DNA from: Salinisphaera japonica YTM-1
Lineage (GTDB): Bacteria > Pseudomonadota > Gammaproteobacteria > Nevskiales > Salinisphaeraceae
Reading direction: 5' to 3'
Assembly (NCBI RefSeq): GCF_003788585.1
Contig: NZ_AYKG01000008.1
Location: forward strand, 1 to 64,000
DNA length: 64,000 nucleotides
The notes under the pieces were generated by a model, which did not search any database, was not told the DNA's origin, and was given only the letters and a program-made list of their open reading frames with translations. Numbering within the stretch: the first letter of the stretch is position 1; every line of letters begins with the position of its first letter. The translations under genes were made by a program, and so were the position numbers. Shown piece by piece: positions 1 to 64,000 of the stretch.

Positions 1-254
1 GATTTCGAACACCCAGAAAAACCATCTAAATAGTCGGTCTCGCTGGCCTCGTAACGCTTTGTTTGGCCTCGCCGTTGCCGGCGTTTGTGGCCTCGCTGCG
101 TTGCGAGAGATGTGTATTCTAGGGATTCAATCTCACGGGTCAACAGGTTTCTGTGAAAAAGTTGGCCGCGGCCGTCTCCAAGGCTTAAAACAAGCCGGCT
201 TTTGGGCGATCGACGCGTGATGGCGCCCGGGCTTGTCACCTGGGCTAGCATGCA
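1..254. other. Intergenic region left of mtnC
   Basis: No coding frame is convincing here; stops occur in every frame. The motif GGCCTCG occurs three times at 45-51, 65-71 and 89-95 in imperfectly repeated surroundings. No clear promoter or riboswitch could be identified. The segment presumably carries the mtnC leader. Confidence 0.4.
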
Positions 255-287
255 TTGGTACCTCAACTGCCCTGCCCTGATAACGCT

Positions 288-1007
288 ATGTATCTTGAAG
301 GCTCTCTCTCCCCGGAAATCATTGCCATCGTTGTCGATATCGAGGGCACGCTCTCGGACGCGCGATTCACTGCCGATGTGCTGGTGCCCTACGCCGAGGC
401 ACACTTCGCGGAATGGCTGACACGCCATCGTCACACCCCGGAAGTCGCGGCAGCGGTGGATGTCTTCTGCCAGGCGGTGGATGAGCCAGACGCTGACGAT
501 GACCGTATCATCGAACTGGCCGAGGCCAGCCTGGCCCAGGGCGAGGCGGTTCCCTCGCTGGCCGAACTCGTGCGCCTGGTCTGGCTGGACGGCTATCGCA
601 GTGGTGCACTTGAAGGCCATGTCTACCCGGACGCGGTCGTCAAGCTCCAGGGCTGGGCCGAAGATCATCGCGCCTTGTACACGTTCTCGGCGTCGGCGGC
701 CTACGATCAGCGTCTATTGCTGGGTTACGGCGACCACGGCGATCTGACCGATCTGTTCTCCGGGTTTTTCGACCCCCGTACCGGCAAGAAGACCAACGCC
801 GACAGCTATACCCGGATTGCCAGGACGCTGGGCGAAGTGCCGGCGGTGCTGTTGTTCGTCTCTGATCGCGCCGGCGAGTTGAATGCGGCCAAGCGTGCCG
901 GATTTCAGACCTGTTGGATTGCGCGCGACGAGGCCACACAGGAAAAAGCGTATAACCAGCAGGATCACCCCGTGGTTGAAACCTTTGAAGGGATCGAGCT
1001 GGTATAA
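288..1007 (+). CDS. mtnC: Acireductone synthase (enolase-phosphatase E1)
   Basis: This 239-residue HAD-superfamily enzyme converts 2,3-diketo-5-methylthiopentyl-1-phosphate to the acireductone in the cytoplasmic methionine salvage pathway. The N-terminal motif VVDIEGT at about residues 15-21 holds the nucleophile region typical of MtnC, followed by the family's SASAAYDQ and FVSDRAGE segments. I chose ATG 288 because it places the DIEGT motif at the usual distance from the N terminus; an upstream TTG at 255 would add 11 unconvincing residues. It converges on mtnA, another step of the same pathway, with only 15 bp between the stops. Confidence 0.93.
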   Translation: MYLEGSLSPEIIAIVVDIEGTLSDARFTADVLVPYAEAHFAEWLTRHRHTPEVAAAVDVFCQAVDEPDADDDRIIELAEASLAQGEAVPSLAELVRLVWLDGYRSGALEGHVYPDAVVKLQGWAEDHRALYTFSASAAYDQRLLLGYGDHGDLTDLFSGFFDPRTGKKTNADSYTRIARTLGEVPAVLLFVSDRAGELNAAKRAGFQTCWIARDEATQEKAYNQQDHPVVETFEGIELV

Positions 1008-1022
1008 CGCGAGGCGCCGGGG

Positions 1023-2057
1023 TCAGCCGAAGGCGCCCCCGCCGGCATCAAGCGCACCGCCGGCCACGTCGGTCCGGTCGAAGACATCGATATCCAGTAT
1101 CCAGCTATCAATCAGCTCGGCCGGCGTGATGTCGAAGGCCGGGTTGTAGACCGGCGCATCGATCGGCGCCCAACGCAGAGCGCCGGCAGCCCCGGCCACA
1201 CCCTGCACTTCGGCGGGGCTGCGTTGCTCGATCTCGATGGCTGAGCCGTCGTCGCATTCAGGATCAAGCGTGGTGTACGGCGCGGCCACTTCGAAACGCG
1301 CGCCGTGATATCGCGCGGCCACGGCTAAACCATAAGTGCCGATCTTGTTGGCGGTATCGCCATTGGCCGCAATACGATCAGCGCCGACAATCACCCGATC
1401 GATCCGGTGCGTGGCCATGACGGCCGCGGCCATGCTGTCGCTGATCAATGTGTAGGGAATGCCCAGCCGGCCCAGCTCCCAGGCCGTGAGCCGGCCGCCC
1501 TGCAGGAGCGGCCGGGTTTCGTTGACCCACACATGGATCGCCTTGTCCTGCTCGTGCGCGCGTCGGATCACGCCCAGTGCGGTACCGATCCCGGCAGTGG
1601 CCAGCGCCCCGGTATTGCAATGGGTCATGATCTGCTCGCCGTGGGCGATACGGGTCGCACCGTTATCGGCGATCGCCTCGCAGAGCATGGCATCCCGATC
1701 GGCCAGAGACTCAGCGGTTTCGATCAGCCCAGCCGGGCCATTGCGTTCGAGTGCCGCGGCCAGCCGGTCCATCGCGAACATGAGATTGACCGCCGTGGGA
1801 CGGGCATCACGCAGCCGGGCCAGATCATCGGCCAGGCTGTCGGCACCCGCTCCGGCGCTGGCTTTCGTGGCCAGAAACAGCGCTGCGGCAATACCGATCA
1901 TCGGCGCACCGCGTACTTTCAGGCCATGAATGGCCTCGATCATGGCCTGGGTATCGGCGATCGTCAGCCACTGTTCGGTGTGGGGCAGCTGGGTCTGGTC
2001 GATCAGCTGTAGCGTATCGTTGCTGATCTTCAGACCGATTCCGTCGCGGGCTTCCAT
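1023..2057 (-). CDS. mtnA: Methylthioribose-1-phosphate isomerase
   Basis: MtnA isomerises 5-methylthioribose-1-phosphate to methylthioribulose-1-phosphate in methionine salvage. The 344-residue protein has the family signatures VRGAPMIGIAAA near residue 50, THCNTGALAT with the catalytic cysteine, and GADRIAANGDTANKIGT with the catalytic aspartate. Its ATG overlaps the stop of the upstream algC gene (TGATG), so translation is probably coupled to the manC-algC transcript rather than to the convergent mtnC. That partner choice is unusual for a salvage gene. Length and motifs agree with a functional enzyme. Confidence 0.95.
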   Translation of the reverse strand: MEARDGIGLKISNDTLQLIDQTQLPHTEQWLTIADTQAMIEAIHGLKVRGAPMIGIAAALFLATKASAGAGADSLADDLARLRDARPTAVNLMFAMDRLAAALERNGPAGLIETAESLADRDAMLCEAIADNGATRIAHGEQIMTHCNTGALATAGIGTALGVIRRAHEQDKAIHVWVNETRPLLQGGRLTAWELGRLGIPYTLISDSMAAAVMATHRIDRVIVGADRIAANGDTANKIGTYGLAVAARYHGARFEVAAPYTTLDPECDDGSAIEIEQRSPAEVQGVAGAAGALRWAPIDAPVYNPAFDITPAELIDSWILDIDVFDRTDVAGGALDAGGGAFG

Positions 2058-3415
2058 CAGGCGGTGCCACCGATACGGGCCAACAACTCATCGGTCTTGT
2101 CCTCCATCAGCGCACGATCCCCGCGGGATTCCACGTTCAGGCGAATGACCGGCTCGGTGTTGGACTTGCGCAGATTGAATCGCCAGGCGCCGAAATCCAT
2201 CGACAGGCCGTCGACATAATCCACTGTCTGGGCATCGGACTGATACGCGGCTTCCAGATCCGCGACGACCGCGTCGGCATCGCCGACCTTGCGATTGATC
2301 TCGCCCGAGGCCGGAAAGGCCGCGATGCGTTCTTCGACCAGCGTAGACAGGCGCTTGCCGGACTCCGAAACCAGCTGCGCCAGCACCAGCCAGGGCAGAT
2401 GCCCGTTGTCGGCATAGGAAAACGCACGGAAATAATGATGCGCGCTCATTTCGCCGCCATAGAGCGCATCGTTGTCGCGCATGACCTGCTTCATGAATGA
2501 ATGCCCGGATTTGGACTCGACAGCGCGCCCGCCAGCCGCAGCCACCTGATCCAGCGTATTCCAGGTCAGACGCGGGTCGTGGACGATCGCCTCGCCCGGG
2601 TTCATCTCCAACAGCTTGGCCGCGATCAGGCCCACGATGTAATAGCCCTCGATGAAGGCCCCGGTCTCGTCGAAGAAGAAACAGCGATCAAAATCCCCGT
2701 CCCAGGCCACACCGAAATCCGCGCCGCTTATGCGCACCTGCTCGGCGGTGGCCTCTCGGTTTTCCACCAGCAGCGGGTTGGGCACACCGTTGGGCAGCTC
2801 GCCGTCGGGCGTAAACTGCATGCGCACGATCTCGAACGGCAGGCGGGCGGCAAGCTTTTCAGCCACCAGGCCGGCACAGCCGTTGCCCGGATTGGCCACG
2901 ATCTTGAGTGGCTTCATCTCGTCGGGCTTGATCTGGCCGAGCAGAAAATCGATGTAATCATCGCGCTGGTCCAACGGACGGCGCTGACCCGGCTCGGCAA
3001 CGGTCACGACATCGCCGTCATGAACACGTCGCTCGATATCGCCCAGACCGGTATCGGCGGAGATCGGCTTGGCCGCCTCGCGCACGAACTTCAACCCGTT
3101 GTAATCCTTGGGGTTATGACTGGCCGTGACCATGATGCCGCCGTCGGCACCCTGCGAGAACACGCCGTAATAGACCTCTTCGGTGCCACACAGGCCGATA
3201 TCCAATACGTCGGCGCCAGCGCTGTTCAGGCCCTCGATCAGCGCATCGGCCAGCTCGGGGCTGGATAGGCGCATATCCCGGCCCACCACCACCTGCTTGG
3301 CAGACAGCTCACTGGCGAAGGCCGCGCCGATGCGTCGCGCCAGATCGGCGTCCAGTTCGTCGGGCACCTTGGCGCGTACGTCGTAGGCCTTGAAGAAAGG
3401 ATAGTACTGACCCAT
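2057..3415 (-). CDS. algC: Phosphomannomutase/phosphoglucomutase (AlgC/ManB)
   Basis: This 452-residue alpha-D-phosphohexomutase interconverts hexose 6- and 1-phosphates, feeding GDP-mannose, LPS or exopolysaccharide synthesis. The phosphoserine loop TASHNPKDYNGLKF places the active serine at about residue 99, and the metal loop DGDFDRCFFFDE lies near residue 235. ATG 3415 is preceded by AAGGAG; an upstream in-frame start at 3487 would overlap manC and lacks homology. It lies 28 bp downstream of manC and overlaps mtnA by one base, forming a manC-algC-mtnA operon. Its Pseudomonas counterpart algC is a target of the small RNA ErsA, whose locus appears in this window at 6.5-7.5 kb. Confidence 0.93.
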   Translation of the reverse strand: MGQYYPFFKAYDVRAKVPDELDADLARRIGAAFASELSAKQVVVGRDMRLSSPELADALIEGLNSAGADVLDIGLCGTEEVYYGVFSQGADGGIMVTASHNPKDYNGLKFVREAAKPISADTGLGDIERRVHDGDVVTVAEPGQRRPLDQRDDYIDFLLGQIKPDEMKPLKIVANPGNGCAGLVAEKLAARLPFEIVRMQFTPDGELPNGVPNPLLVENREATAEQVRISGADFGVAWDGDFDRCFFFDETGAFIEGYYIVGLIAAKLLEMNPGEAIVHDPRLTWNTLDQVAAAGGRAVESKSGHSFMKQVMRDNDALYGGEMSAHHYFRAFSYADNGHLPWLVLAQLVSESGKRLSTLVEERIAAFPASGEINRKVGDADAVVADLEAAYQSDAQTVDYVDGLSMDFGAWRFNLRKSNTEPVIRLNVESRGDRALMEDKTDELLARIGGTA

Positions 3416-3443
3416 CGGCGGGCTCCTTGGAAACGAGGAAAAC

Positions 3444-4880
3444 TTAAGTCGGTTCGGCGTCGTTGGTGTCGGCACGACCGTAGACATCGTCGTAGCGCAC
3501 GATATCGTCCTCGCCGAGATAGCTGCCTGACTGCACCTCGATCAGATCGAGATCGACCTTGCCCGGGTTTTCCAGGCGATGCACGGCACCCAGCGGTAGA
3601 TACGTGGACTGGTTCTCGGCCAACAGCATGACTTCGTCATCGCGCGTTACCCGTGCCGTACCGCGCACCACCACCCAGTGCTCGGCCCGATGATGATGCG
3701 ACTGCAACGACAGCCGCCCGCCGGGCGTCACGCGGATGTGCTTGACCTGGTAGCGCGGCCCGGCCGCGATCTGCTGATAACTCCCCCAGGGGCGATACGC
3801 CTTGCGGTGTTCGGTGGCCTCGGCGCGGCCGGCCGCCTCCAGGCGTGCCACGAGCTGCTTGATGTCCTGCTCGCGCGAACGATCAGCCACCAGTACGGCG
3901 TCAGCCGTTTCCACCACAACCTGGTTATCGATGCCCAGCGTGACGACGAGCCGGCTCTCGCTGTAGGCCACGGTATCGCGGGTGGCCTCCAGCCAGCAGT
4001 CGCCGATCGTGGTATTGCCCTGTTCATCGTACCCGCGGGCACGGGCGACCGCGCTCCAGCTGCCCAGATCCGACCACGCCGTGGCCAGCTCGACCATCAC
4101 CGCACGATCGGTACGCTCCATCACCGCGTAGTCGATCGAATCCGCGGCCAGCGCTTCGAACGGCTCGGCGGCCAGGCGCACGAAGTCGATATCCCGGGTC
4201 GAGCCGGCAAACGCCTGGGCCACGCCGGCATCGATGTCCGGCGCATAAGCGCCCAACAGCGTCAGGTAATCACGGGCACGAAAGACGAACATCCCGCTGT
4301 TCCAGAAATGATCGGGCGCGTTGGCCAGCGCCCGCGCCTGCTCGGCGCCGGGCTTTTCGACGAACGCATCCACATGGCGCAGGCCATCAGCCTGGCGTTC
4401 GCCGGCCCGGATATAGCCATACCCGGTCTCTGGCCGATCCGGGCTGACGCCGAATAGCGCCAGCTGCCCATGGCGCGTGGCATGACGGGCGCTGGCCAGC
4501 GCGGCCACGAACGCCTGGTTATCGGCCACGGCATGATCGGTGGGCAACAACAACAGCTCGGCGTCCTCGCCGTACTGCTCCAGCGCCAGCCGGGCGGCCG
4601 CGGCAGCCGCGGCGGCCGTACCGCGCGGCGCCGGCTCGAGGATGATCGGCCCGGTATGGCCGGCCTGCTGCATTTGCTCGGCGATCATGAACCGATGGGC
4701 TTCACTGCCCACCGCCATGACCGGGCCCAGCTCATCCAGGCTCGCCAGACGATCCAGGGTCTCCACGAGCAGTGATTTTTCTGTATCGATCAACGACAGA
4801 AACTGCTTCGGCCGGCTCGAGCGCGATGCCGGCCATAGCCGCGTGCCCAGGCCACCGGCCAACAACACCGGAATCAACAT
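3444..4880 (-). CDS. manC: Mannose-1-phosphate guanylyltransferase / mannose-6-phosphate isomerase
   Basis: Bifunctional type II enzyme of about 478 residues. The N-terminal nucleotidyltransferase begins with LLAGGLGTRLWPASR and the conserved RPKQFL, which bind GTP and sugar phosphate. The C-terminal cupin (about residues 345-475) carries RPWGSYQ and the metal-binding LQSHHHRAEHWVVV motif of the isomerase. It makes GDP-mannose from mannose-1-phosphate. ATG 4880 gives the standard MLIPVLLAGG start; a GTG four codons upstream is an alternative. The gene heads an operon with algC and mtnA. Confidence 0.94.
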   Translation of the reverse strand: MLIPVLLAGGLGTRLWPASRSSRPKQFLSLIDTEKSLLVETLDRLASLDELGPVMAVGSEAHRFMIAEQMQQAGHTGPIILEPAPRGTAAAAAAAARLALEQYGEDAELLLLPTDHAVADNQAFVAALASARHATRHGQLALFGVSPDRPETGYGYIRAGERQADGLRHVDAFVEKPGAEQARALANAPDHFWNSGMFVFRARDYLTLLGAYAPDIDAGVAQAFAGSTRDIDFVRLAAEPFEALAADSIDYAVMERTDRAVMVELATAWSDLGSWSAVARARGYDEQGNTTIGDCWLEATRDTVAYSESRLVVTLGIDNQVVVETADAVLVADRSREQDIKQLVARLEAAGRAEATEHRKAYRPWGSYQQIAAGPRYQVKHIRVTPGGRLSLQSHHHRAEHWVVVRGTARVTRDDEVMLLAENQSTYLPLGAVHRLENPGKVDLDLIEVQSGSYLGEDDIVRYDDVYGRADTNDAEPT

Positions 4881-4987
4881 AGACAAAGACACCTGGACGT
4901 GATGAGTAGAGACACGTTCGACTGCTGGGCACTACCGATACAGCGCATCATACCGATCCGAGCAACACGGCCGATGACCGGTCGCCG

Positions 4988-5641
4988 TCAGGCGCCGTCC
5001 GGTTCGCCGCCGTCGCGCGTCTGCTCGATCAGATAATCCACGACGTCGAGCATGCGATCGTTATCGCCGGCCAGCCGCCCGCTGACCCAGTATTGCTCAC
5101 CGACCGACAGGCTCGGCACCGCTGTCACCTGGAATCGTTTCATGCGCGCGGCCACGGATCGGATCTTGGCCTCGACCGCCTCGCTGTCGTAGGCCTTGTC
5201 GAACGCCTTGCCGTCCACGCCGTGCGCGATCATGAACTTGCGCTGTGCGGGCCGCGTTGCCAACGGCCGGCCTTGTTCGTGAATCGCGGTGAAGATCGCC
5301 TCGTGCAGGCGATCGGTTACGCCCAGTGCCTGCTCGGTGTAATACAGACGTGCATAAGCCGCCCCGCCCTGGCCGAACAGGACCGGTACGCGCTCGAACC
5401 GGATGTTCGGATGCGCCTTGACCCACTTGGCCAGCTCGGGATCGAAGTGATAGCAGTGCGGGCAGGTATACAAGAAAAACTCGGTCACCTGTACCGGCTC
5501 GTCGGCGTCACGCTGAGGGGCGCTCTCGACGACACGATAATCCTCACCGGGCACATAGCGGGTCACCAACGACTGGCCCATCGCCAGACTCGTCGTGCCC
5601 AAGAGGCCGATAAGACACACCACACTCAACCATCGCCGCAT
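4988..5641 (-). CDS. dsbA: Periplasmic thiol:disulfide interchange protein, DsbA family
   Basis: Secreted 217-residue thioredoxin-fold oxidase that introduces disulfides into periplasmic proteins. A signal peptide (MRRW, then a hydrophobic stretch to about residue 22, cleavage near AMGQS) precedes the CPHC redox centre at residues 60-63. The cis-proline segment TAVPSLSV lies in the second half. I chose ATG 5641 because it is preceded by AGGAG and begins the signal peptide; the longer frame to 5803 would place the signal internally. Divergent from engB, a common neighbourhood in gammaproteobacteria, though the usual cytochrome c4 gene is absent. Confidence 0.92.
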   Translation of the reverse strand: MRRWLSVVCLIGLLGTTSLAMGQSLVTRYVPGEDYRVVESAPQRDADEPVQVTEFFLYTCPHCYHFDPELAKWVKAHPNIRFERVPVLFGQGGAAYARLYYTEQALGVTDRLHEAIFTAIHEQGRPLATRPAQRKFMIAHGVDGKAFDKAYDSEAVEAKIRSVAARMKRFQVTAVPSLSVGEQYWVSGRLAGDNDRMLDVVDYLIEQTRDGGEPDGA

Positions 5642-5678
5642 TACGCCTACTCCTGTCGGGGCTTGCTCGTTCAAGGCG

Positions 5679-5687
5679 CTACAATAG
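5679..5687. promoter_or_regulatory. Symmetric -10 element between dsbA and engB
   Basis: CTACAATAG reads TACAAT on the plus strand and TATTGT on the minus strand. The minus copy is preceded by TG one base away, so it resembles an extended -10 for dsbA. A shared bidirectional promoter for dsbA and engB is inferred from sequence only. Confidence 0.4.
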
Positions 5688-5789
5688 CAAGGCTTGCCCG
5701 CTCGAGCGGACAACAGCCACGGACCGCCGGCAATTGCTGCCCTGTGCGTGAGCAATCGCGCGACCCAATTCTTCTGTGAGCCCTGTTTC

Positions 5790-6413
5790 ATGGCCGAACT
5801 CACCGTTCAAGATTTCAAGACCATGCGGTTTCTGCTCTCCGCGCCTCATCTATCCGCCCTGCCGAGCGACGGCGCGCCAGAGATCGCTTTTGCCGGGCGC
5901 TCAAACGCCGGCAAGTCGAGTGCGATCAACACCCTGTGTCAGCAGAAAGCGCTGGCCCGAACCAGCAAGACACCGGGCCGCACCCAGGCCATCAACTTCT
6001 TCGATAACGGGTATCTGCGTTTCGCTGACCTACCCGGCTACGGCTTTGCCCGGGTACCGCCCAAGGTCAAGGCACAATGGGGCGCGCTCATCGAGGGCTA
6101 TCTCGCCAAGCGCGACGCGCTGGCCGGGATCGTTCTGATCATGGATGCGCGCCGGCCGCTGCTGGATTTCGACCAGCAGATGATCCATTGGGGCGGCGAG
6201 TATGGCCTGTCGTTTCATCTGCTGTTGACCAAGGCCGACAAGCTGTCGCGCAACCAACAGGTCAACACCCTGCGTGAGGCAGAAAAAGCGGTCGAGGGCG
6301 CCAGCGTGAGCCTGTTCTCGGCCACCAAGGGCCTTGGCGTGGATGACGCCCGGGCCGCCATCGGCGCCCTGCTGCCCGACACCTCGGACAGCGCAGCCGA
6401 TACGCGTATCTGA
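5790..6413 (+). CDS. engB: Ribosome-biogenesis GTP-binding protein YsxC/EngB
   Basis: This 207-residue TRAFAC GTPase acts in large-subunit assembly and is usually essential. G1 is GRSNAGKSS at about residues 36-44, followed by the TPGRTQAINFF switch, G3 DLPGYGFA, and G4 TKAD. ATG 5790 gives the canonical start MAELTVQDFKTMRF; an in-frame extension back to 5694 shows no similarity. It converges on polA, exactly as yihA and polA do in Escherichia coli, with the small-RNA array lying between them. Confidence 0.95.
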   Translation: MAELTVQDFKTMRFLLSAPHLSALPSDGAPEIAFAGRSNAGKSSAINTLCQQKALARTSKTPGRTQAINFFDNGYLRFADLPGYGFARVPPKVKAQWGALIEGYLAKRDALAGIVLIMDARRPLLDFDQQMIHWGGEYGLSFHLLLTKADKLSRNQQVNTLREAEKAVEGASVSLFSATKGLGVDDARAAIGALLPDTSDSAADTRI

Positions 6414-6554
6414 GCCCGGCATCCGAGCGTGTCGACGCTCATCGACCCAAACCGACCTTTCGTCGGCTGATCAGGGGGTTGGCGTCGACGCCGGCATAAA
6501 GCTGTGCGATAAAGAGCTCAGCTAGAAACGCTCAGGGAACCGGTCGAAACGACC
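6414..6554. other. Spacer between engB and the first small-RNA unit
   Basis: No gene is visible. It contains a perfect GGCGTCGACGCC palindrome near 6480 and a CCGAC/GTCGG hairpin near 6454 without a U tract, so no certain engB terminator can be assigned. Confidence 0.4.
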
Positions 6555-6667
6555 AAAAAAAGAAGCTCCGACGACGGGGGGAACGCCGCCGGAGCTGATT
6601 GTCCGGCTTGGGGGAGACCGAACCGTTACCGCTCAGGGAGAAAAGCGGGCAAGCGCGTTGCTTGCAT
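6555..6667 (-). ncRNA. Tandem C-rich-loop small RNA, copy 1
   Basis: Predicted RNA of about 113 nt transcribed leftward, co-directional with polA. It has four stem-loops in order: SL1 GCAAGC/GCTTGC (6649-6665), SL2 CCGCT/AGCGG (6629-6648) with loop TTTCTCCCTG, SL3 (6601-6623) with a CCCCC loop, and SL4 (6564-6596), a 13-bp stem with CCCCC in its loop followed by TTCTTTTTTT, an intrinsic terminator. Two G-T pairs in SL4 and a differing SL3 retain pairing relative to the other copies. The promoter at 6672-6699 is sigma-E-like. The position between polA and engB matches spf in E. coli and ersA in Pseudomonas. Confidence 0.82.
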
Positions 6668-6671
6668 AGGG

Positions 6672-6699
6672 TAAGACGTCTCACCGGGCGACAAGTTCC
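6672..6699 (-). promoter_or_regulatory. Sigma-E/AlgU-like promoter of small RNA copy 1
   Basis: On the minus strand GGAACTT (6693-6699) is followed after exactly 16 nt by TCTTA (6672-6676), close to the E. coli sigma-E consensus GGAACTT-N16-TCTGA. An AT-rich inverted repeat (CCAGATTTTTT / AAAAAATCTGG, 6698-6722) abuts the -35. The predicted start is near 6667. Confidence 0.68.
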
Positions 6700-6852
6700 A
6701 GATTTTTTCAAAAAAAATCTGGATCCGGCCGATCAGCCGCTTGAACACAGGTGCGAACGCTCGTCGGGGGATGGGCTAATCGCAATATTCAAGGCTGATT
6801 CAGCGCCAGCGTCCTGCTCGAACGCCAGGTGGACGCCGGGGAACGAGCGGGC

Positions 6853-6956
6853 AAAAAAATGCCCCGACGATCGGGGGAAATCGTCAGGGCAGATCCGGTC
6901 AGGGAAAACCGGATTGACCGCTCAGGGAGAAAAGCGGGCAAGCACGTCGCCTGCAT
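6853..6956 (-). ncRNA. Tandem C-rich-loop small RNA, copy 2
   Basis: Predicted RNA of about 104 nt. SL1 GCAGGC/GCTTGC (6938-6954), SL2 CCGCT/AGCGG (6918-6937) with the invariant loop TTTCTCCCTG, SL3 ATCCGGT/ACCGGAT (6893-6914) with loop TTTCCCTG, and SL4 (6860-6891), a 12-bp terminator stem with loop TTCCCCCG followed by seven T. All three distal loops therefore expose a C run. The copy is about 289 bp from copy 1, including a conserved spacer, so the units arose by tandem duplication. Function as an RNA regulator is inferred from structure, promoter and location. Confidence 0.85.
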
Positions 6957-6960
6957 AGGG

Positions 6961-6988
6961 TGAGACGCCGGTTCGAACGACAAGTTCC
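6961..6988 (-). promoter_or_regulatory. Sigma-E/AlgU-like promoter of small RNA copy 2
   Basis: GGAACTT (6982-6988) and TCTCA (6961-6965) on the minus strand are separated by 16 nt. The AT-rich inverted repeat seen at copy 1 is repeated identically just upstream (6987-7011). Confidence 0.68.
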
Positions 6989-7160
6989 AGATTTTTTCAA
7001 AAAAAATCCGGGAGCGGTCGGTGATGGCCTTAGACACAGGTGCGAACGCCCGTCGGGGGATGGGCCGATCGCAATACCCAGGGCCGACTTTAGGGCCGAT
7101 TTCAGGGCCAGGCTAGGGCCAGCGTCTTGCTCGAACACCGGGCCAGCGCAACGAGCGGGC

Positions 7161-7264
7161 AAAAAAATGCCCCGACGATCGGGGGAAATCGTCGGGGCGG
7201 ATCCGGTCGGGGAAACCGGATTGACCGCTCAGGGAGAAAAGCGGGCAGATCTCGCAACCTGCAT
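7161..7264 (-). ncRNA. Tandem C-rich-loop small RNA, copy 3
   Basis: Predicted RNA of about 104 nt, closest to copy 2. A weak 5' stem GCAG/CTGC replaces the longer SL1. SL2 CCGCT/AGCGG keeps the invariant TTTCTCCCTG loop. SL3 ATCCGGT/ACCGGAT has loop TTCCCCG. SL4 (7168-7199) has loop TTCCCCCG and ends in seven T (7161-7167), an intrinsic terminator. Spacing to copy 2 is about 308 bp. The promoter is the best match to the sigma-E consensus in the array. Confidence 0.85.
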
Positions 7265-7268
7265 AAGG

Positions 7269-7296
7269 TCAGACCGGGGGTTCGGCTTGAAGTTCC
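7269..7296 (-). promoter_or_regulatory. Sigma-E/AlgU-like promoter of small RNA copy 3
   Basis: GGAACTT (7290-7296), 16 nt, then TCTGA (7269-7273) on the minus strand: a perfect match to the sigma-E consensus elements. An AT-rich inverted repeat with different flanks (CGAAA / TTTCG) lies about 8 nt upstream. Confidence 0.75.
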
Positions 7297-7374
7297 GCCG
7301 GTTGCGAAATTTTTTGAAAAAAATTTTCGTGCATCAATGGCAGAACGAAAATGCCTGCCGATACAACGGCCTAT

Positions 7375-7494
7375 AAAAGAAAACCCCGGCGGTAGGGGGA
7401 AGTACCGTCGGGGCAAGTATCCGATTTCTTGGGGAAAACCGGATGGGGGTTACCGCTCAGGGAGAAAAGCGGGCAAGCAACCGAATGCTTACGA
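7375..7494 (-). ncRNA. Tandem C-rich-loop small RNA, copy 4
   Basis: Most diverged copy, about 120 nt, nearest to polA. SL1 GTAAGC/GCTTGC (7472-7492) pairs with one G-T. SL2 retains CCGCT/AGCGG and loop TTTCTCCCTG. SL3 is ATCCG...CGGAT with loop TCCCCAAG. SL4 CCCCGACGGTA/TACCGCCGGGG (7384-7413 region) has a CTTCCCCC loop and the T-rich tail TTTTCTTTT. Sequence differs widely from the other copies except in the loops and SL2, which is what selection on loop-mediated pairing would leave. Confidence 0.8.
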
Positions 7495-7498
7495 ACTA

Positions 7499-7526
7499 TC
7501 AGACCGAGCCGTTGGGCAGAGGTTCC
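7499..7526 (-). promoter_or_regulatory. Sigma-E/AlgU-like promoter of small RNA copy 4
   Basis: GGAACCT (7520-7526), 16 nt, TCTGA (7499-7503) on the minus strand. Upstream an imperfect AT-rich inverted repeat (GGCTTTT / AAAAAGCC) directly touches the -35. Confidence 0.68.
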
Positions 7527-7617
7527 GGCTTTTTCGTAATTTTTTTTAAAAGCCGTAACGCGTTGTTTTCCCGCGCTTCAACAGCCAGGGGCCACGGGCG
7601 GTAGCGCTTTAGCTCGA

Positions 7618-10317
7618 TCAGTGGGCCTCTTGCCAGTTATCGGCCACACCGGCCTCGGCCAGCAGCGGCACATCCAGCGTGGCAACCGCGCCCATACGCT
7701 GGGCGATTTCCTGTCCCAGCGTCTCGGCCCGATCGGCCGGTACTTCAAAGACCAGTTCGTCGTGCACCTGCATGACCATGCGGATATCGGTTGCCGACTC
7801 GGCAAGCCAGGCATCGATGGCGATCATTGCCTTCTTGATTAGATCCGCGGCCGTGCCCTGAAGCGGGGCGTTGATGGCCGTACGCTCGGCGTACTGCCGG
7901 CGCGAGGCGTTCTTGGCGTTGATTTCCGGCAGATACAGCCGGCGCCCGAACAGGGTCTCGACATAGCCCTGGGCCTTGGCCGCCTTGCGAGTGTTGTCCA
8001 TGAACTTGGCCACGCCGGCAAAGCGCTCGAAAAACTTATTGATATAGGCTCCGGCCTCTTCGCGTGACGTCTCCAGCTGCTTGGCCAGGCCGTATGAGGA
8101 CATGCCATACATCAGCCCGAAGTTGATGGCCTTGGCGGCCCGCCGCTGATCGGCCGTGACGGCCGCCAGCGGCGTGTCGAAGACCTCGGCGGCCGTGGCC
8201 GAGTGGATATCGCGATCCTCGTTGAAGGCCGCCAACAGGCCCGGATCACCCGAGAGATGCGCCATGATGCGCAGCTCGATCTGGGAGTAGTCGACCGCCA
8301 GAATCTTTGTGCCCGGCGTGGCGATGAAGGCCTGACGGATCCGCCGGCCGGCCTCGGTGCGGATCGGGATGTTCTGCAGGTTGGGGTCCGACGAAGACAG
8401 CCGCCCCGTGGCGGCCACGGCCTGGTGATAGCTGGTATGAATCCGCCCGGTGGCCGGGTTGATCAACGTGGGCAGCTTTTCGGCATAGGTCGAGCGCAGC
8501 TTGGACAGCTCGCGCCAGGCCACGATGAGCGCGGGCAGCTCGTGTTGATCGGCCAGCTCGCGCAGCACGTCTTCGGCGGTCGAGGGCGCGCCCTTGGGTG
8601 TCTTGCGGATGACCGGCAGCTCGAGCTGATCGAACAGGATGGTCTTCAACTGCGTGGGCGAGCCCAGGTTGAACTCACTGCCCGCGGCGGTGAAGGCCTC
8701 GGCCTGAATCTCGTCCATGCGCGTGGCCATCTCGCCCGAGACACGAGCCAGCATATCGGCATCGACCAGCACGCCGTTGGCCTCCACGCGGGCCAGCACC
8801 GGCATCAACGGCATCTCGATCTCTTCATAGAGCGCGCGCAGTGAGCCAATCTCTGCCAGGCGGCCGTACAACAGCTCGTGGAGCTGGAGCGTGATATCGG
8901 CATCCTCGGCGGCATACGGCGTGGCTTCTTCCAGCGCCACCTGATTGAAGCCGACCTGCTTGGCGCCCTTGCCGGCCACCTCCTCGAACTTGGTGGTCGT
9001 ACGATTCAGATATTTCTGGGCCAGCGAATCCATGTCGTGGCGCGTGGCCGTGGAATCCAGCACATAGGATTCCAGCATGGTGTCGTGATCGGCCCCGCGC
9101 ACCTGGATGTCGTAACGCGCCAGTACGTTGATGTCGTACTTGATGTGCTGGCCCAGCTTGGCGATGGCCGGGTCTTCCAGCACCGGCTTGATACGTTCGA
9201 GCACGGTGGCCATGGGTAGTTGCTCGGGCGCGCCGATATAATCGTGGGCCACCGGCACATACCAGGCCTCGCCCGGTGTGACCGCGAACGACAGGCCGAC
9301 GAGCCCGGCCTGCATGGCCGAGAGCGCATCGGTTTCGGTATCCACGCAGATCAATGAGGCCGTTTCCAGCCTGGCCATCATGGCCTCGAGCCCGGCTTCG
9401 TCCAGCACGCTCTGGTAGTTCGTCTCGATCGGGGCCGCGGCCACGTTATCGTCGGTCGCGGCCGGTTCGTCCATCTCGTCGAGCAGCTTGTAGAACTCGT
9501 AGCGTCGATAAAGTGCCACCAACGCGTCTTCGTCGACGGGCGTGCGGGTCAGTTTCTGGCCGGCCTCGCCCAGCTCCAGGGCCGTGCGGATCGTGACCAG
9601 ATCCTGGTAGAGCGGCAGATCATCCAGGGCGGCCCGCAGGTTGTCGGCCACCTTGCCGCCGATATCGTCGGCGTGTGCGATCACGCCGGCCAGATCGCCG
9701 TATTTCTCGATCCATTTGGCTGCGGTCTTGGGCCCGACCTTGGGCACGCCGGGCACGTTGTCCGAGGTGTCGCCCACCAGGGCCAGATAATCGGTGATGC
9801 GCTCGGGGGGCACGCCGAACTTCTCGTTCACACGGGCCACGTCCGTGCGCTTGTCCTGCATGGTGTCCAGGAGCACCACACGATCATTGACCAGCTGGGC
9901 CATGTCCTTGTCGCCGGTGACAACGATCACCGGGCCGGGCTCGGCCACCGCCAGCGTGCCGATCACGTCATCGGCCTCGACGCCGTCGACCTGCAGGATC
10001 GGCAGGCCGAGTGCGGTGATCACATCCTGAATGCCCTGAAACTGATCGTTGAGATCCGGCGGCACCGGCGGACGATTGGCCTTGTAATCGGCAAACAGCT
10101 CGTTGCGAAACGTCGGGCCCCGCGGGTCGAAGACCACCACGATGCGATCCGAGTCGTAGTCGCGCAGAAACTTGCGCAGCATGTTGGTCATGCCATAGAT
10201 CGCGCCGGTCGGCTCACCGTTACCGTTGGTGAGCGGGGGCAGCACGTGATACGCGCGATACAGCCAGGACGAGCCGTCGATGAGAATCAGCGGGCCGTGG
10301 GCGTTGGAATCAGGCAT
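7618..10317 (-). CDS. polA: DNA polymerase I
   Basis: Full-length 899-residue repair and Okazaki-processing polymerase with three domains. The 5' nuclease (1 to about 290) has LILIDGSSWLYRAYH and GDKDMAQLV. The proofreading 3'-5' exonuclease begins with CVDTETDALSAM, keeping the metal-binding D and E. The polymerase has motif A DYSQIELRIMAHLSGD, the O-helix RRAAKAINFGLMYG and motif C VHDELVFEVP. ATG 10317 is preferred (MPDSNAHGPLILIDG); a TTG eight codons upstream is possible and neither has a strong ribosome site. It converges on engB, with the small-RNA array downstream; no polA terminator is obvious. Confidence 0.96.
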   Translation of the reverse strand: MPDSNAHGPLILIDGSSWLYRAYHVLPPLTNGNGEPTGAIYGMTNMLRKFLRDYDSDRIVVVFDPRGPTFRNELFADYKANRPPVPPDLNDQFQGIQDVITALGLPILQVDGVEADDVIGTLAVAEPGPVIVVTGDKDMAQLVNDRVVLLDTMQDKRTDVARVNEKFGVPPERITDYLALVGDTSDNVPGVPKVGPKTAAKWIEKYGDLAGVIAHADDIGGKVADNLRAALDDLPLYQDLVTIRTALELGEAGQKLTRTPVDEDALVALYRRYEFYKLLDEMDEPAATDDNVAAAPIETNYQSVLDEAGLEAMMARLETASLICVDTETDALSAMQAGLVGLSFAVTPGEAWYVPVAHDYIGAPEQLPMATVLERIKPVLEDPAIAKLGQHIKYDINVLARYDIQVRGADHDTMLESYVLDSTATRHDMDSLAQKYLNRTTTKFEEVAGKGAKQVGFNQVALEEATPYAAEDADITLQLHELLYGRLAEIGSLRALYEEIEMPLMPVLARVEANGVLVDADMLARVSGEMATRMDEIQAEAFTAAGSEFNLGSPTQLKTILFDQLELPVIRKTPKGAPSTAEDVLRELADQHELPALIVAWRELSKLRSTYAEKLPTLINPATGRIHTSYHQAVAATGRLSSSDPNLQNIPIRTEAGRRIRQAFIATPGTKILAVDYSQIELRIMAHLSGDPGLLAAFNEDRDIHSATAAEVFDTPLAAVTADQRRAAKAINFGLMYGMSSYGLAKQLETSREEAGAYINKFFERFAGVAKFMDNTRKAAKAQGYVETLFGRRLYLPEINAKNASRRQYAERTAINAPLQGTAADLIKKAMIAIDAWLAESATDIRMVMQVHDELVFEVPADRAETLGQEIAQRMGAVATLDVPLLAEAGVADNWQEAH

Positions 10318-10341
10318 GACAAAGGCATCGTCGGCAAGCAA

Positions 10342-11128
10342 TGCCCGCTACTGTAAGAGCGCGCCGGGTTCGGGTCTATCGCTGGAGCTTCGTTCTTTGG
10401 GGCTATCCGCAGATTTCGCAGATTGCACAGATGGGCGGTTGGGGCTGTGAGGCGTAGGCGGGTGCAGGGCGCCTTCTGCCTTATGCGCCCAACTTAGGCG
10501 CCTTGAAGACATTTATCCGCAGATGAACGCCGATATACGCAGACGGCAAACGGCGTCTGCCTCGTAGCGACGGCCGGGCGCCACGGCTTTTGGCGCTGTC
10601 GTTTCAAGGTGAACATGGGCGTTGGAAAGCAACGCCGGCCATTAGGCAGGCTTCGTTCTTCAAGGACTATCCGCAGATTTCACAGATTGCACAGATGGGC
10701 GGTTAAGCCTGTGAGGCGCCGATTGATGCGTGGCGCTTTCTGTCTTGTGCGCTCGGCTTAGGCGCCTTGAAGACATTTATCCGCAGATGGACGCCGATAT
10801 ACGCAGATGGCGGACGGCGTTTGCGTCGTAGAGACTGCCGGGCGCCACGGCTTTTTGCGCTATCGGTTCGGATTCGAAGTTTTTTCATCATTGCGGCTCA
10901 ACCGAAGCGCACCTTTCGCCCAAAGCGCCCCGCGCCATCACCGCCCCACAGGATTAACCGCCCATCTGCGTTTATCGGCGTCCATCTGCGGATAAAAATG
11001 CTTTGAAAAGCCCGAGCAGAGCTTCGATGCGACGAGGCGCCCGGTGCTTTTTGCGCCTCGTGCCCAGACCGCCAATCTGTGCAATCTGCGAAATCTGCGG
11101 ATAACCGTCTTAAAGAACACCCACCCAA
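10342..11128. repeat. Gap with periodic 9- and 10-bp repeat arrays in a duplicated cassette
   Basis: No gene is visible between polA and lysA. Two direct copies of a cassette offset by 264 bp each contain a 9-bp-period array (units CGCAGATTT, CGCAGATTG, CACAGATGG at 10408-10434; diverged copy at 10672-10698) and a 10-bp-period array (CGCAGATGAA, CGCCGATATA, CGCAGACGGC at 10518-10547; copy at 10782-10811). An inverted counterpart follows at 10961-10990 (10-bp type) and 11073-11099 (9-bp type). The same kind of repeats occurs at 35.2-35.6 kb. Confidence 0.8.
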
Positions 11129-12391
11129 CTAGAACGAAGAAAGACGCCGCTCGCCGCGCATGAGGTCGGCCATGGTTTCGCGGGCACGGACTTCGTGCAC
11201 GTCGCGGCCGGTCACGATGACTTCGGCCGCACGCGGGCGGGCGTTGTAGTTGGAGGCCATGGCAAAGCCGTAGGCGCCGGCGCTGCGCACGGCCAAGAGA
11301 TCGCCCTGGGCGATGGCCAGTTCGCGGCCCTGGCCGAGAAAGTCGGCGGTTTCACAGACCGGGCCCACGATATCCCAGGCCCGTGGTGTGGCCGCAGGCT
11401 GTTCGTCGACGGTCACGATACGGTGCCAGCCGTCGTAAAGCGCGGGGCGGATGAGATCGTTCATCGCGCCGTCGACCACGGCGAAATGCTTGTCGGCGCT
11501 GTCCTGGCCGGGCTTCAAGTGCAGCACACGGGTGAGCAGCACCCCGGCGTTGGCCACCAGTACACGCCCGGGCTCGAAGATGAGTTTCAGATCGCGCCCG
11601 GCGACCAGCTCGCGGATGACTTCGGCATAGGCCGCCGGGCTCGGCGGGGTTTCGTCTTCGTAGGTGATGCCCAGGCCCCCGCCCACATCGATGTGTTCGA
11701 GCGTGATGCCGGCCTCGGCCAGGCGATCGATGAGCGCCAGGAGCCGTGTGACCGCATCCTTGAAAGGCGACAGATCGGTCAACTGCGAGCCGATATGACA
11801 ATCCACGCCGATAACATTCAGCCCGGCGCGCGTCGCGGCCTCGCGATAGAGGGCCTCGGCCTCATCCACGGCGATCCCGAACTTGTTCTCTTTCAGGCCG
11901 GTCGAGATATAAGGATGCGTCTTGGCATCCACATCCGGGTTCACGCGCAGCGAGATCGGCGCGCGCGCGCCACGCGCCTGGGCGATGGCATCGATGCGAT
12001 CCAGCTCCGAGGCCGACTCGACGTTGAAACAGGCGATGCCCACGTCCAATGCCCGCGCGATTTCATCGTCGCGCTTGCCCACGCCGGAGAACACGACCTT
12101 GGCCGGATCGCCGCCGGCGGTGATCACTCGCTCGAGCTCGCCCACGGAGACGATATCGAAGCCGCTGCCCAGATCGGCCAGCAGGCCGAGTACGCCGAGA
12201 TTGCCGTTGGCCTTCACCGCATAGCAGATCTCGTGATCGATGCCGGCCAGGGCCTCGGTGAAAACCCGATAATGGCGCGTCAGCGTCGCCGCGCTATAGA
12301 CATAGGTGGGCGTGCCGAAACGGGCCGCGATATCGGCCAGCGGCACGTCTTCGACGGCCAGCGCGCCTTGCTGATAATTGAAATGATCCAT
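11129..12391 (-). CDS. lysA: Diaminopimelate decarboxylase
   Basis: PLP-dependent fold-III enzyme of 420 residues that decarboxylates meso-diaminopimelate to lysine. The PLP lysine lies in CYAVKANGN near residue 58, the phosphate-binding glycines in HIDVGGGLGITY, and the C-terminal barrel has GPVCETADFLG and SAGAYGFAMASNYNARPR. The start ATG 12391 fits family length. It follows the small lipoprotein gene lptM by 6 bp, the usual lptM-lysA arrangement, so both are probably one transcript. Confidence 0.95.
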   Translation of the reverse strand: MDHFNYQQGALAVEDVPLADIAARFGTPTYVYSAATLTRHYRVFTEALAGIDHEICYAVKANGNLGVLGLLADLGSGFDIVSVGELERVITAGGDPAKVVFSGVGKRDDEIARALDVGIACFNVESASELDRIDAIAQARGARAPISLRVNPDVDAKTHPYISTGLKENKFGIAVDEAEALYREAATRAGLNVIGVDCHIGSQLTDLSPFKDAVTRLLALIDRLAEAGITLEHIDVGGGLGITYEDETPPSPAAYAEVIRELVAGRDLKLIFEPGRVLVANAGVLLTRVLHLKPGQDSADKHFAVVDGAMNDLIRPALYDGWHRIVTVDEQPAATPRAWDIVGPVCETADFLGQGRELAIAQGDLLAVRSAGAYGFAMASNYNARPRAAEVIVTGRDVHEVRARETMADLMRGERRLSSF

Positions 12392-12397
12392 GCAGCC

Positions 12398-12655
12398 CTA
12401 GTTATCGTCGTCGGCAGCCGTATCGGCCGGCCCGTCGCTGGCGGACTCCCCGGACATATCCGAGGGCTCGTCCGTGGTCTTGGCTTCGACGGGAGACGCC
12501 AGCGGCGCATCCGCGTCGTCGTCGAGCAACGGGGTCGCCGGATTGGGGTTTTCGCCAGGCAGGAACAGCTCGCCCTTCTGGCCGCAGCCGACCAGAACCG
12601 TACCCGCGCCGGCAAGCGCGAGTACGACCCAAGCGGTCATCAATCGTTTCGTCAT
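12398..12655 (-). CDS. lptM: Small LptM/YifL-like lipoprotein
   Basis: This 85-residue protein has a lipoprotein signal peptide ending in LVGC with the lipidated cysteine at about residue 24, directly followed by GQKGELFLP, the hallmark of the LptM family, which assists LptD oxidative maturation at the outer membrane. The remaining tail is acidic and rich in Asp, Glu, Pro and Thr, with no predicted fold. Position immediately upstream of lysA supports the call. Confidence 0.85.
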   Translation of the reverse strand: MTKRLMTAWVVLALAGAGTVLVGCGQKGELFLPGENPNPATPLLDDDADAPLASPVEAKTTDEPSDMSGESASDGPADTAADDDN

Positions 12656-12702
12656 GGCCGGCTCATCGAGAATTGAAGGCCGCCAGTGTAACCACTTGCC
12701 TG

Positions 12703-13551
12703 CTACGCGCCCAGATGACGGGCCAGAAAACGCAGGTGATCCTCGATGAACGAGGCGATGAAGAAATAGCTGTGGTCATAGCCCTTGCGCCGATTGACCT
12801 CGAGCCGCGCACCGGTTTGCCTGGCGGCCGCTTCCAGCTGCTCCGGGGCCAGCTGTTCGTCGAGGAATCCGTCGGCCAGGCCCTGCTCCAGACGAATCGG
12901 CGGCAAGGCCTTCGGATTGTTCGCCGCGTGCATCAGTGCCGTGGCGTCATAGTCAAGCCAGGCCTGTTTGTCATCGCCCAGGTAGGTCGAGAACGCTTTC
13001 TCGCCCCAGGACACGGCACTCGGCGCGCAGATGGCCGAGAACGCCGAGATCGCGGCAAAACGATCCGGATTGCGCAGGCCGATGACCAGCGCACCGTGGC
13101 CGCCCATCGAATGCCCGGCGATCGCCTCACGCGCCAGATCCAGCTGATCAGCGAACCCCTCGGCCAGAACCTGCGGCAACTCGTGGGTGACGTAGTCGTA
13201 CATCTGATAATGCCGGGACCACGGCGCGGCTGTGGCGTTGACGTAGAAGCCCGCGCCCTGGCCCAGATCATAGGCCGCGTCGTCGGCGATATCGTCACCG
13301 CGCGGGCTGGTATCGGGGGCCACGATGGCAATCCCCAGGTCAGCCGCGATTTCCTGGGCACCGGCCTTGTTGGGAAAGTTCTCGTCGGTACAGGTCAGCC
13401 CCGACAGCCAATAGACCACCGGCACGATCGCGGTCTCGGCCGCTGGCGGCAGATACAACGAAAACGTCATGTCACAGCCACAGACCTTGGAGGCATGAGT
13501 ATGACGCTGCTGCCAGCCGCCGAATGATTTGTGCTCGTCGATCTTTTCCAT
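12703..13551 (-). CDS. fghA: S-formylglutathione hydrolase
   Basis: Esterase D family alpha/beta hydrolase of 282 residues that hydrolyses S-formylglutathione to formate and glutathione. The nucleophile elbow is GHSMGGHGAL, and the characteristic YWLSGLTCTDENF and SPRGDD segments are intact; the catalytic histidine lies in YDHSYFF near the C terminus. ATG 13551 gives MEKIDEHKSFGGWQQ, the usual family start. It lies 13 bp after the adhC gene, whose product generates its substrate, so the two form a formaldehyde detoxification operon. Confidence 0.95.
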   Translation of the reverse strand: MEKIDEHKSFGGWQQRHTHASKVCGCDMTFSLYLPPAAETAIVPVVYWLSGLTCTDENFPNKAGAQEIAADLGIAIVAPDTSPRGDDIADDAAYDLGQGAGFYVNATAAPWSRHYQMYDYVTHELPQVLAEGFADQLDLAREAIAGHSMGGHGALVIGLRNPDRFAAISAFSAICAPSAVSWGEKAFSTYLGDDKQAWLDYDATALMHAANNPKALPPIRLEQGLADGFLDEQLAPEQLEAAARQTGARLEVNRRKGYDHSYFFIASFIEDHLRFLARHLGA

Positions 13552-13564
13552 TGTCTGTGCCCTG

Positions 13565-14734
<1,170 letters not shown>

Positions 14735-14772
14735 TCACACTGTACCATAGACACACTCGCATGCGTGCTTGA

Positions 14773-14786
14773 CTAGGGCCTGTTGC
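14773..14786. repeat. Solo end of the foldable TIR element family
   Basis: CTAGGGCCTGTTGC matches the outermost 14 bases of the element ending at 35912 exactly, but no second end lies nearby. It may be a remnant in the adhC/esterase divergent promoter region, or chance. Confidence 0.35.
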
Positions 14787-14844
14787 AAGAGGCTGCGGTG
14801 CTGTCCAGACTTCGGCCCTCCTTTCCCTGCCCCGCGGTTCTTCA

Positions 14845-15507
14845 ATGCTCGACTGTGTCGAAATCGACTCGCCCGCCACCGCCAATGCCTGTGTGATCTG
14901 GCTTCACGGCCTGGGCGCCGATGGCAACGACTTTGTGCCGATCGTGCCCGAGCTGGGCCTGGGCGAGGCGCACACGGTGCGTTTCGTTTTTCCCAACGCC
15001 CCCAGCCGGCCGGTGACCGTGAACAACGGCATGGCCATGCCGGCCTGGTATGACATCAAGGGCGTGGATATCGCCGACAAGCAGGACGCGGACGGCATCG
15101 CCGCCACTGCCAACCAGATCAACGAACTCATCGCGCGCGAGATCCAGGCCGGAATCAAGCCCGAGCGCATCGTGCTGGCCGGCTTTTCCCAGGGCGGGGC
15201 CATCGCCCTGCACGTGGGTCTACGCCAGCACGCGCGGCTGGCCGGGGTGATGGCGCTGTCGACCTACCTGCCGCTGCATGATCGTCTGGCCGACGAGGCC
15301 GCGGCCGAAAGCGCGGATGTGGCGATCTTCATGGCCCATGGCACGGAAGACCCCGTGGTGCCGATCACCCTGGGCCAGACCAGCCGGGATCAGCTCGAGA
15401 CCGCCGGCTACCATGTGGCCTGGCACGAATACCCAATGGCGCACCAGGTCTGTCTGCCCGAGATCGCCACCATTGGCCGCTGGCTGCGTGAGCGTCTGGC
15501 TGTCTGA
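14845..15507 (+). CDS. Carboxylesterase/phospholipase family alpha/beta hydrolase
   Basis: A 220-residue cytoplasmic serine hydrolase of the EstB / acyl-protein thioesterase-like family. Visible features are the oxyanion segment WLHGLGADGNDF at about 19-30, the nucleophile elbow GFSQGG with Ser115, the acid in HGTEDPVVP near 168 and the histidine in MAHQVCLPE near 199. Family members hydrolyse short acyl esters; the natural substrate is unknown. The next gene starts 3 bp after its stop, so it is probably co-transcribed with the DedA protein. Confidence 0.88.
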   Translation: MLDCVEIDSPATANACVIWLHGLGADGNDFVPIVPELGLGEAHTVRFVFPNAPSRPVTVNNGMAMPAWYDIKGVDIADKQDADGIAATANQINELIAREIQAGIKPERIVLAGFSQGGAIALHVGLRQHARLAGVMALSTYLPLHDRLADEAAAESADVAIFMAHGTEDPVVPITLGQTSRDQLETAGYHVAWHEYPMAHQVCLPEIATIGRWLRERLAV

Positions 15508-15510
15508 TCG

Positions 15511-16068
15511 ATGGTCGATAGCCTGTCGCAACTGATTGCCCAGTATGGCTATCTGGCGATCGCCGCCGGTTGTTTCTTCGAGGGCGAAACGGCGGTACTG
15601 CTGGGCATGGTGGCCGCACACAAGAGCATTTTGGTGCCCGTCCTGGTCTGGCTGGCCGCCACACTCGGCACGATCGCCGGCGACAATATCTGGTTTCATG
15701 TCGGCAAGCGCATGGGCCGCCCGGCACTTGCTCGACGCCCGCATTGGCATGCCAGGGCCACACGCGTGGAAGCGCTTCTGGAGCGTTACGGCGCGCTGAT
15801 CATGATCGGCTTCCGGTTTCTGTATGCCATGCGCTCGGTTACGCCATTCGTGCTGGGTTCGCTGGGCGTATCGGCCTGGCGGTTCTTGTTTTACGACGTG
15901 ATCGGCACGCTGATCTGGTCAACCACCGTCAGCCTCGTGGCCTGGCATCTGGCGCATGCCGTGGACAAGGCGATCGCTCATATCCATAACATCGAGCAGC
16001 TGGCACTGGTCGGGGTGATCATCGCGATCGCAATCGGTGGCCTGGTTTATTACCTGCGCCGACGCTAG
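15511..16068 (+). CDS. DedA family membrane protein
   Basis: Integral membrane protein of 185 residues, with hydrophobic segments near residues 10-55, 105-150 and 163-181. The family signature CFFEGETAVLLGM and the conserved RFLYAMRSVTPFVLGSLGVSAWRF segment identify DedA; related proteins are undecaprenyl-phosphate or phospholipid translocases. The length is slightly short for the family. Its stop codon TAG lies within the left end of a TIR-bounded element, so the C terminus RRR may have been set by that insertion. Confidence 0.88.
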   Translation: MVDSLSQLIAQYGYLAIAAGCFFEGETAVLLGMVAAHKSILVPVLVWLAATLGTIAGDNIWFHVGKRMGRPALARRPHWHARATRVEALLERYGALIMIGFRFLYAMRSVTPFVLGSLGVSAWRFLFYDVIGTLIWSTTVSLVAWHLAHAVDKAIAHIHNIEQLALVGVIIAIAIGGLVYYLRRR

Positions 16069-16371
16069 GGCGTGTTGCCGTTTCATACGATTCTGCGCCA
16101 AGCGCTCCATGACATCGACTATGGGCGGCAAGACGAGGCATAGCCCATCTAGCGTGTCCTTCTGCGCAAGGGGCTAGAACGCAGGATTGCCAACACGTCT
16201 TTAATTTTCGGGCGCTTATCCCACAGGGTTGGGCCGCCCGTAAAATTGAAGATGGGCGCCGTGGCGCTGGCGAGTCTTGAACGTGGCACAGCCAGAGCCG
16301 CGAGTCGCGCCTTGCAGGACACGCCGCGGACTCTCGACGAAAGCGGCACTCGTATGAAACGGCAATAGGCC
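16065..16371. repeat. TIR-bounded foldable element, copy E1
   Basis: Roughly 307 bp, bounded by CTAGGGCGTGTTGCCGTTTC (left) and its near-complement ending GAAACGGCAATAGGCC (right). Inside, GGCAAGACGAGGC and CGCAGGATTGCC flank a first arm, and CGCGCCTTGCAGGACACG is shared with E2 and E3. No coding sequence is present. It fills most of the gap between DedA and tamB. A perfect 11-bp hairpin without U tract follows at 16380-16412. Confidence 0.72.
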
Positions 16372-16427
16372 GTCGGACCGCACACATCGCCGGCCGAGCC
16401 CGCGATGTGTGCATCAGGGCCCGGTTC

Positions 16428-19400
16428 TTACCGATCGAACGTCCAGATGATATCGCCGCCGGTCGCCTGGCCGCTGGACGAGGTCTCCAGCGCCCAGTGT
16501 GAGGACAGGCTATAGCGCATCGACACAGTCGAGACCTGATCGAACAGGCCCAGCCCGTAGCTGACGTATAGCCGCGGTGACAGATAACGCCCCACGGTGA
16601 GTGCGGTCTCACTCGAGGACTCGCCGGCCCCGGCGCCCAGACCCACATCCACGCCCAGCTTGTCGCCGATGTTCTGCAGCACCTGGTTGCCCTTGGACGA
16701 GCCCAGCGCCAGAGCTGCCCGCGCCACCAGGCTGGATTGTTGGCCGCTGGTCTGGTCCAGCGCGCGCCCCAGCAGCAGCCAGGACAGCTGCTCGGACTGG
16801 GTCATGGTGGGGTCGGAAAACAAAGTCAGCTCGGGCGCGGTCAAGCTGCCGCGCACATGCACGCCCACGGTCACATCCGGGTCGGGATAACGCGCGGCAC
16901 GGATATCCAGGCCCGGCTGGCTAACCGGCCCGCCGGCAAACAGAATCTTGCCGGACTGGATATCCAGGCTCTGGCCGTAGGCTCTGTACGAGCCGTCCAC
17001 GATATTGATCGCCCCGGTGCCGGTCGGGTTGGCATCACCCGGGTTCTGTACCACACGCAGGTTGCCCTGCAGATTGGCTTTCAGGCCGAACGCCTCGATG
17101 CGCACGTCATCGCCCAGGATCACGTTCACGTTGGCTGCGATCGCCCGTGCCACGGCATCGGTGGTCTTGTTCTCATCGGTGACCATGACCTGATCGGACG
17201 ACACGGTCGTCACCCCGCTTTCGGGCAGATCCTTGGGCGTGATCGCGGCCTCGGGAATCGTGACCGAGCCCGTGACAGACACCTTGTCCGGGGTGACCGA
17301 TACGTTCAGATCGGGGCTGACATAAGCCGTGGCATCAGGAATATTGGCCACCTGGAACCGATCGCCGGTGATGGCCAGCTCGACCGTCTGCCCGCTTTCC
17401 TCCAGCCCGATCTGGCCGTCGGCCGACAGCGTGCCGCCACCGGAGGTCGCCCGTGCGGTGATGCCGATCGCGTTACCCCGGCCGTTGGCCGCCAGCGACA
17501 CGTCGGTCAGCGTGAGGCCCGGGGTGACCAGTACGATCTTCGAGGCGTTCAGGCTGGCGTCCCCCAGCACGTTGGGCTTGGCCACGGTGCCGGAAAACGA
17601 CAGATCGGCCGCCAGGCTGCCCTCGAAGCTATCCACCTCGGGCGACAGATCGGCCAGGATTCCCAGCGACTTGTTCAAGCGCAGGCTGCCATCCAGGCTG
17701 TGCTCGGTCAGCGGGGCCGCGCCCTCGGCGACCGAAACCCGGGCCTGCAGCCCGTCATCGCCGGCAAACGGCAGATCCACGCGGGCATCCACCCCGTTGT
17801 TGGCCATATTGGCCACGATGGACCCGGGCTGCATGACCAGCGCTTCGACCGTCTCGCCCGTGGGCGTGGTCACGGTCACGTTGCCGGCGGTTGTCGATAG
17901 ATCCGCCTGAACGGTCGGCGCCCCGCCGGTCGGGATCCGAGCATCCACCGTACCCGAAATCGCACCGGTCACCGCCAGACCCTCAGGGAAATACGGCTTG
18001 GCATAGTCGTAGTTGAAGTTCGACAGATCGATCTTGGCGATACTGGTCTTGGCATCGTGGCTGCCGGTGATGCACAGCCGGGCATCGCCCGAGGTCAGAC
18101 AGGCATCGTTGATCGACTGTGCCTCGGCCGATACCGCACCGCTGGCCGGGCCGGCCAGCGACCAGGGGGCCAGATCACCGTAGCCGGCGGTCAGCCGATT
18201 GAGCGTGAAACGCTCCTGGTAGGTCTTCTTGTTGAGCGAGCCGTTCAGGGCCAGATCGGCCGTGGCGATATCGCTGTCGAGATTCAACGACAGATCATGC
18301 CGCGCCGGCGTACCGTCGAGATTGAGCGTCACGCGACGGATATCCTGGCCGCCGGCGTTGATGCCATCGACGGCCAGATCCACGCGTGAGCGTGTGTTGC
18401 CCGACCAGTCGAGATCGGCATCCAGGCTGGCATGGGCCACCTTGTTGCCAAAGGCATCGATATCGTCGGCGGTGAGCGTGGCGTTGGCCACCGGGGCCTT
18501 CACACGGCCCTTGACCTGGCCTTCGGTATCCAGCCGGCCGGCCAGGCCCGGCATGATCGTGCCCAGATCGGTTGAGTGGATCGACCACTGGCCGTTGAGC
18601 GCGGCATCCGGTGTCCAGCCGAAGGTGCCCTTGACGTCGGCCGTGGCCGCGCCCGAGACCAGGTGCAGCGTTTCGACGTTGACGTGGTCGCCCAGATAGC
18701 GCGCGCGTGCGTTCAGATCCAGCGGCTGGCCACGCAGGGAGCCGTTGGCGGTGAGTTTGTTCACCGTGGCGGTCAAGGCCTCGCCCTCGGGCTGCTTGGC
18801 GCTCACGTCGGCCACGAGATTGAAATCACCCGGCACGTCGGCCACCACGGCGCCGGGGTTGATGTGCTGGCCTTCGACGTGGGCAGTGACGTCCAGGCTC
18901 GGCGCCCAACGCGCATCGGCGTTGGCCCGGATCGTGCCCGGCCCGCCGTCGACGGTCAGCTGGGCCAGCTTGAAGGCCTCGGTACTGCCCGAGCCTTGGG
19001 CGGCCAGCGTGCCCGCGGTCTGGCCGACCACCTGCCAATCCAGGCGCGTGTCCAGATCGTAATCCGACAGGGCGCCCTGGAGTGCCAGGCGGCCTTTCTT
19101 GGATTTGTACTGGGGCGTGGCCGACAGCGGCCAGCCCAAGTTCTTCCAGTCTACGGTCACGTCCATGGCGTTGCCTTCAGCCAAGGCGACGTCCCCGTTG
19201 GCCACGAGCTGGCCGTTAGTGGCCGGCACGCCGATCTTCAACGCCTGGATCGTGACCTGGCTGGGCGTATAGCGCACCCCGCCGTCCAGCGTGGCACGGC
19301 CGTAATCGGCGCTATCGACGTCGGCGTCCAGATTCACACCCAGATCGTCGATGGGGCCCTTGGCGCTGACGTCAGCGTTGGCGGTCAGCACCGGCAGGGA

Positions 19401-20309
19401 ATCGGCGATCTTTTTCGTCTGTAGATCATCGACCTGAACACGGGCATCCACGGCCAGTGCCGTGAGTGCATTGGTCACGTGGCCGGTCACCGCCAGGTTA
19501 TAGGGCGCGGCCACCCCGATATCCAGCGCCAGATCGTCCAGGCTGCCCTGGATATCGGCGCGTGCATCGATCGGCGCATAGTCCGGCAGGCGCAGCTTGG
19601 CGGTGGCGTGCAGATTGGTGGCATAGCCACCGCGCGGCGTGACCCCGGCCCGGGCGTCGATATCGAAAAGCGGCCCGTGGCCGGTCAGGGATTTGATCTG
19701 CCACTGGGCCTCGTCCAGACGCGCGCCTTCCAGTGCCACGCGATCAACCTTGAGCGGCTCGGCCTCGGGGGCCGTGATGGCCGTGACGTTGGCCACCGAC
19801 AGCCGATCGACGATGACCGTCACCGGCAGGTCGATGGCATCCGGCAAGGAGAACGGCTCACCGGCCGGCTCTTCCGGCTTGGGCTCGCTTTCCTTGAGAA
19901 CCTCGTAGTCCACCTGGTTCACGTCCAGATGTTTCACGTGGACCGTCCGGTGCCAGATGGCCGAGAAGTCCATATCGAAATCGATCGAGCCGACATGGGC
20001 GGTCATCGCATCCGTGGTGTAGTCCACACCGGCCACATGCAGCGGGCCGATGAGCTTACCCTCGAGGCGATCGATATGGATCATCTCCGGCAAGAACCGA
20101 TTGGCCTGGTGCCAGGCGAACGCGGTGCCGCTGTTGGTGCCACCGATCCAGGCGATCAGCCCGATCAGCACGACCAGTAACACCAGCAGGACGATCAGCA
20201 GCCATTTGCAGAACCGACCGAAGCGGCCCAACCAGCGACGCGACGCGCTCTTCGGCTTGTCTGTCTTCTTGGCCGCCGGCTTGTTCGGCGTGTTGTCGGG
20301 CTGGCTCAC
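16428..20309 (-). CDS. tamB: Translocation and assembly module inner-membrane protein TamB
   Basis: Giant 1293-residue AsmA-like protein that bridges the periplasm and works with TamA in outer membrane protein or lipid transport. An N-terminal basic stretch is followed by one membrane anchor (about residues 35-55), then a long repetitive beta-helical body with alternating polar/hydrophobic strands, and the C-terminal DUF490 domain including YRAYGQSLDIQSGKILFAGG and QLSWLLLGRALDQ. The start is GTG 20309, overlapping the tamA stop (GTGA), so the pair is translationally coupled. The C-terminal ITWTFDR-like end (DIIWTFDR) is the family beta-signal. Confidence 0.95.
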   Translation of the reverse strand: MSQPDNTPNKPAAKKTDKPKSASRRWLGRFGRFCKWLLIVLLVLLVVLIGLIAWIGGTNSGTAFAWHQANRFLPEMIHIDRLEGKLIGPLHVAGVDYTTDAMTAHVGSIDFDMDFSAIWHRTVHVKHLDVNQVDYEVLKESEPKPEEPAGEPFSLPDAIDLPVTVIVDRLSVANVTAITAPEAEPLKVDRVALEGARLDEAQWQIKSLTGHGPLFDIDARAGVTPRGGYATNLHATAKLRLPDYAPIDARADIQGSLDDLALDIGVAAPYNLAVTGHVTNALTALAVDARVQVDDLQTKKIADSLPVLTANADVSAKGPIDDLGVNLDADVDSADYGRATLDGGVRYTPSQVTIQALKIGVPATNGQLVANGDVALAEGNAMDVTVDWKNLGWPLSATPQYKSKKGRLALQGALSDYDLDTRLDWQVVGQTAGTLAAQGSGSTEAFKLAQLTVDGGPGTIRANADARWAPSLDVTAHVEGQHINPGAVVADVPGDFNLVADVSAKQPEGEALTATVNKLTANGSLRGQPLDLNARARYLGDHVNVETLHLVSGAATADVKGTFGWTPDAALNGQWSIHSTDLGTIMPGLAGRLDTEGQVKGRVKAPVANATLTADDIDAFGNKVAHASLDADLDWSGNTRSRVDLAVDGINAGGQDIRRVTLNLDGTPARHDLSLNLDSDIATADLALNGSLNKKTYQERFTLNRLTAGYGDLAPWSLAGPASGAVSAEAQSINDACLTSGDARLCITGSHDAKTSIAKIDLSNFNYDYAKPYFPEGLAVTGAISGTVDARIPTGGAPTVQADLSTTAGNVTVTTPTGETVEALVMQPGSIVANMANNGVDARVDLPFAGDDGLQARVSVAEGAAPLTEHSLDGSLRLNKSLGILADLSPEVDSFEGSLAADLSFSGTVAKPNVLGDASLNASKIVLVTPGLTLTDVSLAANGRGNAIGITARATSGGGTLSADGQIGLEESGQTVELAITGDRFQVANIPDATAYVSPDLNVSVTPDKVSVTGSVTIPEAAITPKDLPESGVTTVSSDQVMVTDENKTTDAVARAIAANVNVILGDDVRIEAFGLKANLQGNLRVVQNPGDANPTGTGAINIVDGSYRAYGQSLDIQSGKILFAGGPVSQPGLDIRAARYPDPDVTVGVHVRGSLTAPELTLFSDPTMTQSEQLSWLLLGRALDQTSGQQSSLVARAALALGSSKGNQVLQNIGDKLGVDVGLGAGAGESSSETALTVGRYLSPRLYVSYGLGLFDQVSTVSMRYSLSSHWALETSSSGQATGGDIIWTFDR

Positions 20310-22186
20310 AGATCCGGTCCCAGGCTGAAGTGAATCGCGAAATCGCCGCCGGCGTCATCCAGCGGATGGGCCACGTCCAGGCGAACCATGCCGACCGGCG
20401 AACCATAGCGAAAGCCCACGCCCACGCCTTTTTTCAACGCATAGTCGCTGACCGAGTTGACCACGTCGCCCGCGTCAAAGAAGGTCGCCACGCCAAACTT
20501 CTTGTAGAAGAACCAGTCGCCCTCGATATTGAAGGTCGCGACATAGCGCCCGCCGATATCCTCGTTGTCGTCGTTGGTCGGCGAAATCGACTGATAGCTG
20601 TAACCGCGCACGCTCTGTGCGCCGCCGGCAAAGAAACGCTGGCTGGGCGGCACATCCTCGAAATTGTCGGTGCCGATCGCGCCCAGGCGCCCGCGTGTGA
20701 CCAGGCGCGTGCTGTCGGTGATCGGCAATACCGCGGCCCCGTTGAGCTCGGCCGAGATCATGTTGGTCGACGAGGCCAGCGCCTCGGCCGCACCGTGGAC
20801 ATCAGCCGAGGCACTCACGCCCTTGCGGGTAAACAGAAGATCGTCGGCCTTCTGCAGGGTTATGTTGTAGCCGGGGTAAAGCAGAATACTGTTGCGATTG
20901 CCATCGCCCAGGTCATAGAACTCTTGCTGGAAGCGCAGATAAGCGCGCTTGCGGCCCAGCTGCCAGCCGGTATCTCGCACCACGCCCACGCCGTAGTAGG
21001 TCGAGGTGATATCGCCGAACTGCTCGTTGTTGATCGTGCCCGTGAACGAGAGTTTGTCCTTGGCCACGTTTTCGATCGGAATATCGTAGGCGGCCTGCAA
21101 CGAACGCTGGATCTGTGAGACACGGGTATCCAGGCGGAACTGATGCCCCTGACGGTTGAGATGACGAAACGTCACGCCGGCGCCCACGCGCGGGCCGGTG
21201 TCGGTCCCGTAGCCGGCGGAGAACTTGTAACTCTGGCCCTTGCTCGGCTGGGCCGTCACGGTCACCGGAATACGCAGCTGGCCGATGGATTCCAACGGAT
21301 CGCTCGGCGGATAGATCAGATCATAGAACCAGGCGTTTTCGGACAGTTTGCGCTGGGCCCGGGCACGCTCGGCGTCGATCTCGATCTGGCTGTAGTAGTC
21401 GCTGTCGTTGAGAACCAGCTGTAGATCGATGAGCTCTTGTGCGCTGTAGGGCTGGCCCTGGCTGAACGGCACGAAGCGCTGCACGAAGTCATCAGCCAGC
21501 AGATCCTGCTTGAAGGTGACCGGGCCAAAGTAATACCGCTCGCCCGTATCCAGCACCAGATCGATCTCGGCGCGTTTTTCTTCCGGATCCACACGAATGG
21601 CCGAGGCGCTGAACTTGGCGTCCAGATAGCCGGCGTTATAGACCGCGTTGAACATCGCGCTCTTGGTGGCGGTATAACGCGACTGCACCAGCCGCTGTCC
21701 GGTGGCCAGCTCAGTGTCGCGCATCGCACTTTGCAGGGCCGACAGTTCGTCGCCGGGGCCACGGGCGGCGATATTCAGGGCCCGAATCTTCGTGGCCGGG
21801 CCTTTCTTGACCGTGAAGCGCGCCTGCCAGGTATCGGCATCGCCCGTGGGGGGCGTGAGTTCGGTGTCGATCTCGGGCGCGTAGTAACCGTAGGGGGCCA
21901 GTGCCTGCTTGATCTCCTTGGGCGCCAGACGATAAAGCGTCTGGATGCGCGCGCCGCTCCAGGTGTCCTCGTGTTTGGCAGCCACCGACAAAGATTTGCG
22001 CGCGTTGGTGCGCAACGGATTATCGATACCGGAAATCTCGACCGTTACCGTATCGGCCAGCACCGGGCCGGCCCAGGCGAGTGCGGCGACCAGCGAGCCC
22101 GTGGTCAATAATCCGGTGGCCCAGCACTTGCAGGCGCGCGTATGTTGCTTGTCCGTCAAACGATCGAAACCCGTGTCTGCTGGCAT
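20306..22186 (-). CDS. tamA: Outer membrane translocation module protein TamA
   Basis: Omp85-superfamily protein of about 626 residues. A signal peptide with hydrophobic core TGLLTTGSLVAALAWAG and cleavage after VLA precedes three POTRA domains (to about residue 290) and a 16-strand barrel with the family VRGYSYQSISP motif and C-terminal GDFAIHFSLGPDL. It inserts autotransporters and other beta-barrels with TamB. ATG 22186 is chosen for signal-peptide reasons; an upstream in-frame start at 22243 would give an improbable N terminus. It overlaps tamB. Confidence 0.93.
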   Translation of the reverse strand: MPADTGFDRLTDKQHTRACKCWATGLLTTGSLVAALAWAGPVLADTVTVEISGIDNPLRTNARKSLSVAAKHEDTWSGARIQTLYRLAPKEIKQALAPYGYYAPEIDTELTPPTGDADTWQARFTVKKGPATKIRALNIAARGPGDELSALQSAMRDTELATGQRLVQSRYTATKSAMFNAVYNAGYLDAKFSASAIRVDPEEKRAEIDLVLDTGERYYFGPVTFKQDLLADDFVQRFVPFSQGQPYSAQELIDLQLVLNDSDYYSQIEIDAERARAQRKLSENAWFYDLIYPPSDPLESIGQLRIPVTVTAQPSKGQSYKFSAGYGTDTGPRVGAGVTFRHLNRQGHQFRLDTRVSQIQRSLQAAYDIPIENVAKDKLSFTGTINNEQFGDITSTYYGVGVVRDTGWQLGRKRAYLRFQQEFYDLGDGNRNSILLYPGYNITLQKADDLLFTRKGVSASADVHGAAEALASSTNMISAELNGAAVLPITDSTRLVTRGRLGAIGTDNFEDVPPSQRFFAGGAQSVRGYSYQSISPTNDDNEDIGGRYVATFNIEGDWFFYKKFGVATFFDAGDVVNSVSDYALKKGVGVGFRYGSPVGMVRLDVAHPLDDAGGDFAIHFSLGPDL

Positions 22187-22442
22187 CTGGTCGAAATACG
22201 CTCGGCGACATCCCGCCGAGTCAACCACCCCAGCGTATCGCACAAGAGGTGGGTTGCCGTGCTACAGGCGCACTGGCATGTATTTTTGGTTCTGCATATC
22301 TCTTGTTTAACACGATTGCGGCCCGCGCCGAACACACATTTGTCTTGCCCATGTGTTTTCAATGGCCGCCGGGCGGCGTATGCCTCAACGCGCGATAATA
22401 CGCGGCCCCGGCCGCTTCATTTTCATCCAGGGCAGAACAATC

Positions 22443-23567
22443 ATGACGCATATCGTGTTGATCGGTGCCGGCCATACACATGTCGGCGTGCTACGGGCCT
22501 ATGCCGCCAACGGCGCGCCTGATGCACGCATCACTCTCGTCTCACCGCATCCGCGGCTTTATTACTCGGGCATGCTCCCGGCCCACGTGGCCGGGCATTA
22601 CAGCCGGGCCGAACTGGCGATCGAGGCCGGCGGCCTGCTGGCACAGCTGGGAGCCACGTTCATCAGCACGCACGTGACCGGTTTTGACGGCACCACGCTG
22701 ACCCTGGCCGACGGGCAGCGGCTCGCCGGGGATATCGTCTCTTTTGATATCGGCACCGCCCCGGGCGCACTGGCTAAAGACCATCCTGAGCGGGTGATTC
22801 CGGTCAAACCGGTCGAGGCGCTGCTGGCCGGCCTGGCGCGTTTCGAGCACGGGCTGGATCAGGACGATCAGGCGCGTCGCCTGGCTGTTGTCGGCGGCGG
22901 CGCGGGCGGGGTGGAGCTGATGCTGTCGCTGGCTTATCGCTATGGCGGGCGCTCTGATCGCCCGGCGCTGGATCTGGTGGCACGCAGCGGCGTGATGGCC
23001 GGCGTGCCGGAGCGGGTGCGTCGCGCACTCTCGCATGCGCTGGATCGGGCCGGCGTCAACGTCATCACCGGGCGCGGCGTGGTGGATCTGGACGACACGG
23101 GCCTGATTCTGGACGACGACACCCACCAGCCGGCCGACTGCGTGATCGCGGCCACCGGGGCCCGGGCGCCGGCCTGGCTGGCGGACACGCCCCTGGCCCT
23201 GCACGACGATGGTTTCATCGCCTGTGACTGGCATCTGCGCTCGCGCTCACACCGCCATGTCTTTGCCGCCGGCGACGTCATCGCCCTGCCCGAGCCACGG
23301 CCGAAATCCGGTGTCTATGCCGTACGCCAGATCTCGGTGCTGGCCGATAACCTGGCGCGCGCGGCCTCGGCGCGTGCCCTTGTCGATTTCAAGGCGCCCC
23401 GGACCGCTCTGGCGCTCATCTCGCTGGGCGAGCGGCGTGCGCTTGCCCTGCGCGGACGCCTGAGCCTGCCGCCGTCGCGTCTGCTCTGGCAGATCAAGGA
23501 CCGGATCGACCGTCGCTTCGTGGCCCGCCACGATCGGCCCGCGGGCGATGCGCCCGAGACCGGCTAA
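22443..23567 (+). CDS. FAD-dependent pyridine nucleotide-disulfide oxidoreductase, SelD-N-terminal-like, standalone
   Basis: A 374-residue flavoprotein. The first Rossmann motif is LIGAGHTHVGVLR, with the HTHV signature and YSGMLPAHVAGHY segment typical of the oxidoreductase domain often fused to selenophosphate synthetase. The NADH-binding motif VVGGGAGGVELMLSLA and the C-terminal FAAGDV follow. No SelD domain or selD gene is present in the window. It resembles type II NADH dehydrogenases without a membrane anchor motif, so the electron acceptor is unknown. Stop codons overlap those of the convergent peptidase. Confidence 0.82.
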   Translation: MTHIVLIGAGHTHVGVLRAYAANGAPDARITLVSPHPRLYYSGMLPAHVAGHYSRAELAIEAGGLLAQLGATFISTHVTGFDGTTLTLADGQRLAGDIVSFDIGTAPGALAKDHPERVIPVKPVEALLAGLARFEHGLDQDDQARRLAVVGGGAGGVELMLSLAYRYGGRSDRPALDLVARSGVMAGVPERVRRALSHALDRAGVNVITGRGVVDLDDTGLILDDDTHQPADCVIAATGARAPAWLADTPLALHDDGFIACDWHLRSRSHRHVFAAGDVIALPEPRPKSGVYAVRQISVLADNLARAASARALVDFKAPRTALALISLGERRALALRGRLSLPPSRLLWQIKDRIDRRFVARHDRPAGDAPETG

Positions 23568-25498
23568 CCGCCGCCGTCGAAGTTCTCGATGGTCAGGGGC
23601 TCCAGATCATCGACTTCTGCAATGCCCAGCACACGGGTATAGAACGTTCGCTCGGCCTCGATGGCAGTCATGATGTTGTCGGCATCGCGGAATCCGTGAC
23701 GCTCGGACTCGAAGGCCACATAAGCCACGGCCACGCCGGATTCGCGTAGTGCCGCGACCATCGATTCGGCCTGGTCGGGCGGCACGACCTTGTCGCGCAT
23801 GCCCTGTAGAAACAATACCGGGCAAGACAGCTGCTCGGCGTGATACAGCGGCGAGCGTGCCTCCAGCGTGGCTGTATCCGTACCGATCAGCCGGTCCAGA
23901 TAGCGCGACTCGAACTTGTGGGTCGAGGCCAGCAGCCGTTTGAGATCGCCGATGCCATAGTAGCTGGCCCCGGCCGCCGCCAGATCGGTGAAGGTCAGTA
24001 CCGAAAGTACGGTATAACCGCCGGCACTGGAGCCAGAGATCAATACCCGATCAATATCGATACGATCGGCTTCGGCCAGATGCGCCACGCCGTACTCACA
24101 GTCAGCCACGTCGGCGATGCCCCAGGCGCCGGCCAGGGCCTGGCGATACGCTCGGCCGTAGCCGGTCGACCCGCGATAGTTCACATCCAGCACGGCATAC
24201 CCGCGCGAGGTCCAATACTGGATACGCGCATCGAGCGCGGTATTGGTGGCCCCGGTCGGCCCACCGTGGCATTTGAGGATCACCGGCGGGCGCTCGGTCT
24301 CCGGCGCACCGTAGCTTTCGCTGACCGGCGCATAGAACAGGCCGTGCGCCTGGCTGCCGTCGGCCGTTGCCCAGCTCACGGATTCCGGGCGTGAGAGTGC
24401 GACATCCGCCGGCAGGGAATCGGCCGCCTGCAGGATCTCGGTCGAGCCGTCGGCGTGGAACAGGCGCACATGCTTGGCCCGTGCCGGGTTGGCCGCGACC
24501 ACGGCCACGGCTTCATCCAGAGCCACGATCTGCTCATAGAAATCGAAATCCTGGCGCAGCGTTCGGAACCTGCCTGTTTCGCGATCAACCTCGCCGAGCT
24601 CCCAGATACCATCGTGGGTGGCCAGCGCGAACAGCCGCCCGCTGGCGGTGAAGGCATAGGTCGACTGGCCGAACACCCACTGCGGCACAGCGAACTCCGC
24701 GGCCTCGTTGGTCAGCCGCGCAAAGCCGCCGTCGGCCTGCTCGACGTGGATATTCCACCAGTTGTCGACGTCGGCCACGATATGCAGCACGCCGTCGGGG
24801 TCGAACACCGGGCCGAACAACGACACATCGTCCGGCTGCCAGAGCGGGGCCGCCGCCCCGATGGTGCCGTCATCGGCGATATCAGCGGCCCATAGCTCGG
24901 TCACGTCCCAGGGCATGTGGGGATGATTCCAGGCCAGCCAGACCAGGCGCTGTGAACCCGGCGACAGCCGGGGGCTGGCATAGAAATCATGGCCCTCGGC
25001 CAGGGTCTCGACCCGGCCATCACGATGTACGGCCACGAGGCGGGCGACCGGCTCGTGGGTGGCCTCGTCGAGGGTCTCGGCGATCGCGATCAGGCGGCCA
25101 AAGCGCCGATCGTATTGCAGATCGGCAAACCGCAGATCGGCCTCGACGTCGGTGATCGCGGCCAGCTCGCCTTCCGGGTCGCGCTGCCAGATCGCCTGAT
25201 CCGAGCCGTTGACGAACCAGACAAACCCGCCGTGGGCGGCAATGGCCCCGCCGCCGTATTCGTAGACGCTGCTGGCGACGGACATCGGCGCATCGATGAG
25301 CGAGACCGGCGCACCGTCATCGTTGCGCACGATCGTGCTGCGCCCGCCCTCTTCCGGGCGCGCCTCGACCCAGAGCAGCGTGCCGCCGTCGTCGCCGGCG
25401 GTATCAACCGTCAGATCGGCGAACTTGCGGCCGGCGGCCGCGACATGGGCTGCGGAAATGGATGAGGGCCAGCTGCCATAGGCACGGATGGGTTTCAT
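23564..25498 (-). CDS. S9 family prolyl oligopeptidase-type serine peptidase
   Basis: Cytoplasmic 644-residue peptidase with an N-terminal beta-propeller (about 1-390) and a C-terminal alpha/beta hydrolase domain. The nucleophile serine is in ISGSSAGGYTVLS, the acid near QGMRDKVVPPDQ, and the histidine in ESERHGFRD. The HGGPTGATN oxyanion segment is intact. Family members are acylaminoacyl or dipeptidyl peptidases. Its ATG overlaps the TGA of the NRDE gene upstream (ATGA), indicating coupled translation. Confidence 0.9.
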   Translation of the reverse strand: MKPIRAYGSWPSSISAAHVAAAGRKFADLTVDTAGDDGGTLLWVEARPEEGGRSTIVRNDDGAPVSLIDAPMSVASSVYEYGGGAIAAHGGFVWFVNGSDQAIWQRDPEGELAAITDVEADLRFADLQYDRRFGRLIAIAETLDEATHEPVARLVAVHRDGRVETLAEGHDFYASPRLSPGSQRLVWLAWNHPHMPWDVTELWAADIADDGTIGAAAPLWQPDDVSLFGPVFDPDGVLHIVADVDNWWNIHVEQADGGFARLTNEAAEFAVPQWVFGQSTYAFTASGRLFALATHDGIWELGEVDRETGRFRTLRQDFDFYEQIVALDEAVAVVAANPARAKHVRLFHADGSTEILQAADSLPADVALSRPESVSWATADGSQAHGLFYAPVSESYGAPETERPPVILKCHGGPTGATNTALDARIQYWTSRGYAVLDVNYRGSTGYGRAYRQALAGAWGIADVADCEYGVAHLAEADRIDIDRVLISGSSAGGYTVLSVLTFTDLAAAGASYYGIGDLKRLLASTHKFESRYLDRLIGTDTATLEARSPLYHAEQLSCPVLFLQGMRDKVVPPDQAESMVAALRESGVAVAYVAFESERHGFRDADNIMTAIEAERTFYTRVLGIAEVDDLEPLTIENFDGGG

Positions 25499-26280
25499 GT
25501 GGAACGTGTCTCGATGAGCCAGTTGTGTTGCACACGGTGCACGGCTTGCCCGGCAGGATCAAAACCGCGCTCGGTGAAATCGATATGCCCGGCCCGGTCC
25601 CGCCGGATAACGCTGGCGGCACGGGTGCCGTAGGTCGGGCTCTTGATGAACATGGCCGACAGGAAATGCTCGGCGTCGCGATCGATGCCGGTATCCGGCA
25701 GCTCAGCCACCGGAGCTCGGTCGGTATCGGCCAGAAGCGTCAGAAGCGTGTCTGCAGCGATCGTGTCATCGGCCAGGGATTGTTGCATGCGCTGGCGGGC
25801 TTTTTCGGTCTTGGGCCAGTGATCGCCCCATAAACCGTTGCTGATCGCCAGGACGCCGGGGGCAACAGCGCGCGGCGCGCTCCGGCCACGATTGGCCACG
25901 TGATAGAGCGCGTTCTGATCCCCAACCAACAGATTGAACGGGCCATAAGCAGCGCTGTTGTCGGCCACGTGCGCGGCCCAGGCCTGGGCCGACCAGTCGT
26001 CGGCGAAATAATCACGCACCAGGTCACCGCGCGAGCGAGGCGCTGGGCCAGCCGCGCCCGCTTGAGGATCCCGGATATTGGTCACCGCGGCGAACCGTCC
26101 GCGCTGGTCCGCCCCACACCATGCGCCCCCGGCTTTTTCATCACGCCCGGCGACCAGGCCCGGCGGATCGGCCCACACGTGGGCGGCACGCGTTGGCCGG
26201 GCATGGAATTCATCACGATTGGCTGCCAACAGCAGATCATGCGTGGCATGCGCCTGCCAGGCGACGACGATCAGACACAT
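25495..26280 (-). CDS. NRDE (TANGO2-like) family protein
   Basis: Protein of 261 residues beginning MCLIVVAW, with a cysteine at position 2 that could act as an N-terminal nucleophile, and the diagnostic AANRDEFHARPT motif at about residues 19-30. The conserved GGAWCGADQRGRFAAVTN and ISNGLWGDHWPK segments are present. The biochemical role of bacterial members is unresolved; eukaryotic TANGO2 is linked to heme or lipid handling. It overlaps the S9 peptidase gene by four bases. Confidence 0.88.
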   Translation of the reverse strand: MCLIVVAWQAHATHDLLLAANRDEFHARPTRAAHVWADPPGLVAGRDEKAGGAWCGADQRGRFAAVTNIRDPQAGAAGPAPRSRGDLVRDYFADDWSAQAWAAHVADNSAAYGPFNLLVGDQNALYHVANRGRSAPRAVAPGVLAISNGLWGDHWPKTEKARQRMQQSLADDTIAADTLLTLLADTDRAPVAELPDTGIDRDAEHFLSAMFIKSPTYGTRAASVIRRDRAGHIDFTERGFDPAGQAVHRVQHNWLIETRST

Positions 26281-26348
26281 ACGCCATGACTCGAAAGTTC
26301 ACCGGCCCTGACGGTAGAGCGCGGCACGGCCGTCGCGCAAGCCGGCGC

Positions 26349-27824
26349 TTATAAATCCAGTTCCTTGATCTTGCGGGTCAGCGTATTACGGCCCCAGCCC
26401 AGAAGACGCGCGGCATCCTGGCGATGGCCGTGGGTATGGGCCAGCGCGGCACGGATCATCACCCGCTCCAGGCGCGGCACGGCCTCGTCGAGCAGGTGCG
26501 CCTGGCCGGCCGCAAGCGCCTGATCGGCCCAGATCGCCAGCGCGTCATCCCAAACGTCGTTTGTCTGCGATGACTCGGGCGCGGGGGTATTGTCCGGCGA
26601 CAACGCAGGCGTTGGCGCGACGGTGCGACTGGTTGGCCCGGTCGGTGCGTCCCGGCGCAGCTCGAGCGGCAGGTCTTCGAGCACCACCTCGCGCCCGGGC
26701 GCCATCACGGTCAGCCAACGACACAGATTCTCCAGCTCACGGACGTTGCCTGCCCAGTCCAGGTCGGTGAGAAAATCCCGCGCGGGCACGCCGAGCGTCT
26801 TGTGCTCCATGTCCAGCTCGTCGGCTGCCCGCGCCAGAAAGAAATCCAGCAAGAGAGGAACGTCCTCGCGGCGCTCACGAAGCGGCGGCACGCGCAGGCG
26901 GATGACGTTCAGGCGATGATAGAGATCCTCACGAAAGTGGCCGTGCTTGACCTGGTTTTCCAGATCCTGGTTGGTGGCCGCGATGATGCGCACATCCACG
27001 CTGACCGCCTGATGCCCGCCCACGCGATAGAACTGGCCGTCCTGAAGCACGCGCAACAGCCGGGTCTGTAGATCGGCCGGCATATCGCCGATTTCGTCGA
27101 GGAACAGCGTGCCGCCGTGGGCCTGCTCAAAACGCCCACGGCGCTGGGCGGCCGCCCCGGTGAACGCGCCCTTCTCATGGCCGAAGAACTCGGACTCCAT
27201 CAGGTCCTTGGGAATGGCAGCGGTGTTGACGGCGATGAACGGCCGGGCCGCTCGGGGCGAGTTCTCGTGCAAGGCATGGGCAACCAATTCCTTGCCGGTG
27301 CCGGATTCCCCGGTGATCAACACCGTGATATTGGACGCCGACAAACGCCCGATGGCCCGAAAGACCTCCTGCATGGCCGGAGCTTCACCGATCAGCGACG
27401 TACCGGCAGCCTGACGCGCCGGGCGCTGAATATCGGCCTCGCGAGACAAACGCCCTGCCCGCGTGACCAGCTCCACGGCCTCATCCAGATCGAACGGCTT
27501 GGGCAGATATTCAAAGGCCCCGCTTTTATAAGAAGCCACCGCCGAATCGAGATCGGAATGAGCCGTCACGATGATGATCGGCAGACTGGCCACCACGGCA
27601 TGGACGCGCTCGAGCAGATCCAGCCCGGAGATGCCCGGCATGCGAATATCGGTAAGCAGCACGTCGGGCGTGGCCTCGTCGAGGGCGTCCAACAGCTCGG
27701 CGCCACCGGGAAAACAGGTCACCTGCATGCCCGCGCCGCCCAGCGCGCGCTCCAGCACCCAGCGGATCGATTCGTCGTCGTCGACGACCCAGACAGTCAG
27801 CTCGCTTGCCGGTGACAGGTTCAT
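26349..27824 (-). CDS. ntrC: Nitrogen regulation response regulator NtrC
   Basis: Sigma-54 enhancer-binding protein of 491 residues. The receiver domain (1-120) has [13 protein letters not shown] and the phosphoacceptor region LLTDIRMPG. The AAA+ domain has Walker A GESGTGKE, the GAFTGA loop that contacts sigma-54, and Walker [12 protein letters not shown] Fis-type helix-turn-helix ends the protein ([23 protein letters not shown]). Phosphorylated by NtrB, it should activate glnA, upstream of which I see a sigma-54 promoter and candidate sites. It follows ntrB by 37 bp. Confidence 0.96.
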
Positions 27825-27861
27825 ACACGGCTCATCGGTTGGACAAACAATACGGGCGCGC

Positions 27862-28938
27862 TCATTCGCTGGCCTCGCCCATGGGGAGAAACACGCTGAA
27901 CACGGTCTGGCCGGGCCGGCTTTCGCATTCGATCAGGCCGTCGTGCAGATGGATCAGATACTGGGCGATCGGCAGGCCCATGCCCGAGCCATCGGCGCGC
28001 GAGCTCACCATCGGGTGAAAGATGCGCGGCAATAGATCACGATCGATACCCGGCCCGTTATCGATGATATCCACGCGGGCGACCAGTCGGTGCTGAACCC
28101 CGCCGATGGTGAACAGCCGCTGCGTACGCGACCGAATCATCACCTGGCCGGCATTGTCGAGCGCATGCAGGGCGTTGCCGATCAGGTTGAAAAAGACCTG
28201 TATCAGCTGCTCGCGATCGGCGGCCAACGCCGGAATGCTGGGATCATAATCACGCACCAGCGAAACATCGGCCGCCATGTCGGCTGATACCAATGCGCGG
28301 ACGTGCTCCAGCGGCTCGTGGATATTGATCGGCTGCTTGTTGGGCGGCCGACGCGGGCCCAGCATGCCGTCGACGAGATTCTGGAGCCGGTCGGCCTCAC
28401 GGATGATCACGGTGGTGAACTCGACAAGCCCCGGATCATCGATCTCGCGCTCGAGCAGCTGGGCCGCGCCGCGCAAGCCGCCCAGCGGGTTCTTGATCTC
28501 GTGGGCCAGCCCGCGAATCATCTCGCGGTTGGCCAGATTCTGGATCCGCATCTGGTCATCGCGCGAGATCCGCAGCTGTCGATCCAGCGAGAGGAACTCC
28601 AACAGCAGTGCCGGCTGGCCATCGTCTTCGGTGAACGGGGTGACCGTGCAATCCACGATCAGCGGGTCACCCTCGCCGGCGGCCAGATGCAACTCACGCT
28701 CGGTGTAAGCCGCGCCTTCGGCCAGGGCCGCGGTCAAGCGCGGGCGATGATCGGCCAGATACGGCAATGCCCGATCAAAGACCTCGTGATGACAATGCCG
28801 GGCCGAGACGCCGAACAACATCTCACTGGCCGTATTCAGATAGCTCACGGTCAGCGAGGCATCGAGGCAGACGACGGCCGTACGCAGATTATCGAGAATA
28901 TTGCCCGGCGGGATGCCGGGGCGGGTGGCTTTGTGCAT
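27862..28938 (-). CDS. ntrB: Nitrogen regulation sensor histidine kinase NtrB
   Basis: Soluble PAS-containing kinase of about 358 residues. An N-terminal PAS-like region (ILDNLRTAVVCLDASLTVSYLN) precedes the H-box GLAHEIKNPLGGLRGAAQLL with the phosphorylated histidine, and the ATP-binding domain has N-box FNLIGNALHA, DNGPGI and GMGLPIAQYL. It controls NtrC phosphorylation in response to PII. I prefer ATG 28938 (MHKATRPGIPPGN); an upstream start at 28974 adds 12 residues. It belongs to the DUF4124-ntrB-ntrC cluster downstream of glnA. Confidence 0.93.
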   Translation of the reverse strand: MHKATRPGIPPGNILDNLRTAVVCLDASLTVSYLNTASEMLFGVSARHCHHEVFDRALPYLADHRPRLTAALAEGAAYTERELHLAAGEGDPLIVDCTVTPFTEDDGQPALLLEFLSLDRQLRISRDDQMRIQNLANREMIRGLAHEIKNPLGGLRGAAQLLEREIDDPGLVEFTTVIIREADRLQNLVDGMLGPRRPPNKQPINIHEPLEHVRALVSADMAADVSLVRDYDPSIPALAADREQLIQVFFNLIGNALHALDNAGQVMIRSRTQRLFTIGGVQHRLVARVDIIDNGPGIDRDLLPRIFHPMVSSRADGSGMGLPIAQYLIHLHDGLIECESRPGQTVFSVFLPMGEASE

Positions 28939-28991
28939 GACGTCTGGCTTGCAAGGTTCGGGCCATGGCTGCATGACACAGCCGCTTCGTC

Positions 28992-29564
28992 TCAGCTGGG
29001 CGGACGTCCTGCGCGCTCGCCCGGTGCGGGTGTCGACGTCGGCCCGGCCGCGGAACCCGCGCCCAGCGCCATTTCAAACACCACGTGATCGGTGCGGCCG
29101 GTGGGTGTGTCGTGTGCCACGAGCTCGACATCCAGCTCGTGGCGGCCGGGGACCAGCCGGTCGACGGCCAGACGCGTGGCCCGCGGCGGGGCGTCCTCCA
29201 GCACACGGCCGTCCAGGCGATAGATCAAGCGCTCATCCGGGCCCAGACCGTCGGGGATCATCAGCGAAATCGTGGCCTCACCGCGGGGATCGACAATACG
29301 TGCCCCCGGGCCCGGGGTGGCAATCCTTGGCGTATGACTGGCCCCGGGCGGGGTGGCCGCCGACGTCGTGGCCGGGCTATCGGCGGGCTCGGCCAGCGCC
29401 CGTATCGATTGATCGGCGCGACGGGCGGCCGGGCTGGCCGCGCGGTCGCTGTAGTGGCGCACGCCGGCAGCATCCGTCCAGACATAGACCGGAGCCGCGA
29501 GTGCGCTCGCACCGACCGTGACAAGGACGGCAACCATCAGATAACAGTAAGCAGGCCGGATCAT
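28992..29564 (-). CDS. Secreted DUF4124 domain protein
   Basis: A 190-residue exported protein with a signal peptide (hydrophobic core about residues 8-20, cleavage after ALAA) and an N-terminal DUF4124 motif, VYVWTDAAGVRHYSDR. A low-complexity Ala/Pro/Thr region follows, then a beta-rich C-terminal domain with VDRLVPGRHELDVELV. The function is unknown. DUF4124 genes commonly sit between glnA and ntrB in gammaproteobacteria. ATG 29564 is favoured because it opens the signal peptide. Confidence 0.85.
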   Translation of the reverse strand: MIRPAYCYLMVAVLVTVGASALAAPVYVWTDAAGVRHYSDRAASPAARRADQSIRALAEPADSPATTSAATPPGASHTPRIATPGPGARIVDPRGEATISLMIPDGLGPDERLIYRLDGRVLEDAPPRATRLAVDRLVPGRHELDVELVAHDTPTGRTDHVVFEMALGAGSAAGPTSTPAPGERAGRPPS

Positions 29565-29603
29565 GGCCCGAGCGTGACGCAAAAACGAGGGTCGTGCAGG
29601 CAT

Positions 29604-29634
29604 AAAAAAAGACGCACCCGCGAACGGATGCGTC
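29604..29634 (-). terminator. Intrinsic terminator of glnA
   Basis: On the minus strand GACGCA...TGCGTC forms a hairpin (29611-29634) followed by seven T (29604-29610). It is separated from the glnA stop by a 273-bp TIR element, so the glnA 3' untranslated region would include that element. Confidence 0.82.
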
Positions 29635-29667
29635 CTGTCTTGCGACCCGGCGCTTAGGCAACGGGCC

Positions 29668-29940
29668 CTAGGGCGTGTCGTCATAAGATAAGCCGGCGCA
29701 CCGGTAGCCAAGCCGCGGCAAGACAAGGCATCGCGAGTGCAGCGTGGTTATTCCACGTAAACGAACGATAACGCAGGATTGCCGCGGCTTGGCCACCGGC
29801 CCATTCGGGTTGCCCGCGCCGGACGCGCCATGCGGCGTTACGGACCTTGACCGTGGCTAGCCACGCTCGGCGGCCCGCGCCTTGCCTGACACGTCCGGTG
29901 CGGGCAATGCGACGGCATATCTTATGACGACGCGCCCTAG
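29668..29940. repeat. TIR-bounded foldable element, copy E2
   Basis: A 273-bp element with 23-bp terminal inverted repeats (29668-29690 and 29918-29940, one mismatch). Two internal inverted repeats form separate arms: CCAAGCCGCGGCAA / TTGCCGCGGCTTGG (29708-29721, 29779-29792) and TTGCCCGCGCCGGACG / near-complement (29810-29825, 29892-29907). A small CGTGGC/GCCACG hairpin lies inside the second arm. The right end supplies the TAG stop of glnA. No open reading frame is convincing. Confidence 0.8.
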
Positions 29941-31343
29941 CAGCTGTAGTACAGGTCGAACTCGGCCGGGTGCGTGCTCATCTTCAGACGCAGCACTTCC
30001 TCGGACTTCAGCTCGATGTAGCCATCGATCAGGTCGTCGGTGAAGACATCGCCCTTCTTCAGGAACTCGCGATCGTCGGACAGCGCCTGCAGCGCTTCTT
30101 CCAGCGACTGGGCGACGGTCGGAATGGCTTTTTCCTCTTCCGGCGGCAAATCGTAGAGATCCTTGTCCATGGCTTCGCCCGGATGGATCTTGTTCTGGAT
30201 ACCGTCGAGGCCGGCCATCATCATCACGGCGAAGGCAAAGTACGGGTTAGCGGTCGGATCGGGGAAACGCACCTCGATACGACGGGCCTTGGGGCTGGAG
30301 ACCCACGGAATACGGATCGAGGCCGAGCGGTTACGCGCCGAGTAGGCCAGCAGCACCGGGGCTTCAAAGCCCTTGACCAGACGCTTGTAGCTGTTGGTCG
30401 AGGCGTTGGCGAAGGCGTTGATGGCCTTGGCGTGCTTGATGATGCCGCCGATGTAATACAGCGCGGTGTCCGACAGGCCGCCGTACTCGTCGCCGGAGAA
30501 GATGTTCTTGCCGTCCTTGACCAGCGACTGGTGGACATGCATGCCCGAGCCGTTGTCGCCGACCAGCGGCTTGGGCATGAAGGTGGCTGTCTTGCCGAAG
30601 GCATGGGCGACCTGATGCACGCAGTACTTGTAGGTCAGCGTTTCATCAGCTTTCTTGACCAGCGTGTTGAACAACATGCCGATCTCGCCCTGGCCGGCGG
30701 TGCCCACTTCGTGGTGATGCACTTCCGTGGTCAGGCCCATTTCTTCCATGGCCAGGCACATGGCCGAGCGGATGTCGTGCTGGGAGTCGACCGGCGGGAC
30801 CGGCACATAGCCGCCCTTCACGCCCGGGCGATGGCCCATGTTGCCCTCTGCGTAGGCACGGCCGGTGTTCCAGGCACCCTCTTCCGAGTCGATCTCGAAG
30901 CCGGCGCTCTGCATGTCGTTGTTCCAGCGCACGGAATCGAAGATGAAGAATTCGGCTTCCGGGCCGAACAGCGCGGTGTCGGCGATGCCGGTCGAGGCCA
31001 GATACGCCTCGGCGCGCTTGGCCACGGTGCGCGGGTCGCGCTCGTAGCCCATCATGGTGTTGGGTTCGAGCACGTCACAGCGAATGTTGACGGTCGGCTC
31101 TTCGAAGAACGGATCCAGCACCGCGGTGCTGTCGTCCGGCATCATCACCATGTCGGAATCGTTGATGCCTTTCCAGCCGTCGATCGACGAGCCGTCGAAC
31201 ATCTTGCCTTCTTCCATGAACTCGTCGTCGACGACGTGCGCCGGCATGGTCATGTGCTGTTCTTTGCCGCGGGCGTCGCAGAAACGAAAATCCACGAACT
31301 TGGCCTCGGTCTTCTTGATGAGTTCGAGCGCTTTACTCGCCAT
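29937..31343 (-). CDS. glnA: Glutamine synthetase type I
   Basis: Dodecameric ATP-dependent glutamine synthetase, 468 residues. The beta-grasp DGSSIDGW, the catalytic [10 protein letters not shown], the [10 protein letters not shown] loop and the adenylylation segment [10 protein letters not shown] with its tyrosine near residue 397 indicate the regulated I-beta subtype. ATG 31343 is preceded by AAGGAGTG; the longer frame to 31409 overlaps promoter sequence. The C terminus YYSC replaces the usual YYSV, and the stop lies within a TIR element. A sigma-54 promoter and candidate NtrC sites precede it. Confidence 0.97.
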
Positions 31344-31415
31344 GATCACTCCTTGATGGATGGGTGCGCTGCTGTCTGCCGTATCCCGCAGCCAGTACAA
31401 CGGGTGCACTATAAA

Positions 31416-31431
31416 GGCAGGTTCCGTGCCA
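31416..31431 (-). promoter_or_regulatory. Sigma-54 promoter of glnA
   Basis: Minus strand reads TGGCACGGAACCTGCC, with the invariant GG and GC separated by 10 bases. One base departs from the TGGCACG-N4-TTGC consensus. Transcription would start about 12 bases downstream, near 31404. Confidence 0.78.
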
Positions 31432-31469
31432 CGTCATCTATGGCGCAAAACCGGTCTGCTACCTGCTTT

Positions 31470-31486
31470 TGCCCTATTTTGGTGCC
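31470..31486 (-). promoter_or_regulatory. Candidate NtrC-binding site, glnA-proximal
   Basis: Minus strand GGCACCAAAATAGGGCA resembles the NtrC 17-mer TGCACCA-N3-TGGTGCA, with 6 of 7 matches in one half and 5 of 7 in the other. It is centred about 74 bp upstream of the predicted start. Confidence 0.5.
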
Positions 31487-31521
31487 GTAAATTGCACTGT
31501 TTTAGACCTGTAGCTGACCAC

Positions 31522-31538
31522 TGCATTAAAAAAGTGCA
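31522..31538 (-). promoter_or_regulatory. Candidate NtrC-binding site, glnA-distal
   Basis: TGCATTAAAAAAGTGCA has both outer TGCA halves of the NtrC 17-mer and sits about 126 bp upstream of the predicted start, similar to the enhancer placement of glnAp2 in E. coli. Confidence 0.5.
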
Positions 31539-31607
31539 GATCCGCCGGGCCGTCGTCATTCGACGGGGTTCGTTACAATGCCCGCTGAATCGATAGAGCG
31601 CAGACCA

Positions 31608-32510
31608 ATGGATTTTCAACAGCTCATCTTTACGCTGCAGCAGTTCTGGGCCGATCGTGGCTGTGTGGTGGTTCAACCGCTGGATATGGCCGTGGGGGCC
31701 GGCACCTTCCATACCGCGACCTTTCTGCGCTCGATCGGGCCAGAGCCTTGGCGTGCGGCCTACGTGCAGCCCTCGCGTCGCCCGACCGACGGCCGCTACG
31801 GTGAAAACCCCAATCGCCTGCAGCACTATTATCAGTTCCAGGTGCTGTTGAAACCCTCGCCCAAGGATATTCAGGCGCAATATCTGGCCTCGCTGGAAGC
31901 GCTGGGTCTGGATATGTCGATCCATGACGTGCGCTTTGTCGAGGACAATTGGGAGTCGCCCACGCTGGGCGCCTGGGGTCTGGGCTGGGAGATCTGGCTC
32001 AACGGCATGGAGATCACCCAGTTCACGTATTTCCAGCAGGTCGGCGGCATCGATTGTCGGCCGGTCTCGGGCGAGATCACGTACGGGCTGGAGCGCATCG
32101 CCATGTATATCCAGAACGTGGAGTCGGTCTATGATCTAGTGTGGTCGAAGTCGGCGTATGGCACGGTCTATTACGGCGATGTGTTCCACCAGAACGAGGT
32201 CGAGCAGTCGATCTACAACTTCGAGCACGCCCCGGTCGATGCCCTGTTCCGACGCTTTGACGAGCTTGAGACCGAATGTCTTGCCCTGGTGGATCATGGC
32301 CTGCCCTTGCCGGCCTATGAGCGCATGCTGGAGACCTCGCATGCCTTCAATCTGCTGGACGCACGCCATGCCATCTCGGTCACCGAGCGCCAGCGCTTCA
32401 TCCTGCGTGTGCGCACGCTGGCGCGCGGCGTGGCCCGTGCCTATTACGATGCCCGCGAAGCGCTGGGCTTTCCCATGCTCACCCCGAATCAGGAAGACAC
32501 CGCGGCATGA
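31608..32510 (+). CDS. glyQ: Glycyl-tRNA synthetase alpha subunit
   Basis: Catalytic alpha subunit (300 residues) of the bacterial alpha2beta2 glycyl-tRNA synthetase. The N terminus [19 protein letters not shown] and motifs [20 protein letters not shown] and [21 protein letters not shown] are diagnostic. ATG 31608 gives the standard start; an in-frame ATG at 31578 has no support. The stop overlaps the glyS start (ATGA), giving equimolar coupled synthesis with the beta subunit. Confidence 0.97.
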
Positions 32511-34588
32511 CGGCCACGCTACTCATCGAAATCGGTCTCGAGGAACTGCCGCCGGCGGCCATGTGCCCGCTGGCCGAGACATTTGCCCGCCAACTGGCCG
32601 CCGAGCTGGATAGCGCCGGTATCGCCCGTGGTGAAACCACCGCCCTGGCCACGCCGCGTCGCCTGACCGCGATGATTGAGGCCGTGGCCGCCGAAAGCGC
32701 GGTCGAGGCCGTCGAGAAACAGGGCCCCACGTTGGCCATCGCTTATGACGAGAGCGGCCAGCCCACCAAGGCCGGTCAGGGGTTTGCCCGCTCGGTCGGC
32801 GTGGCCATGGAGGCTCTCGAGGTCGAGGACACCGACAAGGGCCAGCGGCTGCTCTATCGCGGAACCCGCGAGGGCCAGCCCTTGAACGCGCTCCTCCAGG
32901 GCGCGGTCGACAACGCCCTGAAGAACCTGCCGATCCCCAAGCGCATGCGCTGGGGCGACTCACAGGCTGCCTTCGTGCGCCCCGTACACTGGGTGGTTGC
33001 CCTGCATGGCACCGAGGTTCTGGATCTGTCGGTCTTTGATGTGGTCGCCGGGCGCCATACCAGCGGTCATCGCTTTCATCACCCGGGCGAGATCGAACTG
33101 GCCCAGGCTGAGGATTACATCGAACGCCTGCGCTCGCCGGGCTATGTGCTGGTCGATATGGATGCCCGACATACGCTGGTCGAGGCCGAGGTGCATCGCG
33201 CGGCCGACACGCTGGGCGGCCATGCGTTGGTCGACCCGGCCCTCGTTGAGGAGGTCATTGCCCTGGTGGAATGGCCGGTCGGCGTCGCCGGGCGTTTTGA
33301 TACGCGTTATCTCGGTCTGCCGCGAGAAGTCCTGATCGCCACGCTCGAAGGGCACCAGCGCTATTTTCCGGTCGCCGACGATAGCGGTGCCTTGATGGCT
33401 GGTTTTGTCACCGTGGCCAATATCGAAAGCCGTGACCCGGCCCAGGTCGTGGCTGGCAATCAGCGTGTGGTCGACCCGCGCCTGGCCGATGCCCTGTTCT
33501 TCTGGGACGCCGACAAGCGCGCCGGCCAGGCCGCGCGGATTCCGGCTCTGGCAGCCGTGAGTTTCCAGCAATCGCTGGGCAGTATCGCCGACAAAAGCGC
33601 ACGGGTTGCTGCCCTGGCGGCCACACTGGCCGCACCGGCCCAGGCTGATCCGGCGATCGTTGCGCGCGCCGCCGTGCTGGCCAAAACGGATCTCGTGACC
33701 GAAATGGTCGGGGAGTTTCCCGAGCTACAAGGTGTGATGGGCGGCTATTACGCCCGCGAGGAAAACGAGCCCACGGCCGTGGCCGATGCCATCGTCGAGC
33801 ACTATGCCCCGGCCGCGGCCGGGGCGCCGATCGCGGCCTCACCGGCCGGGCGTGCGCTGGCGCTGGCCGACCGGCTGGACACCCTGGCGGGCATTTTCGC
33901 CATCAATAAGCGCCCCAGCGGCGACAAGGATCCGTTCGGGCTGCGCCGGGCCGCGCTGGGTGTGCTGCGCACCCTGATCGAATCCGGCATGCGACTGGAT
34001 CTGGCCGCCCTCATCGAGCAGGCCATCGCCGCGCAGCCGGTCGACGCCGCCCCGGACACGAAAGCCGCACTCTGGCAGTTCCTGATGGAGCGGCTGCGTG
34101 GCTATTATCTGGACAAGAGCGCCACACCGGCCCAGTTCGCGGCCATGTCGGCGCAGAACGTGACTGATCCGGTCGATTTCGATGCCAGGCTGGCCGCGGT
34201 ACAGGCCTTCGAGCGCCTGCCCGAGGCGGCGATCGTGTGCGGCGCCCACAAGCGTATTCGAAATATCCTGAAGCGTAACGACGAGGCAACGATTGCCGAA
34301 GCGATCGTTGTCGAACATCTGGTCGAGCCCGCCGAGCAGGCCCTGCACGCCCGTCTGGTCGAACAGACCGCAAGTATTGATACCGCCGCGGCCGAAGGCG
34401 CCTATACCGAGGCGCTGGCCGCCCTGGCACCGTTGGCCGAGCCGCTGGACGCGTTTTTCGAGGCCGTTATGGTCATGGCAGACGACGCCACCCTGCGCGC
34501 GAACCGCCTGGCCCTGCTCGTGGCCATTGATACCGAGTGTCGTAAAGTGGCCGATATCTCGTGTCTATCGGTGGAGAACGCGTCATGA
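32507..34588 (+). CDS. glyS: Glycyl-tRNA synthetase beta subunit
   Basis: Beta subunit of 693 residues, typical length. It begins [16 protein letters not shown], contains the conserved [29 protein letters not shown] and [18 protein letters not shown] segments, and ends with a DALR-type anticodon-binding helical region. It contributes tRNA recognition to the alpha2beta2 enzyme. Four-base overlaps with glyQ upstream and gmhB downstream imply one operon. Confidence 0.96.
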
Positions 34589-35136
34589 CACTGTCCACGG
34601 TCGTGCTTGATCGCGACGGCGTGATCAATCGCGACAGCCCGGCGTTCATCAAGTCGGCCGCCGAATGGCATGCCCTGCCCGGCGCCCTGGAGGCCATCGC
34701 CCGGCTCAAACACGCAGGTATGCGCGTGGTGGTTGCCAGCAACCAGTCGGGCCTGGGCCGTGGCTTGTTTGAATACGATGCGCTTCTGGCCATGCACGAC
34801 AAGATGACCCGCCAGATCGGCGACCTCGGCGTGGCCTTGGACGGCATCTTCTTCTGCCCCCACACCGCCGAAGCCAACTGCGGCTGTCGAAAGCCGGCCA
34901 CCGGTCTGCTCGACGACATCATGGGGCGCTGGCATCTTGGCCCCGCCGAATGCGTGATGATCGGCGATAGCCCGACCGATATCCAGGCAGCGCATGCTGC
35001 CGGCATCACCGCGATTGGCGTGCGCTCGGGTAAGACCATCGACGCCGACGATGAGCGTTGGGCGGACGTGCCCATCGTCGACGATCTTTCGGCCGCCGTG
35101 GATCGGCTGCTGCGGGGCGAACCTGATCCTTCGTGA
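34585..35136 (+). CDS. gmhB: D-glycero-beta-D-manno-heptose-1,7-bisphosphate 7-phosphatase
   Basis: HAD phosphatase of 183 residues in ADP-heptose (LPS inner core) synthesis. Motif I is LDRDGVINRD at about 9-18, the zinc loop is CPHTAEANCGCRKP, and motif IV is MIGDSPTDIQAA. ATG 34585 overlaps the glyS stop (ATGA); the longer frame to 34561 would run further into glyS. Third gene of the glyQ-glyS-gmhB operon, a frequent arrangement in gammaproteobacteria. Confidence 0.92.
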   Translation: MTLSTVVLDRDGVINRDSPAFIKSAAEWHALPGALEAIARLKHAGMRVVVASNQSGLGRGLFEYDALLAMHDKMTRQIGDLGVALDGIFFCPHTAEANCGCRKPATGLLDDIMGRWHLGPAECVMIGDSPTDIQAAHAAGITAIGVRSGKTIDADDERWADVPIVDDLSAAVDRLLRGEPDPS

Positions 35137-35597
35137 AGCCATCCGCAGGTGACACCGACCGGATCGTGGCGAGCGTTCACAAGACATACGTCCGCGAATG
35201 AACGCCAATAAACGCGAATAAAAAGAAGACAATTCGCAGACAACGCAGACGCCCGGGAGAGGCATCGAGTACGGCGTCTTAGCAACTCAGCAGCCGGGGC
35301 GACGATCAGTTACTTTCCGAGGGGGATTTACAGAACCTGCTCAATCTTCGGATAACCGTCTGTATTCATTCGCGTTTATTGGCGTTCATTTGCGGACAGG
35401 GTTTTCGTTCGCGTAGCGATCGCTCAGTCTCGTGGGCCGGTGAGAACGCAAATAGAAAGAAGATCATGCGCAGATTACACAGATGACGCAGATTGCTTGG
35501 GCAGCACGTCGAGTAAAGCGTTGTAGCAGCTACAAGCTCAAGCTGACGATCATTTGCTTTCCAACTGAATCTGCGAAATCTGCGGATAGTCTTCATG
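35137..35597. repeat. Gap with 9- and 10-bp periodic repeats, second locus
   Basis: No gene. Forward 10-bp units CGCGAATGAA, CGCCAATAAA, CGCGAATAAA lie at 35193-35222, with an inverted relative at 35364-35397. Nine-base units CGCAGATTA, CACAGATGA, CGCAGATTG lie at 35469-35495, with an inverted pair at 35567-35588. The two arrays are therefore each present in opposite orientations, as in the polA-lysA gap. Confidence 0.75.
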
Positions 35598-35620
35598 AAA
35601 AAGCCGCGTCGAAACGCGGC
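35598..35620 (-). terminator. Intrinsic terminator of gyrB
   Basis: Minus strand GCCGCGT-TTCG-ACGCGGC (35603-35620) followed by five T (35598-35602). It is separated from the gyrB stop by a TIR element, as at glnA. Confidence 0.78.
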
Positions 35621-35624
35621 TTGT

Positions 35625-35912
35625 TAGGGCCTATTGCCGTTTCATGCGAGCGCCGCGTTGGAGACCGCAAATCGTGTCCTGCAAGGCGCGAGTCGCCGCA
35701 TCGTGGCGTGCCACGATCAAGGCTCGTAACGCTGCAGGGCGCCCATCTTCAATTTTTTATGGGCGGCCCAACCCTTTGGGACAAGCGCTGTTTTGCGGCA
35801 ATACAGCGTTCTAGCCCTCTTACGCAGAATGACTGCGCGGCGGGGGCTACGCCTCGTCTTGCCGCAAAACAGCGCTTGGCGCGGGCCCGCATGAAACGGC
35901 AACAGGCCCTAG
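35625..35912. repeat. TIR-bounded foldable element, copy E3
   Basis: About 288 bp. The left end TAGGGCCTATTGCCGTTTCA and the right end TGAAACGGCAACAGGCCCTA are inverted with two mismatches. A perfect 19-bp internal inverted repeat (35783-35801 and 35859-35877) forms one arm, and an 8-bp ATCGTGGC/GCCACGAT hairpin lies in the other half. Compared with E1 it is in the opposite orientation. It contains no gene. Confidence 0.78.
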
Positions 35913-35933
35913 TTGCCTGCGATTCAGCGCCAA

Positions 35934-38405
<2,472 letters not shown>

Positions 38406-38505
38406 TTAACAAGCGGGCTTTCGCGTAACGCCCGGCTCGCGACTTATCCCCCGGGAGTACACAGACGACCATCAATTCGCCGACAGACTGCAGCTTTCGG
38501 AAATA

Positions 38506-39579
38506 TCAGGCGGATATACGTCCGTGTTCCACGTGAAACACACGCTCATTGAGAAGTGCTTCGGGAATCAACCCATGATCGAGAAAAGTGACGAAACACT
38601 GGGCTTGGCAGCGAACAATCTCTTCGGCGAAGGTTTGTCTATATTTCTGGCCCAATTCCGCGGCCATGTCGTCGATTAAAAGTATCGGTCGAATGCCACG
38701 TATCTCATAGAGGATATGAGCCTGTGCCAGCAGTAGCGCGGCTGTCAGAATCTTCTGTTGTCCACGTGAAACCCAGTCACGAGCGCGTGTTGCGGCAATA
38801 TTGATACGAATATCAGCACGGTGCGGACCGTTCCCAGTGAAACGTGCCTTGGCGTCCTGCTCAAGAGAAGCTGCCAAGGCTGCGCCATAGCCATCGTTCC
38901 CGCGCCAACCGGGCTGATATTCAAAGATCAGCTGATCTTCGCCAATGAGTGCTTTGGTGTTCTGCGGCAACTGCCTCTGAACATGCGAAAGATAGCGCCG
39001 GCGACAGGCGTCGACGATTTCACCCTGCTCTACCAACTCCGGATCCCAGGCGACGACCTCATGTTTTGGCCGTTGATGACGCAACGCCCGGTTGCGTTGT
39101 TTCAACGCTCGCCGATAACGTCGCCATGCCGGGAAAAAGGCATGTTCCACGTGGAACACGCCCCAATCGAGAAAATGACGACGGTGTTGCGGGCCTTCCT
39201 CAAGCAGCCGATGGACGTTGGGATCGATATGCTGGAGCGGTAATGCACTGATCAGATCGTAGCGACGCGTCGTGATCTGATCGTCGAGCTTGAATGCGAC
39301 GTTGCGCCGAGCTACATGGCAGCCAATACGGTGTGATGTCGCCGCATCGTCGCCGGTGACACGGCTGCGAACCGTAAAAGCATCGGCGTCGTGATGGATC
39401 GCGTGAGACAGCTGATTCTGCCGAAACGATTGCCCTCGCCCCAATAGATAAATGGCCTCGAGCACACTCGTCTTGCCCGAAGCGTTATCACCTACGATGC
39501 AATTGATACCAGGTGACGCCTGGATGTCACATTCCCGAACACACCGAAAATGATCGATATAAAGCGAATCGATCCGCAC
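38506..39579 (-). CDS. recF: DNA replication and repair protein RecF
   Basis: SMC-like ATPase of 357 residues that loads RecA at gaps. Walker A is GDNASGKTSVLEAIYLLGRG near residue 30, the ABC-type signature is SRGQQKILTAALLLAQ, and Walker B lies in PILLIDDMAAEL. It is separated from dnaN by only 9 bp and from gyrB by about 150 bp, so it likely belongs to the dnaA-dnaN-recF transcript. Confidence 0.95.
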   Translation of the reverse strand: MRIDSLYIDHFRCVRECDIQASPGINCIVGDNASGKTSVLEAIYLLGRGQSFRQNQLSHAIHHDADAFTVRSRVTGDDAATSHRIGCHVARRNVAFKLDDQITTRRYDLISALPLQHIDPNVHRLLEEGPQHRRHFLDWGVFHVEHAFFPAWRRYRRALKQRNRALRHQRPKHEVVAWDPELVEQGEIVDACRRRYLSHVQRQLPQNTKALIGEDQLIFEYQPGWRGNDGYGAALAASLEQDAKARFTGNGPHRADIRINIAATRARDWVSRGQQKILTAALLLAQAHILYEIRGIRPILLIDDMAAELGQKYRQTFAEEIVRCQAQCFVTFLDHGLIPEALLNERVFHVEHGRISA

Positions 39580-39588
39580 AAGAGCGTG

Positions 39589-40689
39589 CTACAGCCGCAT
39601 CGGCATGACGACGTAGCGGCTGCTCTCGTCGCCGACTGCTTGAAGCAGGCCACTGCTGTCCGCGCCTGACAGGGCCAGTAGAAACTCCTCCCCGTCCATG
39701 GCACCGAGGGCGTCGAGCAGATAAGTGACGTTGAAGCCGATCTCTAGCGGCTGGCCATCGTAGGAAACTTCGATCTCGTCTTCTGCTTCTTCTCGCTCGA
39801 CGTTCTGGGCCTGCAGCTTGAGCGTGTGTTCGCCCAGAGTGAGCCGTACACCGCCAAACTTCTCATTCGACAGAATGGCCGTTCGCGACAGCGCCTGACG
39901 AATCGTATCGCGGTGCGCGGTCATTTCCTGCTCGGGCTGTGCTGGAATCACGCGTTCGTAATCAGGGAAACGACCGTCAATCAATTTCGTGGTGAAACTT
40001 AGACCCGGCAGTTCTAACCGCAGATGCTTGTTCGATAACATCAGCCGGATTTCAGCATCGCTGTTACCTAGCAGCCGGACAAGCTCGGTCACGCCTTTTC
40101 TCGGAATGATGGCCTGTATCGCTTCATCCACGTTGACGTCAATATTGGCATCCGATAACGCCAGCCGATGTCCGTCGGTAGCCACACATCGCACCCGATC
40201 ACTTCGCAGTGACAACAGAAGACCGTTCAGGTAATAACGGACATCCTGCTGGGCCATGGCGAAGTGTGTGCGATCGAGCAGCCCTTTCAACGTGTTCTCG
40301 GGGATCGAGATCGTCTGCCCGCTCTCTACTTCATCCAGATGTGGCCAGTCGTCGGCAGACAGCACGGCAAGTGTGAATCGAGAACGATTGGACTGGATCT
40401 TAGTCTGGTTTCCTTCCTGACGACATTGAATTTCGGCGTCATCAGGGAGTCCACGACAGATATCAAGCAGCTTACGCGCCGGGATGGCGACTGCCCCCGG
40501 TGCTTCAATGACGGCCGGGCAGTGTGTGACGAGCTCGAGTTCTAGATCAGTTGCTGTGAGTGTGAGCTGGTTGTTCTCGCCCTGGATCAATACGTTCGAC
40601 AGGATCGGCATAGTCTGGCGTCTTTCGACGACACCGATCACGGTCTGGAGGGCGGAGAGCATGTCTCGTCGCTGAACTGTGAACTGCAT
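39589..40689 (-). CDS. dnaN: DNA polymerase III beta sliding clamp
   Basis: Processivity clamp of 366 residues, a dimer of three-domain subunits. N terminus MQFTVQRRDMLSALQTVIGVVERR, the central GLLLSLRSDRVRCVATDGHRLA, and the C-terminal SSRYVVMPMRL that forms the partner-binding pocket are all conserved. The start ATG 40689 is the family start. It follows dnaA after 255 bp of AT-rich sequence carrying candidate DnaA boxes. Confidence 0.97.
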   Translation of the reverse strand: MQFTVQRRDMLSALQTVIGVVERRQTMPILSNVLIQGENNQLTLTATDLELELVTHCPAVIEAPGAVAIPARKLLDICRGLPDDAEIQCRQEGNQTKIQSNRSRFTLAVLSADDWPHLDEVESGQTISIPENTLKGLLDRTHFAMAQQDVRYYLNGLLLSLRSDRVRCVATDGHRLALSDANIDVNVDEAIQAIIPRKGVTELVRLLGNSDAEIRLMLSNKHLRLELPGLSFTTKLIDGRFPDYERVIPAQPEQEMTAHRDTIRQALSRTAILSNEKFGGVRLTLGEHTLKLQAQNVEREEAEDEIEVSYDGQPLEIGFNVTYLLDALGAMDGEEFLLALSGADSSGLLQAVGDESSRYVVMPMRL

Positions 40690-40944
40690 GGGCTTCGATC
40701 TCCGGGCGGTAATCGTCTTGCTGTCTTAATGGCTTAAAAGAAAAATAGTAGTAACAACAATAGCTGAAGGGCTATGCTGTTGATAACTCTATTTTTCTTT
40801 TGAATTCATATACTTGCTTACTTATTAACATTGTTTGTTAACAGCGTTACAAACTGTTTGGAACTTGTGTGCAGATTGTGGACGGTTTAGACCCAGGTGC
40901 GGCGACCTCTTTCCGCGCTGTGGTTATCCCTGACTTGTCCACAA
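40690..40944. other. Candidate origin region between dnaA and dnaN
   Basis: This AT-rich gap in a GC-rich genome contains DnaA-box-like 9-mers: TGTTGATAA (40778-40786) and TTGTCCACA (40935-40943), each one mismatch from TTATCCACA or its complement. TAGTAGTAA at 40746-40754 resembles a DnaA-trio, and a long AT-rich stretch runs from 40735 to 40850. It may act as part of oriC or as an autoregulated dnaN promoter. Confidence 0.5.
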
Positions 40945-42258
40945 CTAACTGGTGAGTATGCGGCTCAAGTTGACATAATCTTCGTCGAATCGCGTATCGG
41001 TCTCTCGAAGTTCTTTGACCTTGCGACAGGCATGCAAAACTGTCGTGTGATCGCGACCGCCGAAACCCTGACCTATCTCGGGCAGGCTGTGGTTCGTCAG
41101 CTCTTTAGCCAGCGCCATTGCCATCTGCCGCGGCCTGGCGATTGTTCGAGTACGCTTCTTGCCAAGCAGGTCAGCCAGGCGGATCTTGAAATACTCGGCG
41201 ACGGTCTTCTGGATGTTTTCGATCGTTACCAGGCGGTCATACACCGCGAGCATGTCGTAGAGCGCTTGCTTGGCGAACTCGACGGTGATGGTTGCGCCCG
41301 TGATCTGGGCTGAAGCCTTGAGGCGATGGAGCGCACCCTCGAGATCGCGCACGTTCGAGCGCACGCGCTTGCCGATGAAGAAGGCGACTTCCTGCGGCAG
41401 TTCTATGCCGTGAAACTCGGCCTTGGACAGCAGGATGGCGACCCGGGTCTCCAGCTCCGGAGGCTCCACCGCCACGGACAGGCCCCAGGAGAAGCGTGAT
41501 TTCAACCGATCCTCAAGCCCGTCGACCTCTTTGGGAAAACGATCGCAGGTGATGATGATCCGTTGGTTGGCCTCGAGCAGCGAGTTGAACGTATGAAAGA
41601 ACTCCTCCTGCGAGCGGTCCTTGCCGGCGAAGAACTGGATATCATCGATCAGCAGCGCATCGAGCGTTCGATAGTGTTCCTTGAAGCGCTCCATCCGATT
41701 ATGTCTAATCGCGGTGATCATCTCGTTGACGAAATGCTCTGAACGCACGTAGGCAATACGAGCGCGAGGGTTATTGGTCAGCAGACGATGGCCCACGCTC
41801 TGCATGAGATGGGTCTTGCCCAGGCCCACACCGCCATAGATCAACAGCGGGTTGTAAGCCATGTTCTCCGGATCGGCGGCCTGCTCGGCGGCCGCGCGCG
41901 CAATCTGGTTGGACTTGCCCTGCACGAACGATTCGAACGTGTAGCGGGCATCCAGGTTGTGTCGCGCCGTATCGGTCAACGGCGGCGCATCGGCCTCGAC
42001 CGGCTCGGCGACCTGCTTGCCACCGCCGACCAGCACACGAATACGTCGCGGCGCTTCTCCGAGCTCGGAGAGCGCGTTGGCGATCGGGGCGCGCAGTTCA
42101 CGCTCAACCTGGTCGCGAACGACTTCGTTGGGCGCCATGAGATCCAACCCATCGTCGCCAAAACGTGCTTCAAGCGGCCGCAGCCACAGGTTCACGTCTT
42201 TTTCCGGAAGCCGGGTTTCGATATGGGTCAGACAGCGCTGCCAAAGCGTATTGGCCAA
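40945..42258 (-). CDS. dnaA: Chromosomal replication initiator DnaA
   Basis: AAA+ initiator of about 437 residues. Domain I starts ANTLWQRCLTHIETRLP; Walker A is GGVGLGKTHLMQSVG; Walker B is LLIDDIQFFAGKDRSQEEFF; the DNA-binding domain includes GGRDHTTVLHACRKV. I place the start at TTG 42258 because GGAG lies eight bases before it and it gives the normal domain I N terminus. The ATG at 42297 would add an odd Cys-rich MCSALSCRHGAND segment and has no ribosome site. It is divergent from rpmH. Confidence 0.94.
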   Translation of the reverse strand: MANTLWQRCLTHIETRLPEKDVNLWLRPLEARFGDDGLDLMAPNEVVRDQVERELRAPIANALSELGEAPRRIRVLVGGGKQVAEPVEADAPPLTDTARHNLDARYTFESFVQGKSNQIARAAAEQAADPENMAYNPLLIYGGVGLGKTHLMQSVGHRLLTNNPRARIAYVRSEHFVNEMITAIRHNRMERFKEHYRTLDALLIDDIQFFAGKDRSQEEFFHTFNSLLEANQRIIITCDRFPKEVDGLEDRLKSRFSWGLSVAVEPPELETRVAILLSKAEFHGIELPQEVAFFIGKRVRSNVRDLEGALHRLKASAQITGATITVEFAKQALYDMLAVYDRLVTIENIQKTVAEYFKIRLADLLGKKRTRTIARPRQMAMALAKELTNHSLPEIGQGFGGRDHTTVLHACRKVKELRETDTRFDEDYVNLSRILTS

Positions 42259-42297
42259 ATCGTTCGCTCCGTGCCGGCAAGAAAGGGCGCTGCACAT

Positions 42298-42437
42298 GGC
42301 GCGCGGCCGAACAAGTTAACGTACTTGTCACAGCTTATCCACAGCCTTATTCAAGGCTTGCGGATAAACGCCCACGCGCATAAAATCCGCGCTCTTTTAC
42401 GTCAACATGTGCCTTGCAAAGGCGCAGGAGCCTTCTC
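42298..42437. other. DnaA boxes between dnaA and rpmH (candidate oriC half)
   Basis: A perfect DnaA box TTATCCACA lies at 42335-42343 and TGCGGATAA (one mismatch) at 42359-42367. This gap is the known origin location in Pseudomonas. The second box overlaps the rpmH -35 region. Confidence 0.6.
42358..42386 (+). promoter_or_regulatory. Sigma-70 promoter of rpmH
   Basis: TTGCGG (42358-42363), a 17-bp spacer and TAAAAT (42381-42386) give near-consensus elements about 50 bp before rpmH. The overlap with a DnaA box suggests DnaA could influence rpmH-rnpA expression. Confidence 0.7.
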
Positions 42438-42572
42438 ATGAAGCGCACTTTTCAGCCCAGCAATCTGCGTCGTAAGCGCACCCACGGTTTCCGTGCCCGC
42501 ATGGCCACCAAGAACGGTCGTCGTGTGATCGCCGCGCGTCGTGCGAAAGGCCGCAAGCGTCTGACGCCGTAA
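42438..42572 (+). CDS. rpmH: 50S ribosomal protein L34
   Basis: A 44-residue basic ribosomal protein, beginning [20 protein letters not shown] and ending KGRKRLTP, i.e. the complete L34 fold. An AGGAG ribosome site lies 8 bases before the ATG. The gene precedes rnpA by 14 bp, the universal order. Confidence 0.97.
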
Positions 42573-42586
42573 ACCGAGCCGTATTC

Positions 42587-42949
42587 GTGCGAGCCGCGTT
42601 CCCTCGCGAAGCGCGTCTGCTCGCCCCGCCTCAGTTCCGGGCGGTGTTCGCCGACGGCGAGAAATTCGTCAGTCGGGGATTCGTGCTGATCGCTGCACGC
42701 TCGCCATCGGGCCGATCGCGGCTCGGGCTAGCGCTGGCAAAGCGTCGTATCCGGCGTTCGGTTGATCGCAACCGTGTCAAACGCGTGACACGCGAATCGT
42801 TTCGACAGCATCAGAACCTGTCATGTCCGGTCGATATCGTGGTGCTTGCACGCAGCCATACCAGCCACATGACCAACGCCGAGCTGTTTGATCAGCTGGC
42901 GGTGATCTGGTCCAAGATAGCGGCCTCGAAGACGCTGCGTCAGCCTTGA
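42587..42949 (+). CDS. rnpA: Ribonuclease P protein component
   Basis: Basic 120-residue cofactor of RNase P that helps bind pre-tRNA leaders. The RNR-like signature appears as RRIRRSVDRNRVKRVTRESFR near residues 52-72. It starts with GTG 42587; this gives FPREARLLAPPQFRAVF, the family N terminus. The yidD gene that often overlaps rnpA is missing: only 56 bp separate it from yidC. Confidence 0.94.
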   Translation: MRAAFPREARLLAPPQFRAVFADGEKFVSRGFVLIAARSPSGRSRLGLALAKRRIRRSVDRNRVKRVTRESFRQHQNLSCPVDIVVLARSHTSHMTNAELFDQLAVIWSKIAASKTLRQP

Positions 42950-43005
42950 AAGACATCCGCTAAGTCGCCGCGGCGCCTCATCTCGCGAACCGGGAACTCC
43001 GACCG

Positions 43006-44784
43006 ATGGACAATATTCGCTTTGCTCTGCTCTGTGCCGCCGCGGCGGTCTGCTTCTTCCTGTATCAGGCCTGGCAGACTGACTACGCGAATCAACCCAC
43101 GGCACAGGTCGCCCAGCAGAGCGACCAGCCGGCTGACACGAGTGGGCCGGCCAATACGGGCGACGACGACGTGCCGAGTATCGGTGCACCGTCCAGTAAG
43201 GGATCGAGTACATCCAGCGATGGCACGGGGGGCAGCGCGCCGGCCGGCCGCATGGCCGAGGTGCCCGGCAACAACGCCTCGCCGGTGGCTCAGGGCGAAA
43301 AGATTCATGTCGTCACCGACAAGCTCGACGTCGTGATCGACACCACCGGCGGTAGTCTGTCGCGGGTGGCGCTGCGCGGGGTGCCGCTGTCGTCGGAAAA
43401 GCCGGACACGGATCTGCGCCTGATCAACGATTCCCTGCCCGATTTCTTCATCGAGCAGAACGGCCTGATCTCCAAGGACGGCGATGCGCCCACGCATACC
43501 GCCAGCTTCTCGGCCAGTAAGACCGATTACGAGATGACCGAGGGTCAGGACACGCTCGTCGTGCCCATGACCTGGACCGACAACGCCGGTCATACCGTGG
43601 TCAAGCGCTATACCTTCCACCGCGGCAGCTACAAGATCGGTCTCGATCAGCAGGCACAGAACCGGGCCGGTGCGCCGTGGGACCTGTCACAATACGTGCG
43701 CTACTGGCGTACGCCGCAGGCGGCAACGGGCGACGTGCCGTTCTCCTCGCCGTTCTTCGGCGCCGGCTGGTACCAGGCCAAGGGCGACGAAGAGTACGCC
43801 TACCAGACGCGCGATCGTGAAGACATCCTGAGCGATCCGTTGACCCTGAGCCAATCGGGCGGCTGGATCGCCATGATCCAGCACTACTTCATCGGCGCCG
43901 TCGTGCCGCCGGCCGATAGCGAGGTGCGGTTTTTCGCACGTGGCAAAGGCATCCAGGGCGCCAGCGGCGGTTATGCGACCGGTTTCGTCGGCGCTCAGAA
44001 AAGCGTTGCCCCGGGCAGCAGTGCCGATTTCAGCTCGACGCTGTTCATCGGCCCGAAATACCAGGATCAGCTTGACGGTGTCGCCCCGGGTCTGGGCCTG
44101 ACGGTCGACTATGGCTGGTTCTCGGTGCTGGCGCGCCCGATCTTTGCGGTGCTGGAGTTCCTGCATTCGCTGGTGGGCAACTGGGGCCTGGCGATCATCC
44201 TGCTGACCTGTGTCATCAAGGCCCTGTTCTACAAGCTCTCGGAAATCCAGTTCCGTGGCATGGCCCGCATGCGCAAGTTCCAGCCGCGCATGGCCAAGCT
44301 CAAGGAGCAGTACGGCGACGACAAGCAGGAACTCCAGAAGCGCATGATGGCGCTGTACAAGGAAGAAGGCTTCAACCCGATGGCCGGCTGCTGGCCGCTG
44401 TTGGTGCAGATGCCGGTCTTCATCGCGCTGTACTGGGTACTGCGTGAGTCGGTCGAATTGCGCCATGCGCCGTTCATGCTGTGGATCAACGACCTGTCGG
44501 CGCCGGATCCCTACTTCGTGTTGCCGGTGATCTTCGGCCTGACCATGTTCCTGCAGCAGCGGCTGAACGTGAATGCGGCCATGGATCCGATGCAGCAACG
44601 CATCATGCAGATCATGCCCATCGGCATGGCCGTGTTCTTTGCCTTCTTCCCGGCCGGTCTGGTGCTCTACTGGTGTACTAACAACCTGTTGACCATCGCC
44701 CAGCAGTGGTACATCTACCGCAAGCTGGATAACGAAGAGGCCAACGGCGGGCCGAAGCCCAAGAAGGCGAAGGCTAAGAGTTAG
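43006..44784 (+). CDS. yidC: Membrane protein insertase YidC
   Basis: Oxa1-superfamily insertase of 592 residues. An N-terminal membrane segment (residues 4-20), a long Asp/Ser/Gly-rich linker and the large periplasmic beta-sandwich P1 domain precede five C-terminal membrane helices with the conserved FNPMAGCWPLLVQMPVFIALY and PAGLVLYWCTNNLL motifs. The cytoplasmic arginine-equivalent lies in the KALFYKLSEIQFRGM segment. It ends with a lysine-rich tail. Three bp separate it from mnmE. Confidence 0.96.
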   Translation: MDNIRFALLCAAAAVCFFLYQAWQTDYANQPTAQVAQQSDQPADTSGPANTGDDDVPSIGAPSSKGSSTSSDGTGGSAPAGRMAEVPGNNASPVAQGEKIHVVTDKLDVVIDTTGGSLSRVALRGVPLSSEKPDTDLRLINDSLPDFFIEQNGLISKDGDAPTHTASFSASKTDYEMTEGQDTLVVPMTWTDNAGHTVVKRYTFHRGSYKIGLDQQAQNRAGAPWDLSQYVRYWRTPQAATGDVPFSSPFFGAGWYQAKGDEEYAYQTRDREDILSDPLTLSQSGGWIAMIQHYFIGAVVPPADSEVRFFARGKGIQGASGGYATGFVGAQKSVAPGSSADFSSTLFIGPKYQDQLDGVAPGLGLTVDYGWFSVLARPIFAVLEFLHSLVGNWGLAIILLTCVIKALFYKLSEIQFRGMARMRKFQPRMAKLKEQYGDDKQELQKRMMALYKEEGFNPMAGCWPLLVQMPVFIALYWVLRESVELRHAPFMLWINDLSAPDPYFVLPVIFGLTMFLQQRLNVNAAMDPMQQRIMQIMPIGMAVFFAFFPAGLVLYWCTNNLLTIAQQWYIYRKLDNEEANGGPKPKKAKAKS

Positions 44785-44787
44785 CCG

Positions 44788-46170
44788 ATGAGCACGGTCG
44801 GCCGGGGGCAGCCTTCGGGCGATACCATCGCCGCGCTGGCCAGCGGCGCCGGTCAGGCCGGCGTCGCGGTCATTCGTATCTCCGGCCCGGCCGTGCCGGA
44901 GATCGTGACCGACCTGATCGGGCGGCTGCCCAGGCCTCGCTATGCCGTGCTAGCGGCGTTTTTTGACGATCAAGAGCAGGCTATCGACAAGGGCCTGGTG
45001 CTCTATTTCCCTGCCCCGGCCTCGTTCACCGGTGAGCATGTCGCCGAGCTGCATGGCCACGGCTCGCCGATTCTCGTGGATCTGCTCCTCCAGCGACTGG
45101 TGGCGCTGGGCGCACGGCTGGCCGGCCCGGGCGAGTTCTCGCAGCGGGCGTTTCTCAACGACAAACTCAGCCTCGATCAGGCAGAGGCGATTGCCGACGC
45201 GATCGCGGCCAAGAGCGCGGTGACCGCCCGCGCGGCCGTGCGGGCAGTGGAAGGGGCCTTCGCCGATGAAATCGAGGCCCTGGTGGCCGAGCTGACGGCG
45301 CTGCGGGTCTATACCGAGGCCGCCATCGATTTCCCCGACGAGGAAGACGTCAATTTCCTGGGGGACGGCCAGATCCTGGGGCGCCTGGATGCCATTGCGA
45401 CCGACCTGGCCGCACTGCGGCGCGCCGCCGGCCAGGGCGCCGGGTTTCGCGATGGCCTGCGGGTCGTGATCGTCGGCCGGCCCAACGTCGGCAAATCCAG
45501 CCTGCTCAATCGCCTGGCACGACGGGATTCGGCCATCGTGACCGATATCGCCGGCACCACGCGTGATGTGCTCACCGAGCAGCTGTCGATCGATGGTCTG
45601 CCGTTGACCCTGATCGACACCGCCGGCCTGCGTGACACCCTCGACCCGGTCGAGGCCGAGGGTGTGCGACGGGCGCGTGCCGAGATCGATACCGCGGATC
45701 GCGTGCTGCTCGTCATTGACGATACGGCCGGCCTCACACGGGACGACCAGGCGCTTATCGATGAGTTCGCCAACCTGGCCTCTGGCTCGGGCCTGACGCT
45801 GATCGCCAACAAGAGCGATCTATCGGGCCAGTGCCCCGGTGCCTGCGAGATCGGCGGGTTGCCCGGCGTGCGGGTATCGGCCCACAGCGGCGAGGGTTTC
45901 GAGGCTCTTGGCCAGCATCTCAAGCATCTGGCCGGCCTGGACGATCAGGCGGAGCCTGTCTTCGTGGCCCGGCGACGTCATCTCACCGCACTCGACGCCG
46001 CGGCCCGGCACCTGGTTGATGCACGCCAGGTGCTGACCGTGGATGCCGCGGGTGATCTCGTGGCCGAAGAACTGCGCCTGGCGCAGAACGCGCTGGGCGA
46101 AATCACCGGGCGGGTGACCAGCGATGATCTGTTGGGCGAGATCTTCTCCAGCTTCTGTATCGGCAAGTAG
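44788..46170 (+). CDS. mnmE: tRNA uridine-5-carboxymethylaminomethyl modification GTPase MnmE
   Basis: With MnmG this 460-residue potassium-activated GTPase modifies U34 of several tRNAs. The N-terminal domain has FTGEHVAELHGHGSP and the inserted G domain has GRPNVGKSSLLN, the DIAGTTRDVL switch, DTAGLR and NKSD. The C terminus CIGK carries the conserved cysteine. Final gene of the rpmH-rnpA-yidC-mnmE block. Confidence 0.97.
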   Translation: MSTVGRGQPSGDTIAALASGAGQAGVAVIRISGPAVPEIVTDLIGRLPRPRYAVLAAFFDDQEQAIDKGLVLYFPAPASFTGEHVAELHGHGSPILVDLLLQRLVALGARLAGPGEFSQRAFLNDKLSLDQAEAIADAIAAKSAVTARAAVRAVEGAFADEIEALVAELTALRVYTEAAIDFPDEEDVNFLGDGQILGRLDAIATDLAALRRAAGQGAGFRDGLRVVIVGRPNVGKSSLLNRLARRDSAIVTDIAGTTRDVLTEQLSIDGLPLTLIDTAGLRDTLDPVEAEGVRRARAEIDTADRVLLVIDDTAGLTRDDQALIDEFANLASGSGLTLIANKSDLSGQCPGACEIGGLPGVRVSAHSGEGFEALGQHLKHLAGLDDQAEPVFVARRRHLTALDAAARHLVDARQVLTVDAAGDLVAEELRLAQNALGEITGRVTSDDLLGEIFSSFCIGK

Positions 46171-46184
46171 CCGGGGCCCGGCCA

Positions 46185-47033
46185 TCATTCGGCCGGCATG
46201 CGGCAGCGCTGCGAGGTGCGTGCCGAGACCCCGATCCGGCTGGCCCCGGCATCCAGCGCATACACGTATGCCCATTGCTTGCCGGTGACATAGACACGAT
46301 CCGCGGCCCGGTCATAGGCGATGCCGTTGAAGACATCGGCGCTGTCCGGCTGCTCGGCCGCCAGGCGAGTCGCATCGCGCACGGCCACGACATCGCCGCT
46401 TCCCGGATCGATGATCAACAAACGATTGGTGTGCCACTGATTGGCCCAGATCATGCCGTGGATGACTTCCAGCTCGTTGAGCTCGTCGACGGTCTGCCCG
46501 GCCCGGTGCACGGGTAAACGCTCCGTGATCTCGAAAGTGTTCGGATCGCGAAAGGTCAGCGTATCGCTGCCATCGCTCATCACCAGTGCATCGCCACAGC
46601 GGGCAAGCCCCCAGCCCTGGCCGGCGTAGGAGAAATCAGCGATGTGGCGCAATGTGTCGCGGTCATAAACGAACACGCGGCCCGCTTTCCACGTCAGCTG
46701 GTACAGCCGGTCATCAACAAGAGCCAAGCCTTCGCCGAAATATCGTGGTTTCAGCTCACGGCGCGTGATGGCTTGGCCGGTGCGCGGCTCGACGTGTCTG
46801 ATCGTCGAATGCCCGTACAGGCCGGTGCTCTCATACCACTGCCCGGCCTCATCAATCAGAAACCCCTGGGTGAAAGCACTGGCGTCATGGGGCAGCCGCT
46901 GGCTGACATGCACCGGTTCGGCGACAACCTTGGCCGCCGCGATATTTGACATAACCAGGCCCAGTGCGAGCAGTGATATCGCCAGCCATCGGTTGGCAGA
47001 AAGCCGGCGGGCCGTAAGATAGGGCTTTGACAT
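46185..47033 (-). CDS. Secreted glutaminyl-peptide cyclotransferase
   Basis: Bacterial-type glutaminyl cyclase (beta-propeller) of 282 residues that forms N-terminal pyroglutamate. A signal peptide (hydrophobic core WLAISLLALGLVMSNIAAA) is followed by HDASAFTQGFLID, YESTGLYGHSTIR and FNGIAYD, all family signatures; the catalytic glutamate lies in the ELEVIHGMIWAN region. ATG 47033 begins the signal peptide. It is divergent from the FNT gene with only 22 bp between the two starts. Confidence 0.88.
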   Translation of the reverse strand: MSKPYLTARRLSANRWLAISLLALGLVMSNIAAAKVVAEPVHVSQRLPHDASAFTQGFLIDEAGQWYESTGLYGHSTIRHVEPRTGQAITRRELKPRYFGEGLALVDDRLYQLTWKAGRVFVYDRDTLRHIADFSYAGQGWGLARCGDALVMSDGSDTLTFRDPNTFEITERLPVHRAGQTVDELNELEVIHGMIWANQWHTNRLLIIDPGSGDVVAVRDATRLAAEQPDSADVFNGIAYDRAADRVYVTGKQWAYVYALDAGASRIGVSARTSQRCRMPAE

Positions 47034-47055
47034 CGTCAACCCACGAGTGTGATCG

Positions 47056-48030
47056 ATGAGCGAATCATCGCAGAACCAGGCCGCCGACAAGAACGGCCCG
47101 AACGATAAGAAAGACAACGGCAAGAAAGAAGAGAATCAGGAAGCCGATCTGAACCGCCACGAGCGTCGGGATGCGCGCCGCCGCGAGTTTCCCAGCGCGG
47201 CCGTGGTCTATGAAGCGATTCGCGCCGAGGCCGAATCCGAGCTTTCGCGCCCGCTGCCCGGTCTGGCCTGGTCCGCGCTGGCGGCCGGCCTGTCGATGGG
47301 GTTCTCTTTCGTGGCCCAGGCCTTGCTGCGGCATTACTCGCCCGAGGCGTCCTGGCAGACGATCATCTCGAGCTTCGGCTACTCCATGGGCTTTCTGTTC
47401 GTCATTCTAGGCCGGCAACAGCTGTTCACCGAGAACACCCTCACCCCGGTGCTGGAGGTGCTGCGCGTCAAACGCCTGGATACGCTGATCCAGACCGTCA
47501 ATCTGTGGCTGGTCGTGCTGGCGGCCAATATCCTGGGCACGGCGATATTCGGCGCCACGCTCGTCTATGGTCACGTGCTGGATGATTCCATCGCCCCAGC
47601 GCTCAGCCAGATCGCGGCCAGCGAATACTCGGCGACCTTTCTGGAGACGATGATCCGTGCGGTGTTCGCCGGCTGGCTGGTCGCACTCATGCTCTGGCTG
47701 TTGCCGTTTGCCGAGACGGCTCGCGTGGGCGTGATCATCCTGGTGACGTTCTTGATCGGTCTGGCGCATCTGCCGCATATCATCGCGGGCTCCGTGGCCG
47801 CGCTCTACGCCGTGTTCGAGGGCAGCCACACCATCGGTCAGTACATCACCGATTTCTTCGTGCCCACGCTGATCGGCAACATGTTTGGCGGCATTCTGAT
47901 GGTGGCGGTCGTCAACTATGCGCAGGTGGCTTATAGCGGCCAGGACAACGACAAGAACAGCGACAAGAACAGCGACAAGAACAACGACACGGACAGCGCC
48001 AAGAAGAAGAACAAGACAAAAGAAAACTGA
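47056..48030 (+). CDS. Formate/nitrite transporter (FNT) family protein
   Basis: Membrane channel-like protein of 324 residues. A charged N-terminal extension of about 60 residues precedes six predicted membrane helices, including SALAAGLSMGFSFVAQALL, GRQQLFTENTLTPVL and GNMFGGILMVAVVNYAQV, which define the FNT fold. The substrate is unknown. The C-terminal tail contains repeats of the form DKNSDKNSDKNNDTDS encoded by a 12-bp tandem repeat at about 47942-47990, then a lysine-rich end. Confidence 0.85.
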   Translation: MSESSQNQAADKNGPNDKKDNGKKEENQEADLNRHERRDARRREFPSAAVVYEAIRAEAESELSRPLPGLAWSALAAGLSMGFSFVAQALLRHYSPEASWQTIISSFGYSMGFLFVILGRQQLFTENTLTPVLEVLRVKRLDTLIQTVNLWLVVLAANILGTAIFGATLVYGHVLDDSIAPALSQIAASEYSATFLETMIRAVFAGWLVALMLWLLPFAETARVGVIILVTFLIGLAHLPHIIAGSVAALYAVFEGSHTIGQYITDFFVPTLIGNMFGGILMVAVVNYAQVAYSGQDNDKNSDKNSDKNNDTDSAKKKNKTKEN

Positions 48031-48041
48031 AAACACCGCTT

Positions 48042-48069
48042 TTGCAAGCATCCCTTGGTCTGATATAGA
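48042..48069 (+). promoter_or_regulatory. Promoter of the CsbD-like gene
   Basis: TTGCAA (48042-48047), 16 bp, TATAGA (48064-48069), located 30 bp before the CsbD start codon. It is a reasonable sigma-70 or sigma-S promoter. Confidence 0.5.
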
Positions 48070-48098
48070 TAGACACAGACTTTTTTCAGGAGCAAAAC

Positions 48099-48335
48099 AT
48101 GGCAGAAAGCGACGACAAATGGTCCGGCCGTTTTGATCGTGCCAAAGGCAAGGCACGTGAGTACTTCGGCAAGCTGACCGACGACGACGTCGAGCAGGCC
48201 AAGGGCAAGCGCGAGAACATGCTGGGTAAGATCCAGGAAAAATACGGCGAGACGAAAGAGACCGCCGAGCAGTGGCTCGCCGAATTCGAGCACAAATATC
48301 TGAGTTCGGATGACGAGTCCGACAAGCCGCGCTAG
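48099..48335 (+). CDS. CsbD family stress-response protein
   Basis: A 78-residue hydrophilic protein with the CsbD pattern GRFDRAKGKAREYFGKLTDD and QAKGKRENMLGKIQEKYG. CsbD proteins are abundant general-stress proteins of unknown biochemistry, controlled by sigma-B in Bacillus. An AGGAG ribosome site lies upstream of ATG, a promoter at 48042-48069 and a strong terminator downstream, so it is monocistronic. Confidence 0.86.
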   Translation: MAESDDKWSGRFDRAKGKAREYFGKLTDDDVEQAKGKRENMLGKIQEKYGETKETAEQWLAEFEHKYLSSDDESDKPR

Positions 48336-48357
48336 ACGCCAGCGGTAGTGCCAGACC

Positions 48358-48390
48358 GAGCCGATGGGTTTTCGACCCATCGGCTTTTTT
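48358..48390 (+). terminator. Intrinsic terminator of the CsbD-like gene
   Basis: GCCGATGGG-TTTTCGA-CCCATCGGC followed by six T. This is a perfect 9-bp stem ending 55 bp after the stop codon. Confidence 0.9.
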
Positions 48391-48662
48391 ATGCGCGGCC
48401 GCCGTGCCGCGCGCCTGCCTCGTCTTCTGGCCACACCGCGTATGTCACAGCACGATCGGCCGCTTTATGGCAATCTGTCCGATCGTCGTAGTCGACGCGT
48501 GGCCCGGCCATGCGCACTGCGCAACAACACGTTGGTCCGCCAACGTCTGCCGGCCGTCATCACGGCTTGAACGCTGCGGGCTTCAAGTTGTCGTGTATCG
48601 GTCGCGCGGCGTAATATCGGGCCCGATCACGATCCCATAATGCTTTGTCGAAGGAGCATCTC
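48391..48662. other. aceE leader region
   Basis: No gene is visible in this 270-bp gap. TTGTCG followed after 18 bp by TAATAT (around 48590-48620) is a possible promoter for the pyruvate dehydrogenase operon. A strong AAGGAG lies immediately before aceE. No PdhR-type palindrome was recognised. Confidence 0.4.
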
Positions 48663-51353
48663 ATGGCTCAAGCGAGCGCCCATCCCGAGCACGTAGACGA
48701 CATCCCTGACGTCGACGCCCAGGAATCTGCCGAATGGCGCGACGCGCTTGACGCAGTCATCGAACGCGAAGGCCCGGAACGGGCTCATTTCCTGCTGGAG
48801 ATGCTCATCGATCGGTCGCGCCGTACCGGCGCCCAGATCCCCTACTCCCTGAACACGGCGTATGTGAACACCATTCCGCCGCACATGGAGGCCAAGAGCC
48901 CCGGTGATCCGGCCATCGAGTGGCGTATCCGCTCGATCATCCGCTGGAACGCCATGGCCATGGTGGTACAGGCCAACCGTCATCACGAAGGCGTGGGCGG
49001 GCATATCGCCAGCTTCGCCTCGGCGGCCACGCTGTATGAAGTCGGCTTCAACCATTTCTTCCATGCCCCCAGCGAAGAGCACGGCGGGGATCTGGTCTAT
49101 TTCCAGGGCCATTCGGCGCCGGGCATGTATGCCCGCAGCTATCTGGAAGGCCGTTTCACCGAGGATGATCTCTACAACTTCCGCGCCGAGTCCACGGGCA
49201 AGGGCCTGTCGAGCTATCCCCACGCCTGGCTGATGCCGGATTACTGGCAGTTCGCCACCGTGTCCATGGGTATCGGTCCCATCAACGCGATCTACCAGGC
49301 GCGCTTCATGCGTTATATGGAGAATCGCGGGGTTAAGGAAACCAAGGGCCGCCACGTCTGGTGCTACTGCGGCGACGGCGAGATGGACGAGCCCGAGTCC
49401 AAGGGCGCGATCGGCATGGCCGCGCGCGAGAACCTCGATAACCTGATCTTCGTGGTCAACTGCAACTTGCAGCGCCTGGACGGCCCGGTGCGCGGTGACT
49501 CCAAGATCGTCGACGAGCTGGAAGGCATCTTCCGCGGCGCCGGCTGGAACGTCATCAAGGTGCTTTGGGGCTCCATGTGGGACGGCCTGCTGGCCCAGGA
49601 CCACGACGGCAAGCTTGTCGAACTGATGAACGAAACCGTCGACGGCGAATACCAGGCCTACAAGGCCCGCGGCGGCAAGTACACGCGCGACGAGTTCTTC
49701 GGCAAGTACGAACAGACCAAGAAGATGGTCGCCTCGATGTCGGACGAGGATATTTCACGCCTGAACCGCGGCGGGCATGACCCGCACAAGGTCTATGCCG
49801 CCTATCATCAGGCCGTGAATCAGGACAACGGCAAGCCGACGGTCATCCTGGCCAAGACGGTCAAGGGCTATGGCATGGGCGAGGCTGGCGAAGGCCAGAA
49901 CATCACCCACCAGCAGAAGAAGATGGCCGAGGAGGCGCTCAAGGAATTCCGCGATCGCTTCGAGATCCCGATCGCCGACGACAAGATCGCCGACGCACCC
50001 TTCTACAAGCCCGAAGAAGACTCCGAGGAGATGCAGTATCTCCACGCGCGTCGCAAGGAGCTGGGCGGTTATCTGCCCCAGCGCCGCACCGAGGGCGACA
50101 AGCTTGAAATCCCCGAGCTGTCGGCCTTCGACAAGCTGCTTCAGGGCTCGGGCGATCGTGAAATGGCCACCACCATGGTCTTCACACGCATCCTGCAGAT
50201 CCTGACGCGCGACAAGAACATCAAGGACCGTATCGTCCCGATCATCCCGGACGAGGCGCGTACCTTCGGCATGGAAGGCATGTTCCGCTCGCTTGGCATC
50301 TACTCGCCGGTGGGCCAGCTCTTCGTGCCCGAAGACTCCGATCAGCTGGCCTTCTACAAGGAAGCCAAGGACGGCCAGATTCTGGAAGAAGGCATCACCG
50401 AAGCCGGTGCCATCTCCTCGTTCATCGCCGCGGCCACGTCGTACTCGAACCACGCCACGACGATGATCCCGTTTTATGCCTTCTACAGCATGTTCGGCTT
50501 CCAGCGTGTGGGTGATTTCTGCTGGGCCGCCGGCGACATGCGTGCCCGTGGCTTCATGCTGGGCGGCACCGCCGGGCGCACGACCATCAACGGCGAGGGC
50601 CTGCAGCACCAGGACGGCCACAGCCATGTGATGTTCGACTGCGTGCCCAACTGCAAGGCCTATGACCCGACCTTCTCCTACGAGATGGCCGTGATCATCC
50701 ATCGCGGCCTGGTGGAGATGTATCAGGAACAGCGTGATGTCTATTACTACATCACGATGATGAACGAGAACTACAACCACCCGCCGATGCCCGAAGGCGT
50801 CGAAGACGACATCATCGCCGGCCTGTATCAGTACTCGGCCTCGGGTGACGACAAGGACAACCAGGTCAACCTGCTGGGCTCGGGCACGATCATGCGCGAG
50901 GTCATCGCGGCCGCCAAGATGCTCGAGGACGAGTACGACGTCGGTGCCACGGTCTGGTCCGCCCCAAGCTTCACCGAGCTGAAGCGCGACGGCCTCACCG
51001 CCGAGCGCTGGAACATGCTCCACCCGGATCAAGAGCAGAAAATCAGCCACGTCGGCGAGAAATTCGCCGAGGCCCGCGGCCCGGCCATCGCCGCCACGGA
51101 CTATGTGCGTGCCCTGCCCGAAATGATTCGCCCCTACATGCCGGTGGCTTATCACACGCTGGGCACCGACGGCTTCGGCCGTTCGGACACGCGCGAAGCC
51201 CTGCGTGAGTTCTTCGAGGTCGATCGACGCTGGATCACCGTCTGTGCGCTGAAAGCCCTGGCCGATGAGGGCAAGATCGAGCGTAAAGTCGTGGGTGAGG
51301 CCATCCGCAAGTACGGCATCGATCCGGACAAGCCGGAACCGCTCTACGCCTGA
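48663..51353 (+). CDS. aceE: Pyruvate dehydrogenase E1 component (homodimeric)
   Basis: Thiamine diphosphate enzyme of 896 residues decarboxylating pyruvate and acetylating E2 lipoate. The ThDP motif lies in CGDGEMDEPESKGAI...NCNLQRLDGPVRG, and the family segments GHSAPGMYARSYLEG, GEGLQHQDGHSH and GTDGFGRSDTREALR are intact. ATG 48663 with AAGGAG is chosen over an in-frame ATG at 48645. First gene of aceE-aceF-[TA pair]-lpd. Confidence 0.97.
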   Translation: MAQASAHPEHVDDIPDVDAQESAEWRDALDAVIEREGPERAHFLLEMLIDRSRRTGAQIPYSLNTAYVNTIPPHMEAKSPGDPAIEWRIRSIIRWNAMAMVVQANRHHEGVGGHIASFASAATLYEVGFNHFFHAPSEEHGGDLVYFQGHSAPGMYARSYLEGRFTEDDLYNFRAESTGKGLSSYPHAWLMPDYWQFATVSMGIGPINAIYQARFMRYMENRGVKETKGRHVWCYCGDGEMDEPESKGAIGMAARENLDNLIFVVNCNLQRLDGPVRGDSKIVDELEGIFRGAGWNVIKVLWGSMWDGLLAQDHDGKLVELMNETVDGEYQAYKARGGKYTRDEFFGKYEQTKKMVASMSDEDISRLNRGGHDPHKVYAAYHQAVNQDNGKPTVILAKTVKGYGMGEAGEGQNITHQQKKMAEEALKEFRDRFEIPIADDKIADAPFYKPEEDSEEMQYLHARRKELGGYLPQRRTEGDKLEIPELSAFDKLLQGSGDREMATTMVFTRILQILTRDKNIKDRIVPIIPDEARTFGMEGMFRSLGIYSPVGQLFVPEDSDQLAFYKEAKDGQILEEGITEAGAISSFIAAATSYSNHATTMIPFYAFYSMFGFQRVGDFCWAAGDMRARGFMLGGTAGRTTINGEGLQHQDGHSHVMFDCVPNCKAYDPTFSYEMAVIIHRGLVEMYQEQRDVYYYITMMNENYNHPPMPEGVEDDIIAGLYQYSASGDDKDNQVNLLGSGTIMREVIAAAKMLEDEYDVGATVWSAPSFTELKRDGLTAERWNMLHPDQEQKISHVGEKFAEARGPAIAATDYVRALPEMIRPYMPVAYHTLGTDGFGRSDTREALREFFEVDRRWITVCALKALADEGKIERKVVGEAIRKYGIDPDKPEPLYA

Positions 51354-51443
51354 TCGGGTGCGAGTGACAACGCTTTAACCGAGACAAGACAGCGGCGGGC
51401 AGACAACAATGGCCCGCCGCCGTCCTAGCCAAGGAAACGTTTT

Positions 51444-53294
51444 ATGGCGGCGCAGGAAATCAAGGTCCCGGACATTGGCGACTTCGACGCGGTCGAAGTC
51501 ATTGAAGTGCTGGTGGCCGAAGGCGACACGGTCGAAAAAGAGCAGGCGCTCATCACGCTGGAATCCGACAAGGCGACACTTGAAGTGCCGTCCACGGTGG
51601 CCGGCAAGATCACCGAGCTCAAGATCAGCGAAGGCGATAACGTCTCCGAGGGCGATGTGATCGCCATGGTCGAAGCCGAGGACGACTCGGGCTCGGACGA
51701 TGCTGACGACGACGACGGCGACGACGATCAGGCAGAAGGCTCGGACAACGAATCGGCCGAGGAATCCGAGGCTTCCGGTGACGACACGCCGGACGGCGAC
51801 GACGACCCCGAAGACAAGGAAGACGCCGGCGAAGAACAGGCCAAGGCCGACGACGCTGGCGACGGCGAAACCGTAGAAGTGAAAGTGCCGGACATCGGTG
51901 ATTTCGACGCGGTCGAGGTTATCGAAGTGCTGGTCGCCGAAGGCGATACGGTCGAGAAGGAACAGGCGCTCATCACGCTGGAATCCGACAAGGCCACGCT
52001 GGAAGTGCCCTCCTCGGCCGCCGGTACACTCACCGAGTTGAAAATCGCCGAAGGCGACAACGTCTCCGAAGGCGACGTGATCGCCATGGTGCAGACCGCC
52101 GGCGGCGGCTCTGGCGCGGCCGAATCCAAGTCGGGCGACAAGGCCGAAAAAGACACGTCAAGCAAGGACAAGTCGGACAAGAAATCGCCCGGCGGCAGCG
52201 CCCAGGCCGATGACGCCAAGGCCACGCCGGACGAGGGCAAGAAGAAACAGCCCGACTCCGGCACCGCCTCGCAGGACGATAAGCCCGCGCCACGGGCCGA
52301 TGCCGGCAAGCCCTCGGAAGGTCTCGATAAGTCGAAGATCCAATCCGTGGACGAAGACCGCTTCGGCAAGGCCCATGCCTCGCCCAGCGTGCGCAAGTTC
52401 GCCCGCGAGCTGGGCGCTGATCTCGGCAAGATCGAAGGCTCGGGCCGCAAGGGCCGCATCACCGAAGAAGACGTGCAGTCCTACGTCAAAGGCGCGCTGG
52501 AACAGGTCCAGAGCGGCAAGAGCAAGGCCGGCGCTGCGGCCCCGGCCGGCGGTGGCGGCGGCGTGCCCACGCAGCCGGATATCGACTTCAGCCAGTTCGG
52601 CGAGGTCGAAATCACCGAGCTGGCTCGTATCCGCAAGATCTCGGCCAAGGCCGTGCACAAGAACTGGCTGCTCATCCCGCACGTCACCCAGTTCGACACC
52701 GCTGACATCACCGAGATGGAAGCCTTCCGCCAGGCCAACAAGGAAAAAGCCAAGGCCGACGGCGTCAAGCTCACGCCGCTGGCCTTCCTGCTGAAAGCCT
52801 CGGCCGCGGCCCTCAAGGCCTTCCCGGACTTGAACAGCTCGTTGACCGCCGACGGCGCGTCCCTGGTGCACAAGAAATACGTCAACATCGCGGTGGCGGT
52901 CGACACCCCCGGCGGCCTGCTCATGCCGGTCATCAAGGACGTCGACAAGAAAGGCATCTACGAGATCGCCCGCGATCTGGACGATGTCTCGGCCCGTGCC
53001 CGCGACGGCAAGATCAAGGGCAGCGACATGCAAGGCGCGTGTTTCTCGATCTCGAGCCTCGGCGGCGTTGGCGGCACGGCGTTCACGCCGATCGTCAACT
53101 CGCCCGAAGTCGGCATCCTGGGCGTGTCCAAGCACACCATGCAGCCCGTCTGGAACGGCTCTGAGTTCGAGCCACGCCTGATCCTGCCGCTAAGCTTCTC
53201 TTATGATCACCGCGTGATCGACGGCGCCAAGGCCGCCCGTATCACCGGCTTCATCAGCGAGAAACTGTCGGATCTGCGCACGCTGTTGTTGTAA
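51444..53294 (+). CDS. aceF: Pyruvate dehydrogenase E2, dihydrolipoyl acetyltransferase
   Basis: 616-residue E2 core. Two lipoyl domains (about 1-75 and 148-222) each carry ESDKATLEVP with the lipoylated lysine. They are joined by a linker of about 70 residues that is extremely rich in Asp, Glu and Ser instead of the usual Ala/Pro linker. A peripheral subunit-binding domain (HASPSVRKFARELGADL, near 315-350) and the acyltransferase domain ending SYDHRVIDGAKAARI with the catalytic HxxxDG follow. It receives acetyl groups from E1 and binds E3. Confidence 0.96.
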   Translation: MAAQEIKVPDIGDFDAVEVIEVLVAEGDTVEKEQALITLESDKATLEVPSTVAGKITELKISEGDNVSEGDVIAMVEAEDDSGSDDADDDDGDDDQAEGSDNESAEESEASGDDTPDGDDDPEDKEDAGEEQAKADDAGDGETVEVKVPDIGDFDAVEVIEVLVAEGDTVEKEQALITLESDKATLEVPSSAAGTLTELKIAEGDNVSEGDVIAMVQTAGGGSGAAESKSGDKAEKDTSSKDKSDKKSPGGSAQADDAKATPDEGKKKQPDSGTASQDDKPAPRADAGKPSEGLDKSKIQSVDEDRFGKAHASPSVRKFARELGADLGKIEGSGRKGRITEEDVQSYVKGALEQVQSGKSKAGAAAPAGGGGGVPTQPDIDFSQFGEVEITELARIRKISAKAVHKNWLLIPHVTQFDTADITEMEAFRQANKEKAKADGVKLTPLAFLLKASAAALKAFPDLNSSLTADGASLVHKKYVNIAVAVDTPGGLLMPVIKDVDKKGIYEIARDLDDVSARARDGKIKGSDMQGACFSISSLGGVGGTAFTPIVNSPEVGILGVSKHTMQPVWNGSEFEPRLILPLSFSYDHRVIDGAKAARITGFISEKLSDLRTLLL

Positions 53295-53352
53295 CGGAAA
53301 GGCCCTGCGTGATGTCGTAAATTGAACGAGGAATTCGGCACAGGAGGTTGTT

Positions 53353-53607
53353 ATGGCACGGTCCGTGGAGCAGATAGAGCACGATATCGAAAGCCTGAGC
53401 GCCGCTGATAAACAGCGGGTGTTCAAACATCTTCTGGCCGAGCTCGATCTACGCGATGAACCCGAGGCGCCCAGAGACGAAATCGAAGCGGCATGGATAG
53501 CAGAAGCTGAACGCCGCGCCCAAGAGCTTGAAAACGGTACGGTCGAAACCGTGCCGCTGGAAGATGTCATGCGCCGTGCGCGTGAGCGCTTGAACCGTGA
53601 CCGTTGA
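53353..53607 (+). CDS. Addiction-module antitoxin, unstable-antitoxin family
   Basis: An 84-residue protein. Its N-terminal helix (IEHDIESLSAADKQRVFKHLL) and C-terminal AAWIAEAERRAQELENGTVE motif match the putative addiction module component family (Pfam PF09720). A strong AGGAGG lies before the ATG. Its stop overlaps the toxin gene by 11 bp. The antitoxin-toxin pair is embedded between aceF and lpd, in the same direction, so it would be co-transcribed with them. Confidence 0.82.
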   Translation: MARSVEQIEHDIESLSAADKQRVFKHLLAELDLRDEPEAPRDEIEAAWIAEAERRAQELENGTVETVPLEDVMRRARERLNRDR

Positions 53608-53887
53608 GTTTCATCCCGAAGCAGACGATGAATTCATCGCGCAGATTGGCTTCTATGAATCGCAGCGGTCCGGCCTCGGCGATGCCTTCGTCAACGCGGT
53701 GTATCAAACACTAGAGCGCTTGTTGGCGTTTCCAGAGCTTGGCAAGCCGGCCGGTCAACGAACACGGCGTTTGCTCGTGCAACGGTTTCCGCACTCGGTA
53801 ATCTATCAGTACAAAAACGATCGGCTATTCGTACTGGCAATTGCACATGACAAGCGTCAAAGCGGCTACTGGCGGGATCGCACGTGA
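53597..53887 (+). CDS. RelE/ParE family toxin
   Basis: A 96-residue protein with the ParE/RelE fold pattern: VEFHPEADDEFIAQIGFYE, central ALERLLAFPELGKP-type segment (TLERLLAFPELGKP), and C-terminal PHSVIYQYKNDRLFVLAIAHDKRQSGYW. It may inhibit gyrase or cut mRNA; subfamily cannot be decided by eye. The start is GTG 53597 overlapping the antitoxin. Base composition resembles the neighbours, so the pair is well ameliorated. Confidence 0.85.
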   Translation: MTVEFHPEADDEFIAQIGFYESQRSGLGDAFVNAVYQTLERLLAFPELGKPAGQRTRRLLVQRFPHSVIYQYKNDRLFVLAIAHDKRQSGYWRDRT

Positions 53888-53978
53888 AAGCGCGCATCCG
53901 GCCGCGTCCAGGCTTTGAACGTTTGAAATATTGAAATTGGACGCCGTCGATCGGGCGGCTTAAAGGTAGACAAGTCCT

Positions 53979-55814
53979 ATGGCACAGGAAATCAAAGTCC
54001 CCGACATTGGCGATTTCGACGCGGTCGAGATCATCGAAGTGCTCGTCGCCGAGGGCGACACGGTCGAAAAAGAACAGGCGCTCATCACGCTGGAATCGGA
54101 CAAGGCCACCCTCGAAGTGCCCGCCCCCGTTGCCGGCAAGATCACCGAGCTGAAAGTCGCCGAGGGCGATAGCGTCTCCGAGGGCGACGTCATCGCCATG
54201 GTCGAGGCAGCCGAGGCCGAAGAAGAATCCGAGGCCGAGGCCGACAAGCCCGACCCCAAGGCCGACGACGAAAAAGACAACGACAAGGCCAAGTCGGAAG
54301 ACAAGCCCGACAAAAAGGCCGACGAAAAACGCGGTGCCGACCGCCCCGCCGCCAATACCGACGACTCGACCGTCGAGCCCAAGGCCAGCACCCCGGCCAG
54401 CGACGACCACGACTACGATTGTGACGTCCTCGTGCTGGGCTCCGGCCCCGGCGGCTACACCGCGGCTTTCCGTGCCGCGGACATGGGCCTGAACGTCACC
54501 CTGGTCGAGCGTCACAGCGTGCTGGGCGGCGTGTGCCTCAACGTCGGCTGTATCCCGTCCAAGGCCCTGCTCCACTCAGCCAAGGTCATCGAAGACGCGG
54601 CCAACATGGCCAGCCACGGTGTCACCTTCGGCAAACCCGAGATCGATCTCGCCAAGCTGCTGGACTACAAGCAGTCCGTCATCGACCAGCTCACCGGCGG
54701 CCTGAAATCCATGGCCTCCAAGCGTCAGGTCAACGTCGTAACGGGTACCGGCACCTTCAGCGACGACCACACGCTGGCGCTGGAAGGCAACGACGACACG
54801 GATCAGATCACCTTCAACAAGGCCATTATCTGTGTCGGCTCCGAGCCCGTCATGCTGCCCGGCTGGCCCGAAGACGAGCGCATCTGGACCTCGGCCGAAG
54901 CCCTGTCCCCAGACGAGCTGCCCGAATCGCTGCTCGTCGTCGGCGGCGGCATCATTGGCTGTGAAATCGCCAACGTCTATGCCGCCCACGGTACCGACGT
55001 CGATGTGGTCGAAATGACCGACGCCCTGATCCCCGGTGCCGACAAGGACCTCATCAAGCCGCTCACCAAGCGCATGAAAGCCCGCTGCGGCAATATCTGG
55101 GTCAACACCAAGGTCACCGGCCTCGAAGCCGGCGACAAGCTCACCGCCAGCTTCGAGGGCAAGGACGCCCCCGAATCCAAGCAATACGACCGTGTGCTGG
55201 TCGCCGTGGGCCGCAAGCCCAACGGCGCCAAGATCGGGGCCGATGCAGCCGGTGTCGAAGTCAACGAACGCGGCTTCATCCCCGTCGACAAACAGTGCCG
55301 CACCAACGTCGAGCACATCTTCGCCATCGGCGACGTCTCCGGCGAGCCACAACTGGCCCACCGCGCCACGCACCAGGGCAAGGTCGCCGCCGAATGCTGC
55401 GCCGGCGAAAAAGCAGCGTTTGACGCCAAGGTCATCCCCTCCGTCGTCTATACCGACCCCGAAGTCGCCTGGACCGGCGTGACTGAAAACCAGGCCAAGG
55501 CAGAGGGCATCGAATACACCAAGAGCGCCTTCCCCTGGGCCGCCAACGGCCGCGCCATCGGCCTCGACGCCACCGACGGCAACACCAAACTCATCTTCGG
55601 CACCGACGGCCGCATCATCGGCGCGGGTGCCGTCGGCCCCGGCGCCGGCGACCTAATCGCCGAAACCTGCCTGGCGATCGAAATGGGCGCCGACGCCCAC
55701 GACATCGGCCTGACCATCCACCCGCACCCGACGCTGGCGGAAACGGTGGGTATGGCAGCCGAGGCCGAGGCCGGAACGCTTACGGATCTGTATATCCCGA
55801 AGAAGAAAAAGTAG
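53979..55814 (+). CDS. lpd: Dihydrolipoamide dehydrogenase (E3) with N-terminal lipoyl domain
   Basis: 611-residue E3 with a fused lipoyl domain (1-75, ESDKATLEVP) nearly identical to those in AceF, then a charged linker of Asp, Glu, Lys and Pro (about 80-140). The flavoprotein begins VLVLGSGPGGYTAAFRAADM, has redox cysteines in GGVCLNVGCIPSK, and the C-terminal catalytic HPHPTLAET. It reoxidises dihydrolipoamide with NAD. It lies downstream of the TA pair; a terminator follows at 55841. Confidence 0.95.
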   Translation: MAQEIKVPDIGDFDAVEIIEVLVAEGDTVEKEQALITLESDKATLEVPAPVAGKITELKVAEGDSVSEGDVIAMVEAAEAEEESEAEADKPDPKADDEKDNDKAKSEDKPDKKADEKRGADRPAANTDDSTVEPKASTPASDDHDYDCDVLVLGSGPGGYTAAFRAADMGLNVTLVERHSVLGGVCLNVGCIPSKALLHSAKVIEDAANMASHGVTFGKPEIDLAKLLDYKQSVIDQLTGGLKSMASKRQVNVVTGTGTFSDDHTLALEGNDDTDQITFNKAIICVGSEPVMLPGWPEDERIWTSAEALSPDELPESLLVVGGGIIGCEIANVYAAHGTDVDVVEMTDALIPGADKDLIKPLTKRMKARCGNIWVNTKVTGLEAGDKLTASFEGKDAPESKQYDRVLVAVGRKPNGAKIGADAAGVEVNERGFIPVDKQCRTNVEHIFAIGDVSGEPQLAHRATHQGKVAAECCAGEKAAFDAKVIPSVVYTDPEVAWTGVTENQAKAEGIEYTKSAFPWAANGRAIGLDATDGNTKLIFGTDGRIIGAGAVGPGAGDLIAETCLAIEMGADAHDIGLTIHPHPTLAETVGMAAEAEAGTLTDLYIPKKKK

Positions 55815-55840
55815 CGCAGCCGCTTTTTCGAGAACGAATC

Positions 55841-55866
55841 AAGGCCGGCTTTTCGCCGGCCTTTTT
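55841..55866 (+). terminator. Intrinsic terminator after lpd
   Basis: AAGGCCGGC-TTTTC-GCCGGCCTTTTT: a strong stem followed by a T run, ending the pyruvate dehydrogenase operon. Confidence 0.9.
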
Positions 55867-55883
55867 GGTGGACAGAGAAAAAC

Positions 55884-55919
55884 TATAACGCGTTGCGTCG
55901 CATAACGCGACGCGTTATA
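55884..55919. promoter_or_regulatory. Candidate HigA operator palindrome
   Basis: The 36-bp segment contains TATAACGCG at its left end and CGCGTTATA at its right end, plus a third ATAACGCG in the middle and nested CGTCGC/GCGACG. It lies 7 bp before the higB ATG, where an autorepressor should bind. Confidence 0.65.
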
Positions 55920-55926
55920 TCTGGCC

Positions 55927-56208
55927 ATGATTCGTAGCTTCAAAAGTCGCGAGGCCGAACGCATATGGCGCGGTGAGGCATCAAAGAAGCTGCCCGCTGA
56001 TATCCAACATGTGGTGCGCCGGAAGCTTCGAATGCTAGATAACGCATCGACCTTGGATGATCTGCGTACCCCATCCGCTAATCGTCTGGCAACGCTCAAA
56101 GGAAAACGCGCCGGACAGCACAGCATTCGAATCAATCAGCAATGGCGGCTGTGTTTCATCTGGAACGAAGGTAAGATCGATAGCGTCGAGATCGTGGACT
56201 ATCACTAA
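55927..56208 (+). CDS. higB: HigB-type toxin
   Basis: A 93-residue RelE-fold toxin with the host-inhibition-of-growth pattern: IRSFKSREAERIWRGE, RKLRMLDNASTLDDLR, and C-terminal GQHSIRINQQWRLCFIW-type core with the catalytic histidine and arginines. HigB cleaves ribosome-bound mRNA. It precedes its antitoxin, the reversed order characteristic of higBA. There is no obvious ribosome site; the operator palindrome sits in that position. Confidence 0.9.
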   Translation: MIRSFKSREAERIWRGEASKKLPADIQHVVRRKLRMLDNASTLDDLRTPSANRLATLKGKRAGQHSIRINQQWRLCFIWNEGKIDSVEIVDYH

Positions 56209-56217
56209 GGTGACGTC

Positions 56218-56478
56218 ATGACAGAACTAGCGAATGTTCATCCCGGCGAAGTGTTGCTAGAAGAATTTCTCAAGCCGATGGCTCTCAGCCAGACGAAACT
56301 TGCCAACGCCATCAGCGTTCCGCCCCGCCGGATCAATGAAATCGTTCTTGGTAAACGGGCCGTATCTGCCGATACCGCGATTCGTCTGGCTGGTTATTTT
56401 GGTACCAGCGAGAAATTTTGGATGGGTCTTCAAGCGGATTATGACTTGGAAGAAATCCATCGGGCGAGGGTTGCCTAA
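56218..56478 (+). CDS. higA: HigA-type antitoxin, XRE family
   Basis: An 86-residue helix-turn-helix antitoxin. The family start VHPGEVLLEEFLKPMALSQTKLANAI leads into the HTH (PPRRINEIVLGKRAVSADTAIRLA) and the tail FWMGLQADYDLEEI. It neutralises HigB and represses its own operon. AAGGTGACGTC precedes the ATG, 9 bp after the higB stop. Confidence 0.92.
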   Translation: MTELANVHPGEVLLEEFLKPMALSQTKLANAISVPPRRINEIVLGKRAVSADTAIRLAGYFGTSEKFWMGLQADYDLEEIHRARVA

Positions 56479-56600
56479 ACTGCGCGCCATATCTCACCAG
56501 CCCGCGGCTCTTCCACTATTGACGTAGAACTCGCTGCAAATTTTGTATTCCGTCTTGCCAGATTCCGTTGTACGGTTGAGCTAGGGGCAAAGGGGATACC

Positions 56601-57686
56601 ATGGATTTAATCGATCGATTACGCGATTTATCGAATCGCGTCGAACGCCAGTCAAGCAACGTTGGCAGTGAAGAGGCTACAAAAACGGCATTCGTGCTGC
56701 CGTTTCTTCAGGCGCTCGGTTACGACGTTTTTAACCCTGAAGAGATCATTCCCGAATTCACCGCCGATCACGGCGTGAAGAAAGGGGAAAAAGTCGATTA
56801 CGCCATCAAGCTCGATGGGCAGATTATGGTGTTGATCGAGTGCAAACCGCTCGGCGCCGTACTCGATGCGAAATATGCCGGCCAGCTCTTCCGTTATTTC
56901 GGCGTCACAGATGCACGATTCGCCATCCTGAGCGACGGCGCTCGCTATCTTTTCTACAGCGATCTTGACCGTGCCAACCGCATGGACGATCGATCATTCT
57001 TCGAATTTAACCTACGCGATTTTAACGAAGCGCGGGTGGAAGAACTTAAGCAGTTCACCAAGTCGGCATTCGATCTCGACAACATTTTAAGCACCGCAAG
57101 CAATCTCAAATATCGTCGTGCTTTGAAAGCCGAGATCGCTAGTGAGTTTAAGGAACCAAGTCAAGAGTTCGTAAAAATGATCGCCGGCCGGGTGTACTCG
57201 GGCCGACTGACCAGCAGCGTCAAAGAAGAGTTTACCGAACTTACCAGGGCTGCCTGTACCGAATTCATTCGCGACCGCGTGAATGATCGGATCCAAAGCG
57301 CTTTCGAGAAAGATGGTACGTCACTACCCGAACCGGCGCCGGCAGAAGATCCTAATGCAAAACCCGACGATTCTAGCTCAGCCAAAGACGGGATCGTGAC
57401 AACGCCCGAGGAATGGCGGGCCTACCGCATTGTCCAAGCAATCGGTGCGCAAATCACCGACCCCGAGCGTATCTATATGCGGGATGCCAAGAGCTATTGC
57501 GCCATTCTCTTTGACGACAATAACCGACGGACGATTTGTCGGTTTCATTTTGGGGCGCGAAAGAACGCCATTTCGGTATTTACGCCCGACGAAGAGCAGC
57601 GATTCGAGCTTGAGCGCGTTACGGATATTTACAAGTACTCTGATGCGATTAGCAGTGCCGTCTCGCAGTACATAGATGATAAATAA
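56601..57686 (+). CDS. Orphan type I restriction HsdR N-terminal-like nuclease domain protein
   Basis: A 361-residue protein. The N-terminal half resembles the HsdR_N_2 PD-(D/E)XK domain: EEATKTAFVLPFLQALGYDVFNP, EKVDYAIKLDGQ and LIECKPLG give the D...ExK catalytic set at about residues 57-78. The C-terminal part (about 265-360) is a separate domain of unknown function. There is no hsdM, hsdS or helicase domain nearby. GC content is visibly lower than in neighbouring genes, suggesting recent acquisition. A role in phage or plasmid defence is possible but unproven. Confidence 0.75.
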   Translation: MDLIDRLRDLSNRVERQSSNVGSEEATKTAFVLPFLQALGYDVFNPEEIIPEFTADHGVKKGEKVDYAIKLDGQIMVLIECKPLGAVLDAKYAGQLFRYFGVTDARFAILSDGARYLFYSDLDRANRMDDRSFFEFNLRDFNEARVEELKQFTKSAFDLDNILSTASNLKYRRALKAEIASEFKEPSQEFVKMIAGRVYSGRLTSSVKEEFTELTRAACTEFIRDRVNDRIQSAFEKDGTSLPEPAPAEDPNAKPDDSSSAKDGIVTTPEEWRAYRIVQAIGAQITDPERIYMRDAKSYCAILFDDNNRRTICRFHFGARKNAISVFTPDEEQRFELERVTDIYKYSDAISSAVSQYIDDK

Positions 57687-57724
57687 CGCGGTCTGAGCTG
57701 GTCCGGCTATCACGGACAGGTAAA

Positions 57725-57856
57725 TTAAGCGTCAGATTGTGATGCCTCCTCAACTTCCAGTGGTGTTCGATAGCGTAGCGTCTGGTGCAGCCGCTGGCGG
57801 TTATAAAAGACTGCGATGTATTCGAAGATTGCTGCCCGAGCCGATCTTTTCGATTC
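57725..57856 (-). pseudogene. Remnant of IS3-family transposase C terminus
   Basis: Minus-strand translation gives ARAAIFEYIAVFYNRQRLHQ followed by TLRYRTPLEVEE and a stop at 57725. This is the typical C terminus of IS3-family OrfB (YIxxFYNRxRxHxxLxYxTPxE). The catalytic DDE core and both insertion-sequence ends are missing. The remnant abuts the tandem duplication at 57857. Confidence 0.8.
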
Positions 57857-58382
57857 GAACCCTCAGGGACAGACGACGGTTTTGGCGTCGTGGCCGAACG
57901 ATTACGCGGGACGGTATGTTATCTGAGCCTTCTTCGTAGGACTCAGTTAAAACTTTTCTCCTACAGTAAATAAGCTTTAAAAGCCGCGGGGCGAAGACCG
58001 ACGCGATTAGCCTCCCCGTATCTTTCGGCAGCGCGATTTTTAGCCCGCAAGCCGAGTCAGTCACCGACGAGCAGGGCGGGGAGGTGTCGCAGTACGCGTT
58101 TGGAAAACCCGAGGCCGAGGAACCCTCAGGGACAGACCACGGTTTTGGCTTCGTAGTCGAACGATTACGCGGGACAACATGTTTATCCGAGCCCCGGTCG
58201 TAGAACTCAGTTGAAACTTCTTGCTCACGATAAATAAGCCTTAAAAGGCTTGGAGCGAAGACCGACGCGTTTAGTCTCCCGGTATTTGTCGGCAGCGCGA
58301 TTTTAGCCCGCAAGCCGAGTCAGTCACCGACGAGCAGGGCGGGGAGGTGTCGCAGTACGCGTTTGGAAAACCCGAGGCCGAC
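57857..58382. repeat. 263-bp tandem duplication covering the hydrolase 3' end
   Basis: Positions 57857-58119 and 58120-58382 are direct repeats. The noncoding part has diverged by many substitutions. The last 78 bases, including the final 20 codons of the hydrolase gene and bases just past its stop, are identical. Confidence 0.85.
58057..58118 (-). pseudogene. Duplicated C-terminal fragment of the hydrolase gene
   Basis: This fragment repeats the final 20 codons and stop of the neighbouring hydrolase (LGFSKRVLRHLPALLVGD then stop). It has no start or upstream coding sequence. Confidence 0.8.
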
Positions 58383-59039
58383 GTGGGGGCCGGGTACGCG
58401 GATGTGTTTTACGTCTGTGCTGAAGCGATCGATGGTGGCCTGCCATGACACGATGCCGTCGTCTTCGCTGTAGATGGCGCGTACGGGGCGTTTCAGCGGT
58501 ACGTCGTAGCGGTTGAGTATTGTGGCTTCGATATCGTCGAGTTGTGCGCCGCGTCGTTTGTAGGGGCCTGCCAGGCTGGTGTATTTCGCCCCGCCCAGTA
58601 CCGGGCTGCCGATGGTGACCACGCGAGAGACGAGATCGGGCCGGTCGCGGGCGACTTCGCGGGCAATAAAGCCGCCAAGGCTCCAGCCGACGAGTGCAAA
58701 CGGGCGGTCGAGCTCTTTGACCAGGGTTTCTAGCCGTTCGGCGACGTGCGGCAAGACACTTTGGACGTCGCCACCATTGCGCCCCTGTGCCCAATCCCAG
58801 GTGCGAAACTGTCGTTTGCGCAGATAGCGCCGAATCATGGCCATGGAGCCCGGGCCGGCGCCGAGGCCGGGGATCAGCATGACAGGTTGGCCCTTGCCTT
58901 CAATGTCTCGTGGCAGGCGCCGATATTGCGCGGGATCGAGCGCCAGGCGGGCAGGGGTGAGCAGTTCGCCGAGCAGCTGTCGGCGCCGGGGGGCGCCCAT
59001 TGCGCTGCCGTAGCGTCGTAAGAATTCGTCGTGTTGCAT
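58320..59039 (-). CDS. Alpha/beta hydrolase
   Basis: About 239 residues. PVMLIPGLGAGPGSM forms the oxyanion region near 55-70, the nucleophile elbow is GWSLGGFIAREVA, and a possible acid and histidine lie in SEDDGIVSW and GPHVGLGF. The pattern resembles lipase/acyltransferase-like hydrolases acting on hydrophobic substrates; the substrate is unknown. ATG 59039 is preferred over an in-frame TTG at 59066, though neither has a good ribosome site. Its 3' end is duplicated downstream. Confidence 0.78.
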   Translation of the reverse strand: MQHDEFLRRYGSAMGAPRRRQLLGELLTPARLALDPAQYRRLPRDIEGKGQPVMLIPGLGAGPGSMAMIRRYLRKRQFRTWDWAQGRNGGDVQSVLPHVAERLETLVKELDRPFALVGWSLGGFIAREVARDRPDLVSRVVTIGSPVLGGAKYTSLAGPYKRRGAQLDDIEATILNRYDVPLKRPVRAIYSEDDGIVSWQATIDRFSTDVKHIRVPGPHVGLGFSKRVLRHLPALLVGD

Positions 59040-59644
59040 GAGCGTGGCCCGCGAAGTGCGTGGCAATCAACGTAGCCGTTTACCGTCGTAATGTCTCGTT
59101 TTCAGCCCGGCATCGGTATCCAATGCGTGATGAATCGATGGGCGGGTAGGGGTTGGGTCATCGCTGGCGAGGGGCATGTCAGCAGTGGGCGGCTCGACGC
59201 GTTGGCTGGCGGTTCGTCGGATAGCTCTGATGGCTGATGTATGCCGGGTGCCAAAGAACAAACGTTTGGCGGGTCTTATGTTAAATAAGTCCGTGATGGA
59301 GGGTGGTAGCGAGGCAACCGGGTCGGGCGCCTTGCTCGGCCCTAAAAGTCGTGTTGAAGACCGCGCAGGGGCGGGTGCGACGTCGACGATGCCGACAAGC
59401 CTGAATCGAACGTTCAGGGCGCGAGCGGCAAAGCCGGCTTATGGGGGGCAGGCTTCACGGCGATGAGCCAATACATCGGCTCGGCGTGGGCCGTTTTAAC
59501 AATAACGAGTGCGAGTAGAGCCGCCGCCGGCATTGGCGGCGGCTCCGGCAGGGGATGTGGTCGCGTCGTGTGCGCGGCCGGCCCGCCTGGCTGTTTTCGA
59601 GGTCGTTGGCGTATCCGGTCGGCTGGTTGGCCCGACGGTGGCCT
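59040..59644. other. Noncoding gap between hydrolase and SRPBCC genes
   Basis: I see no convincing gene. A strong 11-bp hairpin AGCCGCCGCC/GGCGGCGGCT at 59518-59544 lacks a U tract on either strand. A smaller CCTGAA/TTCAGG hairpin lies near 59400. A 96-codon frame at 59176-59466 has no recognisable features. Confidence 0.4.
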
Positions 59645-60163
59645 TTAGCTGTCGCGATTTGCGGCGACTTGAGCCAGGCCCTCGATCCATTCCTGATGTT
59701 TGTTGAGCATGGGGTTCGGTGTGGTGGTGGCCATGTCGCGGGCTGGGGCGCCGTTCTGGGTTTCCTGTGTGAGCAGGCGCAGGCGATCGCCCGGCAAGGC
59801 TTCGAACAGCCAGGCGTGGTGGACGTCGAGCTGTTCGTTGGGGTCATCGCTTTCGGTCCAGCCGTGCCAGGCGATGCGGGCCGGGCTGTCGTCGGTGGCG
59901 CGTTCGAGCTCGGTGATCTCGGCCTGGACGGGTAGGCCGAAGGTCACAAACTGAAACCGCAGGCCGGCGGTCAGGTGCGGCGGCTGGCCGTCGTGAAATT
60001 CGATATCGGTGGCGTTGTCGTATTGCGCGGCCCAGGTGCGGGTATCGATGAGGGTATCGAGCGCGGCGTTGGGCGTGAGCCCGGCAACGACGATTTCGTT
60101 GGATACGAAGTTATCGACTTCACCGGGAACAAGGCCGTTGGGCCAGTGGATGCTGTGTTGCAT
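59645..60163 (-). CDS. SRPBCC (START-like) domain protein
   Basis: A 172-residue protein beginning MQHSIHWPNGLVPGEVDNFV. It follows the polyketide cyclase/dehydrase pattern: early VVAGLTPNAALDTLIDTRTWAAQY, beta-rich core with RFQFVTFGLPVQAEITEL, IAWHGW and HHAWLFEALPGDRLRLLTQE, then a C-terminal helix. Such folds bind hydrophobic ligands; this protein's ligand is unknown. ATG 60163 is chosen since residues upstream in the frame show no domain character. Confidence 0.78.
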   Translation of the reverse strand: MQHSIHWPNGLVPGEVDNFVSNEIVVAGLTPNAALDTLIDTRTWAAQYDNATDIEFHDGQPPHLTAGLRFQFVTFGLPVQAEITELERATDDSPARIAWHGWTESDDPNEQLDVHHAWLFEALPGDRLRLLTQETQNGAPARDMATTTPNPMLNKHQEWIEGLAQVAANRDS

Positions 60164-60527
60164 AAGGCTCGCTTGGTGCGTGGCGGCGGAGATCATCAAC
60201 CGCGCGATCATTGATGGCTGCATGCTGCGCGGCATCGACAGGGCAGTGCAACAGGCGACGCACAGGTTGTCTGTGTCATGCAGCCGATCATCGTGGAGAC
60301 GTTGATCAGCGTCTGTAGTTTGATACCCGGCGATACGTTCATGGCAAAGCATGGTTCGGCCGGATTGACTGCATTTGTCTGAAAACGACGCCTTATCGTT
60401 TGCAACCGGGCGCAGGCCGGGCAGTATGCGCTGTGGCGCGTGTCGGGCCATGCGGGTGCCGGGCTGCCCGGTATGTATGGGGCACGCGGATATGTCGGGC
60501 CTTGATTGTCTTTGAGCGGAGCGGGTG
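60164..60527. other. Divergent intergenic region
   Basis: About 360 bp between the SRPBCC gene and the DUF188 gene. It has no convincing coding frame. The promoters of both divergent genes must lie here, but I could not assign -10 and -35 boxes with confidence. Confidence 0.35.
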
Positions 60528-60986
60528 ATGCAGATTTGGGTCGATGCGGATGCGTGTCCGGTCACGGTCAAGCAGATTCTGTTCAAGGCCGCCAAGCGCA
60601 CGGGCATGGCGATCACGCTGGTGGCCAATCAGCCGGTGAGCGTGCCGCGTGTGGCGCATATCACGGCGATTCAGGTCAGCCCCGGGTTTGATGTGGCAGA
60701 TAACGAGATCGTGCGGCGGCTCGCCGCCGGTGATCTAGTCATCACCGCCGATATTCCGCTGGCGGCAGAGGTCATCGAGAAGGGCGGGGCAGCGCTCAGC
60801 CCGCGCGGCGAGATGTTTTCGGCTGACGATATCGCGGCGAAGAAAACCATGCGGGATTTCATGGATACATTGCGGGCCAGCGGTATCCACGGGCCCGGCC
60901 AGGCCGCGCTTGGCGACAAGGATCGCCAGGCGTTTGCCAATGCGCTGGATCGTTGGCTGGCCAAGAATCCGCCGGCGCCGGTTTGA
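60528..60986 (+). CDS. YaiI/YqxD family (DUF188) protein
   Basis: A 152-residue protein matching the DUF188 family: [22 protein letters not shown] at the start, [26 protein letters not shown] in the middle, and GEMFSADDI further on. The Asp-rich DADACP and ITADIPLA segments resemble a PIN-like nuclease active site, but function is untested. ATG 60528 is used; GTG immediately before it is in frame. Confidence 0.9.
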
Positions 60987-61001
60987 TTGAACCCAGCGCT
61001 G

Positions 61002-61694
61002 TTATACCGGCTCGGCGGGTGCGCTCCATTCGAGGCGTTTCGGTGCCCCCGGCGGGTTCAAACGACGCTGGAACGCGCGCTGGTCGAGAAACGTGCGCGT
61101 GCGTGAGCGGATGCCGGCCATTTCGACATAGTTCCAGCCGGCGCCAAGGGCGGCCCCGACCAGCGGCACGCTTTTGGTGATGACGCCACGGCGCGTCACG
61201 CGCAGGCCGAAATAACGCAGCATCAAGCGTTTGAAGCTGCGCAGGCCTTCGCGCGCCATATATCGCTGGAGCAGGGCCCGGGTGACATGGTGGGTACCGG
61301 CCACGCCGAGCGAACGCGCGAACTGGCTGCTGGCACCGATCCCGAAGACCGGCACCAGCAACGTCCAGGCCGCGGCCTCATCGTCGAAAAACGCCGGGTC
61401 GTGGATGAGGGCGGCCCGTGCCACGGCCTGAATCTCGGTGCGCAACGTCATGGCCACGTCCAGCGTGGCGGCCGGTACGGCCACCCAGGGATTGGCCGGC
61501 AAGCCGGTGGCCAGCGCTGTGAGCGTGGTCTTGCGCCGCGCCTTGTTGAACGCCTGATCGATAAGCTCGGCATCGGTCACGCCCGGCTGCTCGGCGCGGT
61601 CGGCGGCGATGGATGCCGAGAGTTCGTCGATATCGACCTGCACCACCCACTCCAGCAGTGTCGAAAGCGATAGGTTGTTTGTCCACGTTGTCAT
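61002..61694 (-). CDS. EcsC family protein
   Basis: A 230-residue protein with EcsC-type features: AFNKARRKTTLTALATGLPANPWVAVPAATLDVAMTLRTEIQAVARAAL forms amphipathic/hydrophobic helices, followed by SLGVAGTHHVTRALLQRY and SVPLVGAALGAGWNYVEM. In Bacillus EcsC is linked to an ABC transporter, but no transporter is adjacent here. ATG 61694 has GAGGTG upstream. It is convergent with the DUF188 gene. Confidence 0.78.
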   Translation of the reverse strand: MTTWTNNLSLSTLLEWVVQVDIDELSASIAADRAEQPGVTDAELIDQAFNKARRKTTLTALATGLPANPWVAVPAATLDVAMTLRTEIQAVARAALIHDPAFFDDEAAAWTLLVPVFGIGASSQFARSLGVAGTHHVTRALLQRYMAREGLRSFKRLMLRYFGLRVTRRGVITKSVPLVGAALGAGWNYVEMAGIRSRTRTFLDQRAFQRRLNPPGAPKRLEWSAPAEPV

Positions 61695-61919
61695 CGGTGC
61701 ACCTCGGGCGGCGGCACGGCCACGATATCGGGCCGGCAATCGATACGCGGATCACGCGTTTGATCACGATAGCACCGGCCAGCTCGGGTTATGTGAATGA
61801 CCGATCGCAGTGCGCGGCAGTCGCCGGCCCCGCTTGCCGCGGCCCGGGCTGCGCGCTAACGTCAGAGGTCTCGCCCTGCCTGCTCGAATCGACCGCGTCA
61901 GCGTGTCGATGGATTGCCC

Positions 61920-63191
61920 ATGCGCAAGTTTCTGGGTACCGGCATCACGGTACTGCTGTTCGTCTCGACCGTGATCGCCGGATGTGCCGCGCTTTACAGC
62001 GTGTTCCACCCGGGCTTCTTCGGCGATCTGCCGGCGCGCAAGATCGCCTGGACGTCACTGGTGTTGCTGGGCTCCTGGATCATCAGCCGCGTGATCGACC
62101 GTATCGCGGTGGGCATGAGTCGGGGCCAGCGGGCCTGGCAGAAAAAGCTGCGCAACCTGCTCAACGTGGATGAGGGTGAGCCGTTTCGGGAAGTGGATCT
62201 GACCGCGGCATTGCTGCATCTGTCGATCTGGTTGCTGGTGCCTCTGGCGTTGTTGTTCGTCTGGGGCCTGTCGGCGCAGAGTTTTTCCGCGCTGCAACAT
62301 CTGGCCTGGTCGGGGTTCACCTTCGGCCAGGTGCAGATCGTGCCGGCCCAGCTCATTCTGGGCGCGTTGCTGTTGGTGATCCTGACCGCGCTCATCCGTT
62401 GGGTCACCGGGCGCATGGAGCATCACTGGCTGGCCGCCACACCCATGGAAACCCATACCCGTGAGGCGGTATCGACCATCACGGGCTATGTGCTGTTTCT
62501 GATTGCAGCGCTTGTGGTGCTGAGTTATGTCGGCCTGGATCTGACCAAGCTGGCGTTCATTGCCGGCGCGCTGTCGGTGGGTATCGGCTTTGGTCTGCAG
62601 ACCATCGTGAACAACTTCGTTTCGGGGTTGATTCTGTTGTTCGAGCAGCCGGTACGCCGGGGTAATTTCGTGACCATCGGCGAAACCGAAGGCTTCGTGC
62701 GTCGCATCCGGATCCGGGCCACGGAGATCGAAACACTGGACCGCACCACCGTGGCCGTGCCCAATTCCGAGCTGCTCACGCTGCATTTGAAGAACTGGAA
62801 CCTGCGCGATCGCTACGGGCGCGTCATCTGTGCGGTTGGCGTGGCCTATGGCAGCGATGTCCGTCTGGTCGAGCGCTTGTTGATCGACGTGGCCAACCAG
62901 AACCCGGACGTGCTGAGCCAGGGACAGGCCGGGGTGCCCAAGCCGGCCGCGCTGTTCATCGGCTTTGGCGACTCGACGCTGGATTTCGAGCTGCGCTGTT
63001 TCGTGCGCGACGTCACGCGGCGGTATTTCGTGCGCTCGGATCTCAATTTCGCCATCGATGCGGCCTTTCGTGAGCATGACGTCACGATCGCGTTCCCGCA
63101 GATGGATATCTGGCATCGCAGCGTCCCGCGCGAGGCGCTGTCGGTGGCGACACGAAACAGACCGGCCGCCGATGCCGACGCCGACGAATAG
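61920..63191 (+). CDS. MscS family mechanosensitive channel
   Basis: A 423-residue small-conductance channel. An N-terminal helix (about 5-27) and two further helix pairs precede the pore-lining region GALSVGIGFGLQTIVNNFVSG and the beta-domain LLFEQPVRRGNFVTIGE, with TTVAVPNSELL. The conserved GIGFGLQ and family motif identify MscS. It releases solutes upon hypo-osmotic shock, relevant for a halophile. ATG 61920 is preferred; TTG two codons upstream is possible. Confidence 0.92.
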   Translation: MRKFLGTGITVLLFVSTVIAGCAALYSVFHPGFFGDLPARKIAWTSLVLLGSWIISRVIDRIAVGMSRGQRAWQKKLRNLLNVDEGEPFREVDLTAALLHLSIWLLVPLALLFVWGLSAQSFSALQHLAWSGFTFGQVQIVPAQLILGALLLVILTALIRWVTGRMEHHWLAATPMETHTREAVSTITGYVLFLIAALVVLSYVGLDLTKLAFIAGALSVGIGFGLQTIVNNFVSGLILLFEQPVRRGNFVTIGETEGFVRRIRIRATEIETLDRTTVAVPNSELLTLHLKNWNLRDRYGRVICAVGVAYGSDVRLVERLLIDVANQNPDVLSQGQAGVPKPAALFIGFGDSTLDFELRCFVRDVTRRYFVRSDLNFAIDAAFREHDVTIAFPQMDIWHRSVPREALSVATRNRPAADADADE

Positions 63192-63253
63192 ACACCGCCC
63201 GGTTTGTCGAGTGTCGTACCATCGGTGTCCAATAACACTGAACAGGAATCATC

Positions 63254-63532
63254 ATGGCAAAAGCCAGTGCCCGTCATATCCTCGTCGACACCGAAACCAA
63301 GTGCGCCGAGCTCAAGCAACAGATCGAGAACGGCGCCGACTTCGCCGAGGTGGCCAAGCAGCATTCCAACTGCCCGTCGGGCAAGAAGGGCGGCGAGCTC
63401 GGCACTTTCGGCCGCGGCCAGATGGTGCCGGAGTTCGATGAAGTGGTCTTTTCGGCGCCGATCGGCGGCGTACAGGGCCCGGTGAAGACCCAGTTCGGTT
63501 ATCACCTGCTGGAAGTCACCGAGCGCGGTTAA
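63254..63532 (+). CDS. ppiC: Parvulin-type peptidyl-prolyl cis-trans isomerase
   Basis: A 92-residue cytoplasmic parvulin with ASARHILVDTE at the start, CPSGKKGGELGTFGRGQMVPEFDEVVF and GPVKTQFGYHLLEV. These are all the family's active-site segments, giving full length with no signal peptide. AGGAATCATC provides the ribosome site. It accelerates proline isomerisation during folding. Confidence 0.95.
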   Translation: MAKASARHILVDTETKCAELKQQIENGADFAEVAKQHSNCPSGKKGGELGTFGRGQMVPEFDEVVFSAPIGGVQGPVKTQFGYHLLEVTERG

Positions 63533-63572
63533 TGAGTTGTCGCCGGGCACGGCCGGCGTGCCCGGCGGCGGT

Positions 63573-64000
63573 TTATCCCGGTGCGGTCGCGGTGTCGTAG
63601 GACAGCCGCCCGTCCAACCGGGCATCAAGCTCGGCCAGCCGGACAGAAGCATCGCACGGCCAGGCGATCGTCAACCTGGCGCCGGCCGCATGATAGTCCG
63701 CGGCAACAACCTGACCGTCGTGGGCGCCCAGCCAGGCGCGTGCGGCCTGCTCATCGGCAAAACCCATCTCCAGAACCATCGGTTGCCGCGGTACATAAGC
63801 GGCGACCGGCAGATCGGTCAATAGGGCGCTGACACATTGCGCATAGGCCCGGGCCAGCCCGCCGGTGCCGAGTTTCGTGCCGCCGAAATAGCGGGTCACC
63901 ACACAGGCGATCTGGCCCAGCCCGCTACCGGCCAAGGCTTGAAACATCGGCCGCCCGGCGGTGCCGCCGGGCTCGCCGTCATCGGCAAACCCGATGGCCT
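63573..64000 (-). CDS. IMPACT (YigZ/UPF0029) family protein, truncated by the window
   Basis: The 3' 142 codons of a minus-strand gene whose start lies beyond the window. The segment reads AIGFADDGEPGGTAGRPMFQA and then IACVVTRYFGGTKLGTGGLARAYAQ, the hallmark of YigZ-like proteins, followed by a divergent C-terminal domain. The function of bacterial members is unclear; eukaryotic IMPACT modulates translation control. Confidence 0.92.
   Translation of the reverse strand, partial: AIGFADDGEPGGTAGRPMFQALAGSGLGQIACVVTRYFGGTKLGTGGLARAYAQCVSALLTDLPVAAYVPRQPMVLEMGFADEQAARAWLGAHDGQVVAADYHAAGARLTIAWPCDASVRLAELDARLDGRLSYDTATAPG

Follow-up and report, generated by a model that had tools for sequence, protein, structure and literature searches.

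Four tandem small RNA genes with putative sigmaE-type promoters between polA and engB of Salinisphaera japonica YTM-1

The interval between polA and engB of Salinisphaera japonica YTM-1 holds an array of four small RNA (sRNA) genes at 6555-7526 on the minus strand of the window, that is, of the whole 64,000-nucleotide stretch that was analyzed. On balance, we favor the reading that these tandem genes are driven by sigmaE, that they amplify an old sRNA gene linked to polA and engB and mostly present as a single copy in related bacteria, and that the loop of their second stem-loop (SL2) lowers the translation of envelope proteins. Gene structure, covariation, promoter-like elements, synteny, relatives, paralogue history, and the RpoE gene were all established at the level of sequence. 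The initial annotation of this DNA had proposed a multicopy regulatory RNA family at this site, which is upheld by the covariation, the class-wide homologues, the synteny, and the promoter and terminator of each copy.

Anatomy, covariation, and promoters of the array

The array and its flanks comprise the following features; the 5' ends of the RNAs are estimates.
7618..10341, minus strand: polA, upstream flank of the array and conserved neighbor, outside the RNA genes; checked with Pfam
7499..7526, minus strand: unit 1 promoter, putative sigmaE-type, -35 GGAACCT (7526-7520), 16-nt spacer, -10 TCTGA (7503-7499)
7375..7493, minus strand: unit 1 sRNA, SL1 at about 7492-7473, SL2 at 7472-7453, SL3 at about 7444-7419, SL4/terminator at about 7414-7375
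7269..7296, minus strand: unit 2 promoter, putative sigmaE-type, GGAACTT-16-TCTGA
7161..7262, minus strand: unit 2 sRNA, SL1 at 7262-7245, SL2 at 7244-7225, C-rich SL3, terminator hairpin at 7198-7169 and T-run
6961..6988, minus strand: unit 3 promoter, putative sigmaE-type, GGAACTT-16-TCTCA
6853..6954, minus strand: unit 3 sRNA, SL1 at 6954-6938, SL2 at 6937-6918, C-rich SL3, terminator hairpin at 6891-6860 and T-run
6672..6699, minus strand: unit 4 promoter, putative sigmaE-type, GGAACTT-16-TCTTA
6555..6665, minus strand: unit 4 sRNA, SL1 at 6665-6649, SL2 at 6648-6629, C-rich SL3, terminator hairpin at 6596-6564 and T-run
5694..6413, plus strand: engB (yihA/ysxC), convergent downstream flank and conserved neighbor; checked with Pfam

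Each unit consists of SL1, SL2 with the loop UUUCUCCCUG, SL3, and a terminator hairpin, the last two having C-runs in their loops. The units are spaced by 228-307 nt. The four minus-strand stem-loop units of the initial annotation are all present, since the 21-mer CCCGCTTTTCTCCCTGAGCGG has four exact minus-strand matches in the window (starts 6629, 6918, 7225, and 7453) and none in 100 window shuffles, even with three mismatches allowed, and the four RNAs fold with z-scores of -4.7, -6.3, -6.7, and -3.5, no shuffle folding as well. In the trimmed stretch of unit 3, the minimum-energy fold replaces SL1 by an alternative. The sequence CTTTTCTCCCTGAG has exactly four matches in the whole 3.26 Mb genome, all of them in the array. 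As had been described, the SL2 loop is invariant in all copies and the loops of SL3 and SL4 are C-rich. Other details required correction: the extent of 6555-7494 covers the units, but the genes begin further upstream, with promoters reaching up to 7526; the stem halves listed as GCAAGC, GCAGGC, or GTAAGC opposite GCTTGC do not describe copy 2, which has GCAGGTT opposite GATCTGC; and of the intrinsic terminators assigned to every unit, those of copies 2, 3, and 4 are recognized by a terminator scan as final hairpin plus T-run, but in copy 1 the stem contains, by eye, a mismatch and the T tail is interrupted, TTTTCTTTT. A protein-coding reading was rejected, as none of 53 units has a closed ATG or GTG frame of at least 15 codons inside its RNA part.

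Units from the genus and the order were collected by motif; 69 of 70 were kept after the spurious L036_784 was dropped, and 63 of the 69 form alignment A1. Significant covariation, on which the initial annotation had staked its reading, was found: among 53 units, both sides change in 20 of 28 pairs, with 96.7% of the cells pairing; on each of the five measures, all 500 shuffles fall short. When the partner columns are slid by one to three positions, pairing falls to 25-47%. RNAalifold on A1 likewise finds both-side changes in 17 of its 19 predicted pairs; in alignment A3, three rows of one locus (L046) are misplaced and do not include the terminator's 3' half. Within the genus, the stems of SL1, SL3, and SL4 vary with pairing kept, as had been claimed for the stems in general, but the SL2 stem is as invariant as its loop and is therefore uninformative on covariation there. 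It varies only at the level of the order and class, where the pairing is retained in CCCGCTT/GAGCGGG, CCCGTT/AACGGG, GACCCATC/GATGGGTC, and TCCGTCT/GGACGGA. Of the 26 best class loci, 25 have the loop CTCCCT, whereas among weaker ones only 10 of 20 do; in the order units this loop is the search motif itself.

Upstream of all four units lies GGAACYT-N16-TCTNA together with an AT-rich stretch, an arrangement that we take to fit the sigmaE consensus. The looser pattern GAAC[TC][TAC]-N15-18-TC precedes 57 of the 69 genus and order units, as well as 26 of the 28 best class loci and, among the weaker ones, 9 of 20; letter shuffles of these two sets give 0.57 and 0.48, respectively. The strict form GGAACTT-N15-17-TCTNA is found three times genome-wide (units 2, 3, and 4), as often as its reversed control; the number is therefore no evidence, and the placement alone is telling. 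No sigma-70-like sites were seen in the array region, where only 0.3 were expected, and their absence thus carries little weight. An RpoE gene above the NCBIfam cut-off is present in 21 of 21 genomes, S. japonica YTM-1 included, and the array, having sigmaE-type -35 and -10 elements in a genome with this gene, is a candidate member of the sigmaE regulon. In a crude scan that had no shuffled control, AGAACTT-16-TCTAT was found upstream of rpoE in YTM-1, and [AC]GAACTT-16-TCTA[TC] was the best or joint-best string upstream of rpoE in YTM-1, G003, G005, G009, G010, and G011; at the other 12 of the 18 rpoE loci with a start found, another string scored best, some being similar.

The array could instead lie outside the sigmaE regulon as a set of constitutive or metabolically controlled sRNAs that act through C-rich loops on G-rich ribosome sites broadly, in the manner of sX13, a reading that we consider unlikely. 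In PMC3771888, sX13 is described as constitutive and Hfq-independent, with more of it under salt, at 37 C, and in minimal medium. A true sX13 locus in our collection (L104) has no sigmaE-type GAACTT element upstream, and a C-rich loop suits many G-rich Shine-Dalgarno sites; the sigmaE-type element at all four window units and at most of the genus and order units nevertheless speaks for envelope-stress control.

Relatives across the class and the named small RNAs

The search of the class that the initial annotation had suggested was carried out with a covariance model, R1, built from 63 units, and it revealed relatives well beyond the genus: 169 of 369 class genomes match at an E-value of 0.01 or better, YTM-1 and three order relatives included, and the Rfam families anti-hemB, sX13, and, weakly, ErsA emerged as probable kin. 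In a sample of the phylum, R1 matches 29 of 299 genomes at 1e-4, of which 20 belong to the class and the nine others score at most 31 bits. The Rfam model of anti-hemB (RF02837) matches 203 of the same 369 class genomes, 20 of them above its cut-off; weak single matches of this model mean little, because four of the 14 control genomes, including Thermotoga, also have matches below the cut-off. At all 28 of the best loci outside the genus, R1 and RF02837 mark the same coordinates, as compared by eye. The sigmaE-type promoters, the relation to anti-hemB, and the class-wide spread had been missed by the initial annotation.

The relatives share the position of the array. polA and/or engB lie within about 1.5 kb at 28 of the 30 best R1 loci (two of them from the own genus), at 17 of 20 weaker loci, and at 13 of 20 loci chosen mostly from RF02837 matches. 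Of the ten synteny misses in the latter two sets, four (L098, L105, L123, and L130) are second loci in genomes that also have one beside polA or engB, one (L112) lies about 1.2 kb from hemB, and two (L113 and L117) have two copies each beside smpB, which leaves L101, L122, and L126. At locus L115 the order is engB, sRNA, hemB; RF02837 scores 55.2 bits there and R1 has no match at 1e-4. This order suggests how such an RNA got the name anti-hemB.

Compared with the families individually, the window copies score 39.6, 37.9, 32.0, and 29.8 bits with RF02837, below its gathering score of 49.5, and they adjoin polA and engB rather than hemB. At shared loci, however, the anti-hemB model and the model from the window's own relatives coincide, as noted above, and three of the 17 RF02837 matches in 13 order loci exceed the cut-off (54.8, 51.6, and 51.5 versus 49.5). 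Anti-hemB, also called Burkholderia RNA 7, resembles the array units in having SL2 with CUCCCUGaGCGG, a middle hairpin, and a terminator, whereas its 81-nt Rfam model is without SL1 and the array has SL1 and four tandem copies beside polA. It is listed (as ncS04) in a table of detected RNAs in PMC5688073 and among detected or known RNAs in PMC3521395, and the tables seen in these two papers give no function for it.

With the sX13 model (RF02232), the window copies score 33.0, 31.2, 27.6, and 24.2 bits against a gathering score of 50. The array nevertheless lies downstream of polA, which is how PMC3771888 defines the place of the sX13 gene, 175 bp downstream of polA; the paper describes sX13 as restricted to Xanthomonadaceae. 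The comparison with sX13 drawn in the initial annotation proved apt, as R1 recovers the genuine sX13 beside polA in another genome (L104; E 6.7e-9, RF02232 116.7 bits). Both RNAs lie downstream of polA, are of similar size (about 115 nt for sX13), and have C-rich loops; sX13 has three stem-loops, whereas the array units have four. sX13 also shares sub-threshold matches with the alphaproteobacterial ar14 (28.6 bits). The same paper raises the question of whether other polA loci encode sRNAs.

ErsA (RF01719, also Pseudomon-1) is absent among the window matches up to an E-value of 5. Its polA-engB intergenic position (PMC8575079) and its sigma22 dependence (PMC7565897), described in these papers and in PMC5819304, have their counterparts in the position and the sigmaE/sigma22-type promoter sequence of the array. 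On the other hand, ErsA pairs through a U-rich single-stranded domain II (PMC8575079), whereas in the array RNAs this domain is absent and the hairpin SL2 follows SL1. Using the ErsA probe sequence given in PMC7565897, 47 Pseudomonas loci were fetched; RF01719 marks ErsA in P. aeruginosa PA7 with 137.8 bits. R1 covers ErsA over the full model length at 46 of the 47 loci, with 14.5-23.1 bits and E-values of 7.4e-5 to 0.037 in 368 kb, and has one further, second place at L168. Upstream of ErsA are TGAACTT, a spacer, and TCAGA, and its terminator loop is C-rich. The match between R1 and ErsA fits distant descent, without proving it.

Spot 42 (RF00021), the sRNA of the polA locus in E. coli (PMC3771888), was rejected as a homologue, as its match in the window reaches 16.9 bits (E 2.4) against a cut-off of 80 and no relation is shown. 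The CrcZ model (RF01675) has weak matches, below its cut-off, in 2 of 158 genomes. Since the window copies fall below the cut-offs of RF02837, RF02232, and RF00021 and are unmatched by RF01719, we filed them under none of these families. Judged from position and model matches, the array RNAs probably work like anti-hemB and sX13 and descend with them, and the array is more aptly seen as amplification within an existing sRNA family than as a new family. All three relatives have been reported as transcripts, anti-hemB in PMC5688073, sX13 in PMC3771888, and ErsA in PMC7565897.

Taken further, anti-hemB, sX13, ErsA, and the array may all be one ancient Gammaproteobacteria sRNA gene beside polA-engB, placed in many lineages under an envelope-stress sigma factor, whose CUCCCU anti-Shine-Dalgarno loop would silence envelope-protein genes and which would have multiplied in tandem separately in several lineages (three to six copies in the own genus, about five in G301, and two or three in others). 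We lean slightly toward this unified view. In the open-access literature searched, no paper joining anti-hemB, sX13, and ErsA was found; others could exist. The likeness might alternatively reflect convergence on C-rich anti-Shine-Dalgarno hairpins instead of descent, since unrelated sRNAs repeatedly have C-rich loops, none of the window scores reaches an Rfam cut-off, and the similarity to ErsA is weak. The low-scoring matches outside the class, those of RF02837 in the controls, and the sub-threshold matches between sX13 and ar14 point the same way. We think this improbable, given the common position beside polA or engB, the common promoter type, the order relatives above the anti-hemB cut-off, and L115, which unites the engB and hemB settings.

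Copy number and history of the copies

The exact 16-mer has two to six matches in 12 of 13 genus mates and one in two sister-genus genomes. The remaining genome (G011), without an exact match, is an assembly 81% complete in which the polA C-terminus is likewise absent. With a relaxed motif, the polA-engB intervals of thirteen genus genomes hold 4 (YTM-1), 6, 4, 4, 3, 3, 5, 3, 5, 3, 4, 3, and 3 copies, and the sister-genus genomes G014, G015, and G016 have a single copy each. In 12 loci from other families of the order, located within 1.5 kb after polA, there is one unit in nine, two in L055 and L056, and three in L057.

A tree of the 53 promoter-plus-RNA units groups the copies by position. 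The 16 first or single copies and the 13 last copies each need two label changes; shuffled labels need 9.8 and 9.7, and in none of 500 shuffles do two suffice. The last copy of G002 is placed with the first copies, and support for the deep fork is weak (48/96). From this clustering, the polA-proximal copy looks like the ancestral type and the engB-proximal copy like an old paralogue, with the interior copies apparently multiplying within lineages. In the genus, the first and last copies appear to be kept as distinct orthologues, which would point to a division of labor besides dose.

Tandem or multicopy sets of related sRNAs are also known from CcsR1-4 and LhrC, and some tandem or sibling sRNAs have C-rich loops. 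OmrA/B, AbcR1/2, PrrF1/2, the Streptococcus csRNAs, and the Neisseria siblings are tandem or multicopy too, and all these sets belong to other loci and families. In the part seen of a review of sibling sRNAs (PMC4211561), the tandem cases are mostly pairs and polA is not mentioned.

Several copies with identical loops are also a property of titrating RNAs, and the array could accordingly be read as a set of decoys, either of the CsrA type or a sponge for other sRNAs, instead of mRNA-pairing RNAs. Decoys of CsrA (CsrB type) need GGA motifs in hairpin loops. By eye, the loops of SL2-SL4 are C/U-rich and contain no GGA, so we rejected the CsrA decoy, found no CsrB-type membership, and regard the decoy reading as a whole as very improbable. 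Hardly credible is the notion of mobile or REP-like repeats or stacked terminators, for which tandem near-copies with inverted repeats and a copy number of three to six in the genus might be cited, and which was rejected on the promoter and terminator of each unit, the covarying stems, an SL2 core confined to one site in the genome, positional orthologues across species, and class-wide homologues that include known transcripts.

Candidate targets and proposed mode of action

The complement of the SL2 loop is CAGGGAGAAA. Its core AGGGAGA lies 3-10 nt before an ATG at 18 sites in the YTM-1 genome, compared with two for the reversed pattern. AGGGAGA is itself Shine-Dalgarno-like. Among the 16 YTM-1 genes with this leader and a frame of at least 80 codons, 10 look exported, against 22 of 106 genes with Shine-Dalgarno-like leaders from 464 kb (p 0.0011), and seven encode lipoproteins, against 7 of 106 (p 0.0004). 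With our first signal-peptide classifier, the exported share in YTM-1 was 10/16 for AGGGAGA and 4/17 for other GGAGA leaders (p 0.027), and in genus members, with 30 sites of each kind, it did not differ significantly between AGGGAGA (12/28) and AAGGAGA (6/21; p 0.23). This classifier, which counted flavoprotein-like starts as exported, was dropped.

A stricter classifier was applied to more sites, namely 88 AGGGAGA sites (all 18 of the own genome and 70 of 139 in five genus mates) and, as controls, 70 of 113 AAGGAGA sites in G000, G004, and G008. One control, the 70th (L285), has no frame; frames below 60 codons were left out (10 of 88 AGGGAGA and 16 of 69 AAGGAGA sites). Proteins classed as exported then follow AGGGAGA in 32 of 78 cases and AAGGAGA in 9 of 53 (p 0.003), and lipoproteins in 12 of 78 and 0 of 53 (p 0.001). 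After removal of related proteins, in which two control loci that are one gene (L276 and L279) were merged, the values are 29/71 versus 9/50 for exported proteins (p 0.006) and 10 versus 0 for lipoproteins (p 0.004). The genus mates, which were not used in forming the target idea, as it came from the YTM-1 genome, give 23/62 exported (p 0.013) and 7/62 lipoproteins (p 0.011) alone against the same controls. These later p-values are post hoc, because the classifier was tightened after a null result had been seen.

The AGGGAGA genes include an outer-membrane efflux protein, two DcaP-type proteins, a Ysc84 protein, and a DUF3015 protein. Four of the five longest matches precede exported proteins, namely the outer-membrane efflux protein (L235), a DcaP-type protein (L259), a Ysc84 lipoprotein (L228), and a small lipoprotein (L327); the fifth (L257) does not. 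The sequence CAGGGAGAAC occurs both at the DUF3015 lipoprotein (L232) and at L320 of G001, a protein that resembles it on visual comparison, is likely its orthologue, and was classed as cytoplasmic. Exported genes do not pair significantly further past the 7-mer than the others do (p 0.24), and a C at -1 is rarer in them (13/32 versus 24/46). The enrichment lends moderate support to repression of envelope proteins; a Shine-Dalgarno bias of exported-protein genes is a possible alternative explanation. The action on purine-rich ribosome sites foreseen in the initial annotation is thus suggested by an excess of exported proteins at starts preceded by the loop complement.

On the reading that we favor, the array encodes one sRNA of about 100-120 nt in four tandem genes, each of which appears to have its own sigmaE-type promoter and terminator. 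It would be the amplified form of an old sRNA gene linked to polA-engB, with anti-hemB, sX13, and probably ErsA as known branches. Release of sigmaE in envelope stress would activate the copies together. The SL2 loop, aided by the C-rich loops of SL3 and SL4, would pair with AGGGAGA-type ribosome-binding sites, foremost those of porins, other outer-membrane proteins, and lipoproteins, whose translation would be lowered. Dosage would rise with the extra copies, and some copies may have targets of their own through their diverged SL1, linkers, and SL3. Expression, sigmaE dependence, target pairing, and repression are steps that we infer.

The enteric sRNAs MicA, RybB, and MicL are sigmaE-dependent repressors of envelope proteins. 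The logic proposed for the array would be analogous, an envelope stress sigma factor acting through sRNAs to lower porins and lipoproteins, with the difference that one array would supply several copies with anti-Shine-Dalgarno loops. A large share of the sampled class has sRNA genes beside polA or engB, and three separately named RNAs are tied to one locus and partly to one promoter type. The AGGGAGA analysis provides a list of predicted targets for testing. If the proposal is true, the sRNA branch of the envelope stress response would be far more widespread than the enteric examples, such sRNAs could be read off genomes by their position, and their copy number would offer a handle on the multiplication of sRNA genes.

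Tandem units outside the genus

Loci in other genomes with multiple copies of the sRNA unit include:

L114 (G301), about 1490-2370: about five tandem units, 3' of polA
L113 (G300), about 1630-2000: two tandem copies near smpB, with GAAACTT-type predicted promoters
L117 (G189), about 1490-1860: two tandem copies near smpB, with GAAACTT-type predicted promoters

The L114 array belongs to another family of the class and is an independent amplification. The majority of its units have their own predicted promoter, of the GAACTT or GAAACTT type. Inspection by eye revealed that the CTCCCT loop of SL2 is gone in four of the five units, with GCAA in its place in three, and that the CTCCCC loop of SL3 is retained. 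The L113 and L117 pairs near smpB are relocated, and a gene of the polyketide-cyclase fold (RatA-like) adjoins both.

Hairpins of the order relatives and Rfam models

In three order relatives (L053, L055, and L057), a CTCCCT loop was also seen by eye on SL1, and thus all four hairpins carry C-rich loops. The RF02837 (anti-hemB) model lacks SL1, and its cut-off leaves out most matched genomes, with only 20 of 203 scoring above it. No clan assignment was found in the Rfam tables for RF02837, RF02232 (sX13), or RF01719 (ErsA), three families with related positions. A sub-threshold match to the Xanthomonas sRNA sX9 (35.6 bits versus a cut-off of 44) lies at 1361-1438 of L051, a few hundred bases from the sRNA unit.

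Spacing and downstream sequence within the genus

In G006 (L040, about 2900-4190), units 2 and 3 are ~1.4 kb apart, compared with ~0.2 kb between the others. Beyond the arrays, CCCTGAGCAATCA lies 3' of the last unit's terminator in 7 of 13 genus genomes, followed ~25 nt further on by TTATG.CA.AGAAAAACC in the same seven (L037, L038, L039, L041, L043, L045, and L046). The window has only CCCTGAGC after its last unit (about 6500-6540).
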